From the NCBI RefSeq assembly GCF_030063245.1, contig NZ_JASISR010000022.1, forward strand, positions 1 through 64,000: 64,000 nucleotides of DNA, given 5' to 3'. The first letter of the stretch is position 1, and the number at the start of each line of letters is the position of its first letter. The DNA comes from Paenarthrobacter sp. PH39-S1 (GTDB taxonomy: Bacteria; Actinomycetota; Actinomycetes; Actinomycetales; Micrococcaceae). Below the pieces are notes generated by a model, which was given only the letters and a program-made list of their open reading frames with translations, was not told where the DNA came from and made no database searches. Below, one piece after another: positions 1-64,000 of this stretch. The position numbers and the translations under genes were made by a program.

Positions 1-277
1 GAGCCTCCGCCCACCCGACACGACAACCGGGCTTTTGTCATGCCCGGACCCAAAAGTTGCCGAAATTCACGCCCCCGCCAGAATTCCGGCCTCAAAAAGC
101 CACTACTCGCGGATCCGGGTCAGACGCGACAAGTTCGTTTTTGCTTCGTGGATGTTGACAGTGACGCCCATGACGAAGTTTTACTCAACTACGTCCGACT
201 AAGTCCATTGTCGGTACCATGAATAAGTCCATGGCCATTACCAGCGGAAGATGCAGTCAGCCAGCAACCGGGTCGGT
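1..277. other. Left edge, no gene recognised
   Basis: This stretch has only short open frames with no recognisable protein character and lies downstream of the DUF3883 gene. A CTTCGT/ACGAAG inverted repeat is visible near 146-182 but is too short to interpret. I see no RNA gene or mobile-element end here. Confidence 0.4.
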
Positions 278-1111
278 CTACGCCGGGACGGCCAGGTAAC
301 TCTGGGCCTCCAGCGCGCAGCTTTGACTCAACGACCCATCAAGCTGATACCAGCCGGGATGCTGGTCGAAGTCGAAGAGTCTGACCAGGTGGTACAGCTC
401 CGAGTGCTCGTTGGAGGCCGCGAGTTCGTTTCTGCTTACATAAAATGGGGTCTCAACACGTGCCCGCGTCGTTTTGACCTCGATGAGCCGTTCCTTTCCG
501 CTGGGCTCGAATGACAAAATATCGTAACCCAATCCGTCTCCTTGGGTTTGGGAAACGTGCTCGATCCGTTCGGCCAGCGGCGACTTGCCCAGTGCGTGCA
601 GGCGACGGTGTTCCAACTCGACAACCGCGCATTCCCCGGCCAGTCCCAGGCTCCGGTTCCGCGCCTCGACGCCGGCATAATCCGGGAATCCAGCTCGCCC
701 GGGGCCGGGCCTGCGGTCGGGAAGGACAACGGCCGGGGCGGACCCGGGTTCCAGTGAAAGGTCAACAGATCCCGGCCTGGCTTGGCGGTTGGCCGCTTGG
801 ATCATGGCTTCCAAGACACTGTTGTCGTTCACCTGAAGGGCAACCTCCCCGGCCAGGGATCCTTGGTAGTTGACGGCTGGCTTGTAGCCCCGGATGGGGC
901 GCAGGCCGGACTCCATGAGCACTGCGGAGATGTTCTGGTATTTGAATTCGACGGCGCTCTCGGTGCGGTTGTTCAGCAGCGGAAGCAGGGCCCGGCGCGC
1001 GGCACTTTTCACGTAGCGTTGGCCGGCCAGTTCAGATTGGAGCATGCCGAAATAGCTGGCTACGGTGGCCGTCACCTCTGCTGCGGACCACGGTTCCGGA
1101 CGTTCCCCCAC
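278..1111 (-). CDS. DUF3883 domain-containing protein
   Basis: The product is about 277 residues. The C-terminal third carries the DUF3883 pattern, including LIEVKTT followed by PFYVSRNE, which resembles the Asp/Glu-x-Lys core of restriction-endonuclease-like folds. The N-terminal part (PWS-AEV, then QNISAVL and GYKP-NYQ) matches the partner region I know from DUF3883 proteins. I chose the GTG at 1111 because a GGAGG lies 9 nt upstream; an ATG at 1129 sits in front of that GGAGG and a TTG at 1114 is also possible. DUF3883 proteins often occur in defence and restriction loci, which fits the neighbours here. The biochemical role is unknown, and nuclease activity is inference from the fold. Confidence 0.8.
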   Translation of the reverse strand: MGERPEPWSAAEVTATVASYFGMLQSELAGQRYVKSAARRALLPLLNNRTESAVEFKYQNISAVLMESGLRPIRGYKPAVNYQGSLAGEVALQVNDNSVLEAMIQAANRQARPGSVDLSLEPGSAPAVVLPDRRPGPGRAGFPDYAGVEARNRSLGLAGECAVVELEHRRLHALGKSPLAERIEHVSQTQGDGLGYDILSFEPSGKERLIEVKTTRARVETPFYVSRNELAASNEHSELYHLVRLFDFDQHPGWYQLDGSLSQSCALEAQSYLAVPA

Positions 1112-1331
1112 CAACGCACACCTCCACATTCATGTGTGCTCCCAGGTTACCCCTTATGGCGTCGGGTACGTGGCGTGGGGTGGGCAGGCGGCAGCGCGTC
1201 GGAATGTCGGGAGGCGGGGCGACGGCGGTGGACGACGACGGCGGTAACGGTGCGGCAGGCGCGGCAGCGGGAACGCTGCTCAAGGGAACGCTGCTCGATA
1301 CGATGATGGGATGCCCACTCAGGAGGAGAAC

Positions 1332-2057
1332 GTGATCGAACTGGAAACCGCCTCCCGCGCAGCCGCGCAACTGCACGCTGTGCTGCGTCTTGCCGAATCC
1401 CGAAGGCTCAAATGCAGCCAGAAGACCCGGCGCCCTTCGGCTGCCACCGTCCAGCTGGTCGCCGATTCCCTTCCGGGGGCGGACTTCACATCGATGAGGC
1501 CATCTCTGCCTACGCCTAACCGCTGCTGCTGCAGGCAGGCAGGCAGGCAGGCGGGCTCGCCATCGTCGTCGGTTCTAAGCTGGAGCTGACCGCCAAGGGA
1601 CGCGCCGCGCTGAAGAAGGAACCGCGCCGTCATCAAGGCGCTCTGGCAGGCGTGGATCCGCCGCGGCGTCATTGACGAGCTCAGCCGCGTTGACGCGATC
1701 AAAGGGCAGCGCTCGGCCAACGCGCTCAGCGCCGTTGGGCCGGCTGGGCCTGGATCCGGCCGTGCATCGGAGTGCGCGCGGACTATTCAGGCTCTACCTT
1801 GAGGATCCGAATACAGCAGCTTCGGCTACGAAAACATACACAAATGGGAGCTGCTCCAGGGTCGGTATGTGTTGGCGGTTTTGTTTGAGTACGCCGGAAC
1901 CCTTGGACTTTTCGACCTGCGGTACACCGATCCGGAGGGTGCCCGCGATGATTTTCAGGACCATTTCGGCGGCGATCTGCTCGATTCCCTGAGCCGCTAC
2001 GACGGGCTGAGGGCCATACGGCTCAACGGGCTGGGGGAGTACTGCCTGGGGGTATAG
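1332..2057 (+). pseudogene. Broken conserved actinobacterial protein, multiple frameshifts
   Basis: A good ribosome site (AGGAGGAG at 1321) precedes GTG 1332, and pieces of one protein continue through several frames. The pieces are LETASRAAAQLHAVLRLAES from 1332; DEAISAYA followed by an in-frame TAA near 1517 and then PLLLQAG; ELTAKGRAALKK near 1590; IKALWQAWIRRGVIDELSR near 1635; LYLEDPN near 1795; and YSSFGYENIHKWELLQGRY running into LAVLFEYAGTLGLFDLRY and RYDGLRAIRLN up to the stop at 2057. That is one nonsense codon, about four frameshifts, a likely internal deletion and an in-frame 12-base repeat expansion. I recall the family only as a conserved actinobacterial hypothetical protein, so no function is given. 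Confidence 0.8.
1531..1550 (+). repeat. (GCAG)5 tetranucleotide repeat
   Basis: Five perfect GCAG units follow three GCT units. Inside the broken gene they turn an expected LLLQAGGLA into LLLQAGRQAGGLA. This is a plausible slippage site. Confidence 0.85.
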
Positions 2058-2078
2058 GCGGTGCGTTCTGCGCACCGC
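2058..2078 (+). terminator. Hairpin after the broken gene
   Basis: GCGGTGCG and CGCACCGC form a perfect 8-bp stem around a TTCTG loop, starting one base after the stop codon at 2057. There is no U tract, so function is inferred from position only. Confidence 0.5.
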
Positions 2079-2208
2079 GCGGCGTAGCACCTGCGCAGGG
2101 AGCACTCCTGCGCAGCGTTCGGCGCTAACTCTGCGCCGGTTGCATCGGCCCCCACTCTTCGAAAGCGCGTGAGCGCGTGCCGGCGGCAGGGTGCCCGAAT
2201 CAGTCGGT

Positions 2209-2832
2209 TCACAGTGGCGGGAGGACGTCCACCCGAAACCGGGCGCAGAAATCGATCAGCCAGTCAAGGTCGGTTCCGGCGCCAAAAACACGGACATAAT
2301 CCGGCTGGATCTCCAGGTCGTCGGCCGTGACCCTGTCGCCGAAAAGTACATATGCTCGCTCGCTGTTACAGCGCCGGCTCATCCACACGGCCCCATCCAG
2401 GCCCGCACGGTGAGCTGCCGCGGCCCACTGCACCGTGTCAGGGTAACGCCAGGCGCCCGTGTCCGTGAGGTTCTTCGCCTCAATGCCCAGGGTCCGCAGG
2501 CCGGTGCCAAGAAAGGATGCCAAGCGCAGCTCCCGCCGGAGTGCAAGTTTCACAGCGACCTTGTCCGCATAATCCGAAGAGAGCAATCGACCTCCCGAAA
2601 ACGGAACGTCGTGAAGCAGCCTTTCGGACACTGCAGCATCTTCGGTTGCGGCGGCGTAAAGCACTGGAACTTTCCCGGGGGTTCCAAAAAAAGCGAACCG
2701 TGACCCTCGTCCGTGACCCGGATTGAATTCATTTCCCTTCCGTCTATTGCTCAACACGCGGTAAAGCTCGGTGCCAAAGCTAAGGACTTCGATTTCAGGC
2801 CGAAACGGATGCGGTGGCTCCGGAGTCACCAT
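2209..2832 (-). CDS. RES-domain toxin (NAD+ phosphorylase family)
   Basis: This 207-residue protein has the RES pattern: ELYRVLSN with Arg25, GRGSRFAFF around Arg45, VLYAA with Tyr59 and AAVSERLLHDV with Glu70. Its length suits the family. RES toxins such as mycobacterial MbcT degrade NAD+ in the cytoplasm and are neutralised by an Xre/MbcA-type antitoxin. I chose ATG 2832 because it overlaps the antitoxin stop as ATGGTGA, giving translational coupling; an open frame continues to 2940 but overlaps the partner gene. The upstream neighbour has the expected antitoxin C-terminus. Arg, Tyr and Glu are all present, so the toxin could be active. No cellular data support this here. Confidence 0.88.
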   Translation of the reverse strand: MVTPEPPHPFRPEIEVLSFGTELYRVLSNRRKGNEFNPGHGRGSRFAFFGTPGKVPVLYAAATEDAAVSERLLHDVPFSGGRLLSSDYADKVAVKLALRRELRLASFLGTGLRTLGIEAKNLTDTGAWRYPDTVQWAAAAHRAGLDGAVWMSRRCNSERAYVLFGDRVTADDLEIQPDYVRVFGAGTDLDWLIDFCARFRVDVLPPL

Positions 2833-3431
2833 TCGACGGTGAATTTCGCCTCGGCTGCTTCCGTCAGGGCATGCGGGTGATCCAAATGATCCACGGGCCT
2901 GCCTTCGTCCTCGAAATAGGACGTCGGCGAGACAAACCACAGGGCCAGGTCTTCCTCGCTCCAGTGAGATGCGCGGGCCAGCCGCACGAGCACAGCGATG
3001 ACGTCGAGGACTTTGCCGGCCCTCCGATCGAACTGAAACCCGGGATACAGGTAGGCGTTCCGGCGCCGGATGCGAAGAAGGTGCCCCGCACGGTGCTGTT
3101 CCGAGGCGAAACTCCGGCCCGCCGACCGCGAGCCAAGAAGGACGGCCACCTGCGTGCTGGTGAGGAGTCCAAACTCGTCTTCCATCCTTCGCCAGGCATT
3201 CTCAGCGGCTTGGGCGCTTCTGGCCAACTGCGCAGACGTAGCGGGTTTGAGGGCGGCGAGCGCCGGACCGAGGGAATCCACGCTTCGTTGCATATTCAGC
3301 CACGCGTCAAATAATCGTTCCTGAGCCTTAGCAGATTCCGTGCCGACGCCCGTTGGTGCGCCGGCACTCTTCTCCGTCGTGTTGACGCCGCCATCCATGC
3401 CCCCCCCAACAACATTGTTCCGCCGTTTCAT
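2826..3431 (-). CDS. Xre/MbcA/ParS-type antitoxin of the RES toxin
   Basis: The C-terminal half (LDVIAVLVRLA, WSEEDLALWFVSPTSYFEDEGRPVDHL, then AEAKFTVEW) matches the toxin-binding domain that partners RES proteins. The middle region holds LTSTQVAVLLGSRSAGRSFASE, which can form the DNA-binding helices. The start is uncertain. A TATGAT box on the minus strand at 3444-3439 lies 7 nt before ATG 3431 and would give a leaderless message; ATG 3443 and an ATG at 3398 preceded by a run of eight G are alternatives. The gene overlaps the toxin by 7 nt. Such antitoxins usually repress their own promoter with the toxin as co-repressor. Confidence 0.82.
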   Translation of the reverse strand: MKRRNNVVGGGMDGGVNTTEKSAGAPTGVGTESAKAQERLFDAWLNMQRSVDSLGPALAALKPATSAQLARSAQAAENAWRRMEDEFGLLTSTQVAVLLGSRSAGRSFASEQHRAGHLLRIRRRNAYLYPGFQFDRRAGKVLDVIAVLVRLARASHWSEEDLALWFVSPTSYFEDEGRPVDHLDHPHALTEAAEAKFTVEW

Positions 3432-3527
3432 ACGTTCCATCATATCGTTCAGAGTGCATGAAAGATATGCTGGTCTGGCCGTGGGATCATGGTCCTCTTG
3501 GCTTGATTTCTATCCCTTGGAGCATTT

Positions 3528-5042
3528 GTGGCGACGACGTTCGATTCCCTGCTGGGTTCATACCGTGACCTGGCGGATTCGGAGCGGATGAAGGGCAGCT
3601 ACTTTGAGCTGCTCGTCGAGCAGTATCTAGGGCACGACGGCGTCCAGTCACCGCAGTACCAAAAGGTCTGGTTGTGGCGGGACTGGCCGGGGCGCAACGG
3701 CAAACCCGATACCGGGATTGACCTGGTGGCCGAGCGTGAGGACCGCGGTGTCACGGCGATCCAGTGCAAGTTCTATGCCGAGGGCCACAAGATCCAGAAG
3801 CACGATATCGATTCGTTCATTTCGGCGTCGGGCAAAACTCCGTTTAGCCACCGGCTGATCGTGGACACCACGGGAGCGAACTGGTCGCCCAACGCCGAGG
3901 AGATGCTGGACAAGCAGCACCTGCCGATCCAGCGCATCGGCCTGAGCGACTTCCGGAATTCGAACATTGACTGGTCCACGTATGAGTTGACGGATCCGTC
4001 CAAGGCTCCCCGGCTGCATGAGAAGAAGCAGCTGCGCACGCATCAGCATGAGGCGGTCAATGCCGCGATGAAGGGCTTCCTCGATAATGACCGCGGCAAG
4101 CTGATCATGGCCTGCGGCACCGGCAAAACCTTTACCTCCCTGAAGATCGCCGAACGCGTTGCGGAACAGGAGGGCCATGCCAGGATCCTGTTCCTGGTTC
4201 CGTCGCTGGCGCTGATGTCCCAGTCGCTGAAGGAGTGGTCGGATGAGACCGAGCTGCCGATGCACGCGTACGCGGTGTGCTCGGATATCAAGGTGGGGCG
4301 GCAGAAGAACTCGGACCTGACCGACGTCGCCCTCCACGATCTGCAGATCCCCGCCACCACGGACGGCAAAACGCTGCTCGAAGCCATGGGAAAGAAAACC
4401 CTCGATGAGGGCATGACGGTGGTGTTCTCCACCTATCAGTCCATTGACGCCGTCGCGCAGGCGCAGCGTGAGGGCCTGCCGGACTTTGACCTGATCATCT
4501 GCGACGAGGCCCACCGCACCACCGGCGCCACCCTGGCCGGCACCGAGGAATCGCACTTCGTCAAGGTCCACGACAACGCCATCATCGCCGGGGCCAGGCG
4601 CATCTACATGACGGCCACGCCGCGGCTGTTCAACGACGACACCAAAAATGCAGCCCGGGAACGTGACGCGATCCTGTGCTCCATGGATGACGAGGAGCTG
4701 TACGGACCGGTGTTTTACCGGATCGGTTTCGGCGAGGCGGTCACCAAGAAGCTCCTCACCGACTACAAGGTCCTGGTCCTGGGCGTGGATGAAACCCAGG
4801 TGGTCTCCAGCTTCCAGGACCAGCTGGCGGATTCCAACATGGAACTGCAGATCGACGACGTCGCCAAGCTGATCGGCTGCTGGAACGGTCTGGCCAGCCG
4901 TGACACCGGCAACGGCGGCCATCGGCGAAAAGGTCCCGCTGTGACCTCCGCCGCATGGGCTTACCGCAGGACGGAGCTCAGGAGCAGACTTGTCTCGCTG
5001 TTGACGACGCCCTCGATACCGCGGATCCTCCCGAGCACCTGA
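3528..5042 (+). pseudogene. Truncated Mrr-like nuclease/SF2 helicase of a large restriction enzyme (type ISP-like)
   Basis: GTG 3528 has a TTGGAG ribosome site. Residues 60-82 show an Mrr-like core: GIDLVA with Asp65, then Gln79-x-Lys81 in IQCKFY. A superfamily 2 helicase follows, with Walker A CGTGKT (196-201), DEAH (326-329) and TATPR (362-366). The chain is family-like to about residue 456 (CWNGLA) and then becomes unrelated sequence that runs antisense into the Lrp gene, ending at residue 504. Enzymes with this N-terminal layout (LlaGI/LlaBIII-like) usually continue into the second RecA domain, a methyltransferase and a target-recognition domain, about 1,600 residues in all. The helicase C-lobe, methyltransferase and specificity parts are therefore missing. 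The breakpoint lies around 4895-4960. Confidence 0.8.
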
Positions 5043-5392
5043 TCAAAGTCGCGGAGGCTTTCGGTGCGCAGTTCGGCGACAAGATCCCAACCGCCGTTCG
5101 TGGTGTGCAGCGTTCGGATTTCGGGGATCCCGCGAAGCTGGCGAATGACCCGGTCCGTTGTCCTGCCCTCGACCGCAATAAGGGCAATGGCCTTTATCGC
5201 CAGCGGATCCAGCTCGTCACGCACTCTGGCGGAAAAACCCACGATGATTCCAGAGGAGAGAAGGCGATCGAGTCTGCTATTGACGGTGGCCCGCGCTACT
5301 CCGAGTCTTCGGGCGAGGCTTGCCACGGATGCCCTCCCGTCCTCCCGCAGCGCGGAGAGGAGCTGGCGATCAAGATCAGTAAGTGCAGCCAT
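4961..5392 (-). CDS. Lrp/AsnC-family transcriptional regulator
   Basis: The product is 143 residues. The N-terminal AsnC-type helix-turn-helix reads LTDLDRQLLSALREDGR, then LARRLGVARATVNSRLDRL. The C-terminal half is the ligand-sensing RAM domain (GIPEIRTLHTTNGGWDLVAEL). The ATG at 5392 gives the standard family N-terminus; the longer frame to 5449 would run through the operator. It is divergent from ornithine cyclodeaminase and a 9-bp inverted repeat lies 3 nt upstream, so autoregulation plus control of the neighbour is the obvious model. The ligand is probably ornithine, arginine or proline, but that is inferred from context. The truncated restriction gene runs into its 3' end. Confidence 0.9.
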   Translation of the reverse strand: MAALTDLDRQLLSALREDGRASVASLARRLGVARATVNSRLDRLLSSGIIVGFSARVRDELDPLAIKAIALIAVEGRTTDRVIRQLRGIPEIRTLHTTNGGWDLVAELRTESLRDFDQVLGRIRGIEGVVNSETSLLLSSVLR

Positions 5393-5395
5393 ATA

Positions 5396-5424
5396 CACAA
5401 TGTATCTGACGCCGGTACATTGTG
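5396..5424. promoter_or_regulatory. Probable Lrp operator
   Basis: CACAATGTA (5396-5404) and TACATTGTG (5416-5424) are perfect inverted repeats with an 11-nt spacer, so the half-sites are 20 bp apart centre to centre, or about two helical turns. The site lies immediately before the Lrp start codon in the divergent intergenic region. Role inferred from position and symmetry. Confidence 0.7.
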
Positions 5425-5527
5425 CGCATCCCCTCAATAAAAGTCGCACTATCTGGCAATTGATGTTGCATACTGACGAACCCTAAGGTTGAAGCAAGCG
5501 AGATCATCAACAGAAAGAGGATTGGAA

Positions 5528-6559
5528 ATGACGCGCTTTGTCGACGTTCACAACATGGTGCGCTGGGTCGCCGCCCGTGGGCCGGAGGCCATCATCGCCG
5601 AGATGATCGGCTACCTCGAGGACGATTACCGCCGCTGGGAACGCTTCGATAAGACTCCCCGCGTGGCCAGCCACACTCCGTACGGTGTCATTGAACTCAT
5701 GCCAACGAGCGACCACGAAACCTACGGGTTCAAATATGTGAACGGACATCCGTCCAATCCGTCCCGCGGGTTTCAGACGGTCACAGCCTTCGGCGTCCTG
5801 GCCAACGTCCACAATGGCTACCCCACGTTTCTGGCCGAAATGACGGTCCTGACTGCTTTGCGTACCGCGGCGACGTCCGCCATGGTGGCCAGGAAACTCG
5901 CCCGCCCGGATGCGCGCCTCATGGCAATGATCGGAACCGGCAGCCAGTCTGAATTCCAGGCTCTGGCGTTCCGGGCTGCCCTGGGCATCAGCAGTCTGAG
6001 AATCTGGGACACAGACCCCGCTGCCATGACCAAACTGGTCCGCAACCTGGTCCCGCTGGGCTTCGACGTCACCATCGCCTCCTCGGCTGCAGATGCAGTA
6101 CTGGGCGCCGACGTCATTACCACCTGCACCGCCGACAAGACCGAGGCCACCATCCTCACCGCCGACCTCGTGGTTCCGGGTGTCCATATCAACGCCATTG
6201 GGGGCGATTGTCCTGGAAAGACAGAGCTGGACTCCACGGTCTTGGGCCTCGGCGACGTTTTTGTTGAGTATGCTCCACAGACACGTGTGGAAGGTGAGAT
6301 CCAGCAGATGCCCGCTGATTTTGCGGTGACCGAATTCTGGCAGGTCCTCGGCAATCAGGCGCCGGGGCGCACATCCACCGCTCAGATCACCATCTTTGAC
6401 TCCGTAGGCTTCGCCATAGAAGACTTTTCCGCCCTGCGCTATGCCCGGGATGCCGTCGAAGGTACGGACTTCTATGCGGACATCGACCTGGTCGCAAACC
6501 CGGAGGACCCCAAGAACCTGTTCGGACTCGTCGGTGCGCTCTCCCCGGTGGGATCCTGA
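5528..6559 (+). CDS. ocd: Ornithine cyclodeaminase
   Basis: This 343-residue protein matches long ornithine cyclodeaminases (Pseudomonas type, about 350 residues), which convert L-ornithine to L-proline and ammonia with bound NAD+. Visible marks are FKYVNGHPSNP (substrate region), MTVLTALRTAATSA, the Rossmann loop IGTGSQSEFQ, NAIGGDCPGKTEL with the catalytic-type Asp, and the C-terminal DSVGFAIEDFSALRY. ATG 5528 has an AAAGAGGA ribosome site; a TTG at 5489 is in frame but lacks one. It is divergent from the Lrp regulator and probably controlled by it. mu-Crystallin and alanine dehydrogenase relatives share the fold, but the length and motifs favour OCD. Confidence 0.9.
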   Translation: MTRFVDVHNMVRWVAARGPEAIIAEMIGYLEDDYRRWERFDKTPRVASHTPYGVIELMPTSDHETYGFKYVNGHPSNPSRGFQTVTAFGVLANVHNGYPTFLAEMTVLTALRTAATSAMVARKLARPDARLMAMIGTGSQSEFQALAFRAALGISSLRIWDTDPAAMTKLVRNLVPLGFDVTIASSAADAVLGADVITTCTADKTEATILTADLVVPGVHINAIGGDCPGKTELDSTVLGLGDVFVEYAPQTRVEGEIQQMPADFAVTEFWQVLGNQAPGRTSTAQITIFDSVGFAIEDFSALRYARDAVEGTDFYADIDLVANPEDPKNLFGLVGALSPVGS

Positions 6560-6650
6560 CCCGGCATGGATGACGAGGGCCCAAGCACGGGCCCAAGCGC
6601 AGGTCCACCGCGTTATACGATGGCCCCCGCGGCAGTACGGGCGCTGCGGC

Positions 6651-6678
6651 TTGTAGTGTCAGCCCCTGCTGGGATACT
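6651..6678 (+). promoter_or_regulatory. Leaderless promoter of dxr
   Basis: TTGTAG (6651-6656), a 16-bp spacer and GATACT (6673-6678) precede ATG 6685 by only 6 nt. Transcription would start at the A of the start codon. No usable Shine-Dalgarno spacing exists. Confidence 0.5.
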
Positions 6679-6684
6679 GGAAAG

Positions 6685-7974
6685 ATGCAGAATCATCGGG
6701 AACCACAAGGCACCGCAACGCGGCAGATTATTCTTCTGGGCTCGACGGGTTCCATCGGCACGCAGGCATTGGACGTCATCGACGCTGCCCGGCAGGACGA
6801 CGGGAGCCCGCGCTTTGAGGTTCTGGCGCTCAGCGCGGGCGGGACAAATCAGGAACTGCTGGCGCGGCAGGCCGTGCGTTTCCGGCCGCAGGCGGTGGGG
6901 ATCGCCGCCGGGAATGCCAGCGGCTTTAAAGAGATGCTCGACGGCGTCGCCGATGCGGCAGGGGTGCGCTGCTATCATCCTCAGATCCTTGTTGGCGCCG
7001 ACGCCTCGACCAGGATTGCCGGCTGGAAGGACACCTCGGACCGGCGGGAAGCCGGCGGCCGCGCCGCCGGTACCGGACATGCTCAGGTCGGCGCCGTCGT
7101 CGTGCTTAACGGCATCACCGGGTCGATCGGGCTGGCGCCGACTCTTGCGGCGCTGAAATCCGGTGCGCTGCTGGCCCTGGCCAACAAGGAATCGCTGATC
7201 GTGGGCGGCCAGCTGGTCAAGGACGCAGCCGGACCCGGGCAACTGGTGCCGGTGGATTCGGAACACTCCGCGCTGGCGCAGTGCCTGCGGTCGGGCAGTG
7301 CCGCGGAGGTGGACCGGCTGATCCTCACTGCCTCCGGCGGTCCGTTCCGTGGTATGGGACGGGAACAGCTGGCGCAGGTCACGCCGGCTCAGGCGCTCAA
7401 GCATCCGACCTGGGCGATGGGTCCGATGGTGACCACCAACTCGGCCACGCTGGTGAACAAGGGTCTTGAACTGATTGAGGCGCATCTGCTTTTTGACATC
7501 CCGCTGAACCGGATCGACGTCGTCGTGCATCCGCAGTCAGTGGTGCACTCGATGGTGCAGTTCACGGACGGTTCCACGATCGCGCAATGCTCGCCGCCGG
7601 ATATGCGGCTGCCGATCGCGCTGGGGCTGGGCTGGCCGGACCGGGTCCCGGGGGCGGCGAAGTCCTGCGACTGGACCAAGGCGGCCAGTTGGACGTTTGA
7701 ACCATTGGATGCGGCGGCGTTCCCGGCCGTTGACCTTGCCAAGGACGCCGCGCAGAGGGCCAGCACGTTCCCCGCCGTTTACAACGCCGCGAATGAGGAA
7801 GCCGTGCATGCCTTCCATGCCGGACGGATCGGTTTCCTCAATATTGTCGACACTATTGAGGAGGTCCTCAGCGAGCATTCAGCGCATTCGCAGCTCACGC
7901 TCGAATCCGTGCTGGATGCTGAGCAGTGGGCACGGACCCGCAGCATCGAGCGTTTAGCTCTCATCAGCCGATAG
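6685..7974 (+). CDS. dxr: 1-deoxy-D-xylulose 5-phosphate reductoisomerase
   Basis: This 429-residue enzyme makes 2-C-methyl-D-erythritol 4-phosphate, the first committed step of the MEP isoprenoid pathway, using NADPH and a divalent metal. The NADPH loop GSTGSIG is at 19-25, LANKES at 165-170, PVDSEHSA at 189-196 (metal site), KHPTWAMG at 239-246 and NSATLVNKG at 252-260. It is longer than typical 390-residue enzymes because of an extra loop at about 110-135. It is followed 19 nt later by the RIP protease, and ispG of the same pathway lies 3.5 kb downstream. Confidence 0.97.
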
Positions 7975-7993
7975 GCGAGCCGGAAAGATTATT

Positions 7994-9322
7994 GTGACAG
8001 TTTTGCTCTTCATCCTGGGCGTCATCTTCGTGGCCGTGGGCGTTGCCGTGTCCATAGCGCTGCACGAAGTGGGACATCTTGTGCCCGCCAAGCTCTTCAA
8101 AGTCCGCGTCACTAAATACATGATCGGCTTCGGACCCACGCTGTGGTCCAAGAAGAAGGGCGAGACGGAATACGGGTTTAAGGCCATTCCGGCAGGGGGC
8201 TATGTGGCCATGATCGGCATGTACCCGCCAAATCCCGGCGACGGCAGCGTCCGGCCCTCCAGCACCGGAATGTTCCAGACGCTTGCCACGGAGGCCCGCA
8301 GCATTGCTCATGAGGACGTAGGCCCCGGCGACGAAAACCGGATGTTCTATAAGCTGCCGGTCTGGAAAAAGATCGTCATCATGCTTGGCGGACCATTTAT
8401 GAACCTGCTGATCGGTGTGGTGCTGACAGCTGTGCTGCTGATGGGCTTCGGTACTCCGCAGGCGACGACGACGCTGGCCGACGTCAACGCCTGTCAGGTG
8501 GCGTATGGGAAGCCGGCGCCGACCGATCTGAGCACGTGCGACAAGACGCCCGCGGCGGCTGCCGGACTGAAACCCGGTGACGTGATCACCTCCTTCGACG
8601 GCAGGACGGTGACCGGTTGGTCCGACATGACGTCGTGGATCCGGGCATCTGCCGGCAGGGATGTCCCGATTACAGTGCTGCGCGACGGCGGGGAGCTCAC
8701 GCTGACCATCACTCCGGTGCTGACCGCGCGGCCGGTGACGGACGCTAGCGGCGCCGTCGTGCTCGACGACAAGGGCCAGGCCGTGACCCAGCAGGTCGGG
8801 TTCATCGGCGTGGGACCCACCACAGCGATGGTGGCCCAGCCGCCCAGCGCGGTGCTTCCCTCGGTGGGGGACAGCATGGTCAAGATCTCCGGGGTGGTGC
8901 TGAATCTGCCACAGCGCCTGGTGGGCGTGGCGAAGGCGGCCTTCAGCAGTGAGCCGCGCGATCCGAACGGACCCATTTCGATGGTGGGCGTGGGCCGGGT
9001 GGCCGGTGAGGTGGCGGCGATGGAGCAGGTTCCGTTGAGCGCCCGGATTGCCACGCTGGTCGGTTTGCTTGCCGGGGTGAACCTGGCCTTGTGTGTGTTC
9101 AACCTGATTCCGTTGCTGCCGCTCGACGGCGGCCACGTGGCCGGTGCGCTGTACGAGGCGGCCCGCAGGCGGGTGGCGAAGCTTTTCGGGCGGAGGGATC
9201 CCGGCGCCTTCGACATCGCGAAACTCCTGCCGCTGACCTATGTGGTGGCGTCGCTGCTGCTGGTGATGGGCGCACTGCTCATGTATGCCGATATCGTCAA
9301 GCCGATTAATATCTTCGGTTGA
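7994..9322 (+). CDS. Site-2 (RIP) zinc metalloprotease, RseP/Rip1 family
   Basis: The 442-residue membrane protein has HEVGH at 24-28 (zinc ligands His24 and His28, catalytic Glu25) in its first transmembrane helix. A central PDZ domain contains AAAGLKPGDVITSFDG, and the second active-site motif LLPLDGGH sits in a C-terminal helix. These enzymes cut anti-sigma factors and other membrane substrates inside the bilayer. GTG 7994 was chosen because it starts directly with the first hydrophobic helix. The dxr-rip-ispG order is the conserved actinobacterial arrangement. The substrate cannot be told from the sequence. Confidence 0.93.
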   Translation: MTVLLFILGVIFVAVGVAVSIALHEVGHLVPAKLFKVRVTKYMIGFGPTLWSKKKGETEYGFKAIPAGGYVAMIGMYPPNPGDGSVRPSSTGMFQTLATEARSIAHEDVGPGDENRMFYKLPVWKKIVIMLGGPFMNLLIGVVLTAVLLMGFGTPQATTTLADVNACQVAYGKPAPTDLSTCDKTPAAAAGLKPGDVITSFDGRTVTGWSDMTSWIRASAGRDVPITVLRDGGELTLTITPVLTARPVTDASGAVVLDDKGQAVTQQVGFIGVGPTTAMVAQPPSAVLPSVGDSMVKISGVVLNLPQRLVGVAKAAFSSEPRDPNGPISMVGVGRVAGEVAAMEQVPLSARIATLVGLLAGVNLALCVFNLIPLLPLDGGHVAGALYEAARRRVAKLFGRRDPGAFDIAKLLPLTYVVASLLLVMGALLMYADIVKPINIFG

Positions 9323-9573
9323 TCTTGGACCCGTCGATTTACCGCGTTGGCCGCCCCACATGGATTTCACCAGCTGCTGAGCATCCCGGGCGCCTGCAGA
9401 GCGGACTCCACTCTTCAGATTCATCAGCCAGCCAAACCTCGACTTCCCGCGCTCAATCGACAGCAGGAGTGGGCCATGGCTGAGTTCCAAGGCAGTTAGT
9501 GGGTTAGGGGGCCGGCTGGCGGGTCCCTTGGCCCGGGGGCGAAGGTTGATGTTCACTTATCAGCCATTGAAGA

Positions 9574-9603
9574 TTGATTTGTTAAAATCATCTGCATATG
9601 ATT
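9574..9603 (+). promoter_or_regulatory. Leaderless promoter with overlapping operator, SatD-like gene
   Basis: TTGATT (9574-9579), exactly 17 bp, and TATGAT (9597-9602) lie 6 nt before ATG 9609. An inverted repeat AATCAT/ATGATT (9586-9591 and 9598-9603) overlaps the -10 box. No Shine-Dalgarno sequence is present, so the message should start at the ATG. Confidence 0.6.
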
Positions 9604-9608
9604 GATTT

Positions 9609-10298
9609 ATGTTTGTCTTGACGATGGACCAGCGTGCCAGCCGACGAGGCCCCGATTTGGTTCCCGGTTTGCTGGAGATGCTTCGGGACATCCCCGCCAA
9701 GCTGGCGTTCGAGCGCTCGGTGGGTGACGAGGTACAGGGCGTGTTGACGGATCCCGGCTCAATTGTTGAGGTAGTCATGCGCGCGCTCCGCACCGGGCAG
9801 TGGTACATCGGGATTGGCGTGGGACCCGTGGACTTTCCGTTGCCCCCCAGCCCACGGGAGGCCAGTGGACCGGCGTTCGTGGCCGCGCGCGCCGCGGTGG
9901 AGCGGGCCAAGAAAACCGGGGAGCGCGTACCCTTGTCCGTGCAATGGAGCGGAGGCGGAGCCGCGTCGCATAAATCAGGTTCCTCCGAGCCCGGTCTCGA
10001 CTCGGCCGACGCTGTCCAGGCCGGTTTCCGCCGCGCCGATCCGCAGCAGTTGGCGGCCTCGGCCGAAGCTGTCCTGGTCCTGACCGGCCGGCTTGTCAGA
10101 GGGCGGACGGAAGCCGAATGGCGCATTCTCGATCTGCTTCAGCCCGGAGTGCGGGGCGGTCAGGCCGCCGTCGCGGAACGGCTCGGAATCAGCCCGCAGG
10201 CCGTCAGCAAAGCGGTGTTGCGCTCCGGCTGGCAGGAAGAGCATGCGGGTCGGGCGGCGGCCGCCGTGCTGCTGAACCTTGTCTCCGATACTCTCTGA
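9609..10298 (+). CDS. SatD-like protein with C-terminal helix-turn-helix
   Basis: The 229-residue protein begins VLTMDQRASRRGPDLVP, a beginning I associate with the SatD family (the name comes from a streptococcal acid-tolerance operon). Near the C-terminus RGGQAAVAERLGISPQAVSKAVLRSGW is a clear helix-turn-helix. It may bind DNA, and the palindrome over its own promoter fits autoregulation. It is followed by a tandem repeat array and a membrane protein gene on the same strand, which may be its partner. The family name is from memory and the function is unknown. Confidence 0.75.
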   Translation: MFVLTMDQRASRRGPDLVPGLLEMLRDIPAKLAFERSVGDEVQGVLTDPGSIVEVVMRALRTGQWYIGIGVGPVDFPLPPSPREASGPAFVAARAAVERAKKTGERVPLSVQWSGGGAASHKSGSSEPGLDSADAVQAGFRRADPQQLAASAEAVLVLTGRLVRGRTEAEWRILDLLQPGVRGGQAAVAERLGISPQAVSKAVLRSGWQEEHAGRAAAAVLLNLVSDTL

Positions 10299-10331
10299 CA
10301 CCGTCCTGCCTTCCGGACTTCGGTAATCCTG

Positions 10332-10411
10332 ACTTCCGGCGTTACGGACTTCCGGCGTTACGGACGTCCGGCATTACGGACGTCCGGCATTACGGACGTC
10401 CGGCATTCCTG
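10332..10411 (+). repeat. Five 16-bp tandem repeats
   Basis: Five head-to-tail units run without spacers: two of ACTTCCGGCGTTACGG, two of ACGTCCGGCATTACGG and a last one ending in TTCCTG. A more diverged unit may lie just upstream. They fill the gap between the SatD-like gene and the membrane protein gene. Without spacers this is not a CRISPR array. Confidence 0.9.
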
Positions 10412-10491
10412 TCAGGGGCTGACGTTAGGCTGTAGACGACCGGGACGGGATGCCGGTCAGCGAACCTTTTACCGAGAGAGCGGGTAGCGGA

Positions 10492-11001
10492 ATGCAGGCG
10501 CTATGGATCGTGCTGACCGTTCTGACCGCGGTCGGCCTCGGATGGCCGGTCACCACCGGAATGCTCCGGCTGGCACAGGAAGCGGATGCCCAGGAGCGGC
10601 GTGCCCGGGCCGCGGACGGCCAAGAAGCCGACGGCACCCAGACCGAGCACCACGAAGCAGATGCCCCCGGAGACGAGGGTCTGGCCGATGCACCGGCCGG
10701 TGGCGATCCCCGTCCCCCTGCCGCGCGGGGCGACCGGCTCTCCGTCGACCGCCCTCCGCCGGGCGTGCTGCGCGGAGGCCTCGTGATCGGGCTGCTGGAG
10801 CGGGCTGCTGTCGTCATTGCCATCCTCGCCGAACAACCGGTGGCCATTGCCTACATTGTCGCCATCAAAGGACTCGGCCGTTTTCCGGAGCTTAAACAGA
10901 GCCCGGCCGCCAGTGAACGGTTCATCATAGGCACGCTCAGCTCCATGCTGTGGGCCGCTGCGGTGGCGACACTGGCCAAATGGCTTCTGCTGGGCGGATG
11001 A
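10492..11001 (+). CDS. Conserved membrane protein next to SatD-like gene
   Basis: The protein is 169 residues from ATG 10492. An N-terminal transmembrane helix (MQALWIVLTVLTAVGLGW) is followed by a long acidic and proline-rich linker. Then comes a conserved-looking block, GLLERAAVVIAILAEQPVAIAYIVAIKGLGRFPEL, and a final helix ending LAKWLLLGG. An in-frame ATG at 10450 would add 14 polar residues; I prefer 10492 because the chain then starts with the helix. I do not know a function. Position after the SatD-like gene suggests a linked role. Confidence 0.75.
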   Translation: MQALWIVLTVLTAVGLGWPVTTGMLRLAQEADAQERRARAADGQEADGTQTEHHEADAPGDEGLADAPAGGDPRPPAARGDRLSVDRPPPGVLRGGLVIGLLERAAVVIAILAEQPVAIAYIVAIKGLGRFPELKQSPAASERFIIGTLSSMLWAAAVATLAKWLLLGG

Positions 11002-11060
11002 TCGGCGGTTGATTCATGCCGCCCCGGCCGGCCCGGTGCGGTGTTTCAATGGCAGCGGTG

Positions 11061-11089
11061 CTCAAGTCGGCGGCGTGGGCGGATAAGCT
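11061..11089 (+). promoter_or_regulatory. Possible leaderless promoter, YciI-like gene
   Basis: TAAGCT (11084-11089) ends 6 nt before ATG 11096, and a weak CTCAAG lies 17 bp upstream. No ribosome site is visible. Confidence 0.4.
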
Positions 11090-11095
11090 GGCTTC

Positions 11096-11386
11096 ATGAG
11101 CGCTTTTGCAGTGGAATATGTTTACAGCCCCGACTCGGCGGACGTGCGTGACAAGCACCGGCCGGCCCATCGTGCGTGGTTGGCCTCTCTGGTGGAAGAC
11201 GGGCGGGTGCTGGCAACAGGCCCCTTCGTCGACGGCACCGGTGCATTGCTGATCTTCAAGACCGACACTGAGGACACGCTAAACCGCCTGCTGACCGATG
11301 ACCCGTTCAATATTGCCGGCGGAATCGCTGGGCTGAAGGTCACCGAATGGAACCCCATGATGGGTTTGTTGAGCACCAGCTTGTAG
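11096..11386 (+). CDS. YciI family protein
   Basis: The protein is 96 residues, the usual size. The family pattern is visible: DKHRPAHRAWLASLVEDGRVLATGPFVDGTGALLIF, then LLTDDPFNIAGG and VTEWNPMMG near the end. The His of RPAH and the Asp of DDPF correspond to the conserved putative catalytic pair. YCII proteins have a dimeric ferredoxin-like fold, and their roles are mostly unknown. It stands alone between the SatD-like pair and ispG. Confidence 0.9.
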   Translation: MSAFAVEYVYSPDSADVRDKHRPAHRAWLASLVEDGRVLATGPFVDGTGALLIFKTDTEDTLNRLLTDDPFNIAGGIAGLKVTEWNPMMGLLSTSL

Positions 11387-11514
11387 TTACCTGGATCCCG
11401 TGCTGCGGTCGGGCCACGAAGCCTACAATTGAACTGAACCGCCGCCGTCAAGCCCGGGCGGCACTGGGTTCATATCGAACCAATAGGTTCACGTAGAACC
11501 ACAAGGAGTACATT

Positions 11515-12681
11515 TTGACCTCGGTCAGCCTCGGAATGCCGGAAGCACCACCACCCGTCCTTGCCCCCCGGCGTAAGACGCGGCAGATCAGGGTCGGTTC
11601 AGTCGGCGTTGGCTCGGATTCGCCCATCAGCGTGCAGTCGATGACCACGACCCCCACTACGGACATCAACGCCACTCTCCAGCAAATCGCCGAGCTGACG
11701 GCGTCCGGCTGTGACATTGTCCGGGTCGCCTGCCCCTCCGCCGATGACGCCGAGGCTCTGCCGATCATCGCCAGGAAGTCCCAGATTCCGGTCATCGCGG
11801 ACATCCACTTCCAGCCGAAGTACGTTTTCGCCGCCATCGATGCCGGCTGCGCCGCGGTGCGCGTGAATCCAGGAAACATCCGCAAGTTCGATGACCAGAT
11901 CAAGGAGATTGCCCAGGCCGCCAAGGACCATGGCACCTCCATCCGGATCGGCGTCAACGCCGGATCCCTCGATCCGCGCCTGATGGAGAAGTACGGGAAG
12001 GCCACACCCGAGGCACTGGTCGAATCAGCCGTCTGGGAAGCATCTTTGTTCGAGGAGCATGACTTCCACGATTTTAAGATCTCCGTCAAGCACAATGATC
12101 CAGTGATTATGGTGCGGGCTTACGAACTGCTGGCCGAGCGCGGCGATTGGCCGCTGCATCTGGGTGTAACGGAGGCCGGCCCTGCCTTCCAGGGCACCAT
12201 CAAGTCCGCCACCGCCTTCGGTGCGCTGCTCGCCAAGGGAATCGGCGATACCATCCGCGTTTCCCTGTCCGCCCCGCCAGTGGAGGAAATCAAGGTAGGC
12301 AACCAGATCCTGCAGTCGCTCAATCTGCGCCCCCGCAAACTCGAAATCGTCTCCTGCCCGTCCTGCGGCCGTGCCCAGGTGGACGTCTACACTCTGGCCG
12401 AGCAGGTAACCGCCGGGCTCGAAGGGATGGAGATTCCACTGCGCGTTGCCGTCATGGGGTGTGTGGTCAATGGGCCCGGCGAGGCCCGTGAGGCGGACCT
12501 GGGGGTAGCTTCCGGAAACGGCAAGGGCCAGATTTTTGTGAAGGGGAAAGTCATTAAAACTGTTCCCGAGGACCAGATTGTTGAGACACTCATTGAAGAG
12601 GCGATGAAGATCGCAGAACAGATGGGGGACACCGATGGCGAAGATGCTGTCAAGGGTGGTCCCGTGGTTAGCGTCTCGTAA
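11515..12681 (+). CDS. ispG: 4-hydroxy-3-methylbut-2-enyl diphosphate synthase (GcpE)
   Basis: This 388-residue enzyme carries out the penultimate MEP-pathway step, reducing MEcPP to HMBPP with a [4Fe-4S] cluster. The cluster ligands are visible as Cys281 and Cys284 in [11 protein letters not shown] and Cys316 in [13 protein letters not shown], with Glu323 as the usual fourth ligand. The TIM-barrel part has [10 protein letters not shown] and [11 protein letters not shown] 11515 is the start: AAGGAG lies 7 nt upstream and the frame agrees with the family. The next gene overlaps its 3' end by 47 nt. Its pathway partner dxr lies upstream. Confidence 0.97.
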
Positions 12682-13531
12682 CGGCGGATCTCCTGCCGGT
12701 GCGGTGCGGGCCCTGGTCCATCAGGACACAGACGCGCTCGGCAGACTGGTTGGGCTTGACCCGGTGGCCAATGTTTTTATGGCGTCCCAGCTGGAGACGG
12801 CGGGGAGCGCCGTCCCGGCGGGGCTTGGTACCGTGGTGCTCGGTTATTTTGAGGACGACGGCGCACTCACGGGCGCCTGCTGGATCGGTGCCAACGTGGT
12901 CCCTGTCCAGGCGACGGCGGTGCAGGCCCGGTTCTTCGGCCAGTGGCTGGCTTCCTCGCAGCGGAATATTGCCTCGATTTTCGGCCCCGCCGAAGCCGTG
13001 CTGGGGATCTATGCCGAGTTGGAGTGTGCGGGCGCGAAGGCCGCGGAAATCAGAGCCGATCAGCCGCTCCTGGTCATGGCAGCCGAACCGGGACTGGCGG
13101 GTGAACCCGGGCTGGTGCCCAGCCGCGAAGAAGATTTCGCAGCGATCCTGCCCGCGGCTGCCGCCATGTTTGAAGAGGAGGTGGGGTATTCGCCGTTTCT
13201 GGGCGGCGAGGAGCACTACCGCCGCCGCATCGCGGCACTGATCCGGCAGGGGTACTCCCTCAGCCATCTCAACGGCAACGGCGAAGTCATCTTTAAGGCC
13301 GATCTCGGCGCGGTTTCCTCAGCAGCCACCCAGATCCAGGGGGTGTGGCTTAATCCCGAGTACCGCGGTCGTGGCCTCAGCGCCGGCTACATGGCCGCCG
13401 TCGTCCGGCTGGCTCAGTGCCACGCACCGCTGGCCACCCTCTACGTTAACGATTACAACGTCCGCGCCCGCGCCACTTACGAACGGGTGGGCTTCCGGCA
13501 GGTGGGGACGTTCGCGACCGTATTGTTTTAG
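12635..13531 (+). CDS. GNAT-family N-acetyltransferase with N-terminal DUF4081
   Basis: The 298-residue chain begins inside ispG. Residues 20-150 resemble DUF4081 ([31 protein letters not shown]). The C-terminal GNAT domain has the acetyl-CoA signature [21 protein letters not shown], then [19 protein letters not shown]. An ATG at 12644 is an alternative start. Overlap with ispG implies a shared transcript, an arrangement common in this order. The substrate is unknown. Confidence 0.9.
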
Positions 13532-13578
13532 ATTGTTCCAGGCAGCACAAGGGCGGAACCTCTGCAGGAGGAGGACCA

Positions 13579-14075
13579 ATGGCAGCAGCCGAGGTTGGCA
13601 GGGCGTTCGACGGGGACACCGGGGACCAATTCCGCTCGCTGAAATCCCTGCGGTTGTTGTCGACGGCACCGTCGCGGAGGTGCAGATAGCCGGTCCCGGC
13701 AGGGGTAATGCGATGGGCCCGGACTTCGCCGCCCTCAGGAACGGAAACGGGAGAAATGCCGGCCAGCGGGCGGAATTCCAACGGACAATCGGAAGGCTGC
13801 AGCAGGCCGTGGCATCGGTGCAGAAATCGTCAAGCCGGTGATTGCCGCGGTGGATGGCTGGTGCATTGGCGGGGGCGCGAGTTGGCGGCGGCCGTTGCAG
13901 CCAACCCACCACTGGCTGTGCAGGGCGTGAAGGAAGTCCTCAATTTCGGCCACGGCCGGGAAGTACAAGCCGGATTGGACTACGTGGCTGCCTGGAACTG
14001 CGCCTTTTTGCCCAGTGAGGACCTTGCCGAAGCCATGCGTGGCTTTGACGAGCAACGGCGGCACCGCGTCCCGGA
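13579..14075 (+). pseudogene. Enoyl-CoA hydratase remnant
   Basis: AGGAGGAGG precedes ATG 13579, but the frame closes quickly. Crotonase pieces appear in other frames: IPAVVVDGTVAEVQIAGPGRGNAM from about 13645; KPVIAAVDGWCIGGG near 13835, which is the oxyanion-hole strand; and AAAVAANPPLAVQGVKEVL running to YVAAWNCAFLPSEDLAEAM at 13880-14035. The stretch between the first two pieces is much shorter than in intact enzymes, so there is an internal deletion as well as at least two frame changes. The 3' end runs straight into the TMEM175-like remnant. Confidence 0.8.
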
Positions 14076-14511
14076 GGGCGTTTCGCCGGGATCGGAAACT
14101 TTTGGCTCGTGCACCACCGGCTGTATGAACAGGTGATTGACTACAACGTCCCGTTGCTGTGGGCGAATCTGCTCTGGCTGCTGACCATCGTGTTCCTGCC
14201 GTTTCCCACCGAGCTGCTGGGCTCGGGCGATCGGCGTGACCTGGCCACGTACGCGGTGTATATCGGAACTTTGGTCTTCACCAGCGCAGCCATCTTGCTG
14301 CAGCAGGTCATTGTGGTCCGCTCTGCGGACCTGCATGCACCCGGCAATCAGCGGCCCCGTCGTTGCGGCCCTACGTGATCACCACGATCCTGCTGATTCT
14401 GGCTTTTGCCGTCGCGGTGACAATCCGGGGAATCGTTTTGTGGTCGCTGCTGCTGCTGGCTGTGGGCCGACCGCTTGAACGTCTCCTGCAGGAACTTCAG
14501 CGGCCACACTA
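14076..14511 (+). pseudogene. TMEM175-family (DUF1211) potassium channel remnant
   Basis: From about 14082 one frame reads FAGIGNFWLVHHRLYEQVIDY, then LLWANLLWLLTIVFLPFPTELLG and LATYAVYIGTLVFTSAAILL. These are middle helices of a DUF1211/TMEM175 channel subunit. The first helices, including the RxxxFSD region, are missing. After about 14358 the frame shifts, and the last helices (VITTILLILAFAVAV, IVLWSLLLLAVGRPLERLL) are in another frame ending at TAG 14511. The gene is thus both truncated and frameshifted. Confidence 0.75.
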
Positions 14512-14560
14512 GCGGTTGACCGGCGGCTGGTCCCCGCTCCGGGGCTGCCGTAGTCTTTAT

Positions 14561-14572
14561 GCAACTAGTTGC
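14561..14572. promoter_or_regulatory. Perfect palindrome upstream of the dienoyl-CoA reductase gene
   Basis: GCAACTAGTTGC is a perfect 12-bp palindrome between a TAGTCT -10-like box (14551-14556) and the AAGGAG ribosome site (14575-14580), and is flanked by TTA and TAA. The position suits a repressor. The PadR gene downstream is one candidate, though the sequence looks more like MarR/TetR-type sites. Confidence 0.6.
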
Positions 14573-14577
14573 CTTAA

Positions 14578-16656
<2,079 letters not shown>

Positions 16657-16658
16657 CC

Positions 16659-17315
16659 ATGTCGCTTCCGCATGCAATTCTCACGTCCCTGCTGGAAAGA
16701 CCCGGCTCAGGGGCCGAGCTGGCACGGCGCTTCGACAAGTCGATTGGCTACTTCTGGCAGGCCACCCATCAGCAGATCTATCGCGAGCTGGCGCGGCTGG
16801 AGGAGCGTGGTCTGATCCGGTCCGCTGCGCGTGAAGCTACCAGGGGGCGAAAACGCGATTACGCGGTCCTCCCGGCTGGAGCGGCGGAGCTTCAGCGCTG
16901 GACCGGGCTGCAGCAGGATCCGCAGCCTGTCCGGGACGCCCTGCTGGTAAGGCTTCGGGCGGCGGCCGTATTGCAGGCAGGAATGACGCACGATGGAACC
17001 GTGCGGGATGGAAGCCTGCGCGCGGAACTGGCACGGCACCGGGGGCTGCATCAACAACAGCTGTCCCTATATCAGGCGGTAGAAGCCCATGATTTTACGA
17101 CGTTTCCACCGCACCGGGAGTCCACAGCCGCCCCGGACGGACGCAGCTGCGGACCAGGCGTGGGGCCCAGCGGTGGACTTAGCGTCGGACCTGATGGTGG
17201 ACCCGACGCGGCCCTGCAACGCGCGGTCCTGCAGGCTGGCATCAGCTTCGAGACGGCCTGGCTCAGCTGGGCAGATGACACCCTGAACGCCCTGCACCCT
17301 TCCCCCGACTTCTGA
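16659..17315 (+). CDS. PadR-family transcriptional regulator
   Basis: The protein is 218 residues from ATG 16659, 2 nt after the reductase stop. The N-terminal PadR winged helix is clear: AILTSLLERPGSGAELARRF, then ATHQQIYRELARLEERGLI and RKRDYAVLPAG. The C-terminal half is an alpha-helical dimerisation region interrupted by a glycine- and proline-rich stretch at about residues 150-185, which looks inserted. It probably regulates the reductase gene it is cotranscribed with. Confidence 0.88.
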   Translation: MSLPHAILTSLLERPGSGAELARRFDKSIGYFWQATHQQIYRELARLEERGLIRSAAREATRGRKRDYAVLPAGAAELQRWTGLQQDPQPVRDALLVRLRAAAVLQAGMTHDGTVRDGSLRAELARHRGLHQQQLSLYQAVEAHDFTTFPPHRESTAAPDGRSCGPGVGPSGGLSVGPDGGPDAALQRAVLQAGISFETAWLSWADDTLNALHPSPDF

Positions 17316-17509
17316 AATGCCCGCGATGGGGCCGTTTTTCATCGACGCGCCTCTCGTTGCGTTGCTCGTTCGCCACCGCGACGACGAGGTGGACGCGGCT
17401 ACGCCGCCTACGATGAGCAGCCGCTCGATGAGCCGAATGAGCGGGGCGATTTGTCGTCGTTCCGACAAGCCGCCGTCCGCATGCGCCGTTCCCCGACAAC
17501 GAACGTGAG

Positions 17510-18112
17510 CTACGGCAGGGGAGCGGTGAGGTAGCGCTGGACGGTAGGACCCAACAGGGCGACGACGTCGTCATGATCCGCGGTGGCCAGCGGTTCCAGC
17601 TTCAGGAAGTAGCGGCTGATCATCAGGCCGATCAGCTGACTCGCCACGAGGGATCCGCGCAACCGATGCGCAGCGGCATCGCCGGGCAAATCGGCCAACA
17701 GCAGTGCGACAATTCGTTTGATCAGGACTTCGCGCAGCAGGGCGGCCCGGGATGAGGAGCTCACGGCTCCGCGCATCAGCGCAATCAAGGCAGGTTGCGC
17801 GGGTGAGTCCCAGAGGCCAAGGACAGCGTGCAGAAGGGCTTCCCCGCGGACTTCCGGCGCGGTGTGAGCGACGCCGGCCAGGACCGTGCGCGGATCTGCG
17901 GGGAGTTCAATGCAGGCGGCAAAGAGTCCATCCTTGTCCTGAAAATAGTGATGCACCATCGCGGAATCGACCCCGGCATCACGGGCGATTCCGCGCAGGC
18001 TGGTCGCATCGTATCCGAGCTCGGCGAACAGCTTCCGGGCGCTGGAAAGGATCACTGCGCGCGTGTTTTCGGTGCCGCTCCGCCGCCCCCGCCGTGGCAG
18101 GCCGGCGCTCAT
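17510..18112 (-). CDS. TetR-family transcriptional regulator
   Basis: The protein is 200 residues. The N-terminal TetR helix-turn-helix reads RAVILSSARKLFAELGYDATSLRGIARDAGVDSAMVHHYFQDKDGLFAA. ATG 18112 overlaps the stop of the permease as ATGA, which fixes the start; longer frames run through the permease gene. It is the last gene of an ATPase-permease-regulator operon, and a perfect palindrome lies just before the first gene. This suggests the exporter operon controls itself through this repressor. The ligand is unknown. Confidence 0.9.
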   Translation of the reverse strand: MSAGLPRRGRRSGTENTRAVILSSARKLFAELGYDATSLRGIARDAGVDSAMVHHYFQDKDGLFAACIELPADPRTVLAGVAHTAPEVRGEALLHAVLGLWDSPAQPALIALMRGAVSSSSRAALLREVLIKRIVALLLADLPGDAAAHRLRGSLVASQLIGLMISRYFLKLEPLATADHDDVVALLGPTVQRYLTAPLP

Positions 18113-18864
18113 GGCGTCTGTCTGCGCAGCGTCGGTGATGCCAGCAAAAGCACCGCCAGGACGAACCCGATCATCACCAGCACATCCGCCCACATGGCCG
18201 CCGTGGACGTGGAGTGCCCTGCGATTTCCTGCAGCGCGTCCACGGAATAACTCAACGGGAGCACATTCGAAACGGCCTCCAACACGCTGTTCATTTGATC
18301 CCGCGCCACGAACAGTCCGCAGAGCAGAATCTGGGGAATGACCACCACCGGCATGAATTGAACGGCCTGGAATTCCGTCCTGGCAAACGCCGAGCAGAGC
18401 AACCCCAGGGCCACGCCGAGCACGGAGTTCAGCACGGCCACCAGGACGACCAGACCGGGATTGCCCTTGATGTCCAGACCAAACACCCAATAGGCGACGG
18501 CGGTGGCCACCAGAGATTGCAGCGCCGCCATCATGGAGAACGCCAGTGCGTAGCCGAAAAGCAGGTCCGCCTTGTGGATAGGCGTCGTCAGCAGGCGTTC
18601 CAGAGTGCCCGACGTGCGCTCGCGCAGCATAGTGATGGAGGTCACCAGGAACATCACCACGAAGGGGAAAATGGCCAGCATCATCAACCCCACCCGGTCG
18701 AAGGTGCGCGGGATGCCGGGCGGCATTGTTTCGTTTTCGAACAAGTAATAGACAAACGTCAACAGCACGGCGGGAACCACCAGAATCAGGGCGATGCTGC
18801 GCGGGTCACCGCGGAGCTGACGGAGCACGCGGGCAGCGGTGGCGCCCATCATCCGCGGGTTCAT
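18109..18864 (-). CDS. ABC-2 type transporter permease
   Basis: The 251-residue protein has about six transmembrane helices and the ABC-2 pattern: RDPRS-like RGDPRSIALILVVPAVLL near the N-terminus, the cytoplasmic segment LRERTSGTLERLLTTPIHKADLLFGY, and the late LPLSYSVDALQEI loop. It overlaps the ATPase gene by 4 nt and the regulator by 4 nt. With the ATPase it would form a drug or lipid exporter, and the substrate is not readable from the sequence. Confidence 0.92.
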   Translation of the reverse strand: MNPRMMGATAARVLRQLRGDPRSIALILVVPAVLLTFVYYLFENETMPPGIPRTFDRVGLMMLAIFPFVVMFLVTSITMLRERTSGTLERLLTTPIHKADLLFGYALAFSMMAALQSLVATAVAYWVFGLDIKGNPGLVVLVAVLNSVLGVALGLLCSAFARTEFQAVQFMPVVVIPQILLCGLFVARDQMNSVLEAVSNVLPLSYSVDALQEIAGHSTSTAAMWADVLVMIGFVLAVLLLASPTLRRQTP

Positions 18865-19637
18865 GCCGCGCCGCCCTGGGCTGCGATGTCCGCCCGGATC
18901 AGATGCAGGAAAGCCAGTTCAAGATCATCCGATGCGCCACGGGAGCGCAGTTCGTCCGGTGTGAGCTGGGCCAGCAGCTTGCCGTCACGCAACAGCAGTA
19001 AGGTGTCGCAGTGGCTTGCTTCCTCCATGACATGGCTGGAAATGATCAGTGTGGTGCCGCCCGCGGCGAGCCGGGCGAAACGCTCCCAAAGCTCTGCCCG
19101 CAGCACCGGATCCAGCCCGACGGTCGGTTCATCCAGAATCAGCAGCCGGGGCGTGGAGACCAGTGCACACGCCAGCGAAACCCGGCTGAACTGTCCGCCG
19201 GACAGGTCCGCCGTCCGGCCTCGTGCGAGGTCAGTCAACCCGACGGCGTCGATCGCCTCCCTCACTTGGGCGCGGTTGCGGCGGTGCATGGCGCCGAAGT
19301 AGCGGACATTGTCCTCGACGCTGAGATCACGGTAGACACTTGGCGCCTGGGTCACGTAGCCGACGTCACGCCGCAGCTCCGGGTCGCCGGCGTCCTTGTC
19401 CATCACCCGGACTGTTCCCGACGTGATGCGCTGGACGCCGACGATGGCCCGCATCAGCGTGGTTTTCCCGCTGCCCGAGGGGCCCAGCAGCCCGGTGATG
19501 CGGCCGGAGGGGATGCTGAAGTTGAGCCCGGCCAGGACGGTGGCTTTCGCCCGCCGCACAGACAACCCGCGGACTTCCACGCCGGGGACCGATGGCGCCG
19601 ACGGGGCATTGTCATGGGGGAGGGCAAGGTGGGACAT
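18861..19637 (-). CDS. ABC transporter ATP-binding protein
   Basis: The protein is 258 residues from ATG 19637, which has GGAGG at a good distance; a TTG at 19649 is in frame but worse. Walker A GPSGSGKT, the Q-loop YVTQAPSVYRDLSVEDN, the signature LSGGQFSRVSLACAL and Walker B LLILDEPTVGLDP are all intact, with the switch His in SSHVMEEA. It resembles the ATPases of ABC-2 drug exporters (DrrA/YhhJ-like groups). It is the first gene of the operon with the permease and TetR regulator. Confidence 0.94.
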   Translation of the reverse strand: MSHLALPHDNAPSAPSVPGVEVRGLSVRRAKATVLAGLNFSIPSGRITGLLGPSGSGKTTLMRAIVGVQRITSGTVRVMDKDAGDPELRRDVGYVTQAPSVYRDLSVEDNVRYFGAMHRRNRAQVREAIDAVGLTDLARGRTADLSGGQFSRVSLACALVSTPRLLILDEPTVGLDPVLRAELWERFARLAAGGTTLIISSHVMEEASHCDTLLLLRDGKLLAQLTPDELRSRGASDDLELAFLHLIRADIAAQGGAA

Positions 19638-19663
19638 GGCGGCCTCCAAAAGGCATTCCGGGC

Positions 19664-19685
19664 TAATTCATCAGGCGATGAATTA
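19664..19685. promoter_or_regulatory. Probable TetR operator
   Basis: TAATTCATC, a 4-nt AGGC spacer and GATGAATTA form a perfect 9-bp inverted repeat, 27 nt upstream of the ATPase start. It is AT-rich against a GC-rich background and is the natural binding site for the operon's TetR protein. Confidence 0.75.
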
Positions 19686-19860
19686 AAGCTAGGCCTGCGG
19701 AACGCGTCTGTCCAGCATCCTGATCAATCCGGGACACCTCTGCGGCGGCCGTTCATCGTGGACGGCGGCGTCAAAGTGCCTCACGGTGCCCCGGACGGTA
19801 GATTAGTACAGGCCTTTGTAACTTTGTCAGGCCCCAACTGCTCAAGAAACGGAATCCCCC

Positions 19861-21660
19861 GTGGTCCTTCGCCTTTCTACCCTGTTCCTTCGCACGTTGC
19901 GCGAGGACCCCGCCGAAGCCGAGGTGGCCAGCCACAAGCTGCTCCTGCGTGCCGGCTACATCCGCCGTGCTGCCCCCGGCATCTACACGTGGCTGCCGCT
20001 TGGTCTGCGCGTGCTGCGCAAGGTGGAGGAGATCATCCGCGAGGAAATGGCGTCCATCGGCGCGCAGGAGGTGCATTTCCCGGCGTTGCTGCCCAAGGAG
20101 CCCTACGAGGTCACCAATCGGTGGACCGAATATGGTGACGGCATTTTCCGGCTGAAAGACCGTAAGGGTGCCGATTACCTGCTGGCGCCTACGCATGAAG
20201 AAATGTTCACTCTGCTGGTCAAGGATCTGTACAGCTCCTACAAGGATCTGCCGCTGAGCATTTACCAGATCCAGAACAAGTACCGCGATGAGGCGCGTCC
20301 GCGGGCGGGTCTGCTGCGCGGGCGGGAGTTCATCATGAAGGATTCGTATTCCTTCGACATTGACGACGACGGCCTGGAAGCAAGCTATCAGGCCCACCGG
20401 AGTGCCTACCTGCGGATCTTCGAACGGCTAGGCCTGGACATTGTTCCGGTCGCGGCCACAGCCGGTGCCATGGGCGGGTCCAAGAGCGAAGAGTTCCTGC
20501 ATCCGACCGCTATCGGTGAGGATACCTTTGTGCGTTCGGCCGGCGGCTACGCGGCCAACGTTGAAGCGGTTACCACCGTTGCTCCGAGGGACATCGATTT
20601 CAGCGGCGCCCCTGCCGCCGTGGTGCGCGATACACCGCAGACGCCCACCATCGCGACCCTGGTGGATGCCGCCAATGCCATTGCCCCGCGCTATTCCGGA
20701 CCATGGACCGCGGCGGACACGCTGAAAAACGTCGTGCTGGCCGTCGACCTGCCCACCGGAGAACGGCAGCTCGTCGTCGTCGGCCTGCCCGGTGACCGGG
20801 CGGTGGACCTGAAGCGCATCGAGGCCAACATCGGGGTATACCTTCCCACCGCGGGTGAGATCGGCGTCGAGGCCGCCGGCGAAGAAGATCTCAAAAAACA
20901 TGCCCTGCTGGTCAAGGGCTACATCGGGCCGGGACTGAGCCTGGACGCTGCGGTGCTGGGCGCCGAAGGGACCACCAAACTGCTGTACCTGGTGGACCCC
21001 CGCGTCGCCGCGGGAACGTCCTGGATCACCGGTGCCAATGAGGCCGGAAAGCACGTGTTCGGGTTGGTGGCCGGCCGGGACTTCGGTTGGGATGGCACCA
21101 TCGAGGCGGTGGAGGTCCGCGCGGGCGACGAGGCTCCAGATGGCTCCGGGCCGCTGGAGGCTGCGCGTGGGATAGAGATGGGGCATATTTTCCAATTGGG
21201 CCGGAAATACGCGCAGGCGCTGGACCTGAGGGTGTTGGACCGCAACGGCAAGCTCGCCGTGGTCACGATGGGATCCTACGGCGTGGGCGTGACGCGGGCC
21301 GTGGCAGCGCTGGCCGAATCGAACCACGACGACAAGGGCCTCGTCTGGCCGAGGTCGGTCGCGCCGGCGGACGTCCACGTGGTGGCCGTCGGGCGGGGAG
21401 AGGAAATCTTTGCCGCCGCGCAGACCTTGGCCGAAGAGCTGGAAGCAGCGGGGCTGGAGGTCATCTACGATGATCGTCCGAAGGTCTCGCCGGGCGTGAA
21501 GTTCGGCGATGCCGAGCTGATCGGCGTCCCCACGATTCTGGCTGTGGGCCGCGGACTGGTGGACGGCGTCGTCGAAATAAAAAACCGCGCTACAGGTGTG
21601 GCGGACAACGTAGCCGTCGGTGCGGCGGTCCAGTATGTGCTTGACGCGGCGCGGCGTTGA
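19861..21660 (+). CDS. proS: Prolyl-tRNA synthetase
   Basis: The 599-residue class II enzyme charges tRNA-Pro. The family N-terminus [30 protein letters not shown] and motif 2-like [26 protein letters not shown] are intact. The bacterial editing (INS) domain occupies roughly 230-390, and the anticodon-binding domain with [22 protein letters not shown] is at the C-terminus. GTG 19861 starts the family sequence. The next gene begins inside the stop codon (TTGA). Confidence 0.97.
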
Positions 21661-22460
21661 TCTCTGGATTTGAGAACATCCAGCTGGCCACGATCATTGT
21701 GGTGGTCGTGGCCGGCTTCGCCGCCGGCTGGGTTGACGCCGTCGTCGGGGGCGGCGGCCTGATCCAGCTTCCCGTCATGCTGATGATTCCGGGGATAACC
21801 CCCGTGCAGGCGCTGGCGACGAACAAAATGGGCTCCATCTTCGGGACCACCACCAGCGCTGTCACGTATTACCGGCGGGTGGGCCCGGACCTCAAGACGG
21901 CCATCCCGATGGCGGTGGTGGCCTTGGGTGGGAGCTTCGGCGGGGCGGTGCTGGCCGCCAACTTGCCGCAGTCCGTGTTCAAACCCATCATCGTAGCGGC
22001 GCTGATTGCGGTGGCCATCTTCACCGCGCTTAAGCCGAATGTGGGCGAGCTGACCGCGCTGAGGCATACCGGGCATCGGCACTATGTACTCGCGGGCGTC
22101 ATTGGCGCCGTGATCGGTTTTTACGACGGACTAATTGGCCCCGGCACCGGTTCATTCCTGATCATCGCCCTGGTGACCCTGATGGGCTATGCGTTTTTGG
22201 AGGCCAGCGCGAAGGCCAAGATCGTCAACATGGCCACCAACGCCGGAGCCCTGCTGTTCTTCCTCCCGCATGGTTCGCTGTTGTGGGGCGTGGGCCTGCT
22301 GCTGGGAGCGGCAAACATGGCCGGCGGCTATTTGGGGGCCAGGACAGCGGTGAAGCAGGGCAGCGGCTTCATCCGGGTTGTCTTCCTGGTCGTGGTGGGT
22401 GCCCTGATTATTAAGCTGGGCTATGACGTATGGAATGAAAACCTTGCCCATAACGGCTAG
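21657..22460 (+). CDS. TSUP family (TauE/SafE-like) anion transporter
   Basis: The 267-residue membrane protein has about eight helices and both TSUP repeats: [23 protein letters not shown] with [13 protein letters not shown] in the first half, and [22 protein letters not shown] with [15 protein letters not shown] in the second. The family exports or imports sulfur-containing anions and related organic acids. TTG 21657 overlaps the proS stop, so the genes are coupled. The substrate is unknown. Confidence 0.9.
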
Positions 22461-22480
22461 GACCACCTGTCGGAACCGGT

Positions 22481-23470
22481 CTACAGGGTCTTGAGCTCAT
22501 GCGCGGCAGGCAGCCCGGCGAGCGTTTTTCCGGCCAGCGTGCTGGCCACCCAGAGGGAGCGCACCGCGTCTCCCTGGTGGGCGCCTCCGGAAAAATACCA
22601 CAGCGCGTTGTCCACCTCGCGCGCAATGGTCCATTGTCGGGCGACTTCGTAGTCCAGCCCGGCGGCAGCACACAGATCCGCGCAGCGTTCGCGCAGCGCC
22701 GCCTGCGGATCTGCCCGGGACAGGTCCGGAATCCGGTTCCACAGGCACGGTGCCACCGCGAATTCGGCCTCACCCACGGTGGGCTGCGGATCGATGGCGG
22801 CATAGCTTTCATCCGAAGGCCTGCCGAGGATGTTCATGAAGTGCAGATCGGAATGCACCAGAACGTCGCGCGATGACCGCCTGCCCACTGCCCCCCGTGT
22901 CTGGCAGACCTCCAGAGCGGCCTCCAGCAGCCAGCGCTCGAAAGGACGGCCCAGTTCGTCCCAGTCGGCCGGGAGATCGTCGCTCCAGCGTTCGGCCGTA
23001 TCTGCGATGTGGGGGAGCTCGGGCCAGCCGGGCTGAGCGTCCTGAGGCACGGAAAGCTGCCGGACAATGCGGCCCCAGACCTCAATGGCTGGATCGATGT
23101 CAACGCCCTGCAGGGAACGTCCGGCGTCCAGTCGCTCCAGGACCATGGCACAGTCCGCGGGATCGTCTTCCAGCAACCGCACGGCCCCGTGTCCGCTCCA
23201 AAGCCGCAGCGCCAGCGGCTCCAGCCGGGTCTCCTCGGAAGGATACGCAACCTTCAGAACTGCCCTTGTCCCGTCCCCGGCCCTGACCGGGACCACGATG
23301 CCGGTTCCGCCGTTCCAGGGTTCCCGTCCCGCGGGCAGGTCCACTACGAGATTCCAGCGCTGCAAGGAGTTTTCAATCAGTACGGGGACGCTGGCCAGCC
23401 ACGCACGCCGGGCGCTGCTGTTTCCGTAACGCCTTTGCAGGTCGGCGGGGATCGGTACGACGGCGGCCAC
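22481..23470 (-). CDS. Aminoglycoside/hydroxyurea antibiotic kinase-like protein (APH(6) family)
   Basis: The 329-residue protein shows the kinase pattern of the streptomycin 6-kinase-like family: GGTGIVVPVRAGDGTRAVLKVAYP (nucleotide lysine), LRLWSGHGAVRLLEDD, the catalytic VLVHSDLHFMNIL (Asp and Asn of HxDxxxxN) and AAIDPQPTVGEAEFAVAP (metal-binding Asp). Homologs phosphorylate streptomycin or hydroxyurea, but chromosomal copies in soil actinobacteria often have unknown substrates. I would not infer resistance from this alone. It converges with the TSUP gene. Confidence 0.88.
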   Translation of the reverse strand: MAAVVPIPADLQRRYGNSSARRAWLASVPVLIENSLQRWNLVVDLPAGREPWNGGTGIVVPVRAGDGTRAVLKVAYPSEETRLEPLALRLWSGHGAVRLLEDDPADCAMVLERLDAGRSLQGVDIDPAIEVWGRIVRQLSVPQDAQPGWPELPHIADTAERWSDDLPADWDELGRPFERWLLEAALEVCQTRGAVGRRSSRDVLVHSDLHFMNILGRPSDESYAAIDPQPTVGEAEFAVAPCLWNRIPDLSRADPQAALRERCADLCAAAGLDYEVARQWTIAREVDNALWYFSGGAHQGDAVRSLWVASTLAGKTLAGLPAAHELKTL

Positions 23471-23524
23471 AATCCATAGCCTACTGCCGCACGGCCGTTC
23501 TGTGGCCGCTGGCGGCGGGAAGGA

Positions 23525-24256
23525 TTAGCCGACGACCCCGCTGGCGCCGAGCAGATTCCCGATCAGGTAGGTTGCTGCCAGAGCCAAGGCACCGCCGACG
23601 ACGACACGCACCGCAGCGCGCGGGCGCGAGCCGCCGCCGATGTTGGCACCAAGCCAACCGGTCGCCCCCAGGGCAACAAGCACGGCTACGAAGGTGACAG
23701 GCACCCGCCAGGCCTCCGGCGGCAGCAGTATGGCGAGCAACGGGAGGATGGCGCCGATGGTGAATGATATTCCGGAGGCCAGGGCTGCATGCCACGGGCT
23801 GACGACGTCTTCCGCGTTGATGTTCAGCTCGACGGACAGATGCGCCGCCAGCGCGTCGTGGGCCGTTAGTTCCTCAGCAACCTGTTGGGCTGTGCCGGCG
23901 CTGAGGCCCTTGGCCTGATACATGGAGGCGAGCTCGGCGAGCTCCTCCTCGGGTTCCTCCGCCAACTCCCGGCGTTCCTTCGCGATGAGGTCGCGTTGGC
24001 TGTCACTTTGGCTGCTGACGGAAACATATTCCCCCAGCGCCATGGATACGGCACCGCCCACCAGTCCGGCCATGCCCGCAGTCAGGATCGGCCCCGTGCT
24101 GGTCGTGACACCGGCGACTCCGACGACGATGGCGGCCACGGAAACGATGCCGTCGTTGGCGCCGAGCACCCCGGCGCGCAGCCAATTCAGCCGCTGGGCA
24201 ACGTCTCCTCGATGCGGTTCATTGTTGTGTACGGAGAGTTCCGGCGCTTCGCTCAT
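23525..24256 (-). CDS. VIT1/CCC1 family transporter
   Basis: The protein is 243 residues from ATG 24256. The VIT1 signature LNWLRAGVLGANDGIVSVAAIVVGVAGV opens the membrane part, followed by MALGEYVSVSSQSDSQ and an acidic cytoplasmic helix pair (EERRELAEEPEEELAELASMY type) that in plant VIT1 binds metal. Three C-terminal helices follow. Family members move Fe2+ or Mn2+ into a compartment or out of the cell. The longer frame to 24382 lacks family similarity. Confidence 0.9.
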   Translation of the reverse strand: MSEAPELSVHNNEPHRGDVAQRLNWLRAGVLGANDGIVSVAAIVVGVAGVTTSTGPILTAGMAGLVGGAVSMALGEYVSVSSQSDSQRDLIAKERRELAEEPEEELAELASMYQAKGLSAGTAQQVAEELTAHDALAAHLSVELNINAEDVVSPWHAALASGISFTIGAILPLLAILLPPEAWRVPVTFVAVLVALGATGWLGANIGGGSRPRAAVRVVVGGALALAATYLIGNLLGASGVVG

Positions 24257-24460
24257 TCCATCAGCAAACCACGTGAGTCCCGGTACCGCCAGCAAGGAAA
24301 GGGTGCCCTGACGACCTATCCGGAGCTCCGTGCACTGGGGGCCAATGCGGACTTCCGGAAGGTGCCGCAGATCGGCCGGCACCGGTGTGACTCTCGCGGA
24401 GCTTCCTTAGCGATCCGTGGTGATCCGTTGTGACCCGTGATATCCGTGGTTTTCCGTTGG

Positions 24461-26233
24461 TCACCCCACGCTGGCGGCCGAGGGTGCTGCCGAGCCTGGG
24501 GCGCCCGTGCCCGTGCTGCCGTCGTCGGCGGGAAGGTCAAGCCCGGGCAGGGGCCGGTCGGGCGCTGCCCAGAGCAACCGGTGCTGCGCCGTGTTAATCA
24601 GGCCAGTGATGGCCACGGACCGGATAGCGGCAGGAGGGCTTGTGTCAGTCGGGCCGCTGAGCGCAATGAGTTCCCCGTAGAGAAGTCCGAGCTGATCCTC
24701 CAACCCCGCCAAAGCGGCCGCCGGCTGGGCGGTGAATCCAGGAGCCAGAGCATACCCGGGCTCCACCGCAGGCACTGCAAGGCACTTGGCAGCGAGCAGA
24801 TCCTGCAAAGCGCGCAGCGACGCCTCGTGCGCGGACAGAATCCTGACGGCCAAGCTGGACGCCGGATCCGTCAGCCGGGTGCCGGCAACCTGGTAGGCAT
24901 AGATGGCCTTCTGCTCCGCGGTCGTGGCCGCCAAAAGCGCCTGTCCGTCATTGATCCCCGCGGCCGGTGACCGCTGACCCGCGCATGGAACGGACGAGGC
25001 GGCGGCCAGACCTGACGCCGCCGAGCCGCCGGATGGGGAGCCGGACGCACCGTTGGACGCACCGTTGGACGCACCGTTTGTTCCGGCGGCGGAGCCGGGA
25101 GAAACGCTGCCGGAGGCGAGGTACGGGGAATTCGGTACCGGCAGCGCGGCGGCAGCGGCTAAGGCCCGGGCCTGCATCAGGGTGGCGGCCCCGCCGGACG
25201 CCAGCACCCGGGCCACGGTCCCGTCTGCCGTCCCGGCGGCGGTTAGGGACGCGGTGCTGTTCGCTGCCAGGCCGTCGATCAGTTCTCCGATGCCTGCCGG
25301 TTCCGTTGCCCGGCCCGCGGAGCCGGAAGCAGATGCCGCTCCCTCGGTCGGTATGCCGGACCCGGGAACGGACAGCGCAGTCATGTAGCCATGCAGCATC
25401 GTGTCGGCGGCCTGGAGCTGCGCGGCAATGGCGGGCGCGGGTGCCGCAGCCTGCAGAGCGGCCACCGAACCCGCGAGAACGCTGGCACTGGATAGGGCAT
25501 CCTGTCGGGCGAGCTCGGTAGCGGATGGCCCGGCAGGTTCCGGCTCCCTCATGCTGGCAACTACAGTTCCCAGACTTAGGACCAGGGCGGCGGCCACCAG
25601 GAGAAGCAGCAGCCGGCGAACGACACCGGCCCCCGCGCGCACGGTACCGCGCCCCCGGCCGCTTCCGGACGGGCCCAGGCCGTGTTCTGACCCCGACGCC
25701 GCTTGCCGGCTTAGGGCGTCGATTCCGGTGCCTGCGTGCGCGGCACCGGTGGGGCCTGGAGTCCCGGGCACCGCCGCGGGCTCCGGTCCCGGGTGAGGTG
25801 CGGGCTCCGGCTCTCCGGCTGCTTTGGCCGCAGGGTCCGCTCCGGGCTCCGGCTCTCCGGCTGCTTTGGCCGCAAGGTCCGCTCCGGGCTCCGGCGAGGT
25901 AGTCGTTTCATGATCCGGCCCGGATGATGCAACGGCAGCCGGGGTGATGTTGGTCTCCGCGGCGGCTGTCCCACGGACGTATGCCGCCGGATCCGGCACG
26001 GACCGAGGCGTCGCATCGGTCCCTGCCGCGCTGCCGGCTTCCACATCGGCTGCGGTAAAAAACTCTGCCGGAGGGGTGGCAGGCGTGGTCGCCCTATGGG
26101 GTTCCGTGCGGCGGATACCGCGCGCGGTTCCGGACAAATTGGTGCCTCGCCGGCGGTCGCCGTCGTCGCTGGCGGAGCAGGAGTCATTCACAATGACTGA
26201 TGATCTCACGCCGCTTGCTCCGCGCGCACACAA
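24461..26233 (-). CDS. Membrane-anchored DUF4439 (ferritin-like) protein
   Basis: The open frame is 590 residues. A proline- and alanine-rich cytoplasmic N-terminus of about 210 residues is followed by one transmembrane helix (RLLLLLVAAALVLSLGTVVASM) and an extracellular region. That region ends in a ferritin-like DUF4439 segment, ALLAATTAEQKAIYAYQVAGTRL, then SAHEASLRALQDLLAAKC. The disordered part contains two exact 14-residue repeats and a GASN triplet. The true start is unclear because no strong ribosome site is visible; a GTG shortly before the membrane helix is possible. This gene sits before rimP in related genomes as I remember them. Function unknown. Confidence 0.8.
   Translation of the reverse strand: MCARGASGVRSSVIVNDSCSASDDGDRRRGTNLSGTARGIRRTEPHRATTPATPPAEFFTAADVEAGSAAGTDATPRSVPDPAAYVRGTAAAETNITPAAVASSGPDHETTTSPEPGADLAAKAAGEPEPGADPAAKAAGEPEPAPHPGPEPAAVPGTPGPTGAAHAGTGIDALSRQAASGSEHGLGPSGSGRGRGTVRAGAGVVRRLLLLLVAAALVLSLGTVVASMREPEPAGPSATELARQDALSSASVLAGSVAALQAAAPAPAIAAQLQAADTMLHGYMTALSVPGSGIPTEGAASASGSAGRATEPAGIGELIDGLAANSTASLTAAGTADGTVARVLASGGAATLMQARALAAAAALPVPNSPYLASGSVSPGSAAGTNGASNGASNGASGSPSGGSAASGLAAASSVPCAGQRSPAAGINDGQALLAATTAEQKAIYAYQVAGTRLTDPASSLAVRILSAHEASLRALQDLLAAKCLAVPAVEPGYALAPGFTAQPAAALAGLEDQLGLLYGELIALSGPTDTSPPAAIRSVAITGLINTAQHRLLWAAPDRPLPGLDLPADDGSTGTGAPGSAAPSAASVG
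25802..25885 (-). repeat. Two 42-bp tandem repeats inside the DUF4439 gene
   Basis: Two copies differ by one base and encode a 14-residue unit of the type EPGADLAAKAAGEP in the low-complexity N-terminus. A third copy starts and breaks off. Confidence 0.85.
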
Positions 26234-26347
26234 CGCGCTCGAACGCCCGCTGGAAGGGCGTGCAACGGCCGGTGCCGGTTCACCCGATCGGCTCGAAACT
26301 CGGTAGGATATGGGCTACAACATCATCTAACGGGAGGCGGCAAACTC

Positions 26348-26983
26348 ATGACCCAGCCGGATCGGCCCACCGCTCATAATGCGCCTCACGACACAACTCT
26401 TGCCACGGCTACGGAAGCCAAGCGGTTATTTCGCCTGCTGAACCCCGCCGTTAAGGCTCACCGACTCTACCTTGAAGACGTCAGCGTCCACCTGGCCGGC
26501 GCCCACCGTACCGTCAGCGTCGTCGTCGACCTTGAACAGGACCTCAGCGGCGGCGTTGGTCTGGATATCATTGCGGAAATTTCCCGTGAGCTCTCCGATG
26601 TGCTGGACGCGGACCCCCACGACGACGGCCGCCCGTTCGATCTGGAAGTCTCGTCGCCCGGTGTGAGCCGTCCGTTGACGGAGCCCCGGCACTGGCGCCG
26701 CGCTCGTGGTCGGATGGTCAGGATCAACGTGATGCAGGGGGAGAACCTGACCGGACGGCTGCTGGCGGTCGACGATGACGGCGTCACGATCCGCCCAGAG
26801 CTGCCGGTTAAGAAGGGCATGAAACCCAAGCAGGGTGAACCCGAACGCATCAGTTTCGGCCGAATTCGCCGCGGCACGGTTGAAGTTGAATTCAGTCACG
26901 CGGATGAAGGTGTGTCCGAGGATGCCGGGCTGAACGAGAATTTTGATCCGGCCGCAGGCGCGGTCGACGGAGAGGATAGCTGA
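26348..26983 (+). CDS. rimP: Ribosome maturation factor RimP
   Basis: The protein is 211 residues and needed for 30S subunit maturation. The N-terminal domain shows [14 protein letters not shown] and [16 protein letters not shown], followed by the family hallmark [26 protein letters not shown]. The C-terminal SH3-like domain carries [18 protein letters not shown] 26348 has GGGAGG upstream. It ends 1 nt before nusA, the universal partner. The acidic C-terminal tail is longer than in E. coli. Confidence 0.96.
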
Positions 26984-26984
26984 C

Positions 26985-27965
26985 ATGGATATCGATATGA
27001 GCGCGCTGAGGTTGTTGGAGCGTGAGCGCGAGATCCCCCTGGATCTGCTGATCCCGACGATCGAACAGGCACTGCTGGTGGCTTATCATAAATCGCCAGG
27101 AGCGGTGGCGACGGCCAGGGCGGAGCTGGATCGCAAGAACGGGCATGTAACCATTTGGGCCGCAGAGCTTGACGAAGATGGCGCCGCGATTGGTGAGTTC
27201 GACGACACGCCCGCCGGATTTGGCCGGATCGCGGCCAGTACGGCACGCCAGATCATCCTGCAGCGGCTTCGCGATGTCGAGGATGACAACGTCCTGGGCG
27301 AATTCCGCGGCAAGGAAGGCGAACTCGTTTCCGGGCAGATCCAGCAGGGACACAACCCGAAGATGATTCAGGTGAACCTGGGCTCGGTGGAGGCTCTGCT
27401 GCCTCCCACGGAGCAGGTCCCCGGCGAGCAGTACAAACACGGGAACCGCGTCCGGGCATACGTCATCGATGTGCACCGCGGGCTCAAAGGTCCCTCGATC
27501 ACGCTCTCCCGCTCGCACCCGGGCCTGGTCCGGAAACTGTTCGAACTGGAAGTGCCGGAAATTGCGGACAAGTCCGTGGAGATCGTCGCGCTGGCCAGGG
27601 AGGCCGGGCACCGCACCAAGATCGCGGTCATGGCGCACCAGCCGGGCATCAACGCCAAGGGAGCATGCATCGGCGAGATGGGGTCCCGCGTGCGCGCGGT
27701 GATGACCGAGCTCAACGACGAGAAGATCGACATCGTTGATTTCAGTGACGATCCCGCCACTTTCATTGCCCACTCGCTGTCTCCATCAAAGGTGATTTCC
27801 GTTACGATCACCGATGCGGATGCCCGGTCCGCACGCGTAGTCGTCCCCGATTACCAGCTGTCGCTGGCCATCGGCAAGGAAGGGCAGAACGCCCGCTTGG
27901 CTGCCAAGCTGACCGGCTGGCGGATCGACATCATCTCGGATGCGGCGGTTCCCGCAGCCGGTTAA
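26985..27965 (+). CDS. nusA: Transcription termination/antitermination factor NusA
   Basis: The protein is 326 residues. The N-terminal RNA-polymerase-binding domain ([23 protein letters not shown]) is followed by an S1 domain (LVSGQIQQ to [16 protein letters not shown]). Two KH domains follow, with [17 protein letters not shown] and [21 protein letters not shown]. It lacks the C-terminal acidic repeats of E. coli NusA, as is normal in actinobacteria. ATG 26985 follows the rimP stop directly, and an upstream GTG at 26943 would overlap rimP. Confidence 0.96.
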
Positions 27966-28161
27966 TTCTCCCGTGATGCGGACTGTGGCCACAATGACGC
28001 CGTTCCCCGGCAGTGAGCTGGAAATTCCGGCGTCGCGGACGGTAAACGCCGTCATAAATGGCGCCTCAGGCTCGGGCAGCGTTTAGGCACGCCGTTCCCG
28101 ACGCGCTAGAATGTAATAGACCGGGTCCAGCGACCGTCGACTCCCACCTGAGGCAACAGAA

Positions 28162-28461
28162 GTGTTTGAAGCGGAAACAGTGTTTCAAGCGCCTGCGGTA
28201 CCGTTGCGCACCTGTGTGGGTTGCCGCCGTCGTGATGCCCAGTCACGGTTGTTGCGGATGGTGCGTGGAATGACTGCCGACGGTGTGATCAGTGCGGTAG
28301 CCGATCCTCACCATCGTCTATCCGGTCGGGGTGCCTGGTTGCACCCCACCCGGGAATGCCTTGAGCTGGCTCTCAAACGACGTGCCATCGGCCGCGCCCT
28401 GCCGGGTGTCGCCGACAACTCGTCCGTCCTAAGCCACATCGCAGGACTGACCGGAGGGTAG
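28162..28461 (+). CDS. ylxR: YlxR family RNA-binding protein (DUF448)
   Basis: The 99-residue protein carries the family signature RTCVGCRRRDAQSRLLRMV, then LSGRGAWLHPTRECLELALKRRAIGRAL. The GRGAW motif and basic face are thought to bind RNA. It lies between nusA and infB, as in most Gram-positive bacteria. GTG 28162 is the best start in frame with a weak AGG upstream. Four tiny ORFs follow before infB. Confidence 0.93.
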   Translation: MFEAETVFQAPAVPLRTCVGCRRRDAQSRLLRMVRGMTADGVISAVADPHHRLSGRGAWLHPTRECLELALKRRAIGRALPGVADNSSVLSHIAGLTGG

Positions 28462-28465
28462 CACT

Positions 28466-28615
28466 ATGACCGAACTGAACAAATGTCCAACCTGGAAGCG
28501 GGTCAGAAAACTGATGGAAACCCGATGAGTACCCAGCGATGAGTGCCAAACGATGAGCGTATTTTTATGCTCTGAAACCGTACGTTCCGCCATGGAGCGT
28601 CGAATTAAGAATTAA
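28466..28615 (+). other. Chain of four ATGA-overlapping mini-ORFs before infB
   Basis: A GGAGGG at 28452 precedes ATG 28466, which opens a 20-codon ORF (MTELNKC start) ending TGA 28528. Inside that stop, ATG 28525 opens MSTQR, ending 28542. ATG 28539 opens MSAKR, ending 28556. ATG 28553 opens a second 20-codon ORF (MSVFLCS start), ending TAA 28615. Each junction is ATGA. Two 14-bp units (CGATGAGT type) generate the middle junctions. Whether any of it is translated is unknown. It may be a leader for infB or chance decay of a repeat. Confidence 0.5.
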
Positions 28616-28655
28616 AGGCTCGTACCTGTCCGGTGCGGGCCGAGACAGGAGAAAT

Positions 28656-31600
28656 GTGGCCAAGGCCCGCGTACACGAGCTTGCAAAAGAGCTCGGCATT
28701 ACCTCGAAGGAAGCTGTCACCAAGCTTCAGGAACTGGGCGAGTTTGTTCGCTCTGCCTCCTCCACCATCGAGGCGCCCGTCGTGAAGAAGCTTCGCGACG
28801 CATTCCCCGCTGCACCTTCCGGTGCCGGGACTTCCAACGGCTCCTCAACTGCCCCGGCCGCTGCTCCGGCTCCGGCCGCTCAGGCAACTCCGGTTCCGGC
28901 AGCCGCTCCGGCTCCTTCCGCTAGGACAACGCCGGCTCCGGCCGGCCCCGCGTCCTCAGCTCCGGCTCCGGCAGCTCCCGTGGCTCCGGCTCCGGCGGCA
29001 GCACCTTCAGCTCCTGCGGCTACGGCTCCCGTAGCCCAGACGGCTCCGGCGGCTACCGCTCCCGTAGCCCAGACCGCTCCGGCGGCTACCGCTCCCGTAG
29101 CCCAGACCGCTCCGGCGGCTACCGCTCCCGTAGCTCCGGCTCCCGTAGCTCAGAGGGCTCCGGCAGCAGCGGCTGCAGCATCGTCCACTGCGGCCAAGCC
29201 GGGAGCACGCCCGGCTCCTGCACCGGCCCCGTCGCGTCCTGCGACGGCAGGGCGCCCCGGCGGCCCGCGTCCAGGCAACAACCCGTTCGCGCCGTCGCAG
29301 GGCATGCCCCGATCCGGTTCACGTCCCGACCGTGGTGAGGGCGAGCGGAGCGCGCGTCCCGGCGCCGCCGGCCCCCGTCCGGGAAACAATCCTTTTGCTC
29401 CGTCCCAGGGCATGCCGCGTACGGGCGGACCCCGCTCCGCTGAGGCTGGAACAGGCGGCGCTCATGCAGGGACAAGGCCCCCAGCCGGCGCAGGCGGACC
29501 CCGTCCCGCGGCTGGTGCTGGCGGACCTCGTCCGGGGGCACCGCGTCCTGGCGGTTCGGGCCCCGGCGGCGCGCGCCCCACTCCGGGCATGATGCCTAAC
29601 CGCACCGAGCGTCCGGCAGCACCGGGCCGCGGCAACGATCGCCCCGGCGGAGCCGGCCGTGGACGTCCGGGTGCACCGGGAACTGGTGCGCCGGGTGCCG
29701 GAGGTGGCACCGGAGCACCGGCCGGCGGCGGTTTCGGCAAGGGCGGCCGTGGACGCGGCGGGACCCAGGGCGCCTTCGGTAAGGGAGGCGCCGGACGCGG
29801 CAAGCAGCGCAAGTCGAAGCGGGCGAAGCGGCAGGAACTGGAGCAGATGAGTGCTCCGTCGCTGGGTGGCGTGAGCGTACCCCGCGGCGACGGCAACACG
29901 ATTGTTCGTCTGCGCCGAGGCTCCTCGATTACGGACTTCGCCGACAAGATCGAGGCGAACCCGGCAGCGCTGGTGACGGTACTCTTCCACCTCGGTGAGA
30001 TGGCTACCGCGACCCAGTCGCTCGACGAGGACACCTTTGCCCTGCTCGGCACCGAGTTGGGCTACAAGCTCCAGGTCGTATCGCCGGAGGACGAGGAGCG
30101 CGAGCTGCTCAGCAACTTCGACATCGACTTCGAGGCCGAACTTGAGGCCGAGGGTGACGAGGACCTCGAGGTGCGGCCGCCGGTCGTCACCGTCATGGGC
30201 CACGTCGACCATGGTAAGACGCGTCTGTTGGATGCCATCCGCAACTCGGACGTTGTGGCCGATGAGCACGGTGGCATCACCCAGCACATCGGTGCCTACC
30301 AGATTGAGCACGAGCACGAGGGCACCGATCGCCGTATCACGTTCATTGATACTCCGGGCCACGAAGCGTTCACCGCTATGCGTGCCCGTGGTGCCAAGGT
30401 CACCGATATCGCTATCCTGGTGGTCGCAGCCGACGACGGCGTCATGCCGCAGACGGTCGAAGCGCTCAATCACGCCCAGGCAGCAAACGTGCCGATCGTC
30501 GTCGCGGTTAACAAGATCGATAAGGAAGGCGCCAACCCGGAGAAAATCCGTGGGCAGCTGACCGAATACGGTCTGGTTCCTGAGGAATACGGCGGCGACA
30601 CCATGTTCGTCGACGTCTCGGCCCGCCAGAACCTGAACATCAACGAGCTGCTCGAAGCGGTCCTGCTGACGGCGGATGCGGCTTTGGACATGCGTGCCAA
30701 TCCGAACAAGGACGCCCGCGGTATCGCGATCGAAGCGAACCTGGACAAGGGCCGGGGTGCCGTAGCCACGGTGCTGGTCCAGTCCGGAACGCTGCACGTC
30801 GGCGATACGATCGTGGCCGGTACGGCGCACGGCCGTGTGCGGGCCATGTTCGATGAGGACGGCGGAATCATCACGGAGGCGGGCCCGTCGCGCCCGGTAC
30901 AGGTACTGGGTCTGTCCAATGTTCCGCGTGCAGGTGACACGTTCTTCGTTACCGGGGATGAGCGTACGGCTCGTCAGATCGCCGAGAAGCGTGAAGCGGC
31001 GGACCGTAACGCTGCCCTGGCCAAGCGCCGCAAGCGCATCAGCCTTGAAGACTTCGATCAGGCAGTCGCAGCGGGCAAGGTTGACACGCTCAACCTCATC
31101 CTCAAGGGGGACGTGTCCGGTGCCGTTGAGGCGCTGGAGGATTCGCTGCTCAAGATCGACGTCGGTGAGGGTGTCCAGCTGCGGGTTATCCACCGCGGCG
31201 TTGGTGCCATCACGCAGAACGACGTCAACCTGGCCACCGTGGACAATGCGATCATCATCGGCTTCAACGTCAAACCGGCAGAGCGTGTTGCCGATCTTGC
31301 GGACCGTGAAGGCGTTGACATGCGCTTCTACTCGGTCATCTATGGCGCGATCGATGACATTGAGCTGGCGCTGAAGGGCATGCTCAAGCCGGAGTACGAG
31401 GAAGTCCAGCTTGGTACGGCGGAGATCCGCGAGATCTTCCGTTCGTCCAAGTTCGGAAACATCGCCGGTTCCATCGTTCGATCCGGTAGCATTCGTCGGA
31501 ACTCCAAGGCACGAGTGCTGCGCGCCGGCAAGGTTATTGGGGAAAACCTCACCGTCGATTCGCTCAAGCGTTTCAAGGACGACGCGACCGAGGTCCGGGA

Positions 31601-31697
31601 TGGTTTCGAGTGCGGTATCGGACTCGGGTCATTCAACGACCTGCAGGCCGAGGACATCATCGAGACGTTCGAGATGCGCGAGAAGCCGCGCGCCTAA
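28656..31697 (+). CDS. infB: Translation initiation factor IF-2
   Basis: The 1013-residue GTPase brings fMet-tRNA to the 30S subunit. It starts at GTG 28656 (ACAGGAGA upstream) with the IF2 N-terminal fold [22 protein letters not shown] disordered Ala/Pro stretch (about 55-190) and a Gly/Arg stretch (190-390) follow. The second N-domain comes next, then the G domain with GHVDHGKT at 515-522, DTPGHEAF and NKIDK, and domains II to IV to the end. The length reflects the expanded linker, as in other actinobacteria. Confidence 0.97.
29019..29134 (+). repeat. 33-bp tandem repeats inside infB
   Basis: Three and a half near-identical 33-bp units encode repeats of the type [11 protein letters not shown] in the IF2 linker. 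Units 2 and 3 are identical, so copy number may vary between strains. Confidence 0.9.
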
Positions 31698-31707
31698 CAC
31701 CGACATC

Positions 31708-31762
31708 TGAGGTGCGCAAAATGGGGCCGCAAAGCCAAATCACCCCCATTTTGCGCACCTCA
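31708..31762. repeat. 19-bp perfect inverted repeat between infB and rbfA
   Basis: TGAGGTGCGCAAAATGGGG (31708-31726) is followed 17 nt later by its exact reverse complement (31744-31762). It begins 10 nt after the infB stop and ends 7 nt before the rbfA ribosome site. There is no U tract. It could be an attenuating hairpin, a processing site or a dispersed repeat element. Confidence 0.9.
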
Positions 31763-31782
31763 CCTTATTGAGGAGTAGTTTT

Positions 31783-32238
31783 ATGGCCGATTCGGCACGC
31801 GCTGCTAAGTTGGCGCAACGGATAAAGGTTATTATCGCCGAGGGGCTGCGCAAGCGGGTCAAGGATCCCCGGGTCGAGGGCATCACGGTGACCGATGCCC
31901 GGGTGACCAATGACCTTCAGCATGCGACGGTCTACTACACGGTGCTCGGCGACGAAACCGCGCAGACCGATGCGAAGGTGGGGCTGGAAAAGGCCCGCGG
32001 CGTGCTTCGGCAGGAAGTGGGCCGGAACGTTACGGTCCGGCTGACTCCCACGCTGGAATTTGTGGCGGACGAAATTCCGGTTAACGCCAGCCACCTGGAG
32101 GATCTGCTTCGGACGGCCAAGGCACGCGATGCTGAAGTCGCCGCGATCGCCCAGGGTGCTGCCTTCGCCGGGGACGCGGATCCGTACAAGAAGGATGACG
32201 AATCCGATCTGGACCAGCGGGACGACGACGAGGAATAA
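31783..32238 (+). CDS. rbfA: Ribosome-binding factor A
   Basis: The 151-residue protein assists late 30S maturation and cold adaptation. The KH-like fold is visible: RAAKLAQRIKVIIAEGLRKRVKDPRV, then ITVTDARVTNDLQHATVYYTVLG and RLTPTLEFVADEIPVNASHLEDLL. An acidic lysine/aspartate tail follows. ATG 31783 has GAGGAG 7 nt upstream; a GTG-type start at 31768 would bury that site. A strong inverted repeat separates it from infB. Confidence 0.95.
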   Translation: MADSARAAKLAQRIKVIIAEGLRKRVKDPRVEGITVTDARVTNDLQHATVYYTVLGDETAQTDAKVGLEKARGVLRQEVGRNVTVRLTPTLEFVADEIPVNASHLEDLLRTAKARDAEVAAIAQGAAFAGDADPYKKDDESDLDQRDDDEE

Positions 32239-32374
32239 ACCGGCGCAGGCCCCGCCCGCACCGCCTGACAGGGTGCGTGCCGGCGGGCTTCCGCGTTAAA
32301 AGCACGACTGCCGCTGTGAAATCCGACCCGTGGGGATGCTGAGGGCTCACAGCAGAGTATCAGCGTACGTGCCG

Positions 32375-32402
32375 GTGACCTGCAGATCCCGGTCCATATT
32401 AT
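32375..32402 (+). promoter_or_regulatory. Possible leaderless promoter of the arylsulfotransferase-like gene
   Basis: GTGACC (32375-32380), 16 bp and TATTAT (32397-32402) lie 5 nt before ATG 32408, with no Shine-Dalgarno sequence. This supports 32408 over the longer frame from 32330. Confidence 0.4.
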
Positions 32403-32407
32403 TGAAT

Positions 32408-34009
32408 ATGGAACCTATCCAGGATGAGGACGAAGCCAACCGCGGCGTCGACCGAAGGACCTGGGTGCGGGGAGCTCTCAGCCGCCGCGGGTTCCTGATC
32501 GGCGCCGGGCTGGCCGGGGTGGGAGCGGTTGCTGCTGCCACCTATGCCAGCCACGATGCGATCTCCGGCGCTTTGACTCGCACCGCCGCGCATCCTGGCG
32601 CATCGGCGGGTCCCAGGCCGTCGGCGTCGTCCAGCTCTGTTGCCGCAGCGCCGCCCGCGCTGCCGGACCGGACCTTCGTCAGTACACACCTGACCACCCC
32701 GCGGGTCACAAGCTGGGCCACTTCGCCGACCGCCGCCGGGCTGATTTTTGCCGGTCCGATGGGACACGGCTCCAATGGTCTGATTTTGGACAGCCATGCC
32801 GAACCTGTGTGGATGGAGCCGACCGGCGCCGGCGTGACCGACCTGCGGGTTCAAACGTTCGAGGGCCGGCCGGTGCTGACGTATTGGACCGGGACCGGAA
32901 TCGGCGGACATGGGCAGGGCACCGGCACCATTCTGGACACAAGCTACACGATGGTCGCCCAAGTCAATGCCGGCAACGGGTTGAAAGCGGACCTGCACGA
33001 ATTCAGCCTCACCGCGGCCGGCACCGCGCTGATGATCTCGTACCCGACGGTTCCCCATGATCTGCGGCCCGTCGGCGGTCCGACCAAGGGGTTCATCTAC
33101 GACTGTCATGTCCAGGAAATCAACGTCAGATCCGGCGAGATGCTTTTCGACTGGAGCGCCGCCGACCATATCGATATTGCGGATACCTACAAGTTGCCGG
33201 CGGACGACAACGCCAGCGCCGATGGTTCCACCGAAGCCAGGGCGTTCGATCCGTTCCATCTCAATTCTGTCGATGACGCAGGCGATGCCTTGCTCGTCTC
33301 CTCACGGCACACGCACACGCTCTATCTGCTCAACCGCGCGGACGGGGCCATCCGTTGGCGGTTGGGCGGGAAGCTCAGCGACTTCGCGGTGGCCTCGGAC
33401 GCAGCATTCGCCTGGCAGCACGACGCCCGGCACCGGTCCGGCACCCTGATTAGCCTTTTCGACAACCACTATTCCGCCGGGAATACCGGCGCCTCGCGCG
33501 GGTTGCTGCTCAGCGTCAACGAAGCGGCGCGGACGGTGTCACTGCAACAGGAGTTCAGCCATGCCGGCCATCGTGGCAATTCGCAGGGAAATGTCCAGAT
33601 TCTCGACGACGGGCATGTCCTCGTTGGTTGGGGATCGGACCCCGCCGCCACCGAATTCACCCCGGATGGCAGGGCATTGTTCGAAACCACTGGCTTGGGC
33701 AATGCGTCCTACCGGACCTACCGCTGCCCCTGGACAGCAAGCCCGACCACGCTTCCCGATGCCGCTGTTCTAACCGGCAACGGCTCCACGATGCAGGTCT
33801 ACGCCAGCTGGAACGGTGCCACGGAAACCGCGGCGTGGCGGTTTATGACCGGGTCCAGCAAGGAATCGCTTACCGAGGCGGGGACCGTGCCGCGCCGCGG
33901 ATTTGAAACGTCCGCGGCGGTGGCAGTGGCGGCCAAGGTCGCGGTTCAGGCGCTGCACCGGGACGGTTCGGTGTTGGCCACCTCGAACGTGCTGACCGTC
34001 CAGCACTGA
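32408..34009 (+). CDS. Arylsulfotransferase (ASST) family protein with Tat signal
   Basis: The protein is 533 residues. A twin-arginine signal is clear: SRRGFL at 25-30, then a hydrophobic stretch GAGLAGVGAVAAATYA, so it should be exported folded. The mature part is a beta-propeller-like ASST domain with FDPFHLNSVD, LLNRADGAIRWRLGGK, FAWQHDARH and SHAGHRGNSQGNVQIL. The histidines resemble the catalytic ones of bacterial arylsulfate sulfotransferases. Many actinobacterial members are unproven enzymes. The 3' end is fused into a 14-bp tandem repeat. Confidence 0.85.
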   Translation: MEPIQDEDEANRGVDRRTWVRGALSRRGFLIGAGLAGVGAVAAATYASHDAISGALTRTAAHPGASAGPRPSASSSSVAAAPPALPDRTFVSTHLTTPRVTSWATSPTAAGLIFAGPMGHGSNGLILDSHAEPVWMEPTGAGVTDLRVQTFEGRPVLTYWTGTGIGGHGQGTGTILDTSYTMVAQVNAGNGLKADLHEFSLTAAGTALMISYPTVPHDLRPVGGPTKGFIYDCHVQEINVRSGEMLFDWSAADHIDIADTYKLPADDNASADGSTEARAFDPFHLNSVDDAGDALLVSSRHTHTLYLLNRADGAIRWRLGGKLSDFAVASDAAFAWQHDARHRSGTLISLFDNHYSAGNTGASRGLLLSVNEAARTVSLQQEFSHAGHRGNSQGNVQILDDGHVLVGWGSDPAATEFTPDGRALFETTGLGNASYRTYRCPWTASPTTLPDAAVLTGNGSTMQVYASWNGATETAAWRFMTGSSKESLTEAGTVPRRGFETSAAVAVAAKVAVQALHRDGSVLATSNVLTVQH

Positions 34010-34061
34010 CCGTCCAGCACTGACCGTCCAGCACTGACCGTCCAGCACTGACCGTCCAGCA
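33992..34061 (+). repeat. Five perfect 14-bp tandem repeats across a stop codon
   Basis: CTGACCGTCCAGCA is repeated five times without a mismatch. The first copy codes for the last residues of the ASST-like protein, and the stop TGA at 34007 is in the second copy. The rest fills the gap before truB. Confidence 0.95.
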
Positions 34062-34104
34062 CAGGCGCCAGCCGCCTCGGGCAGGACTTCCCAGGGGCTC
34101 CACA

Positions 34105-34110
34105 TATACT
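34105..34110 (+). promoter_or_regulatory. -10 box, possible leaderless truB promoter
   Basis: TATACT ends 7 nt before GTG 34118. A GGAG also lies in the gap but would be too close to the GTG for normal spacing. No good -35 box is visible. Confidence 0.4.
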
Positions 34111-34117
34111 GGAGAGC

Positions 34118-35062
34118 GTGCATTCTGGACTGATCATCGTGGATAAACCGCCCGGCTTCACCAGCCACGACGTCGTCGCCCGGCTGCGGCGCCTGACCGG
34201 AACCCGCAAGGTCGGCCATGCCGGAACCCTGGATCCGATGGCCACCGGCGTGCTGGTTGTCGGTATCAACAAGGCCACCCGTCTGCTGACGTACATCGTC
34301 GGGACCGGCAAAACCTACGAGGCCACGATTCGGCTTGGCCGCAGTACCGTGACGGACGACGCCGAGGGCGAGGTCACCGCCACAAGGACGACGGCGGCGC
34401 TCACCGATGCGGCTATCCGCGCCTCGGTCGGGGCACTGACCGGGGAAATTTCGCAGGTTCCCAGCAGCGTCAGCGCCATCAAGGTCAATGGCGAGCGCGC
34501 CTATGCCCGGGTCCGCTCCGGCGAAGAAGTGATCCTGGCGTCCCGTCCGGTTACGGTCCACACCTTTGAAATAAATGGCATCCGCAGGGTCCCGGCAGCG
34601 CCAGTTGCCGGGACCGGAGACGGCGGGCAGTTGACCGATCTTGACGTCACGGTAGAGTGCTCGTCGGGAACCTACATCCGGGCGCTGGCCCGGGATCTTG
34701 GCGCCGGGTTGGGGGTCGGGGGCCATCTTACCGCGCTGCGCCGCACCCGCGTGGGACCCTATTCCGTCGACCAGGCCAGGACTCTGGAACAGCTCGAGGA
34801 CGGTGTGCAGTCAGGGGGCGAGGTGCAGATCCTTGACCTGGCCGGGGCCGCCCGGGCACTGATGCCGGTGCGTGAACTGACCGACGAGGAAGCTTCCGAG
34901 CTCTCCTTCGGCCGGCGGATTGTGTGCAGCGGGGACGGACCCCACACCGCGGAGAAGCCCGCCGCCGCGTTTGGGCCGGACGGCGCTCTGGTGGCCCTGC
35001 TGGCGGACGCCGGAAGCTATGCCAGGCCCGTCCTCGTTTTCAGCCCTGATCTGGGAGCCTAA
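34118..35062 (+). CDS. truB: tRNA pseudouridine(55) synthase
   Basis: The 314-residue enzyme makes pseudouridine 55 in the T loop of tRNAs. The N-terminus GLIIVDKPPGFTSHDVVARLRRL leads to VGHAGTLDPMATGVLVVG, which contains the catalytic Asp of GTLDP. Later marks are the YEATIRLGRST strand, SAIKVNGERAYARVRSGEEV and CSSGTYIRALARDLG. The C-terminal domain is of the actinobacterial kind. GTG 34118 is the start. It is followed 3 nt later by a small membrane protein gene. Confidence 0.96.
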   Translation: MHSGLIIVDKPPGFTSHDVVARLRRLTGTRKVGHAGTLDPMATGVLVVGINKATRLLTYIVGTGKTYEATIRLGRSTVTDDAEGEVTATRTTAALTDAAIRASVGALTGEISQVPSSVSAIKVNGERAYARVRSGEEVILASRPVTVHTFEINGIRRVPAAPVAGTGDGGQLTDLDVTVECSSGTYIRALARDLGAGLGVGGHLTALRRTRVGPYSVDQARTLEQLEDGVQSGGEVQILDLAGAARALMPVRELTDEEASELSFGRRIVCSGDGPHTAEKPAAAFGPDGALVALLADAGSYARPVLVFSPDLGA

Positions 35063-35065
35063 GGC

Positions 35066-35452
35066 GTGACAGTGGACGGCTGGTTTATTGCTTCGCTCGT
35101 GGTCGGGCTCATCTCCTCGTTAATTTGTGTGGTGGCCGCGTTGCTGAAGAAGGGGCCCAACGATGTAACGCTGCTGTCCGTGGTGGCGGTTGAACTGTTT
35201 CTGCTGAGCTATCTGGTGGCCTCAATCGTCAGGACCGCCACCGGCGTGCAGCCAGCCGGGGCGGCATGGGAATTCTGGGCCTACCTGATTACGGCCATTT
35301 CGTTGCCGGTCGCGGGATTCTATTGGGCCATTCTGGACCGCGCCTTTTGGAGTAATTACGTGCTGGCGGCGGTGGGACTGACCATCGTGGTGATGATGGC
35401 CCGAATGGCGCAGATTTGGTACGGCATGGCAACACTAGCGCTAGGGACATAG
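35066..35452 (+). CDS. Small conserved membrane protein
   Basis: The protein is 128 residues with four predicted transmembrane helices (IASLVVGLISSLICVVAALL; VVAVELFLLSYLVASIV; FWAYLITAISLPVAGFYWAIL; YVLAAVGLTIVVMMARM). GTG 35066 has GGGAGC upstream and follows truB by 3 nt. The next membrane protein gene begins 2 nt after its stop, so the two are probably one unit. I do not recognise a function. Confidence 0.82.
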   Translation: MTVDGWFIASLVVGLISSLICVVAALLKKGPNDVTLLSVVAVELFLLSYLVASIVRTATGVQPAGAAWEFWAYLITAISLPVAGFYWAILDRAFWSNYVLAAVGLTIVVMMARMAQIWYGMATLALGT

Positions 35453-35454
35453 CT

Positions 35455-35889
35455 ATGACCATTAACAGCACTCCGGCGCCCAGGACGCAGGACAGCAAGT
35501 CAACCGGTGCGGGCCGGCTCTTGATCGCCGTCTACGGTATTTTCGCACTTGCCGCCAGCGCACGTGCCGGCTTCCAGATCGCGAGCAAGTTCTCCGAAGC
35601 GCCGGTGGCCTACCTGCTCTCCGCCTTTGCCGGCCTGGTCTACATTGCTGCCACCGTTTCGCTGGCCAAAAAGGGGGCATTCTGGTTCCGTGCGGCCGCG
35701 GTGGCGGTTGGTGTGGAACTGCTCGGGGTGCTGGTCGTGGGAGCACTGAGTCTCTTTGATGCCCGGGTGTTCCCACAGGAGACCGTCTGGAGCCTGTTCG
35801 GCCGCGGCTACGGATTTGTTCCGCTGTTGTTGCCCATTCTGGGCCTGATCTGGCTGTACCGTCACCGGGCACCGGCGCAAACCGCATGA
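35455..35889 (+). CDS. Small conserved membrane protein
   Basis: The protein is 144 residues from ATG 35455 with four helices: LLIAVYGIFALAASARAGFQI, then the VAYLLSAFAGLVYIAATVSLA, AAAVAVGVELLGVLVVGAL and YGFVPLLLPILGLIWLY segments. The R-A-G-FQI loop and EAPVAY are polar conserved-looking spots. It sits between its membrane partner and a GNAT gene that starts inside its stop codon (ATGA). Function unknown. Confidence 0.82.
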   Translation: MTINSTPAPRTQDSKSTGAGRLLIAVYGIFALAASARAGFQIASKFSEAPVAYLLSAFAGLVYIAATVSLAKKGAFWFRAAAVAVGVELLGVLVVGALSLFDARVFPQETVWSLFGRGYGFVPLLLPILGLIWLYRHRAPAQTA

Positions 35890-37034
35890 GTGCGGGCGTT
35901 CCCGAGCTTGACGACGGCGTCGTACGGCTGCGCGCGTTCCGGACCGCCGATGCCGGCGACTATGCGGCACTGAACCGGGATGCGGACAATGTCCGCTGGG
36001 CCAATTCGGATCCGGAAATGACCACTGCGCAGGCCTTGGCCGCGATCACCGGAATCATCCCGGAGAATTGGGCCAGTGGCCATACCCTGCGTTTCGCCGT
36101 TGCCGAGAGCAGCGGCGCGTTCGCCGGGACAACGGCGCTGCATAATGTGCGTGACGGCAGCGCCGCACTGGGCATCAAGCTCGCTCCGTCGGCTCGAGGC
36201 AGGGGCCTGGCGCTGTACGCGGTCCGGCTGATCACCGGCTACGCCTTCGACACACTGGGCCTGGACGTCCTGCACTGGCACGCCGGCGTCGGCAACATGG
36301 CGAGCAGACGTCTGGCCGAGCGCGCTGGATTCACGCTGGAAGGCACCGTTCGGGGGTATGGCAGCGCCGGCGGCCAGCCTGCGGACGGGTGGATTTTCAC
36401 GCTGACGGCACAGGACCACGGTTCCGGGCGAGGCCGTCTTCCGGAATTTCCGGCCCCGGCAGCGGTCGTGCCGGTACTCACCGACGCTTTTGTGACACTG
36501 CGGTCGCTCCGGAGCTCGGATGAGGAGCAGCTTGTCGCGAATTGCCGGGATCCGGAGGCGATCCGCTGGACTACGGTGCCCTTGGACTATGGTCTAGCCG
36601 ATGCACTGACCTTTATCCACGATGTTGTACCGCGGGGCTGGGCCAGCGGGGAGACGCACACCTTCGCGGTTACCGACACGGGCATGGACACACTGCTGGG
36701 CACCATCGACCTGCACGGCTTCCGGCCAGGTACGGCCGAGCTCGGCATCAACATGGCTTCGCAGGCTCGGGGCAGCGGAGCGGCCGAGGGGGCAGCGCGG
36801 CTGTTGATCGACTACGCCTTCACCGGTCTGAATCTCCAGTACCTCTACTGGCGCGCGCTGGTGCCGAACTGGGCGAGCCGCAAACTGGCCTGGAAACTGG
36901 GGTTCCAGCTGGAAGCGCAGCTGCGCGGCTTCACCGACGACCGTGGAACACCCGCAGACGCCTGGATCCTCACCCTGGCCGCCGCGGATCAGCGGCACCC
37001 GAGGACTCCGTGGGACGGTGCGGTGGCGCCGTAG
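35886..37034 (+). CDS. Tandem GNAT-domain acetyltransferase (RimJ/RimL type)
   Basis: The 382-residue protein contains two RimJ-like GNAT domains that look like an internal duplication. The first (about 1-180) has VRLRAFRTADAGDYAALNRD and APSARGRGLALYAVRLITGYAF. The second (about 190-380) has VTLRSLRSSDEEQLVANCRD and ASQARGSGAAEGAARLLIDYAF. Each has the matching WH/YWRA core followed by a NWASRK- or NMASRR-type motif. ATG 35886 overlaps the upstream stop. The substrate is unknown. Confidence 0.9.
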   Translation: MSAGVPELDDGVVRLRAFRTADAGDYAALNRDADNVRWANSDPEMTTAQALAAITGIIPENWASGHTLRFAVAESSGAFAGTTALHNVRDGSAALGIKLAPSARGRGLALYAVRLITGYAFDTLGLDVLHWHAGVGNMASRRLAERAGFTLEGTVRGYGSAGGQPADGWIFTLTAQDHGSGRGRLPEFPAPAAVVPVLTDAFVTLRSLRSSDEEQLVANCRDPEAIRWTTVPLDYGLADALTFIHDVVPRGWASGETHTFAVTDTGMDTLLGTIDLHGFRPGTAELGINMASQARGSGAAEGAARLLIDYAFTGLNLQYLYWRALVPNWASRKLAWKLGFQLEAQLRGFTDDRGTPADAWILTLAAADQRHPRTPWDGAVAP

Positions 37035-37309
37035 CCGCGGGCCTGCCGGTCAACCACCGCGCCGAGTGCCCGTGCGGGGGCGGCACGCGCCTTCTGCGGT
37101 GGCGGCACGCCCCCGTTACCCCCCCCCGTCAGTGGCGGCATGCGCCCACCGCGGCACTGGTGCCGGACCTGCGGCGTCGATGGTCCGGGCAGCGGGCGCC
37201 CGGGCGGGACCGGCCCCGCATGCGGGTAACCTTAGAGAGGTTTTCGGCCCCCAAGCGGGTCGGTCAGTAACGACGCCGGGCGCCCGCGCGCGGCAAAAGG
37301 ACGAGGGTG

Positions 37310-38254
37310 ATGGTGCACTTCTGGAACGGTCTTCACGAGGTTCCCGTTGGATACGGACCATCGGTGGTGACGCTGGGGAACTTCGACGGGGTGCATCGCG
37401 GGCACCAGCATGTGCTCTCCGCGTTGGTGGCCACCGCGCACGACCGTGGGGCCAAGGCCGTGGCGATTACCTTTGATCCGCATCCAGCGAAGGTGCACCG
37501 CCCGGACACTGCTCCGGAGCAGCTGATGGGGCTGGCCGACCGGCTGACGACAATGGCCGCCTGCGGCTTGGACGCGGTCCTGGTAATGCCGTATACACTG
37601 GCGCTCGCCTCGCAGACTCCGGAAGAATTCGTCCGGTCGGTGTTTGTCGACACGCTCGGTGCCGCCGCTGTGGTAATCGGCCACGATGTGCGCTTCGGCC
37701 GGGGCAATTCCGGGGACCTTGGTACCATGCAGGAGCTGGGCAAGGACCTGGGTTTCGACGTCGTCGTGGTGAACGAGTTCGGATCGGACCGGCGCTGCTC
37801 CTCGACGTGGGTGCGCGAGGCGCTGGCCAGGGGCGACGTGGACACCGCCGCCGAGGTGCTGGGGCGTCCGCACCATATGCGCGGTGAGGTGGTCCACGGC
37901 GCGGCCCGCGGCCGCGCCTTGGGCTTTCCGACGGCGAACCTCTCTGACAACGCCGTCGGCTACATTCCGGCCGACGGCGTGTACGCAGGCTGGCTGACGG
38001 ACGCGGACGGAGTGCGCCGGCCGGCAGCGATCTCGATCGGCTCGAATCCCACCTTTGTGGGTGTGAGCCGGCAGGTCGAAGCCTATGTGATCGACCGGCC
38101 GAACGAACCGGTGGAGGCGTTTGACCTCTACGGCCAGGTCGTCGTCGTTGAGTTTGTGACCAGGCTCCGAGGCATGGTCGCGTACACCGGTCCCGCGGCG
38201 CTGGTGGACCAAATGCACCTGGATGTGGACCAGGCCCGTCAGATTCTGGCCTGA
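37310..38254 (+). CDS. ribF: Bifunctional riboflavin kinase/FAD synthetase
   Basis: The 314-residue enzyme converts riboflavin to FMN and then FAD. The N-terminal nucleotidyltransferase domain has VVTLGNFDGVHRGHQHVL, ITFDPHPAKVHRP and IGHDVRFGRGNSGD, plus STWVREAL. The C-terminal kinase domain shows GRALGFPTANL, IPADGVYAGW, ISIGSNPTF and AFDLYGQVVVVEFV. The start is ATG 37310 or the GTG one codon upstream; AAGGACGAGG precedes both. It lies between truB and rpsO as in relatives. Confidence 0.96.
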   Translation: MVHFWNGLHEVPVGYGPSVVTLGNFDGVHRGHQHVLSALVATAHDRGAKAVAITFDPHPAKVHRPDTAPEQLMGLADRLTTMAACGLDAVLVMPYTLALASQTPEEFVRSVFVDTLGAAAVVIGHDVRFGRGNSGDLGTMQELGKDLGFDVVVVNEFGSDRRCSSTWVREALARGDVDTAAEVLGRPHHMRGEVVHGAARGRALGFPTANLSDNAVGYIPADGVYAGWLTDADGVRRPAAISIGSNPTFVGVSRQVEAYVIDRPNEPVEAFDLYGQVVVVEFVTRLRGMVAYTGPAALVDQMHLDVDQARQILA

Positions 38255-38310
38255 AGGCCGGCAGATTCTGGTCGGCAGGTCGGAAGAACTGCGGCTTGCC
38301 GCACGCCACT

Positions 38311-38340
38311 TCGACAGAGTCAACCCGCGCAGAGTAAACT
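38311..38340 (+). promoter_or_regulatory. Promoter of rpsO
   Basis: TCGACA (38311-38316), an 18-bp spacer and TAAACT (38335-38340) precede a leader of about 145 nt before rpsO. Confidence 0.5.
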
Positions 38341-38442
38341 GGAAAGGTTGAATCCGGCTGCAGTCCGTGGCGGCTGGATTCCGTCCTGATCGGGCGGCTT
38401 CGCTTACCGCAACGTAGCGAGTCCGATCCGCCTCAGGCAGTA

Positions 38443-38467
38443 CCCGGCAGCGCAGTGCTGCACCGGG
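38443..38467 (+). promoter_or_regulatory. Hairpin in the rpsO leader
   Basis: CCCGG-CAGC pairs with GCTG-CA-CCGGG, leaving a GCAGT loop and a two-base bulge. Another pair, GAATCC/GGATTC, lies upstream at about 38349-38378. Ribosomal protein S15 represses its own leader in many bacteria through unrelated RNA folds, so this is a candidate site. Confidence 0.4.
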
Positions 38468-38494
38468 CATCACGGCACAATCCAAGGAGTAACC

Positions 38495-38764
38495 GTGGCA
38501 TTAGAAGCCGCTGTAAAGCAAGAAATCATGAAGGCTTACGCCACCAGCGAGGGCGACACCGGCTCGCCGGAGGTCCAGGTTGCGATGCTCTCCAAGCGCA
38601 TCCTCGATCTGACCGAGCACCTTAAGGCGCACAAGCATGATCACCACACGCGTCGTGGTCTGATGGGCCTGGTCGGCCGCCGTCGTCGTTTGCTGACGTA
38701 CCTGCACGACACCGACATCACCCGCTACCGTACGCTGATCGAGCGTCTCGGCCTGCGCCGCTAG
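38495..38764 (+). CDS. rpsO: 30S ribosomal protein S15
   Basis: The protein is 89 residues, the exact family size. It has the four-helix pattern [29 protein letters not shown] with [29 protein letters not shown], and binds 16S rRNA early in 30S assembly. GTG 38495 has AAGGAG at 7-8 nt. A strong hairpin follows the stop and pnp lies downstream, the classic rpsO-pnp order. Confidence 0.98.
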
Positions 38765-38773
38765 CAGCACCGT

Positions 38774-38806
38774 GAGGCGGCCCTTCCAGTCCGGAAGGGC
38801 CGCCTC
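38774..38806 (+). terminator. rpsO terminator hairpin
   Basis: GAGGCGGCCCTTCC and GGAAGGGCCGCCTC form a perfect 14-bp stem with an AGTCC loop, 10 nt after the rpsO stop. A U tract is lacking, which is common in actinobacterial terminators. It separates rpsO from pnp. Confidence 0.8.
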
Positions 38807-39073
38807 CGCGGTAGTGTACCAGCAACATCGCCGGTACTGACCCGGCAATTGGTCAGTAATTCGAGAACTAACTTAATCAGGAGCCAACCGGCGTCGCGCA
38901 TTCGCGGTCCTCGGTAGTGATCTCCGGGAACAGACGGCCTATTGACGGCAGGCGCCCGTGGATCTCGATCGAAGACCGGGTGTTGTACAGGTCCCACAGC
39001 TAAAGACGGGTGGGCTTGGGGATGATGTTGGTTGCCTCCTGCCGCACACGCAAAGAAACGGAGGTGACTCTCT

Positions 39074-41305
39074 ATGGAGGGTCCCGAAATTCAGTATTCA
39101 GAAGCCGTTATTGACAACGGCCGCTACGGCAAGCGCGTTATCCGCTTCGAGACCGGCCGGCTCGCGCAGCAGGCCGCCGGTGCCGCGATGGTTTACATCG
39201 ACGAAGACACCGCATTGCTCTCCGCCACGACTGCCGGCAAGCACCCGCGCGAAGGCTTCGACTTCTTCCCGCTGACGGTCGACGTCGAGGAACGCATGTA
39301 CGCCGCCGGCCGCATCCCGGGCAGCTTCTTCCGCCGTGAAGGCCGCCCCTCGACGGAGGCGATCCTGGCCTGCCGCCTGATGGACCGTCCGCTGCGCCCG
39401 GCCTTCGTGAAGGGCCTGCGCAACGAGGTCCAGATCGTGGTCACCGTGCTGGCGATCAACCCCGACGTGCTGTACGACGTCGTCGCCATTAACGCCTCCT
39501 CAATGTCCACGCAGCTCTCCGGGCTGCCCTTCTCGGGCCCGATCGGCGGCGTCCGCGTTGCTCTGGTCAACAATGAGCAGGGCTCTGAGTGGATTGCTTT
39601 CCCGAAGCACTCGGAGCTGGAAAACGCCGTGTTCAACATGGTGGTAGCCGGTAAGGTCACCGCGGACGGCGACGTCGCGATCATGATGGTCGAGGCCGAA
39701 GCCACGGACAACTCCTGGAAGCTGATCAAGGAAGAGGGAGCCACTGCGCCGACCGAGGACATCGTTTCGGAGGGTCTGGAAGCGGCGAAGCCGTTCATCA
39801 AGGCACTTTGTGCAGCGCAGGCCGACCTGGCGGCACGCGCCGCCAAGCCGACCGCCGATTTCCCGGTTTTCCTGGACTACCAGGACGACGTGTTTGCAGC
39901 GGTCGAGACCGCCGCGGCCGCGAAGCTGACCGAGGTGTTCCAGATTGCGGACAAGCAGGACCGCGACAACGCCTCGGATGCACTCAAGGACCAGGTTGTC
40001 AGCTCCCTCGCCGGACAGTTTGAGGGACGCGAAAAGGAGCTCTCCGCTGCTTTCCGTTCCGTCACCAAGCAGGTTGTCCGCCAGCGCATCCTCAAGGACC
40101 AGATCCGCATCGACGGCCGCGGCCTGACCGACATCCGCCAGCTCACCGCCGAGGTCGAGGTTCTGCCGCGTGTGCACGGTTCGGCGATCTTCGAGCGCGG
40201 CGAAACGCAGATCCTGGGCGTCACCACCTTGAACATGCTCAAGATGGAACAGCAGATCGACTCGCTGTCTCCGGTCACGCGCAAGCGCTACATGCACAAC
40301 TACAACTTCCCGCCGTACTCCACCGGTGAGACGGGCCGCGTCGGTTCCCCGAAGCGCCGCGAAATCGGTCACGGTGCCCTCGCCGAGCGGGCCCTGATTC
40401 CGGTGTTGCCCTCGCGCGAGGAATTCCCGTACGCGATCCGCCAGGTCTCCGAAGCCCTCAGCTCCAACGGCTCCACCTCGATGGGTTCGGTCTGCGCCTC
40501 CACGCTGTCCCTGCTCAACGCCGGTGTGCCGCTGAAGGCGCCGGTTGCCGGCATCGCCATGGGACTGGTGTCCGACCAGGTTGACGGACAGACCCGCTAC
40601 GCGGCGATGACCGACATTCTGGGTGCCGAAGATGCTTTCGGCGACATGGACTTCAAGGTTGCCGGAACGAGTGAGTTCGTCACCGCGATCCAGCTGGACA
40701 CCAAGCTGGACGGTATTCCGGCATCGGTGCTCAGCGCGGCCCTGAAGCAGGCCCGCGAAGCACGCCTGCACATCCTCGGCGTGCTGAACGCGGCCATCGA
40801 TGTTCCGGACGAGCTCTCCGAGTTCGCGCCCCGCGTCATCGCGGTCAAGATCCCGGTTGACAAGATCGGCGAGGTCATTGGGCCGAAGGGCAAGATGATC
40901 AACCAGATCCAGGAGGACACCGGCGCCGACATCTCCATCGAGGATGACGGCACCGTCTACATCGGCGCGACCAACGGCCCCTCCGCCGATGCCGCACGTT
41001 CTGCGATCAATGCCATCGCGAACCCGCAGATCCCGGAAATCGGCGAGCGTTACCTGGGGACCGTCGTCAAGACGACGACCTTCGGTGCATTCATTTCCCT
41101 GACACCGGGCAAGGACGGCCTGCTGCACATCTCCGAGCTGCGCCAGCTCGCGGGCGGCAAGCGCGTGGATAACGTCGATGACGTCGTCAGCGTCGGCCAG
41201 AAGATCCAGGTGGAAATCACCAAGATCGATGACCGCGGAAAGCTCTCCCTCTCGCCCGTCGTGGCCGAGGACGCTTCCGTCACGGCAGAAAGCGTTGCTG
41301 AGTAG
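39074..41305 (+). CDS. pnp: Polyribonucleotide nucleotidyltransferase (PNPase)
   Basis: The 743-residue 3'-5' phosphorolytic exoribonuclease has two RNase PH domains. The first contains [27 protein letters not shown], the second [32 protein letters not shown] with the phosphate/Mg site [20 protein letters not shown] ([20 protein letters not shown]) and S1 ([17 protein letters not shown]) domains follow. In actinobacteria it is also known as guanosine pentaphosphate synthetase I. ATG 39074 has GGAGGTGA. The leader of about 130 nt after the rpsO terminator has no obvious regulator site. Confidence 0.98.
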
Positions 41306-41308
41306 TTC

Positions 41309-42664
41309 ATGGCCTACACCCTATTGCCGCTGACGTCGGCTGCCGGCACCGCCGGGCAGGATTCCGCAGTGATCTCGGGCGAGACGGGCGGCGCCGTCGT
41401 GCGCCGTTCCGTCCTGCCCGGGGGAGTGCGGGTTCTGACCGAATCCATGCCCGCCCAGCGGAGCGCGACAATAGGGTTTTGGGTCGGTGTTGGCTCTCGG
41501 GATGAAGCCGAGGGCCAACACGGCTCGACCCACTTCCTTGAACACCTGCTGTTCAAGGGCACCCGGCGCCGCACGGCGCTGGAAATTGCCTCGGCGTTTG
41601 ACGAGGTGGGCGGAGAGTCCAACGCCGCGACCGCCAAGGAAAGCACCTGTTACTACGCGAGGGTTCTTGATTCGAATCTGCCGATGGCCATCGACGTCAT
41701 CGCGGACATGATCACGGGCGCAGTCCTCGATCCCGCCGAGCTCGAGCAGGAGCGCGACGTTATCCTTGAGGAAATCGCCATGGACAGCGATGATCCGACG
41801 GACGTTGCGCACGAGAACTTTGTTGCCGCGGTGCTCGGAGGCCACGCCCTCGGCCGTCCGATCGGCGGCACCCCGGACGCGATCCGCGCCGTTTCCCGCG
41901 AGTCCGTCTGGGCGCATTACCAGCGCTACTACCGTCCCGATGAGCTGGTCATTACCGCCGCGGGCGGGCTGGATCATGACGAGGTCTGCGGTCAGGTGCT
42001 GACGGCACTGCGCGCGGCCGGTTGGGAGATGGACGACGACGCCGCCCCCACTCCGCGCCGGTCCAGCGAGCCGGTGGCCATTTCCGGGACCGCCGGGCTG
42101 CACGTGATCAAGCGCCAGGTCGAACAGGCCAATATCATTCTCGGCTGCCCGAGCATCGTCGCCAACGACGAGCGCCGGTTTGAGATGAGCGTCCTCAACG
42201 CCGTGCTGGGCGGCGGAATGTCGTCCCGGCTGTTTCAGGAAATCCGCGAAAAGCGCGGCCTCGTCTACTCCACGTACTCTTTTGCCTCCGGCTACGCCGA
42301 CGCAGGATACTTCGGCATGTACGCCGGCTGTGCCCCGCAGAAGGTCGGCCAGGTGATCGGGCTGCTGACCACTGAATTGGAAAAACTGGCCGCTGACGGG
42401 ATCACCGACGACGAACTGACCAAGGCCATCGGGCAGCTCTCCGGCGGTATTGTGCTCGCGCTGGAGGACACCGGCTCGCGGATGTCCCGGCTGGGCCGCT
42501 CGGAGCTGGTCTCCGGGGAATTCCTGGACATCGACGAGACGCTCTCCCGCGTTGGCATGGTGACGGCGGAGCAAGTCCGGACGCTGGCGCGCGAACTCGC
42601 CGCCGGGCCCCGCACCATCACCGTCGTCGGCCCCTTCGAGGAATCCGAGACCTTCGGCCTCTGA
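41309..42664 (+). CDS. M16 family (pitrilysin/insulinase) zinc peptidase
   Basis: The 451-residue protein has the inverted zinc motif HFLEH (His75, Glu78, His79) with the distal zinc ligand Glu154/155 in ILEEIAMD. The C-terminal half contains the second M16 lobe with EIREKRGLVYSTYSF. It follows pnp by 3 nt, as in Bacillus and actinobacterial genomes (mlpA/PqqL-like processing peptidases). It may degrade peptides left from protein turnover, but the role is unproven. Confidence 0.94.
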   Translation: MAYTLLPLTSAAGTAGQDSAVISGETGGAVVRRSVLPGGVRVLTESMPAQRSATIGFWVGVGSRDEAEGQHGSTHFLEHLLFKGTRRRTALEIASAFDEVGGESNAATAKESTCYYARVLDSNLPMAIDVIADMITGAVLDPAELEQERDVILEEIAMDSDDPTDVAHENFVAAVLGGHALGRPIGGTPDAIRAVSRESVWAHYQRYYRPDELVITAAGGLDHDEVCGQVLTALRAAGWEMDDDAAPTPRRSSEPVAISGTAGLHVIKRQVEQANIILGCPSIVANDERRFEMSVLNAVLGGGMSSRLFQEIREKRGLVYSTYSFASGYADAGYFGMYAGCAPQKVGQVIGLLTTELEKLAADGITDDELTKAIGQLSGGIVLALEDTGSRMSRLGRSELVSGEFLDIDETLSRVGMVTAEQVRTLARELAAGPRTITVVGPFEESETFGL

Positions 42665-42680
42665 CCTCGCGTTCGCGAGG
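42665..42680 (+). terminator. Hairpin after the M16 peptidase gene
   Basis: CCTCGCG, a TT loop and CGCGAGG start immediately after the stop codon. TTCGCGAGGG occurs again 26 nt later. The gene after it converges, so a terminator is expected here. Confidence 0.45.
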
Positions 42681-42829
42681 GTCCGCTGACCGCTCGTTCG
42701 CGAGGGCTCCCTTGGTCGGCCACCGGCGCCGGGGAAAGCGGCGCAGAGTTAGCCCGTCACGGTTCGCAGGGTTGCATCGTGCGCAGCCCAAGCCGCGAGC
42801 GGTGCGCAGAACCGTATGCCGAAAAGCGG

Positions 42830-43096
42830 TTAGCCGCCGGCGAAGGGCGGCAGAACATCTACGACGTCCTCCGGGTCCAGGTCGGCGGCGAGGTCCCGGA
42901 GCACGACCTCATTACGCAGAAAACTGCACCGCTTCAGCAGTTCACCCAAGGGCGGCGTATGCTCCGACGCGGAAACCGGATGCAGCGCGGTGAGCTGTTC
43001 CCGTAAATCATTGATGCTGATCGGCCCGGCGTGCAGAAGCGTCTCTTCGTTCATACCGGTGGCGGCCTGGGCCGCCGCAAAATAGCGGATCAGCAT
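42830..43096 (-). CDS. moaD: MoaD/ThiS-type sulfur carrier (molybdopterin synthase small subunit)
   Basis: The 88-residue ubiquitin-like protein begins MLIRYFAAAQAATG and ends PPFAGG. The terminal Gly-Gly is the site of thiocarboxylation, and VVLRD and DVVDVLPPFAGG are standard. With MoaE it inserts the dithiolene sulfurs into precursor Z. ATG 43096 follows the moaA stop with no gap, so it is cotranscribed and probably coupled. moaE lies 15 kb away in the second cluster. Confidence 0.94.
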   Translation of the reverse strand: MLIRYFAAAQAATGMNEETLLHAGPISINDLREQLTALHPVSASEHTPPLGELLKRCSFLRNEVVLRDLAADLDPEDVVDVLPPFAGG

Positions 43097-44233
43097 CTAT
43101 CCGCCGATCGCGCTCATGCTGCGGTCCGGCTGCACAAAACCGGCCGCGCCAAGGCCCACGTGGTCCATACCGTGCGCCTTCGGCTTGGCCCACATGGCTT
43201 CTTTCCAGCGGACCGCGATGGCGTCGTCGTCGGCCGCCGCCTCACCGGCGCGCAGCAGGTCCAGCAGATCCACCTCGACGCGCGAGAACAGGCAGCTCAT
43301 CACCTTGCCCTCCGCCGTGATCCGGGTCCGCTTGCAGTCCGAGCAGAAGGGCTCCGTGACCGAGGCGATGATGCCGACCGTGCCCAGCAGCTCCGCGGAG
43401 CCGTGCCGGCGCACCTCAAAGCGCTCCGCCGGCGCGCCGTCACGCTCGCGCGGGTCCGGGGAAAGATCGAATTCCGCGGCCAGCAGCTGCCGGATTTCCG
43501 CGGCCGTGATCATGTTCGCCCGGGTCCAGCCGTGGTCCGCGTCCAGGGGCATCTGTTCGATGAAGCGCAGTTCATAGCCACCTGCCAGCGCCCATCCCAG
43601 CAGTTCGGCGGCGCCCTGGTCGTTGATGCCGCGCATCAGCACGGCATTGATCTTGATGGACCCTAACCCGGCCGCGGCGGCAGCCTCCACGCCGGCCAGC
43701 ACCTGATCCAGGAAGGGCCGGCGGGTCAGCTGGGCAAAGGTCTCCGGATGCAGCGAATCCAGCGAAATGTTGATCCTGGTCAGCCCGGCGTCTTTGAGGG
43801 CCTGCGCCTTCTTCGCCAGACCCACACCATTGGTGGTCAGGGAGATCGGCAGCTGGGGATGGGCCTGGCGTAGCCCGGCGATGATGGCCACCAGGTCCGC
43901 CCGGACGAGCGGTTCGCCACCGGTCAGCCGCAGTTCACGGACACCGAGCCGGTCCACCCCGATGCGCACTATCCGCAGGATCTCCTCCGCGGTCATGACC
44001 TGGTTCTTGGACAGCCAGGCCAGGCCCTCGGCGGGCATGCAGTAGCTGCAGCGCAGGTTGCATTTGTCGGTCAGGGAAAGGCGCATGTCAGTCGCCCGGC
44101 GTCCGTACCTGTCCAACAGTCCGCCCTGACCGAGCGGCTTTGCGGTCAGGTCCACAGCCTCGGCAGTAGCCGTGACCGGGGGCATACCCAAATGTACGGG
44201 TTCTTTCGTTGCGTGGACATGGTCAACACTCAT
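43097..44233 (-). CDS. moaA: GTP 3',8-cyclase MoaA
   Basis: The 378-residue radical SAM enzyme begins cofactor synthesis by rearranging GTP. The SAM cluster ligands are Cys58, Cys62 and Cys65 in DKCNLRCSYCMPAEG. The second cluster uses Cys297, Cys300 and Cys314 in FCSDCKRTRITAEGKVMSC. The chain ends in Gly-Gly, as required for activation. The N-terminal 40 residues are extra; a start at the Met of residue 17 is possible. moaC, its partner step, is in the moeA cluster. Confidence 0.96.
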   Translation of the reverse strand: MSVDHVHATKEPVHLGMPPVTATAEAVDLTAKPLGQGGLLDRYGRRATDMRLSLTDKCNLRCSYCMPAEGLAWLSKNQVMTAEEILRIVRIGVDRLGVRELRLTGGEPLVRADLVAIIAGLRQAHPQLPISLTTNGVGLAKKAQALKDAGLTRINISLDSLHPETFAQLTRRPFLDQVLAGVEAAAAAGLGSIKINAVLMRGINDQGAAELLGWALAGGYELRFIEQMPLDADHGWTRANMITAAEIRQLLAAEFDLSPDPRERDGAPAERFEVRRHGSAELLGTVGIIASVTEPFCSDCKRTRITAEGKVMSCLFSRVEVDLLDLLRAGEAAADDDAIAVRWKEAMWAKPKAHGMDHVGLGAAGFVQPDRSMSAIGG

Positions 44234-44388
44234 ACCCCAACGCTACGCCACCCGGACCGTGCGGGCACCACCTTGGCGCTGGATCGCCTGACGCGTGGGC
44301 AGGATTCCGTGGCCGGGCGGGTTCATCGTTGGTTGCCGAAAAGGTGAGGCAGCCGTCGTCGTGCTGGTCCGCTGGCTGTGTACCGTGT

Positions 44389-45846
44389 TCATTGTGGAGC
44401 CGACGAAGATCCGCGTGGACCGGCTTCTTCCGCAGCACCGACCGCCGCCTGCCGCGCGGCCTGCCGACTGCGATACCACTTGGTTCCGGCAATAACGACG
44501 ACGGCGGCAACCAGTCCCAGCCTCGCCACGAGTTGCCCATAGGACTGGGCCCCGGTGAAATACATCATCGCCAGCACCGGGGGAATAATGAGGAATTCAT
44601 AGCGCCGGCTCAGCACGACGAAGGGCAGGAGCACAAGCGCATACCAGGGGTAGCTGGGGCTGGCGATCAGGAGCGTGCCGCCGATCATCAGCACCTGCTT
44701 GTCCCACGGCTGTTCCGGATCCACCCGGCGCCAGACGTACACGGCCAGCGCCGCCAGCAGCAGAACGCCCGCCGGCACGGCCCAACTCTGCGGCAGGACC
44801 AGCCGCAGCAGCGTGAAGCGCGGACTGTCCTTGCTTCGGTAGCCCTCCTCGGTCAGGTAACCCGGCAGGAAGCCGATCACGGCCCAGCCGCTGGCCAGCA
44901 GATACGGCAGGTAAAGCACGCTGAACGAGGCCATCGCCGCCAGCACAAAGCGCAGCGGCCGCCGGTACAGCAGCGCCGGTGCAGCGATCGCGGGGATCAG
45001 CTTCGCGGCGACTGCGGCACCGAAGGCCGCACCGGAAGCCAGCGCCCGGCCGCGCACCAGCAGCAGGACTGCGGCCGTGAGCAGCGCGGCCCCGAGAACG
45101 TCCACGTGCGCGTTGTTGATGGCCTCGAAGAGCACCAGCGGAGACCAGGCCCACCAGACCGCCTGCTGCAGGGGCCGGCCGGTGCGGCGCAGGAAGCCCA
45201 GCAGCAGGACGGTCACGGCGAGGCTGAGGGCGAAGCCCGCCAGCTGGAACGCCAGCAGGCCTGCCCCGACGCCCGGAAGCAGCCGGACGGCCAGGAAATA
45301 AATCTCCGCCAAGGCGGGGTAGATGGTGGGCACATGCGGCCGGTTGATCGCTGTGCACAGCGGCGTGCCGCCGGGAACGGCCGTGGTGGCCTCCGTTCCG
45401 CTGGGGAACAGCTTTGCCGTACAACTGCCGTCAGCGGCCCCCGGCTGGAACAGCCACCCGGGCCGCAGCCGTTGCAGCGCCGCATCGGCGGGAACGTAAC
45501 GGTACGGGGAAACGCCCGACGTCTGGACAATCCCGTCCCAGGCATACCGGGCCGCGTCGTTGCTCGTGGCCGGAGCTGCGGATATGGCCGCACCACCGAG
45601 CAGCAGAGATCCGAGGACGACGACGGCGGCCGCACGGCGGGCGGGAATCCGGCGGACCGCCACCGCGGCGGGAACAAAGACGGCCCACGCTGCCAGGGTG
45701 CCGACCGGAGAAACCCATTCCGCCCCGGCGTCCTGGGTTACGGTCCAGACGATGACGGCGGCCAGCCCGAAGAGCAGGGCCAGCGGGAGCAGCCACTGAC
45801 GCAGCGCCGAGCTGCCGCCACCCGGCCCATCCGGTGTTTCACTCAC
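44389..45846 (-). CDS. Multipass membrane glycosyltransferase-like protein (GT87/DUF2029 type)
   Basis: From GTG 45846 the protein is 485 residues with about 11-13 helices. Typical marks are the early periplasmic loop DAARYAWDGIVQTSGVSPYRYVPAD, NRPHVPTIYPALAEIYF, and the later AINNAHVDVLGAALLTAAVLL. These resemble polyprenyl-phosphate-sugar mannosyltransferases of actinobacteria. The frame extends to 45960, and the VSETPDGPG start was chosen because upstream residues look random and a hairpin lies there. The donor would be a polyprenyl-phosphate mannose or arabinose; the exact role is unknown. Confidence 0.82.
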   Translation of the reverse strand: MSETPDGPGGGSSALRQWLLPLALLFGLAAVIVWTVTQDAGAEWVSPVGTLAAWAVFVPAAVAVRRIPARRAAAVVVLGSLLLGGAAISAAPATSNDAARYAWDGIVQTSGVSPYRYVPADAALQRLRPGWLFQPGAADGSCTAKLFPSGTEATTAVPGGTPLCTAINRPHVPTIYPALAEIYFLAVRLLPGVGAGLLAFQLAGFALSLAVTVLLLGFLRRTGRPLQQAVWWAWSPLVLFEAINNAHVDVLGAALLTAAVLLLVRGRALASGAAFGAAVAAKLIPAIAAPALLYRRPLRFVLAAMASFSVLYLPYLLASGWAVIGFLPGYLTEEGYRSKDSPRFTLLRLVLPQSWAVPAGVLLLAALAVYVWRRVDPEQPWDKQVLMIGGTLLIASPSYPWYALVLLPFVVLSRRYEFLIIPPVLAMMYFTGAQSYGQLVARLGLVAAVVVIAGTKWYRSRQAARQAAVGAAEEAGPRGSSSAPQ

Positions 45847-45947
45847 ATACCGATCCTGCACCGTCACGGCCGTCAGTGGGAGCCGGAACGGCCCACCGTT
45901 CGGATTTCGTAAGGTCTGGACGGGGTGCCGGAGGCACCAGAAGCCAC

Positions 45948-45978
45948 CCGACATCCGCAATCACGCTGCGGATGTCGG
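45948..45978 (-). terminator. 12-bp hairpin between the membrane genes
   Basis: CCGACATCCGCA and TGCGGATGTCGG form a perfect 12-bp stem with a 7-nt loop. It lies downstream of the 46110 gene and upstream of the GT87-like gene, with no U tract. Confidence 0.6.
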
Positions 45979-46109
45979 CCAGGATGCGTGCACCTGCGGC
46001 GCCCCCCATGGTCACGGCGATGTTCCCATGAGCCGCCGCCCTGACCATGGAACACCGCTCTCTGGACTACGCCGGAACCTTGAGCAGGAAAAGGCGGCGC
46101 TCGAAACGA

Positions 46110-46586
46110 TCAAGCCCTCTCAACCCACGGGGGAAGCCGTCGCCGTTTCGGCGAGGTGTTTCGCTTGTGTTGCCGGCGTTCGGCGATCACGACACCGGCG
46201 GTGGTCGCGGCGGCAAGGCCCAGGAGGAACCCCAGCAAATTCAGCGTGTAGGGCAGGGTCAACGCGGTGGGCGTTCCGGTGCGGGGCGCCGTATAGATCA
46301 GTGGCAGTACAACGAGCAGGACGACCCCGCCGATGATGAGGGCCAGACGGATCAGGTACCTTCCGGCCCGTGAGAGTTTCCGGGCAAGAAATACCGTGAG
46401 TGCTCCCATGATGAGCAGAGCCGGTACGAATAGACCGTCATGAAGGATCACGCTGCCGGCCAGCCACACTACGATCCCCACGATCTGGCCCGGCGGCACC
46501 TTCGTCGCAATCCCGTAGATGCCCCAGGCCAGGGGCAGGAGGCCAAGGACTATGAGGAGGATCCGGGACTTTCTCAAATCGGTCAT
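46110..46586 (-). CDS. Small conserved membrane protein
   Basis: The protein is 158 residues from ATG 46586 with about five helices: ILLIVLGLLPLAWGIYGIAT, IVGIVVWLAGSVILHDGLFVPALLIMGAL, LIRLALIIGGVVLLVVLPLIY and LLGFLLGLAAATTAGVVIA. The IVWLAGSVILHDGLFVP segment is the most family-like part. It begins 2 nt after the stop of the cytochrome b/molybdopterin oxidoreductase and is probably cotranscribed. A basic tail ends the protein. Function unknown. Confidence 0.82.
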   Translation of the reverse strand: MTDLRKSRILLIVLGLLPLAWGIYGIATKVPPGQIVGIVVWLAGSVILHDGLFVPALLIMGALTVFLARKLSRAGRYLIRLALIIGGVVLLVVLPLIYTAPRTGTPTALTLPYTLNLLGFLLGLAAATTAGVVIAERRQHKRNTSPKRRRLPPWVERA

Positions 46587-46588
46587 CC

Positions 46589-47749
46589 CTACCGTACCTC
46601 CAGACTGGATAGCCACTTTGTCTGCAGCACACCGGGTCGGTTGGGGGCGATCAGGCGTGCCGGGTAGCCGTGTTCAAGGTCCAGGGGCTGACCATTGACG
46701 TCCAGGGCAATGAGGGTCAGCTCATCCCACGCGTACTCGCGCGGTACCTGGGCCCCGGTGTAGGCGCCCTCGGTTTCCAGGGAACGGACCTCGGCCGCTT
46801 GCCGGGGATCGGCCCCCACCATGGCCAGAAGCTCCCGGACGCGGACACCGCCCCAGCGCGCGTTTTGGCTCCAACCCTCAACACAGGCGATCGGCAGAAC
46901 CACCTCGGTTTGCGGCATCGCACGGAGCTCGGCCAGGGTGAACATGCGCGTGAGGTCCTTATTGATGACCTTCAGGGCCCATGCGGGGTCCGTGGCGGGT
47001 GCGTGGATCTTCGCCTCCGCGGCCGTCCGGTTCACCGGCAGTGCGGCGGGGCCTTCCCCCGGGCGGCGCGGCGCGAACAGATCGACGGGGCCCAGGGCAG
47101 GTATCGCCTGCCCGACGGTGGTCACGGTCAGAACCGCCGCCGCGGCGACAATCGCGCCCACGAAGCCGCGGCGCGAGGTCAGCACTTCGTGCTCGACGGC
47201 CGTGGCGGGACGGGAGGCCCGCCAGTGTGCGTGGATCAGGGGCAGTTTCACCCCGATGTGGATGACCAGCGACCCAACGATAATCCAGGCCAACCAGAAG
47301 TGCACCTCGCGGAAACTGAACGGCCACGGATACCATTTATAAACGTTAAGCAGACCCATTCCGAGTTCGAGCACGGAGCTGGCGACGAAGAGCGCAATCG
47401 ATGCCCTCTCGACCGCGCTCTTGACCCCGGTGATCACCGGCCAGCTGAAGAGCTTCGGATAGACCGTCCACAACTTGGCCAGCAGGAGCGGAATGCAGGC
47501 AACACCGGTGACCACATGCGTGCCCTGGCTGAGACGGTAGAGCCAGGTCGGTCTGGCCAGCACCGGTTGCCACGGTAACGGGTCCTGCAGGAAGTGGGAG
47601 TACAACCCGGTGAAAAAGCAGGTCACAAAGGCTACTCCGAGTAACCGGCCCACCACCACGGCCGTCCGCGGGGAATGCAGCGTTGAAGTGAAACTGCCCT
47701 GCAGCCACCCGAAGATCTTCCGCAGCAGCCAACCAAGTAACCTTCGCAT
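46589..47749 (-). CDS. Membrane molybdopterin oxidoreductase: cytochrome b domain fused to a sulfite-oxidase fold
   Basis: The 386-residue protein has four to five helices with heme-b-type histidines (His52, His78, His150, His164). A twin-arginine-like TSRRGF at 191-196 precedes a hydrophobic segment. The sulfite-oxidase-type Mo domain (about 240-386) holds the putative Mo-ligand Cys289 in LPIACVEGWS, plus LEHGYPARLIAPNRPG. The closest described relatives are YedY/MsrP-like enzymes fused to their membrane heme partner. It lies between two Moco gene clusters. The substrate is unknown, and methionine sulfoxide or sulfite are guesses. Confidence 0.85.
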   Translation of the reverse strand: MRRLLGWLLRKIFGWLQGSFTSTLHSPRTAVVVGRLLGVAFVTCFFTGLYSHFLQDPLPWQPVLARPTWLYRLSQGTHVVTGVACIPLLLAKLWTVYPKLFSWPVITGVKSAVERASIALFVASSVLELGMGLLNVYKWYPWPFSFREVHFWLAWIIVGSLVIHIGVKLPLIHAHWRASRPATAVEHEVLTSRRGFVGAIVAAAAVLTVTTVGQAIPALGPVDLFAPRRPGEGPAALPVNRTAAEAKIHAPATDPAWALKVINKDLTRMFTLAELRAMPQTEVVLPIACVEGWSQNARWGGVRVRELLAMVGADPRQAAEVRSLETEGAYTGAQVPREYAWDELTLIALDVNGQPLDLEHGYPARLIAPNRPGVLQTKWLSSLEVR

Positions 47750-48112
47750 ACGTCCATTCCATCAGCGCGGCGCCGGGCGGGGAAGGAGGTAATCCTTACG
47801 ATATGCGTACCAAACCGACCCGAAGGGGCGCGTCGGGGAATATTGTCGGACGGTGCCGGTGGACGCCCTTTATCGATCCTTGGCAGCCCCGGGGCAAGTC
47901 CATAGTCTTCGGCGCCCGACACCCGGGCATCTGGGTAGGCTTGACAGTGCAGACTCGCCGCCGCAGTCTGGAGCGAAGGGACCGGCGCCGGACGTGAGAA
48001 AGAATTGGAGCCTGGGATGTCATGGCGTGCCACTCCGTGGCCGCGGCAGCATGTGATCCGGACAGCCGGCTGAATACAGATTCTCCCACCCGAACAGATT
48101 ATGGAGCCGTTC
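47750..48112. other. Divergent intergenic region, no gene recognised
   Basis: The 363 bases between the molybdoenzyme and HAD genes contain only weak short frames. Both flanking promoters should lie here. The GGAG ahead of ATG 48113 is the only clear site. Confidence 0.4.
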
Positions 48113-48793
48113 ATGAACGATCCAGTAGCCGTGATTGTTTTTGATGTCAATGAAACCCTCTCGGACATGTCGCCCATGGGGGACCGGTTCGCTCAGACCG
48201 GAGCCCCGGCGTTGCTGGCCAAAGTGTGGTTCGCAGGACTCCTGCGGGACGGTTTCGCCCTGGCTGCCGCCGGCGGCGGTGAAAAGTTCGCCGTGATAGG
48301 CGCCGAATCACTGCGCGTAACACTGACGGGCCTGCCGTTGAACCGCACCATCGACGAAGCCGTCGACCACATCATGGAAGGCTTCGCAGCCCTGACCCTT
48401 CATCCGGACGCAGCAGGAGGGGTCCGCGCCCTTAAGGCCGCCGGATTCCGGTTGACTACCCTCACCAACGGTTCGACCCGTGTGGCAGAAAAGCTGCTCA
48501 GCGACGCCGGCATCCTGGGTGACTTCGAAAAGCTGCTCTCCGTCGAGGACGGCCCCGGCTGGAAACCGCTCCGTGGCGCTTACGACTACGCCGCACAAAG
48601 CTGCGGGTTGGAAACGGCCCGCATGCTGCTCACCGCCGTCCACCCCTGGGACATCCATGGCGCCGCGCATGCCGGCCTGCGCACAGCATGGATCAACCGT
48701 ACCGGCACCCCCTACCCCGCATATTTCACACCACCCGACTTCACCATCAGCACCCTTGACGAACTCGCCCCACTCCTGACCGCCGGCCCATAA
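48113..48793 (+). CDS. HAD superfamily hydrolase, 2-haloacid dehalogenase type
   Basis: The protein is 226 residues from ATG 48113 (GGAG 6 nt upstream). HAD motif I is FDVNETLSDM with the nucleophile Asp and the N replacing the second Asp, as in type II haloacid dehalogenases. Motif II is LTTLTNGSTRVAEKLL, motif III centres on the Lys of WKPLRGAYDYA, and motif IV is reduced to HPWDIHGAAHAGLRTAWINR. The N at position 2 of motif I and the HPWDI-AA pattern favour dehalogenase rather than phosphatase. Natural substrate unknown. Its stop codon lies within a terminator loop. Confidence 0.9.
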   Translation: MNDPVAVIVFDVNETLSDMSPMGDRFAQTGAPALLAKVWFAGLLRDGFALAAAGGGEKFAVIGAESLRVTLTGLPLNRTIDEAVDHIMEGFAALTLHPDAAGGVRALKAAGFRLTTLTNGSTRVAEKLLSDAGILGDFEKLLSVEDGPGWKPLRGAYDYAAQSCGLETARMLLTAVHPWDIHGAAHAGLRTAWINRTGTPYPAYFTPPDFTISTLDELAPLLTAGP

Positions 48794-48803
48794 GGCCGGC
48801 GGT
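48779..48803 (+). terminator. HAD gene terminator enclosing the stop codon
   Basis: ACCGCCGGCC and GGCCGGCGGT form a perfect 10-bp stem with loop CATAA. The stop TAA at 48791-48793 is part of that loop. Confidence 0.7.
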
Positions 48804-49230
48804 GTGCCCGAATGGGTCGGCGCCCTTGGCCGTCGCGGCGCCGGAGAAGCGGGCCACCCCGGAGACTGCACTGCCCCGACGGCCAGGCCGGTCAGCACAG
48901 TCCACCACCACGCCGGTACGGGCCATACCGTGGAAACGCCTCGCTGACGTGGCCCGTAGCATCCACCAGCAGCTGCGCCAGCCCGGCGAGCAGGGCGGCG
49001 GTATTGCCGCCGATGCCGATGTTCCCGTCCAGCAGCAGGGCCGATCCCCACCGGCCTTCCTGCGGCAGTGGGTCAAAATGGAACGCTTGAGCGCCACGGC
49101 ACCGCGGGCGCGGGCGTGCACTACCGCCATCTCACAGGTATCTACGCCCATGGCTTCCGGATCCAACCGGCAGCCGCAATGAGCATCCGGCCGGGACCAG
49201 GGTTCTGGCACCGTGGCGTAGCCCTCGGGC
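48804..49230 (-). pseudogene. Class I SAM-dependent methyltransferase remnant
   Basis: On the minus strand, three frames give consecutive pieces of one methyltransferase. PGPGRMLIAAAG near 49195-49160 is the motif I glycine loop. LDPEAMGVDTCEMAVVHARARGAVAL (49165-49090) is the motif II region. ALLLDGNIGIGGNTAALLAGLAQLL (about 49045-48970) is the motif IV to V region. At least two frame changes separate them, and the residues after about 48930 no longer look related. No single frame can make a working enzyme. Confidence 0.65.
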
Positions 49231-49573
49231 ATACGGTTCCTCGCGGCCCTGGCCAAAAAGCCGGCGCGGAGGTTTGACGGTGGTCCGGGCTGCCTGTGCG
49301 CCCATATGGAATCCTCCAGCGGATCAAGGGAGCGGGTCAGGTCCCGGACGTCGTCCGCGAACGGGGTACCCGGGCATTCCTGCGGACATGTCTCGGGCCG
49401 CGGCACCGCACAGGACACGGGGACTTCATTGATCAGGGGCTTTTCCTTCACCCTTTGACGGTAGGAGCATGGCCACCGTTCCGGCCCGGCGAAATCCTTA
49501 CGGAACGGGGACAAATGCGCATCCGGGCCCCTGCACCGCTGCCGAAGGGGTGGGGCGAACCTATGCTGGGAGG

Positions 49574-49732
49574 GTGAACAGTCCGCAGTTTTCCGCCGGA
49601 CCCGCCGGGGTGCGCAACCGCCGCATTCTTGTGGCCGGGGACGCGCCGGGTACGGAGGGCGACCGGATCATGGGCCTGGAAATGGGTGCGGACGACTACA
49701 TTGCAACAGTCAGCCAAGGAGATCCATCATGA
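49574..49732 (+). pseudogene. Response-regulator receiver fragment
   Basis: A 52-codon frame from GTG 49574 contains RRILVAGDAP, like the first strand of a receiver domain, directly joined to GDRIMGLEMGADDYIA, the late segment that normally precedes the conserved Lys. The phosphorylated Asp region, the Lys and the DNA-binding domain are missing, so an internal deletion and a C-terminal loss are implied. Its stop overlaps the start of the oxidoreductase gene as ATGA, so it may still be translated as a leader peptide. Confidence 0.65.
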
Positions 49733-51429
49733 GCATCCGCACCAGATCCGGGCTAACCGGACACGGCGGGCTGCCGGGAGATGCGGGCGGACCGGGCGAC
49801 GGCGGTGGCCGCGGAACCCCGGGCGGCCCCTCCGGCACCGGGGGTTTGGGAGACACCGGCCGGACGGGCCGCACCGAGCGGCGGCGGCTGACGCGGTGGG
49901 CCGGGGCCTGCGGCCTGGTCGCCGGGGCCCTGGGCGTGGCCGCTGGCGAGCTGACCGCCGCGGCCGTCAGCCCGTCCCTCTCGCCGATCACCGCCGTCGG
50001 TGGGGTGGCGATCGATGCGATGCTGCCTGGGGTGAAGGACTGGGCCATTTCGCTGTTCGGCACCTCGGACAAGCTCGCGTTCCTGCTGGCCATGTGCCTG
50101 GTCATCGCGGCGCTGGCCGTGCTGGGCGGAATCGTTGAGCTCCGCCGCAAGTTCACCGGCCTGGCCGGTTTCGCCGTTTTTGGCATCATCGGCGTCGTTG
50201 CCGTGCTCACCCGCGCGCAGAGCACGACGGCGGCCATCGCACCGCCGCTGGTCGCGGCCGGGCTGGCGGTCGTCTTCCTCACGGCCTTCCGAAACCGGCT
50301 GCTGGAATGGATGCCGCGCGATGCGCTGCCGGGTTCGACAGCCGCCGCCGGTTCATCGGCCCCAGGGCGGCGCAAGTTCCTCACGTCGATAGGCGTCGGC
50401 GCGGCCGTGGCCGTGGTCGCCGGCTTCGCCGCCACAGTGGTGCGCTCCACCGCGATCGGCATAGCCCAGGCGCGGGCCAATCTCGTACTTCCAGGGCCCG
50501 TTACGGCCGTGCCACCGCTTCCCGCCGGTGCGGCGCTGGCGCTTCCCGGCATTGCCCCCTTGGTGACACCCAACGCCGACTTTTACCGGATCGACACCGC
50601 GCTGGTCGTCCCCTCCGTGAACCCGGACAGCTGGACGCTGACGGTCAACGGCATGGTTGACCACGAGGTGGAAATCGATTTGAAGACACTGCTGGCGAAG
50701 CCGCTGATGGAGAATTACACCACTCTCGCCTGCGTGTCCAACGAGGTTGGCGGCGACTTGGTGGGGAATGCGAAATGGCTGGGCTGGCCGGTGCGTGAGC
50801 TGCTGGCGCTGGCCGGCGTTCAGCCCGGCGCGGACATGGTCCTCTCGCGCAGCACGGACGGTTTCACGGCCGGCACGCCGCTGGAGGCCATGACGGATGC
50901 GCGTAACGCGGTCATCGCCGTCGGCATGAATGGCCAGCCGCTGCCGCAGGAACATGGTTTTCCAGCGCGGCTGGTCGTGCCGGGGCTGTATGGTTTTGTT
51001 TCCGCCACCAAGTGGGTCACCAGTCTGACGGTCACGAGGTTTTCGGACGAGAAAGGCTATTGGTCCACGCGCGGCTGGTCGGATCACGGACCCATTAAAA
51101 CGGAGTCCAGGATCGACACTCCGCGCGATGGCACTTCGCTGAAGACGGACACGGTGGCCGTCGGTGGTGTCGCGTGGGCCCCGCAGAAGGGCATTTCGAA
51201 GGTTCAGGTTCGCGTTGATCAGGGGGAGTGGCAGGACGCGGTGCTGGGCGGTGGCATTTCGAAGGACACATGGGTGCAGTGGACGATCCGGCTGAGTCCG
51301 GGTGCCGGCCAGCATGAGCTGCAGGTCAGGGCATTCGACGGCGCCGGCCAGCCGCAGACCGATCAGGTGGCCCAGGTGGTGCCGGACGGGGCCACCGGTT
51401 ATCACACAATCACCGTGCACACGAGCTGA
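49729..51429 (+). CDS. Membrane-anchored molybdopterin oxidoreductase, sulfite oxidase type
   Basis: The 566-residue protein has a glycine-rich N-terminus, about four helices (LVAGALGVAAGELTAAAV to AGLAVVFLTAFRNRLLEW), and RRKFLTSIGVGAAVAVVAGFAATV, a Tat-like membrane segment. The sulfite-oxidase Mo domain follows, with putative ligand Cys335 in TTLACVSNEVGGDLVGNAKW. A C-terminal Mo-co dimerisation domain (GVAWAPQKGISKVQVRVDQGEW) is present. AAGGAG precedes ATG 49729. It could oxidise sulfite or a related compound outside the membrane; the electron acceptor is unknown. Confidence 0.9.
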   Translation: MSIRTRSGLTGHGGLPGDAGGPGDGGGRGTPGGPSGTGGLGDTGRTGRTERRRLTRWAGACGLVAGALGVAAGELTAAAVSPSLSPITAVGGVAIDAMLPGVKDWAISLFGTSDKLAFLLAMCLVIAALAVLGGIVELRRKFTGLAGFAVFGIIGVVAVLTRAQSTTAAIAPPLVAAGLAVVFLTAFRNRLLEWMPRDALPGSTAAAGSSAPGRRKFLTSIGVGAAVAVVAGFAATVVRSTAIGIAQARANLVLPGPVTAVPPLPAGAALALPGIAPLVTPNADFYRIDTALVVPSVNPDSWTLTVNGMVDHEVEIDLKTLLAKPLMENYTTLACVSNEVGGDLVGNAKWLGWPVRELLALAGVQPGADMVLSRSTDGFTAGTPLEAMTDARNAVIAVGMNGQPLPQEHGFPARLVVPGLYGFVSATKWVTSLTVTRFSDEKGYWSTRGWSDHGPIKTESRIDTPRDGTSLKTDTVAVGGVAWAPQKGISKVQVRVDQGEWQDAVLGGGISKDTWVQWTIRLSPGAGQHELQVRAFDGAGQPQTDQVAQVVPDGATGYHTITVHTS

Positions 51430-51458
51430 TCGGCCCGGCACCCGCGGGCTGACCGGCC

Positions 51459-52619
51459 CTAATGTGCCTTGACCGGGAAAACCTTGGCCGGGAATACACG
51501 GACAGCGGCAGACTTGACCACGAAATATACGACGCTCCCGGCGGTGAGATCAAGCTCCGCGGCGGCGGACAAGGTCACGTCGGCCGCGAGGCCGCCGGCC
51601 CGGATCCGGATCTGATCCCCATGTGGTTCCAGATCGCTGATGCTGACCTCAAAGGCGTTGCGCGGGCTGCCGTGGACAGGGTCGCGGAACACCGAGACGT
51701 CGGACGGGCGGAAGACGGCGACGCCAGCCTCGCCAAGGACTGCGGCACCGTCGGGCGGCCCGGTGATGCTCATCCCGGAAGCGGTGATGATCCCGTGGCC
51801 GGTGACGGTTCCGGTGACCTGATTCAGCCCGGCCAGGCCGGCGGCAAAGCGGCTCTGCGGCCGTTCCAGGACACGCCTTGTCGGCCCTTCCTCGACGATT
51901 TTGCCGCCCTCGAGCACAACGACCCGATCCGCCAGCACGAGGGCATCCACCACGTCATGGGTGACAATAATCGAGCGCCGGCCAGCGAGTACGCGTTTGA
52001 GCAACTTGCGCAGCAACGGCGCCACCGCGATGTCCAGTGCGGCCATCGGCTCGTCCAGAAGTAAGAGGTCCGGCTCCGCTGCGAGGGCGCGGGCGAGGGC
52101 GATCCGCTGCGCCTGGCCTCCGGAAAGCTCGCCCGGACGCCGGGACGCCAGCTCCAGAGCCTCCACCTCGACCAGCCAATGCCGTGCAGTCTGCCGGGCG
52201 TCGGCCCTGCCGGCCCCTGCCGACCGGGGGCCGAAGGCCACATTTTCAAGCACGCTCAGATGCGGGAAAAGCAGCGGCTCCTGCGCCAGCAGGGCGATCT
52301 TCCGGTCGTATGGCGGAACCCATTGCGCTGCCGTGCGCTGGAACGGCGCGGATGGCCCTGCTGCTCCGGCGCTCCGGCCCGCTGCGCCACCACCATGGGG
52401 CCTGCCGTCGTCGGCCACGGTTCTGCCGTAGTCGAACAGTACCCGCCCGTCCAGTTCGGCGCGTCCGGAACTGGGCCGGAGCAGGCCCGCGATGACGGCG
52501 AGCAGGGTGGATTTACCGGAACCATTGGGGCCCAGGACGGCAACTGTTTCGCCGTCGTCCACGCGCAGGGAAACCTCGAGCGCCCTTGCGGCCACACCGG
52601 CCGAGATGGTGAATGTCAC
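51459..52619 (-). CDS. modC: Molybdate ABC transporter ATP-binding protein
   Basis: The 386-residue ATPase has Walker [10 protein letters not shown], signature [16 protein letters not shown], Walker [13 protein letters not shown] and switch His in [16 protein letters not shown]-terminal TOBE/MOP domain of about 65 residues ([20 protein letters not shown]) marks it as ModC-like. A loop of about 30 extra residues sits after the first strand region ([18 protein letters not shown]). GTG 52619 overlaps the modB stop. It is the last gene of the regulator-modA-modB-modC operon. Confidence 0.94.
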
Positions 52620-53450
52620 GGCTTCATCATGGCCGCGGGCAGACGCGGCGCGGTGCGGCGGAAGGAGATGCCGACCACCGCGACGGCGATGAACACCAGC
52701 ACCAGCGACAGGGCGACGGCCGTATCGGGATCGGTTTCGCGCTGCAGATAGATCTCCAGCGGAAGGGTGCGGGTGACGCCCTCCAGGCTTCCGGCAAAGG
52801 TCAGAGTTGCCCCGAATTCACCGAGACTGCGCGCGAACGACAGCACGGCCCCGGAGACCAGGCCCGGCAGGACCAAGGGGAGTGTGATGCGGCGCAGGAC
52901 GATCCCCGGTTTGGCTCCCAGCGTCGCCGCGGCGGCTTCATACCGGTGCCCCGCCGTGCGCAGTGAGCCTTCGAGGCTCACGACCAGGAACGGCAGGGCG
53001 ACAAAAGTCTGCGCCAGGACGACCGCCGTCGTCGAAAAAGCAATCTGTATTCCCAGCACGCTCAGGGACGAACCGATCAGTCCGCGCCGGCCGAACGTGT
53101 ACAGCAGCGCAATTCCGCCCACCACCGGAGGGAGCACCAGCGGCAGCAGCACCAGCGAACGCAGGAGCCGCTGTCCCGGGAACCGGCTGCGGGCCAGCAC
53201 CAGCGCCAACGGAACGCCCAGCAGGGCGCACAGTACTGTGCTGGCCGCGGACGTGCGCAGGCTCAGGCCGAGCGCCGCCAGCGAAGGCTCTGACGTCACC
53301 AGCGGGATGAACTGCGCCCAGTTGACCCGCGCCGTCATCGCCGCCAGCGGCAGCAGAATAAAGAGCGTGCCGACGGCGGCGACGAGCCAGACCGAGAGCG
53401 GAACCGCCGAGTATCCGCCGTCGTAGCCGGCCCGCGCGGGGGGACGACAC
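52616..53450 (-). CDS. modB: Molybdate ABC transporter permease ModB, N-terminus apparently frameshifted
   Basis: From ATG 53338 the frame gives 240 residues with about five helices and the permease EAA loop [22 protein letters not shown]. Upstream in the same frame sequence continues as [30 protein letters not shown], a missing first helix, but that frame has no start codon. One base away, GTG 53450 has a strong GGGGGAGG ribosome site and reads VSSPRAG up to a run of six C (minus strand; plus 53438-53443). Removing one C joins both frames perfectly. It is either a sequencing or slippage error, or a real lesion with a shorter protein made from 53338. Confidence 0.85.
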
Positions 53451-53475
53451 CGTCGAGTCCTCCCCCTGTGCCCGG

Positions 53476-54306
53476 TCAGGGCTTTCCAAAGCCGGCGTCG
53501 GCCAGGACTTTCTGCCCCGCCGCACCGGTCACCATGTCAATAAAGGCCTTGGCCAGCTGCCAGTGTATGCTGCCGGCAACGGTGGCGATGGGATAGGTGT
53601 TGACGGCGGTGCCGGACTCCGGAAAGCCGATCGGGGTGACTTTTCCGCCGGCCCCCTTCACATCGGTGACGTAAACCAGCCCGGCATCGGCCTCCCCGGA
53701 GCTCACTTTTCCGAGTACATCCGTGACGGCGGATTCTTCGCTGACCGGCTTCAGGGTGGTGCCCGTTGCCTGTTCGATTTTCGCCGCCGCAGCGCCGCAG
53801 GGCACCTGCGGCGAGCAAATGACAACTTTGACGCCGGGGCGGGCCAGATCTGCGAAGCTGGCGATGGACGCGGGGTTCGACGGCGGGACCGCGATGGTCA
53901 GGGCATTGCTGGCAAAGTCCAATGAAGCGCCCTCCAGCAGGGAGGCATCGGACAGCCGGGCCATGTTCGTGGTGTCCGCGGAAGCAAAGACATCCGCCGG
54001 CGCGCCCTCGGTGATCTGCGTGACCAGATCGGAGGAGCCCGCGAAACTCAGCTGGATTTTGGTTCCCGGGTGGTCCTTTTCAAATGTGTTTGCCAGGTCG
54101 GTGAACGTCGCCTTCAGCGAAGCGGCGGCAAACACCGTCAGGGTGCCTGAGAGAGTTTCCGTGTCTGCGGTGCCGGCGGCGGGTGAATCCGGGCGGTTAC
54201 CCGCAGCTGCGGACCCGCAGGCGGCGAGGCCCAGGCAGAGCAGAACGGTGCAGAGCAGTCCGGTCATAACCCTCGCGCAGCCCCGGAGTCGGGGCGGTTG
54301 TTTCAC
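53476..54306 (-). CDS. modA: Molybdate-binding lipoprotein ModA
   Basis: The protein is 276 residues from GTG 54306, which overlaps the regulator stop as GTGA. A lipoprotein signal peptide ([18 protein letters not shown]) ends in the lipobox LAAC. The mature part has the ModA pattern [22 protein letters not shown], then [51 protein letters not shown] and [16 protein letters not shown]. It captures molybdate or tungstate outside the membrane and passes it to ModBC. Confidence 0.95.
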
Positions 54307-54722
54307 AGGGCGGCCTTGCGCTGCGGGGTTTCGACGATCACGTTGGTAGCCTTGACGACGGCGGTCGCCACCGATCCAGGTTCCAACCCCAGCTCCCTGA
54401 CCGCTTCGCTGCTCATCAGCGAGACCATCCGGTGCGGTCCGCACTGCAGCTCAACCTGGGCCATGACGGTGTCGGTCACAACGTGTGTCACCAGCCCCAC
54501 GAATCTGTTCCTCGCCGAGCTGCTCACCTGCGCCGGATCGTCGGGCAGGACCGACTGCTTCCGGGCCAGCCCGGCCAACTCCAGTCCGTCCACCACGGCC
54601 AGCCCGGAATCATCTTTGGCCCCGGAGAGCGTGCCGTTTTCAATCCACCGCCGCACGGTATCGTCACTGACGCTCAGAAACCGTGCGGCGTCGGCGATCC
54701 GTATTTGCGTCATGACTGCCAC
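54303..54722 (-). CDS. Helix-turn-helix/TOBE molybdenum-pterin-binding regulator
   Basis: The protein is 139 residues. The N-terminus is a MerR/excisionase-like helix-turn-helix (IADAARFLSVSDDTVRRWIENGTL). The C-terminus is a MOP/TOBE domain (SARNRFVGLVTHVVTDTVMAQVELQCGPHRMVSLMSSEAVRELGLEPGS type) that binds molybdate. It probably senses Mo and controls the modABC genes it is cotranscribed with. GTG 54722 has GAGGGA at 5 nt; ATG 54713 is an alternative. Confidence 0.9.
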   Translation of the reverse strand: MAVMTQIRIADAARFLSVSDDTVRRWIENGTLSGAKDDSGLAVVDGLELAGLARKQSVLPDDPAQVSSSARNRFVGLVTHVVTDTVMAQVELQCGPHRMVSLMSSEAVRELGLEPGSVATAVVKATNVIVETPQRKAAL

Positions 54723-54969
54723 ATTATTCCCTCAGAAGCGGATCTGCAACGAGGGGCCATCGCTGGCTGATCGCTGATGCCAGATCAGAGCCGCTGGCTC
54801 GGGGCTGCATGGCAGCGCCTTGACCGCGGCCTCGCTGCTTCTGACGGTCGCACCGGCTCTCCTAACGGTCAGCTCAGATTGCCGGGGTTGCGGATTGCAG
54901 GGATGGCGGATTGCCGGCAGGAGTAGAATCCAGCCAGCCATCACCTTGGACGCGCTGAAAGGAACAGCT

Positions 54970-55572
54970 ATGACGATAGTCTCGGAGGACACCCTGATGT
55001 TGCTCGAACGTGCGGTGCTACAGACCGGCCGCATTGTCTCCGGCGTGGAACCAGGCCAGACATCGCTGCCCACGCCGTGCGGCAACTGGGACGTGGGCCG
55101 CCTGCTGCAGCACGTGGTGGGGCAGGATCTGCACAATTTCACCGTTGCGGCCCGCGGGGAAACGCCCGACTGGGCGGAACCGCCGCAGGCTCTGGGGAAT
55201 GCCTGGTCGGTTGATTACCAGGAGCGCGCACAGCGGCTGCTGAGCACCTGGCGTGAGGCCGACCGGGACGTCGAGGTTGCGGGGCCGGGCGGCCGCCTAG
55301 CCCCTTTGATTGACCGCGCTGACCAGCAGATCACCGAATTGAGTGTGCACGCGTGGGATCTTGCCCGGGCTACTGGCCAGGGCAGCCATCTGGATCCGGA
55401 GGTGGCCGCGTACGCCCTGGCCTGGGGGCAGCGGATGCTGCAGCCAGCCTTTCGCGGTGCGGACAAGGCCTTCGGCCCGGAGGTTTCGGTGCCCGATGGA
55501 GCTCCCGTCCAGGACCGGCTGGCTGGATGGTTCGGACGTGATCCAGCCTGGCAGCCGCCGGACGCCCCGTAG
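54970..55572 (+). CDS. TIGR03086-type maleylpyruvate isomerase/mycothiol-dependent metal-binding protein
   Basis: The protein is 200 residues from ATG 54970 (AAAGGA upstream). The DinB-like N-terminus reads LLERAVLQTGRIVSGVEPGQTSLPTPCGNWDVGRLLQHVVGQ with the conserved His, and a later DRADQQITELSVHAWDLARATG matches the family C-terminal metal and mycothiol region. Actinobacterial members are often annotated as mycothiol-dependent maleylpyruvate isomerase N-terminal domain proteins. The role is not established for this one. Confidence 0.88.
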   Translation: MTIVSEDTLMLLERAVLQTGRIVSGVEPGQTSLPTPCGNWDVGRLLQHVVGQDLHNFTVAARGETPDWAEPPQALGNAWSVDYQERAQRLLSTWREADRDVEVAGPGGRLAPLIDRADQQITELSVHAWDLARATGQGSHLDPEVAAYALAWGQRMLQPAFRGADKAFGPEVSVPDGAPVQDRLAGWFGRDPAWQPPDAP

Positions 55573-55633
55573 ATCAGATGCAGCCCTGAAACGGTGGCAG
55601 CCCTGACACTGCTGAAGCTGCGGATCTGATGAG

Positions 55634-55667
55634 GCAGCGGATCTGAGGTAGCAGCGGATCTGAGGTA
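55634..55667 (+). repeat. Two 17-bp direct repeats
   Basis: GCAGCGGATCTGAGGTA occurs twice in tandem, with more diverged CGGATCTGA copies before it, between the TIGR03086-type gene and the SRPBCC gene. Confidence 0.75.
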
Positions 55668-55703
55668 GTAGTGAAACTGAGGCAGGTACGAAATGGAGCA
55701 GCA

Positions 55704-56108
55704 ATGAAACCGGCGTCAAGACACATCTCAACCGCCATCGAACGCCCGGCCGCGGAGGTTTACGCCTACGCCTCGGACCCGATCCACCTGCCGCAGTGGG
55801 CCGCCGGGCTCACCGGAAGTCCGGTGGAACGGGTGGACGATCACTGGTTAGCGGATTCACCGATGGGGCAGGTCCGCATCAATTTCACCGGGCAAAATCC
55901 CTACGGTGTGCTCGACCACGAGGTCACCCTTCCGTCCGGGGAGACCATTTACAATCCGATGCGAGTGATCGCGGACGGGGGAACGTGTGAGGTGGTCTTC
56001 ACCATCCGCCGGAGGCCGGGAATGAGCGAGGAGGACTTTGCCCGTGATGTCGAGGCCGTGGCGGCGGATCTTGCCGGGCTCAAACGGGTTGCCGAAACCG
56101 GCTATTAG
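55704..56108 (+). CDS. SRPBCC family protein
   Basis: The protein is 134 residues from ATG 55704 (GGAG upstream). It shows the START-like pattern ISTAIERPAAEVYAYASDPIHLPQWAAGLTGS, DHEVTLPSGETIYNPMRVI and FTIRRRPGMSEEDFARDVEAVAADLAGLKRV. These small hydrophobic-pocket proteins bind lipids or aromatic ligands. The ligand is not known. Confidence 0.85.
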   Translation: MKPASRHISTAIERPAAEVYAYASDPIHLPQWAAGLTGSPVERVDDHWLADSPMGQVRINFTGQNPYGVLDHEVTLPSGETIYNPMRVIADGGTCEVVFTIRRRPGMSEEDFARDVEAVAADLAGLKRVAETGY

Positions 56109-56285
56109 CCGCAGCTAAAACGGCTGCGACTTAAACGGCTGCAACGGAACGGCTGCTTTGTCCCGTCCCCGACGGCCCGAACCATGGCAGGGGCGGACGG
56201 CAGCCCACATGGGCAAGACCGTTGCGCGCCGAACCACTATGTCTGGCATCATGCCAATGAGGAAGTCATCAGCGGAAGGAATGCC

Positions 56286-57623
56286 ATGCGCAGAACTGTT
56301 GCCGAGCATCAGCAGGCGGTGCGTACCCTGTTGGGTGCCGCCTGGGCCGGAAAGTTCGACGACGGCGGGAGGGTGCCACTGATCGAGGCGCTGGGACGTG
56401 TGGCGGCCCAGCACGTGGATGCGGGGATCGATTTGCCGCCGTTCGCCAACTCGCAGATGGATGGGTTTGCCGTCAGTGCTGCCGATCTCGCCGCGCGGGC
56501 CCGGCTGAAGATTGCCGCGGCCATTCCCGCCGGCTCCGTTCCTGCCGCCCTGCAGCGTGGCTTTGCCGCGCCGATCATGACCGGCGCCATGCTACCCGAC
56601 GGTGCCGACGCCGTCGTCCCGGTGGAACGCGCCGACCCCCCGGTTTTTCCCGCCCCGCCCGTGTCCGCCCCGCCCGTGTCCGCCCCGGCCGGCCCGCCGC
56701 CCCATCCCACCTCGTCTGGGCCGCGCCCCTATTCCACTACGACCAGCCCGCCGGCCCAGTCCATGGTCACCCTGCCGGCCACCGAAACCGGCACGTTTGT
56801 CCGTCATGCCGGCAGCGACATCCGCCGCGGCGGGCGGGTCATCACTGCAGGAACCAGGCTGACCGCCCGCCATCTCGGCGTGGCCGCGGGCTTGGGGCTG
56901 ACCGAACTGGCAGTGCGGCGCAGGCCCCGCGTGCTGCTGGCGGCCACCGGCGATGAGGTGGTGCTGCCAGGCAGTGTGGGCCCCGGCGGCGGGCTGCCGG
57001 CGGGGAAGATCTTCGATGCCAATTCGATGCTGCTGCACGCCTGTCTGCTCGAAGCCGGAGCCGAAGTGGTGACCGCGGGGCTGGTCCCCGATGATCCCCA
57101 AACCCTGCTGCGGATCCTCCGCGGACATGTGGCCGGCGGACGGATCGATGCCATCGTGACCACCGGCGGCATCAGCGCCGGCGCCTACGAAGTGGTCAAG
57201 CAGGCGCTCAGCGGGGAGGATATTGATTTCCTCTCCGTCGCCATGCAGCCGGGCGGACCGCAGGCGCTGGGCACCTTTGACGGTGTCCCATTTCTGGGTT
57301 TTCCCGGGAACCCGGTCAGCGGCGTCGTGTCCTTTGAAATGTTCCTCCGGCCCGCGTTGACGGAGCTCACCGGTTCCCCGCAGCCGCGGCCCAGGGTCAC
57401 CGCGGTGTTGACCGAGGCGTTGACTTCGCCCGCAGGCAAGCACCAGATCCGTCGGGCGGTCTTTGAACCCGCCGGCGCACCCGCCGGAGCCACCGTGCGG
57501 CCGGAGGGGGGACCGTCGTCGCACCTGATCGGCGCGCTCGCGGACTCCAACGCGCTGATCCAGGTCCCGGCGGACGTCACGGCACTCGCCGTGGGCGCAG
57601 AAGTGGAAGTATGGCTGTTATGA
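56286..57623 (+). CDS. moeA: Molybdopterin molybdenumtransferase MoeA
   Basis: The protein is 445 residues from ATG 56286, with AAGGA upstream. MoeA marks are [60 protein letters not shown] and [19 protein letters not shown]. It inserts molybdate into the adenylylated dithiolene. A proline-rich, repetitive insertion of about 50 residues (about 113-165) splits an early domain and contains a 15-bp DNA repeat. A longer frame from 56184 has no family features. moaC starts in its stop codon. Confidence 0.95.
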
Positions 57624-58123
57624 GTAATCCGCAGATTCCGTCCGTGGCCACGCAGGACGCCGTACTGACCCACCTGCGCGCGGACGGCAGCGCGCAGATG
57701 GTGGACGTCTCCGCCAAAGACGAGACCACACGGCAGGCCACCGCGCAGGCCGTGGTGACGACGACGGCGCAGGTCATGGCGCTGCTCGGTGCCGGCGATC
57801 TGCCCAAGGGCGACGCGCTGGCCGTGGCCCGCGTGGCCGGAATTATGGCAGCGAAAAAAACGCCGGAGTTGATTCCGCTCTGCCATCCGCTGCCGATCAG
57901 TAAGGTCACGGTGGACTTCGAGCTCGCCGCCACCAGCGTGACCGTGCACGCGATGGTCAAGACGCGCTCCGTGACAGGAGTGGAAATGGAGGCGCTGACC
58001 GCAGCCGGTGTTGCCGCGTTGAGTGTTTACGACATGATCAAGGCGGTGGACAAGCACGCCGTCATTACGGATATCAAGGTGCTTGCGAAAAGCGGTGGCA
58101 AGAGCGGGGACTGGACGCTGTGA
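57620..58123 (+). CDS. moaC: Cyclic pyranopterin monophosphate synthase
   Basis: The protein is 167 residues from ATG 57620, overlapping the moeA stop as ATGA. The catalytic signature [13 protein letters not shown] and [23 protein letters not shown] are intact, with Lys and Asp residues in [14 protein letters not shown]. It closes the MoaA product to precursor Z. moaA lies in the other cluster; mog follows with a GTGA overlap. Confidence 0.96.
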
Positions 58124-58608
58124 ACGGCGGCCCCCGGCGGACGGCCGGGATCGTCATTGCCTCCACCCGCGCGGCGTCTGGAATCTATCCGGACACCAGC
58201 GCACCGGTGATCAGCGGCTGGTTGGCGGAGCAGGGGTTTGAGGTGTTCCAGACGCACGTTGTGCCGGACGGCGAGGATGTCCATGATGCGCTGCAGAGCC
58301 TGCTTAACCGGCACCCTGCGGTCATTATCACCAGTGGCGGCACCGGACTGAGCACCGATGATCTGACCCCGGAAATGACGCATCCGCTGTTGGAACGCGA
58401 AATTCCCGGGATCATGGAGGCTATCCGTGCGGCCGGGGCGGCGAAAACGCCGACGGCGGCGCTGAGCCGGGGTTACGCTGGAGTGAGCGGGCGGACGTTT
58501 GTACTGAATCTGCCTGGCTCCGCCGGTGGCATCCGGGACGGGCTGGCGGTGCTGGCGCCGCTGCTCAGGCATATTTGCGATCAGCTGGAGGGCAGCCATG
58601 AGCATTGA
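58120..58608 (+). CDS. mog: MogA/MoaB-type molybdopterin adenylyltransferase
   Basis: The 162-residue protein has the MoCF fold: [32 protein letters not shown], then [26 protein letters not shown] and [23 protein letters not shown]. The GGTGLSTDD motif binds molybdopterin. It adenylylates molybdopterin before MoeA acts. GTG 58120 overlaps moaC, and moaE starts 11 nt before its end. Confidence 0.94.
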
Positions 58609-59065
58609 GATTCTCGCCGCACAGCTCAGCGCTGAGCCCATTTTCGTTGACGTGGCCGTTGCCGCGGTGGAGGCGCCGGGCTGCGGAGCCGTGGTCAGCT
58701 TCAGCGGCGTGGTGCGCAATCACGACGGCGGCAAGGACGTACTGGAACTGGGCTACTCGGCGCATCCCAGCGCCGAACGCGTGCTTGCCGAGGTGGTGGA
58801 CGACGTCCTGCGGGCGCATGGGTCCGAGCTCGACGCTGTCGGGTCCAACATCCGGATCTGGGCAGCGCACCGGATTGGGCCGTTGCGGATCGGCGATGCC
58901 GCGCTGGTCTGCGCCGTCGCCACCGCGCACCGGCAGTTGGCCTTCAGCATCTGCGCCGCACTGGTGGATCGGATTAAGGATGAGGTGCCGATCTGGAAGG
59001 AACAGTTCTTCGCGGACGGTTCGGTGGAATGGGTAGGTGCAGGATCCTCAGCCGCGCCCCGGTAA
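58598..59065 (+). CDS. moaE: Molybdopterin synthase catalytic subunit
   Basis: The protein is 155 residues from ATG 58598 (GGAGGG upstream). MoaE features are GCGAVVSFSGVVRNHDGGKDVLELGY, WAAHRIGPLRIGDAALVCAVATAHR and VPIWKEQFFADGSVEWVG with the catalytic Lys of WKEQ. It joins MoaD to convert precursor Z to molybdopterin. The TAA stop overlaps the -10 box of dapB. Confidence 0.95.
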   Translation: MSIEILAAQLSAEPIFVDVAVAAVEAPGCGAVVSFSGVVRNHDGGKDVLELGYSAHPSAERVLAEVVDDVLRAHGSELDAVGSNIRIWAAHRIGPLRIGDAALVCAVATAHRQLAFSICAALVDRIKDEVPIWKEQFFADGSVEWVGAGSSAAPR

Positions 59066-59068
59066 ACT
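59063..59068 (+). promoter_or_regulatory. -10 box of dapB, leaderless
   Basis: TAAACT ends 7 nt before ATG 59076. Its TAA is also the stop codon of moaE. No ribosome site precedes dapB. Confidence 0.45.
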
Positions 59069-59075
59069 TGGCAGC

Positions 59076-59879
59076 ATGAATGAACAGGCGACTGGGCGCA
59101 GAACCCACAGCGACGAGCCGGCCGCGGGAACGGTGCGGGTGGCCGTGCTGGGGGCCTGCGGCCGGATGGGCCGCGAGGCTGTCATGGCGGTGACGGACGC
59201 GCCGGACCTGGAACTGGTTGCCTCGTTGGGCCGCAATGATCCGCTCGATTCGCTGGTGTCCGCCGGGGCGCAGATCATCATCGATCTGAGCGTTCCGGAC
59301 GCCACCGAGACGAACGTCAGGTTCGCCGTCGAACACGGCATGCACGCCGTCGTCGGAACCACAGGCTGGACGGATGAAAAGCTGGGCGCGCTGCGCCCGC
59401 TGCTGGCCGAACACCCGCAGATCGGAGTGCTGATCGCGCCGAACTTCGCCGTCGGTTCCGTGCTGGCGAGCAGCTTTGCGGCCAGGGCGGCCAAGTATTT
59501 TGACTCGGTGGAAATCATCGAGCTGCACCATCCACGCAAGGTCGACGCACCGTCCGGGACGGCCGTCCGCACGGCGCAGCTGATCGCCGCCGCCCGGGCC
59601 GAGGCCGGGGTGGCGCCGGCACCGGACGCGACGCAGACCCAGCTCGACGGCGCGCGCGGAGCCAGCGTGGAGGGTATCCCGGTGCACAGCGTGCGGCTGG
59701 CGGGCCTCACGGCGCACCAGGAGGTGCTCCTTGGACGCTTCGGTGAGCAGCTGACCATCAGGCACGATTCGTTCAATCAGGCCTCGTTCATGCCGGGCGT
59801 GCTGATCGGCGTCCGGACGGTGGCATCTCGTCCGGGGCTGACGGTCGGACTCGACGGCTATCTGAATCTGGAGGCCTAG
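59076..59879 (+). CDS. dapB: 4-hydroxy-tetrahydrodipicolinate reductase
   Basis: The protein is 267 residues and reduces the DapA product on the way to diaminopimelate and lysine. VAVLGACGRMGREAVMAV binds NAD(P)H, IDLSVPDATETNV follows, then VVGTTGWTDEK, IAPNFAVGSVL and the catalytic ELHHPRKVDAPSGTAV. ATG 59076 was chosen over an upstream frame at 59037 because it fits the family and the leaderless promoter. Confidence 0.96.
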   Translation: MNEQATGRRTHSDEPAAGTVRVAVLGACGRMGREAVMAVTDAPDLELVASLGRNDPLDSLVSAGAQIIIDLSVPDATETNVRFAVEHGMHAVVGTTGWTDEKLGALRPLLAEHPQIGVLIAPNFAVGSVLASSFAARAAKYFDSVEIIELHHPRKVDAPSGTAVRTAQLIAAARAEAGVAPAPDATQTQLDGARGASVEGIPVHSVRLAGLTAHQEVLLGRFGEQLTIRHDSFNQASFMPGVLIGVRTVASRPGLTVGLDGYLNLEA

Positions 59880-59881
59880 AC

Positions 59882-60331
59882 ATGTCGAAAACCAAAATCT
59901 GGGTGGGCCTGATTTGCCTGCTGCTGGTCTTTTACCTGGTGGTGACGGTTCAGCGGGCCTTCCTGCTGCTGGCAGACCCGGACCTGACCTCCAAGGGCCT
60001 CGGTGCGGCGTACCTGGTGTTGCCCGTTGTGGGAGCCTGGGCCCTGATCCGTGAGCTGATGTTTGGGTCGCGGATGGAGCGGATGGCCAAAATTCTGGAG
60101 TCCGAGGGCGGACTTCCGGTGGACGAGCTGCCGCGGACCCCGGGCGGACGCATCGTCCGGGCTGCGGCCGACACTGAGTTTGAAAAGTACCGCCTCGAAG
60201 CGGAAGCGGCTCCGGGCGACTGGCGTTCCTGGTTCCGGCTGTCCTGCGCATATGATGCGTCCGGAGACAGGACACGCGCGCGGAAGACCATGCGGGACGC
60301 CATCAGCATATTCCGCAGCGCCGCGGCCTAA
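59882..60331 (+). CDS. Conserved two-helix membrane protein with C-terminal TPR-like end
   Basis: The protein is 149 residues from ATG 59882, 2 nt after dapB. Two helices (IWVGLICLLLVFYLVVTVQRAFLLL and GAAYLVLPVVGAWALIREL) are followed by a cytoplasmic tail. The tail ends WFRLSCAYDASGDRTRARKTMRDAISIF, which reads like one TPR hairpin. The family occurs next to dapB in relatives as I recall. Function unknown. Confidence 0.85.
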   Translation: MSKTKIWVGLICLLLVFYLVVTVQRAFLLLADPDLTSKGLGAAYLVLPVVGAWALIRELMFGSRMERMAKILESEGGLPVDELPRTPGGRIVRAAADTEFEKYRLEAEAAPGDWRSWFRLSCAYDASGDRTRARKTMRDAISIFRSAAA

Positions 60332-60460
60332 CCCCAGTCCGCGGCCCGGCCAACAGACCTCCGGTCCGGACCCTCCCGCCACACCCCAGCCCCGTCCCTC
60401 CCGCCGCACACTCTGAGGCCGCAAGGGCTGAGGCGGGAAGGTAACGGGGAAGGGGCTGCC

Positions 60461-61684
60461 CTAGCGGGCCTTGGCACGGATGGTATCACGTCCGGAGCGG
60501 CTCCTGCCCGCGGCCAGCGCGTCTGCCGCGTGGGCCGTGAGTTCCAGCGGCCCGCGCCATTGCAGCAGGGCAAAGACAGTACCGGTCAGCAGCACTGCCA
60601 CGGCCTGCGCGCCGAACAGCTGCTCCGTGGTCCATCCGGGCGGCCGGCCAGTGGTGGGCCACAGCTCCAGCAGCCGGCTGAGCGTCAAGACATGGGCACA
60701 ATACAACGTCAAGGTCATGACCCCGGCGCCGGACAGTGGCAGCAGGATGCGCGGGTGAAGTCGCGTCAGCAGCAGGCAGAGCCCGACGACGGCGGCCGCC
60801 ACGGCGCTGGTCTGGATCAGATCCAGTGTGGTGCCGGAGTGCGGGGCTGCCGTGGCCAGCCACCACCAGGAACCGCTCTGGTCCACCCAGGCAAGATCCA
60901 CCTGCAACAGGCTGCGCAACGGCCCGCGCGCAGCCGCGGGGGTCTGCAGCAGGGCGTCCAGACCGCCCAGATAGTCAAGGAAAAAAGAACCAATGTTCCG
61001 GGCGGCGAAGGCGACCAGGGCGCCGGCAGCTAGGAGGGCCAGTTGGACGCCTGCGCGGTGCAGCGCCAGCCGGCCCAGGACCAGCCCCACCAGAAGATAG
61101 CTGATCCATTGAAGCACCGGGTAGTACCCGGTGACGAAAATATCGGCGAGCAGGAGCCCGGGCTGCTGCAGCGAATCCCAGCTGGCGCTGCCGCCAGCCA
61201 GCCGGCCGAGCCCGTGCGGCGCCAGATGCTCTGCCAGCAGCGGGCGCAGCAGATAACCGGCAACGGGGGAGAGGAGAATCCAGCCACCTGCCCACGCGGC
61301 CAACGCGGGCAGCCGCAGGCCCAAAAACGGCAGGATGCACAGGAACAGCGCGGCATACTGCACCAGAATGACGGCAACGTTGACGTGCACCATCCCGAGC
61401 GTCAGGCCGGCGGCGAGCAACACCAGCGCCCGGGCGCCCACGGAGCGCTGACCGGCACGAAGAGTCCTGCCCTGACGCGGTGTCTGCTTTCCGGTGGAAA
61501 GCGCCAGTCCGATCCCCGCCAGCACGGCAAAGAGCGCGGCCGCCCGCCCGGAAACGAGCAGCCCCACCGGGGTTGGCTCAGCGCCGGCACCCATCAGCGG
61601 GAGGATATGCGTGGCCACCATACCCAGCAGGGCGATTCCTCTGGCGGCGTCGATCCCGGGAAGCCGCTGGGCAAGTGCTGGCAT
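60461..61684 (-). CDS. DUF418/heparan-glucosaminide acetyltransferase-like membrane protein
   Basis: The 407-residue protein has about ten helices. The N-terminus LPGIDAARGIALLGMVATHILPL is the DUF1624/HGSNAT start with its His. Late features are GVMTLTLYCAHVLTLSRLL and a DUF418-like end. These proteins are thought to acetylate or acylate extracellular sugars. It converges with the dapB-side gene. ATG 61684 begins the family sequence. The acyl acceptor is unknown. Confidence 0.85.
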   Translation of the reverse strand: MPALAQRLPGIDAARGIALLGMVATHILPLMGAGAEPTPVGLLVSGRAAALFAVLAGIGLALSTGKQTPRQGRTLRAGQRSVGARALVLLAAGLTLGMVHVNVAVILVQYAALFLCILPFLGLRLPALAAWAGGWILLSPVAGYLLRPLLAEHLAPHGLGRLAGGSASWDSLQQPGLLLADIFVTGYYPVLQWISYLLVGLVLGRLALHRAGVQLALLAAGALVAFAARNIGSFFLDYLGGLDALLQTPAAARGPLRSLLQVDLAWVDQSGSWWWLATAAPHSGTTLDLIQTSAVAAAVVGLCLLLTRLHPRILLPLSGAGVMTLTLYCAHVLTLSRLLELWPTTGRPPGWTTEQLFGAQAVAVLLTGTVFALLQWRGPLELTAHAADALAAGRSRSGRDTIRAKAR

Positions 61685-61826
61685 CCTCTGATCGTCTCAC
61701 CTCCGGCCGAAAAGCGGTGACTGCGGTACGTCTATTTATCTGACTAAAGCAGGTAACATTTCCGGGGGTTGGACGGGCGTTCCACCCGTCAGATCTCGGA
61801 CCTCCTCAACAGTGGCGCCGGGCCAA

Positions 61827-61940
61827 CGCAGGGAGGTCGTCGCTGCCATCGCTGAAGTGGATGGAAAACGTGCGGGCTGCATCTTTTGTGTGCGGGAAGA
61901 TGCCGCAACGGCGAAACTGCGCACAGTTCGGCCGAGTTAA
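61827..61940 (+). pseudogene. GNAT acetyltransferase fragment
   Basis: A frame without start codon reads VVAAIAEVDGKRAGCIFCVREDAATAKLRTV and then stops. The GCIFCVRED-TAKLR block is typical of the central strand of MarR-fused or free GNAT proteins. The acetyl-CoA loop that should follow is missing, so only a short piece survives. Confidence 0.5.
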
Positions 61941-62619
61941 TCCGGGCCACCGCCAGCGCCCTCCGGGCTGTCGACCCCGCGGTCAGCGCCAACGCGGTCA
62001 CCGGCCACGCCCGGGCGGTCGAGAGCCTCCAGCAGGGCCGGCAGCAGCGCCTTCGCCGAGCGCCGGTAGCCCAGGTTGGAGGGATGGAAACGGTCTTCGG
62101 CAAACATCTCCTGCGGCCGGCCCAAGAACATGGGCCGGACCACTCGTCCGAGCAATATTGGACATCCGCCTGCGGCCGATTCTCCCTTGGCCTGGGCCGC
62201 CGCCAACCGGCGCGAGGCGCGTCCGCCGAAACTGCGCAGCGCTGCGGTATCGCCGGGAGCGCGCCCAAATCGGGGCAGGTTCCGACGACGACCTCCGCCC
62301 CCATCGCGCGCAGCCGGTGTGCCGTGTCCTTAAACGGGTTGCCGAGTTTTTTGCGGTAGGTCTTATCCGCCATCGGGGCGACATCGCCCAGCGGGCTTCC
62401 CATGGTGCGGCAGACGATCAGGCCCTCTACCCGGAACAGGAAGGCGACGGCAGCCACCGAAGCCGCCGCCCCCGCGGCGCCCAGCACGGTGACCGTGGCA
62501 AACCGCCGGAACTGCTCGGCCGCCCGTCCAGCGTCCCGGAGCAGGCTGTTCGTCAGGACGTTCGCTGCCTTTGCCTGCAGCGATCGATGCCGTGCAACGA
62601 GTCCCGGAGTCTGGTCCAC
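61937..62619 (-). pseudogene. SGNH/GDSL hydrolase remnant
   Basis: The N-terminal part is family-like: LVARHRSLQAKAANVLTNSLL, then AGRAAEQFRRFATVTVLGAAG with a membrane helix, and ADKTYRKKLGNP. It then jumps to FKDTAHRLRAMGAEVVVGTCPDLGAL, which normally lies about 100 residues further on. The catalytic Gly-Asp-Ser block and the GGND block are therefore deleted. A frameshift follows near 62240, and the C-terminus MFAEDRFHPSNLGYRRSAKALLPALL, with the Asp and His of the catalytic triad, is in another frame ending at 61937. Confidence 0.8.
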
Positions 62620-62697
62620 GGTCTCAGTGTAGGCTTACAGACCGGTTTGCGCCGTCGTCGTCACAATAGCCCGCCGCGGACCCCTGTGGAGGGACCG

Positions 62698-62728
62698 TTG
62701 CTCCAAACCGTGCGCAAGCGGGTAACGT
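62698..62728 (+). promoter_or_regulatory. Possible leaderless promoter of dapA
   Basis: TAACGT (62723-62728) ends 7 nt before ATG 62736; TTGCTC (62698-62703) lies 19 bp upstream. No ribosome site is present. Confidence 0.4.
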
Positions 62729-62735
62729 TTTAGCC

Positions 62736-63641
62736 ATGGCTGAGTCTGACATGCACAAATATCCCTTCGGCACGCTGGTAACCGCGATGGTTACCCCCTT
62801 TACCGCGGACGGCGACGTGGACTTCGATCAAACCGCAAAACTGGCCAATAGGCTGGTCGACGACGGGTGTGACGGACTGGTGGTGACCGGGACAACCGGC
62901 GAGACGTCTACGTTGACGGATGAGGAAAACCTCGGCATGTTCGAGGTCGTCGTGGGCGCCGTCGGCGGCCGTGCCAAGGTGATCGCCGGGACCGGCACTA
63001 ACGACACGCGCCACTCGATCAGCCTTTCCCAGCGTGCCGCCGCGTTGGGGGTGGACGGGCTGCTGCTGGTCACGCCCTATTACAACAAGCCCAGCCAGGC
63101 CGGAATTCAGGCGCATTTCGAGGCCGTGGCGGACTCGACGGACCTTCCCGTGATGCTGTACGACATTCCCGGCCGCAGCGGCGTCCCCATTGCCACGGAA
63201 ACCCTGATCCGGCTGGCGGACCACCCGCGGATCCTCGCGCTCAAGGACGCCAAGGCCGATTTTTCCGCCACCACCCGGGTCCTGGCCAACACGGATCTTC
63301 ACGTTTACTCGGGCGACGACGGACTGACCCTGCCGTGGATGGCCGCCGGCGCCGTCGGACTGGTCAGCGTCTCCGCACACGTTGCCACGAAAAAGTTCCG
63401 TGCCCTGGTCGACGCCGCGCTTGCCGGCGATTTCGCCACGGCCCGCGCCGTGCATTTTGAGCTGGATCCGGTGATCCGTGCCGTGATGACCCATGTCCAG
63501 GGTGCCGTCTCGACCAAGCAGATTCTTAAGTGGCAGGGTGTCCTGTCCAGTTCGGTGGTCCGACTTCCCCTGGTGGAGCCCGGCCAGGCAGAGATCGACG
63601 CCATCAAGGCCGACCTCGCGGAAGCTGGAATGGACTTCTGA
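62736..63641 (+). CDS. dapA: 4-hydroxy-tetrahydrodipicolinate synthase
   Basis: The 301-residue TIM-barrel aldolase condenses pyruvate with aspartate semialdehyde. Marks are GTLVTAMVTPFTADGDVDFDQ, VVTGTTGETSTLTDEE, LLLVTPYYNKPSQAGI (active-site Tyr), VMLYDIPGRSGVPI and ILALKDAKADF with the Schiff-base Lys, then YSGDDGLTLPWMAAGAVG. It is followed 2 nt later by the RNase J gene, the conserved dapA-rnj pair. Confidence 0.97.
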   Translation: MAESDMHKYPFGTLVTAMVTPFTADGDVDFDQTAKLANRLVDDGCDGLVVTGTTGETSTLTDEENLGMFEVVVGAVGGRAKVIAGTGTNDTRHSISLSQRAAALGVDGLLLVTPYYNKPSQAGIQAHFEAVADSTDLPVMLYDIPGRSGVPIATETLIRLADHPRILALKDAKADFSATTRVLANTDLHVYSGDDGLTLPWMAAGAVGLVSVSAHVATKKFRALVDAALAGDFATARAVHFELDPVIRAVMTHVQGAVSTKQILKWQGVLSSSVVRLPLVEPGQAEIDAIKADLAEAGMDF

Positions 63642-63643
63642 CA

Positions 63644-64000
63644 TTGACTCCAACGGCATCGAGTTCTGCGGCATCGGCTCAAACAGCATTTCCTGGGCTA
63701 AGGACGCCGCCGGACCTTCCTGCCGCTACGCTGCGGATTGTGCCGCTGGGCGGGTTGGGGGAGATCGGCCGCAATATGGCCGTCTTCGAAATCGCCGGAA
63801 AACTGCTCGTCGTCGACTGCGGCGTGCTGTTCCCGGAGGAGACCCAGCCGGGCGTGGATCTGATTCTGCCGGACTTCTCCTACATCGAGAACAGGCTCGA
63901 AGACGTCGTCGCCATTGTCCTGACGCACGGGCACGAGGATCACATCGGTGCGGTCCCGTACCTGCTGCGGCTGCGCGAGGACATTCCCGTCGTTGGGTCC
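63644..64000 (+). CDS. rnj: Ribonuclease J, 5' part only
   Basis: TTG 63644 opens a frame that runs off the window after 119 codons. It carries IVPLGGLGEIGRNMAVFE, LLVVDCGVLFPEE, GVDLILPDFSYIENRLEDVVAIVLTHGHEDHIGAVPYLL and the metal motif HGHEDH of the metallo-beta-lactamase/beta-CASP RNases J. These act in rRNA maturation and mRNA decay. The N-terminal 30 residues are a low-complexity extension. The start codon is chosen by position 2 nt after dapA. Confidence 0.93.
   Translation, partial: MTPTASSSAASAQTAFPGLRTPPDLPAATLRIVPLGGLGEIGRNMAVFEIAGKLLVVDCGVLFPEETQPGVDLILPDFSYIENRLEDVVAIVLTHGHEDHIGAVPYLLRLREDIPVVGS

Follow-up and report, generated by a model that had tools for sequence, protein, structure and literature searches.

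A class-wide chain of overlapping mini-ORFs between ylxR and infB is predicted to form a re-initiation leader of the gene for initiation factor IF2

The 64,000-nt stretch of Paenarthrobacter sp. PH39-S1 analysed here (hereafter the window) carries the neighbouring genes ylxR and infB, and the spacer between them contains a series of very short open reading frames followed by potential RNA helices (Table 1). From 28514 onwards, it reads ATGGAAACCCGATGAGTACCCAGCGATGAGTGCCAAACGATGAGC and encodes the peptides METR, MSTQR and MSAKR, followed by a 20-codon ORF, with each stop codon joined to the next start codon in an ATGA overlap (28525-28528, 28539-28542 and 28553-28556). These three junctions are present in the sequence as claimed in the initial annotation, as are the CGATGAG repeats at 28523, 28537 and 28551, spaced 14 nt apart (TRF: period 14, 2.5 copies), and the 40-nt interval between the stop codon of the last mini-ORF (28613-28615) and the GTG start codon of infB at 28656. 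The hairpin P1 begins 1 nt past this stop codon. When both strands of the 64 kb were scanned for chains of ORFs with a minimum of 3 codons (up to 8 codons for inner ORFs and up to 40 for the last one), this was the sole chain with at least two junctions.

Table 1. Features of the ylxR-infB region in the window
Feature	Positions	Strand	Basis
ylxR, upstream neighbour	28162..28461	+	Pfam PF04296 YlxR, E 7e-19; ORF list
Upstream extension of the first ORF, ATG 28466 after GGAGG	28466..28513	+	Non-conserved, by eye, in four same-genus relatives
Conserved block GGAAGCGGGTCAGAAAACTG, 5' of the first conserved mini-ORF	28494..28513	+	Seen by eye across relatives
Mini-ORF 1, METR, 4 codons, ATGGAAACCCGATGA	28514..28528	+	Kept in relatives; chain scan
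Mini-ORF 2, MSTQR, 5 codons; ATGA overlap with stop of ORF 1	28525..28542	+	Sequence, chain scan
Mini-ORF 3, MSAKR, 5 codons; ATGA overlap with stop of ORF 2	28539..28556	+	Sequence, chain scan
Last mini-ORF, 20 codons	28553..28615	+	Sequence, locus comparison
Hairpin P1, GGCTCGTACC (28617-28626) with GGTGCGGGCC (28632-28641)	28617..28641	+	Outer six pairs compensated, 64 sequences
Candidate alternative helix P2, CCTGTC (28625-28630) with ribosome site GACAGG (28644-28649)	28625..28649	+	Partner permutation; window's order only
infB Shine-Dalgarno region GAGACAGGAG	28642..28651	+	Sequence, anti-SD pairing
infB, translation initiation factor IF2, GTG start	28656..31697	+	Pfam IF-2 PF11987, IF2_N PF04760

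Rfam covariance models gave 0 matches in positions 27900-28900 (E up to 1). No promoter-like sites were found in 28100-28750, and the same interval contains one terminator-like site on the minus strand (0.6 expected) and none on the plus strand. Within infB, the Ala/Pro-rich stretch of IF2 is encoded by a 33-bp tandem repeat (29010-29134). Outside the window, the same genome carries ATGAGCNNGGCACGA-like units arrayed at intervals of either 15 or 11 nt (G000:C47:105783-105857), another possible ATGA-junction repeat, as well as ATGARACTGCACGGA-like units arranged in tandem at 15 nt (G000:C40:6634-6712).

The chain had originally been described as starting with a 20-codon ORF behind a strong ribosome site. 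A GGAGG motif (28453-28457) does precede an ATG at 28466, which opens a 20-codon frame ending at the TGA at 28526-28528, but by eye neither this start codon nor its ribosome site is conserved in four same-genus relatives (L003-L006), two of which (L005 and L006) have ATGs elsewhere, some 40 nt before METR and in a different frame. Since the 28466 start and the GGAGG are absent there, in frame, in the relatives, the METR frame at 28514, which shares the reading frame of the ORF from 28466 and lies further in, was taken as the conserved start of the chain.

Searching with DNA gave hits in 35 of 39 genomes, including the window's own, and the IF2 N-terminus as a query hit 228 of 296 genomes in the phylum and 237 of 246 in the class. 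DNA was fetched for part of the IF2-matching genomes, yielding 280 loci, of which 269 had a parsed infB start (the 11 unparsed ones being L013, L207, L236 and eight of the 30 loci fetched from outside the class) and which gave 255 unique upstream stretches, 233 of them within the class and 22 in other classes of the same phylum. At least two chained ATGA or GTGA junctions (inner ORFs of at most 8 codons) were found in 217 of the 233 class loci compared with 0.9% of dinucleotide shuffles, a contrast that overstates the significance because related sequences are non-independent; the remaining 16 have one junction, and none has zero. Chains with at least two junctions were found in 0 of the 22 parsed loci outside the class. 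For family-level comparison, a labelled set of 166 of 294 loci was used, leaving out window duplicates, the 30 out-of-class loci, all 80 named loci and a number of others; labels for the families were transferred manually, and families f12 and f14 are absent as they had no IF2 match. With 1-nt overlaps also allowed and inner ORFs of up to 10 codons, at least two chained junctions were present in 161 of 166 labelled loci and, in at least one locus each, in all 48 families; shuffles reached this in 1.1% of cases and are a weaker argument than the breadth of families covered.

Five labelled loci thus lack a qualifying chain, two of them (L020 and L024) owing to a 36-codon last ORF that moves the start beyond the 180-nt view, whereas L016, L064 and L147 are real deviants. 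L092, also labelled, has an irregular chain whose last ORF extends up to infB, and L289, from outside the labelled set, shows by eye a single junction between 10-codon ORFs. Among the named records (the best 80 of 361 matches; mostly Streptomyces, with Actinomadura, Microbispora, Planotetraspora and others), 78 of 78 parsed loci qualify. Pairs of CGATGAG proved a poor search pattern in their own right, with several matches elsewhere in most class genomes.

The usual anatomy comprises mini-ORFs that are 4, 5 and about 6 codons long, the last of which ends at a median of 43 nt 5' of infB. Codon tables, junction words and structure were compiled from 156 loci of 46 families, after ten of the 166 had been dropped (chain too short or last stop codon outside 30-75 nt from infB). 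Lengths of 4 and then 5 codons are the commonest and form the majority in 33 of 46 families. Typical chains are MSTR/MSTR/MSTPMK of Streptomyces-like genomes, MSTP/MKSR/MTMRHS in f19, METK/MNGSK/MRPVRE in f17 and MRKI/MKLK/MSSFTS/MRSNN in the small f97 genomes. In most labelled loci (134 of 166), the last ORF is 5-7 codons long, compared with 20 in the window; in the window's family (e.g. L003-L012, L020 and L024), it often spans about 20-36 codons and often starts with MSxxLCS, whereas most other families have 5-7 codons. The overlaps of the labelled set comprise 317 ATGA, 33 GTGA, 12 TGATG and 4 TAATG. Departures in length are by whole codons with the overlap retained, and 263 of 301 neighbouring ATGA pairs no more than 30 nt apart are spaced 2 mod 3, the phase of overlapping frames, chiefly by 14, 11 and 17 nt.

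The complementarity of the upstream sequence to the anti-Shine-Dalgarno sequence was compared with one mononucleotide shuffle each in 64 sequences, the canonical three ORFs being the last three in the window's family. The median energy before ORF 1 was -6.2 (shuffled -5.0), and the values before ORFs 2 and 3 were -2.5 and -2.0 (shuffled -3.7 and -3.1), with a median of -7.4 for infB against -6.5 in shuffles. Pairing is therefore above the shuffled level before ORF 1 and infB and below it before canonical ORFs 2 and 3, which lack a ribosome site of their own (n=64), as do ORFs coupled by termination-reinitiation. The start codon of infB, defined as the one nearest the conserved N-terminus, is GTG in 166 of 166 labelled class loci versus 5 of 22 outside the class. 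As a strong clue, this was weakened by an rpsL control, in which 30 genomes yielded 28 loci and GTG was found in 22 of the 27 that could be parsed, and the class-wide GTG may be ordinary inertia.

The last mini-ORF is 20 codons long in all five same-genus genomes, and its peptide showed 6, 5 and 9 nonsynonymous versus 3, 4 and 4 synonymous codons in three within-genus comparisons (stop codon counted). Drift of the peptide at constant length fits a role for translation as such better than one for the peptide. M-S-T/A-R-like mini-ORF peptides are common across families, and a conserved nascent peptide of the stalling type was not found, given that the last-ORF peptide diverges in the genus and the mini-ORF peptides differ among families.

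Between the last stop codon and infB, the hairpin P1 was evaluated in 64 sequences, drawn from 92 distinct segments with no more than two from any family and with L160 and L287 excluded. Its six base pairs were 89.7% paired, and 6 of 6 were changed on both sides, compared with 57.1% pairing in the best slid register; among 500 shuffles, none matched the paired share or the covariation score and one matched the count of double-change pairs. The alignment is ragged, and RNAalifold recovers four of the six pairs. The alternative helix P2 would pair the tip of P1 with the infB ribosome site. In permutations of the partners, 6 of 2000 were as strong over all orders (37 families) and 2 of 2000 in the window's order (20 sequences), in which exchanges such as CCTTCTTC with GAGAAGG occur, whereas 280 of 2000 were as strong in 43 sequences outside the window's order, where P2 is unsupported.

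The effect of a ribosome on the last stop codon was approximated by folding with an assumed footprint. When 9 nt beyond the stop codon were masked, the infB Shine-Dalgarno region was predicted to be unchanged in 52 of 78 cases, more open in 17 and less open in 9; a 12-nt mask gave 42, 29 and 7, respectively. In the window's order (n=21), the 9-nt mask led to 3 more open and 4 less open cases and the 12-nt mask to 11 and 3, and the region in the window itself was 39% open both without a mask and with the 9-nt mask, and 76% open with the 12-nt mask. The predicted effect is weak and varies with the footprint chosen. A scheme in which the ribosome at the last stop codon masks P1, so that P2 closes the Shine-Dalgarno region and shuts off infB, is not supported across the class by these masking counts, nor by P2 outside the window's order.

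The anatomy of the chain, its conservation, its frame-keeping variation and P1 are established by comparison of sequences. From these features, we infer that the ylxR-infB spacer is probably a leader that is translated by serial termination-reinitiation and sets the translation of infB. The earlier suggestion that a single ribosome could terminate and re-initiate repeatedly is favoured by the class-wide conservation of the stop-start overlaps. A ribosome would start at mini-ORF 1, alone of the canonical three in having Shine-Dalgarno-like complementarity, make a short peptide (typically of 4 residues) and reach a stop codon overlapping the next ATG or GTG, where it would re-initiate without a Shine-Dalgarno sequence and then repeat this step at the next junction. 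It would finish at the last stop codon just 5' of P1 and, sitting there at the base of the hairpin, presumably cover its foot and change access to the infB start, most likely in a helpful manner. Initiation at infB need not collide with a ribosome in this position, because the median distance of 43 nt slightly exceeds the ribosome length of 34-38 nt reported in PMC5972666.

Since serial hand-overs multiply probabilities, the output of such a leader would respond steeply to the efficiency of re-initiation. In E. coli, overexpressed IF2 and formylated initiator tRNA are reported to promote re-initiation, which is lowered by excess IF3 (PMC2268962). As each hand-over would need a fresh initiator tRNA and re-initiation in E. 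coli is favoured by IF2, the proportion of ribosomes that get as far as the last stop codon would fall steeply as re-initiation weakens. Translation of the leader, tuning of infB by the chain, IF2-dependent re-initiation as its input and the direction of the response are all putative; completion of the chain would more likely help than hinder infB, and with IF2 as the input this would give a positive, non-homeostatic feedback, a negative one arising only through the drop-off of short peptidyl-tRNAs considered below. Tentatively, and with somewhat less than even confidence, the leader may follow a bacterial GCN4-like logic throughout the class, in which IF2 sets its own level, with the passage of two to four restarts dependent on IF2 and fMet-tRNA (or escape from IF2-driven drop-off of peptidyl-tRNAs with 4-6 residues) varying as a power of IF2 activity and P1 switching infB on or off.

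Plain translational coupling, in which the relay only keeps or delivers ribosomes to infB or holds P1 open and senses nothing, is unlikely but deserves consideration: the delivery of ribosomes downstream by short uORFs is a recognised idea in a coupling review (PMC12548453), infB has complementarity of its own to the anti-Shine-Dalgarno sequence, and masking of P1 opens the Shine-Dalgarno region more often than it closes it. However, one uORF near infB would suffice for this purpose, each serial hand-over should lose ribosomes, the distance of about 43 nt from the last stop codon is long for direct re-initiation, and it is left unexplained why the gene of IF2 should be the one concerned.

A rather doubtful reading takes the chain as a sensor of drop-off, with ribosomes carrying peptidyl-tRNAs of 4-6 residues being ejected by IF1 and IF2 (or RRF and RF3), so that abundant IF2 would abort the relay and lower infB in a negative feedback. 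The title of Karimi et al. 1998, as given in the reference list of PMC10192219, describes the removal of short peptidyl-tRNAs by IF1 and IF2, and the inner ORFs have 4-6 codons in 317 of 366 cases although their sequences vary. CGA is the last sense codon at 221 of 366 junctions, but this preference is partly forced because an ATGA junction demands a last codon ending in A. The last ORF, which often has 20 or more codons in the window's family, also argues against this reading. Either process, IF2-dependent re-initiation or drop-off driven by IF1 and IF2, would let infB read IF2 activity.

It is improbable that CGATGAG repeats are conserved as an RNA or DNA motif bound by a protein, with the ORFs being incidental. 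By eye, many families share CGATGAG as well as a GAAGCRGGTCGAG-like block further upstream, and a further helix, P0, could form around the first start codon by pairing of CGGGT (28499-28503) with ACCCG (28520-28524). P0 is weakly supported (26 of 2000 permutations as strong, 40 related families), in a test that used MSTQR as the first ORF in the window's family and thus did not include the window's own pairing. Against a protein-bound motif, CGATGA is found at 192 of 312 junctions, and the other 120 have different letters (such as AAATGA, CAGTGA, AAGTGA, CCGTGA, TCATGA, TGATG or TAATG) with the stop-start overlap kept; five of 46 families (f6, f9, f17, f97 and f108) have zero CGATGA in the canonical three ORFs and retain the overlap, and the spacings shift by whole codons. 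That a 14-bp unit was duplicated by chance in this genome, a possibility left open initially and one to which the alike, evenly spaced copies of the window might point, is refuted with near certainty by the presence of the same chain in 48 of 48 labelled class families and in 0 of 22 loci outside the class, together with ORF lengths that shift by whole codons, junction letters that vary and the lack of Shine-Dalgarno complementarity before ORFs 2 and 3.

The proposed leader has partial counterparts in known systems. The gene infC, encoding IF3, is autoregulated through an AUU start codon, and it resembles the proposal for infB in that an initiation-factor gene is governed by a step that its product influences; it relies on a rare start codon and no ORF relay, in contrast to the uniform GTG of infB in the class. 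Yeast GCN4 and mammalian ATF4 are controlled by eukaryotic scanning, spaced uORFs and phosphorylation of eIF2. Several short uORFs are likewise conserved in front of these regulated genes, and at ATF4 re-initiation after short uORFs is described as dependent on the delivery of initiator tRNA; the likeness is an analogy, the regulation of infB being putative, and the spaced uORFs of eukaryotes differ from overlapping bacterial ORFs in front of the initiation-factor gene itself.

Stop-start overlaps of 4 nt or 1 nt (ATGA, TGATG) are described as a coupling device between protein genes (PMC6728339, PMC12548453), and gene pairs overlapping in this way and coupled by termination-reinitiation share them with the infB leader. 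The leader differs in having a series of two to four overlaps, ORFs that mostly span 4-6 codons and encode no evident protein, and a main gene that does not overlap but lies about 43 nt downstream, all conserved class-wide at one gene. A short upstream ORF combined with leader RNA structure is also found in the stalling uORF attenuators of whiB7/wblC and topAI (PMC10727445, PMC12121999), whereas the infB leader shows no sign of a conserved stalling peptide, no plus-strand terminator-like site in 28100-28750 and, instead, a conserved chain of overlaps. As a separate observation, a WhiB7 ChIP peak upstream of infB (MAB_3131c) is reported in Mycobacterium abscessus (PMC10727445), suggesting a stress-linked promoter near the leader.

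In line with the original remark that no described system of this kind was known, the open-access papers among the matches listed showed no account of mini-ORFs before infB. The gene infB is unmentioned in the main text of the 2025 coupling review (PMC12548453), and a paper on infB expression in E. coli contains neither 'upstream ORF' nor 'small ORF'. Overlap coupling and uORFs are known, and a serial mini-ORF relay with class-wide conservation in front of the IF2 gene is new as far as these searches go. If translated, it would to our knowledge be unmatched among bacterial series of overlapping mini-ORFs in the breadth of its conservation.

The putative relay precedes an initiation-factor gene in a class to which Streptomyces belongs. 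If the leader is translated, the regulation of IF2 levels, the form of the re-initiating ribosome and the role of short-peptide drop-off would become directly testable by simple reporters, and the infB leader would constitute a natural multi-step re-initiation assay. The relay may point to a new means of sensing the efficiency of translation initiation.
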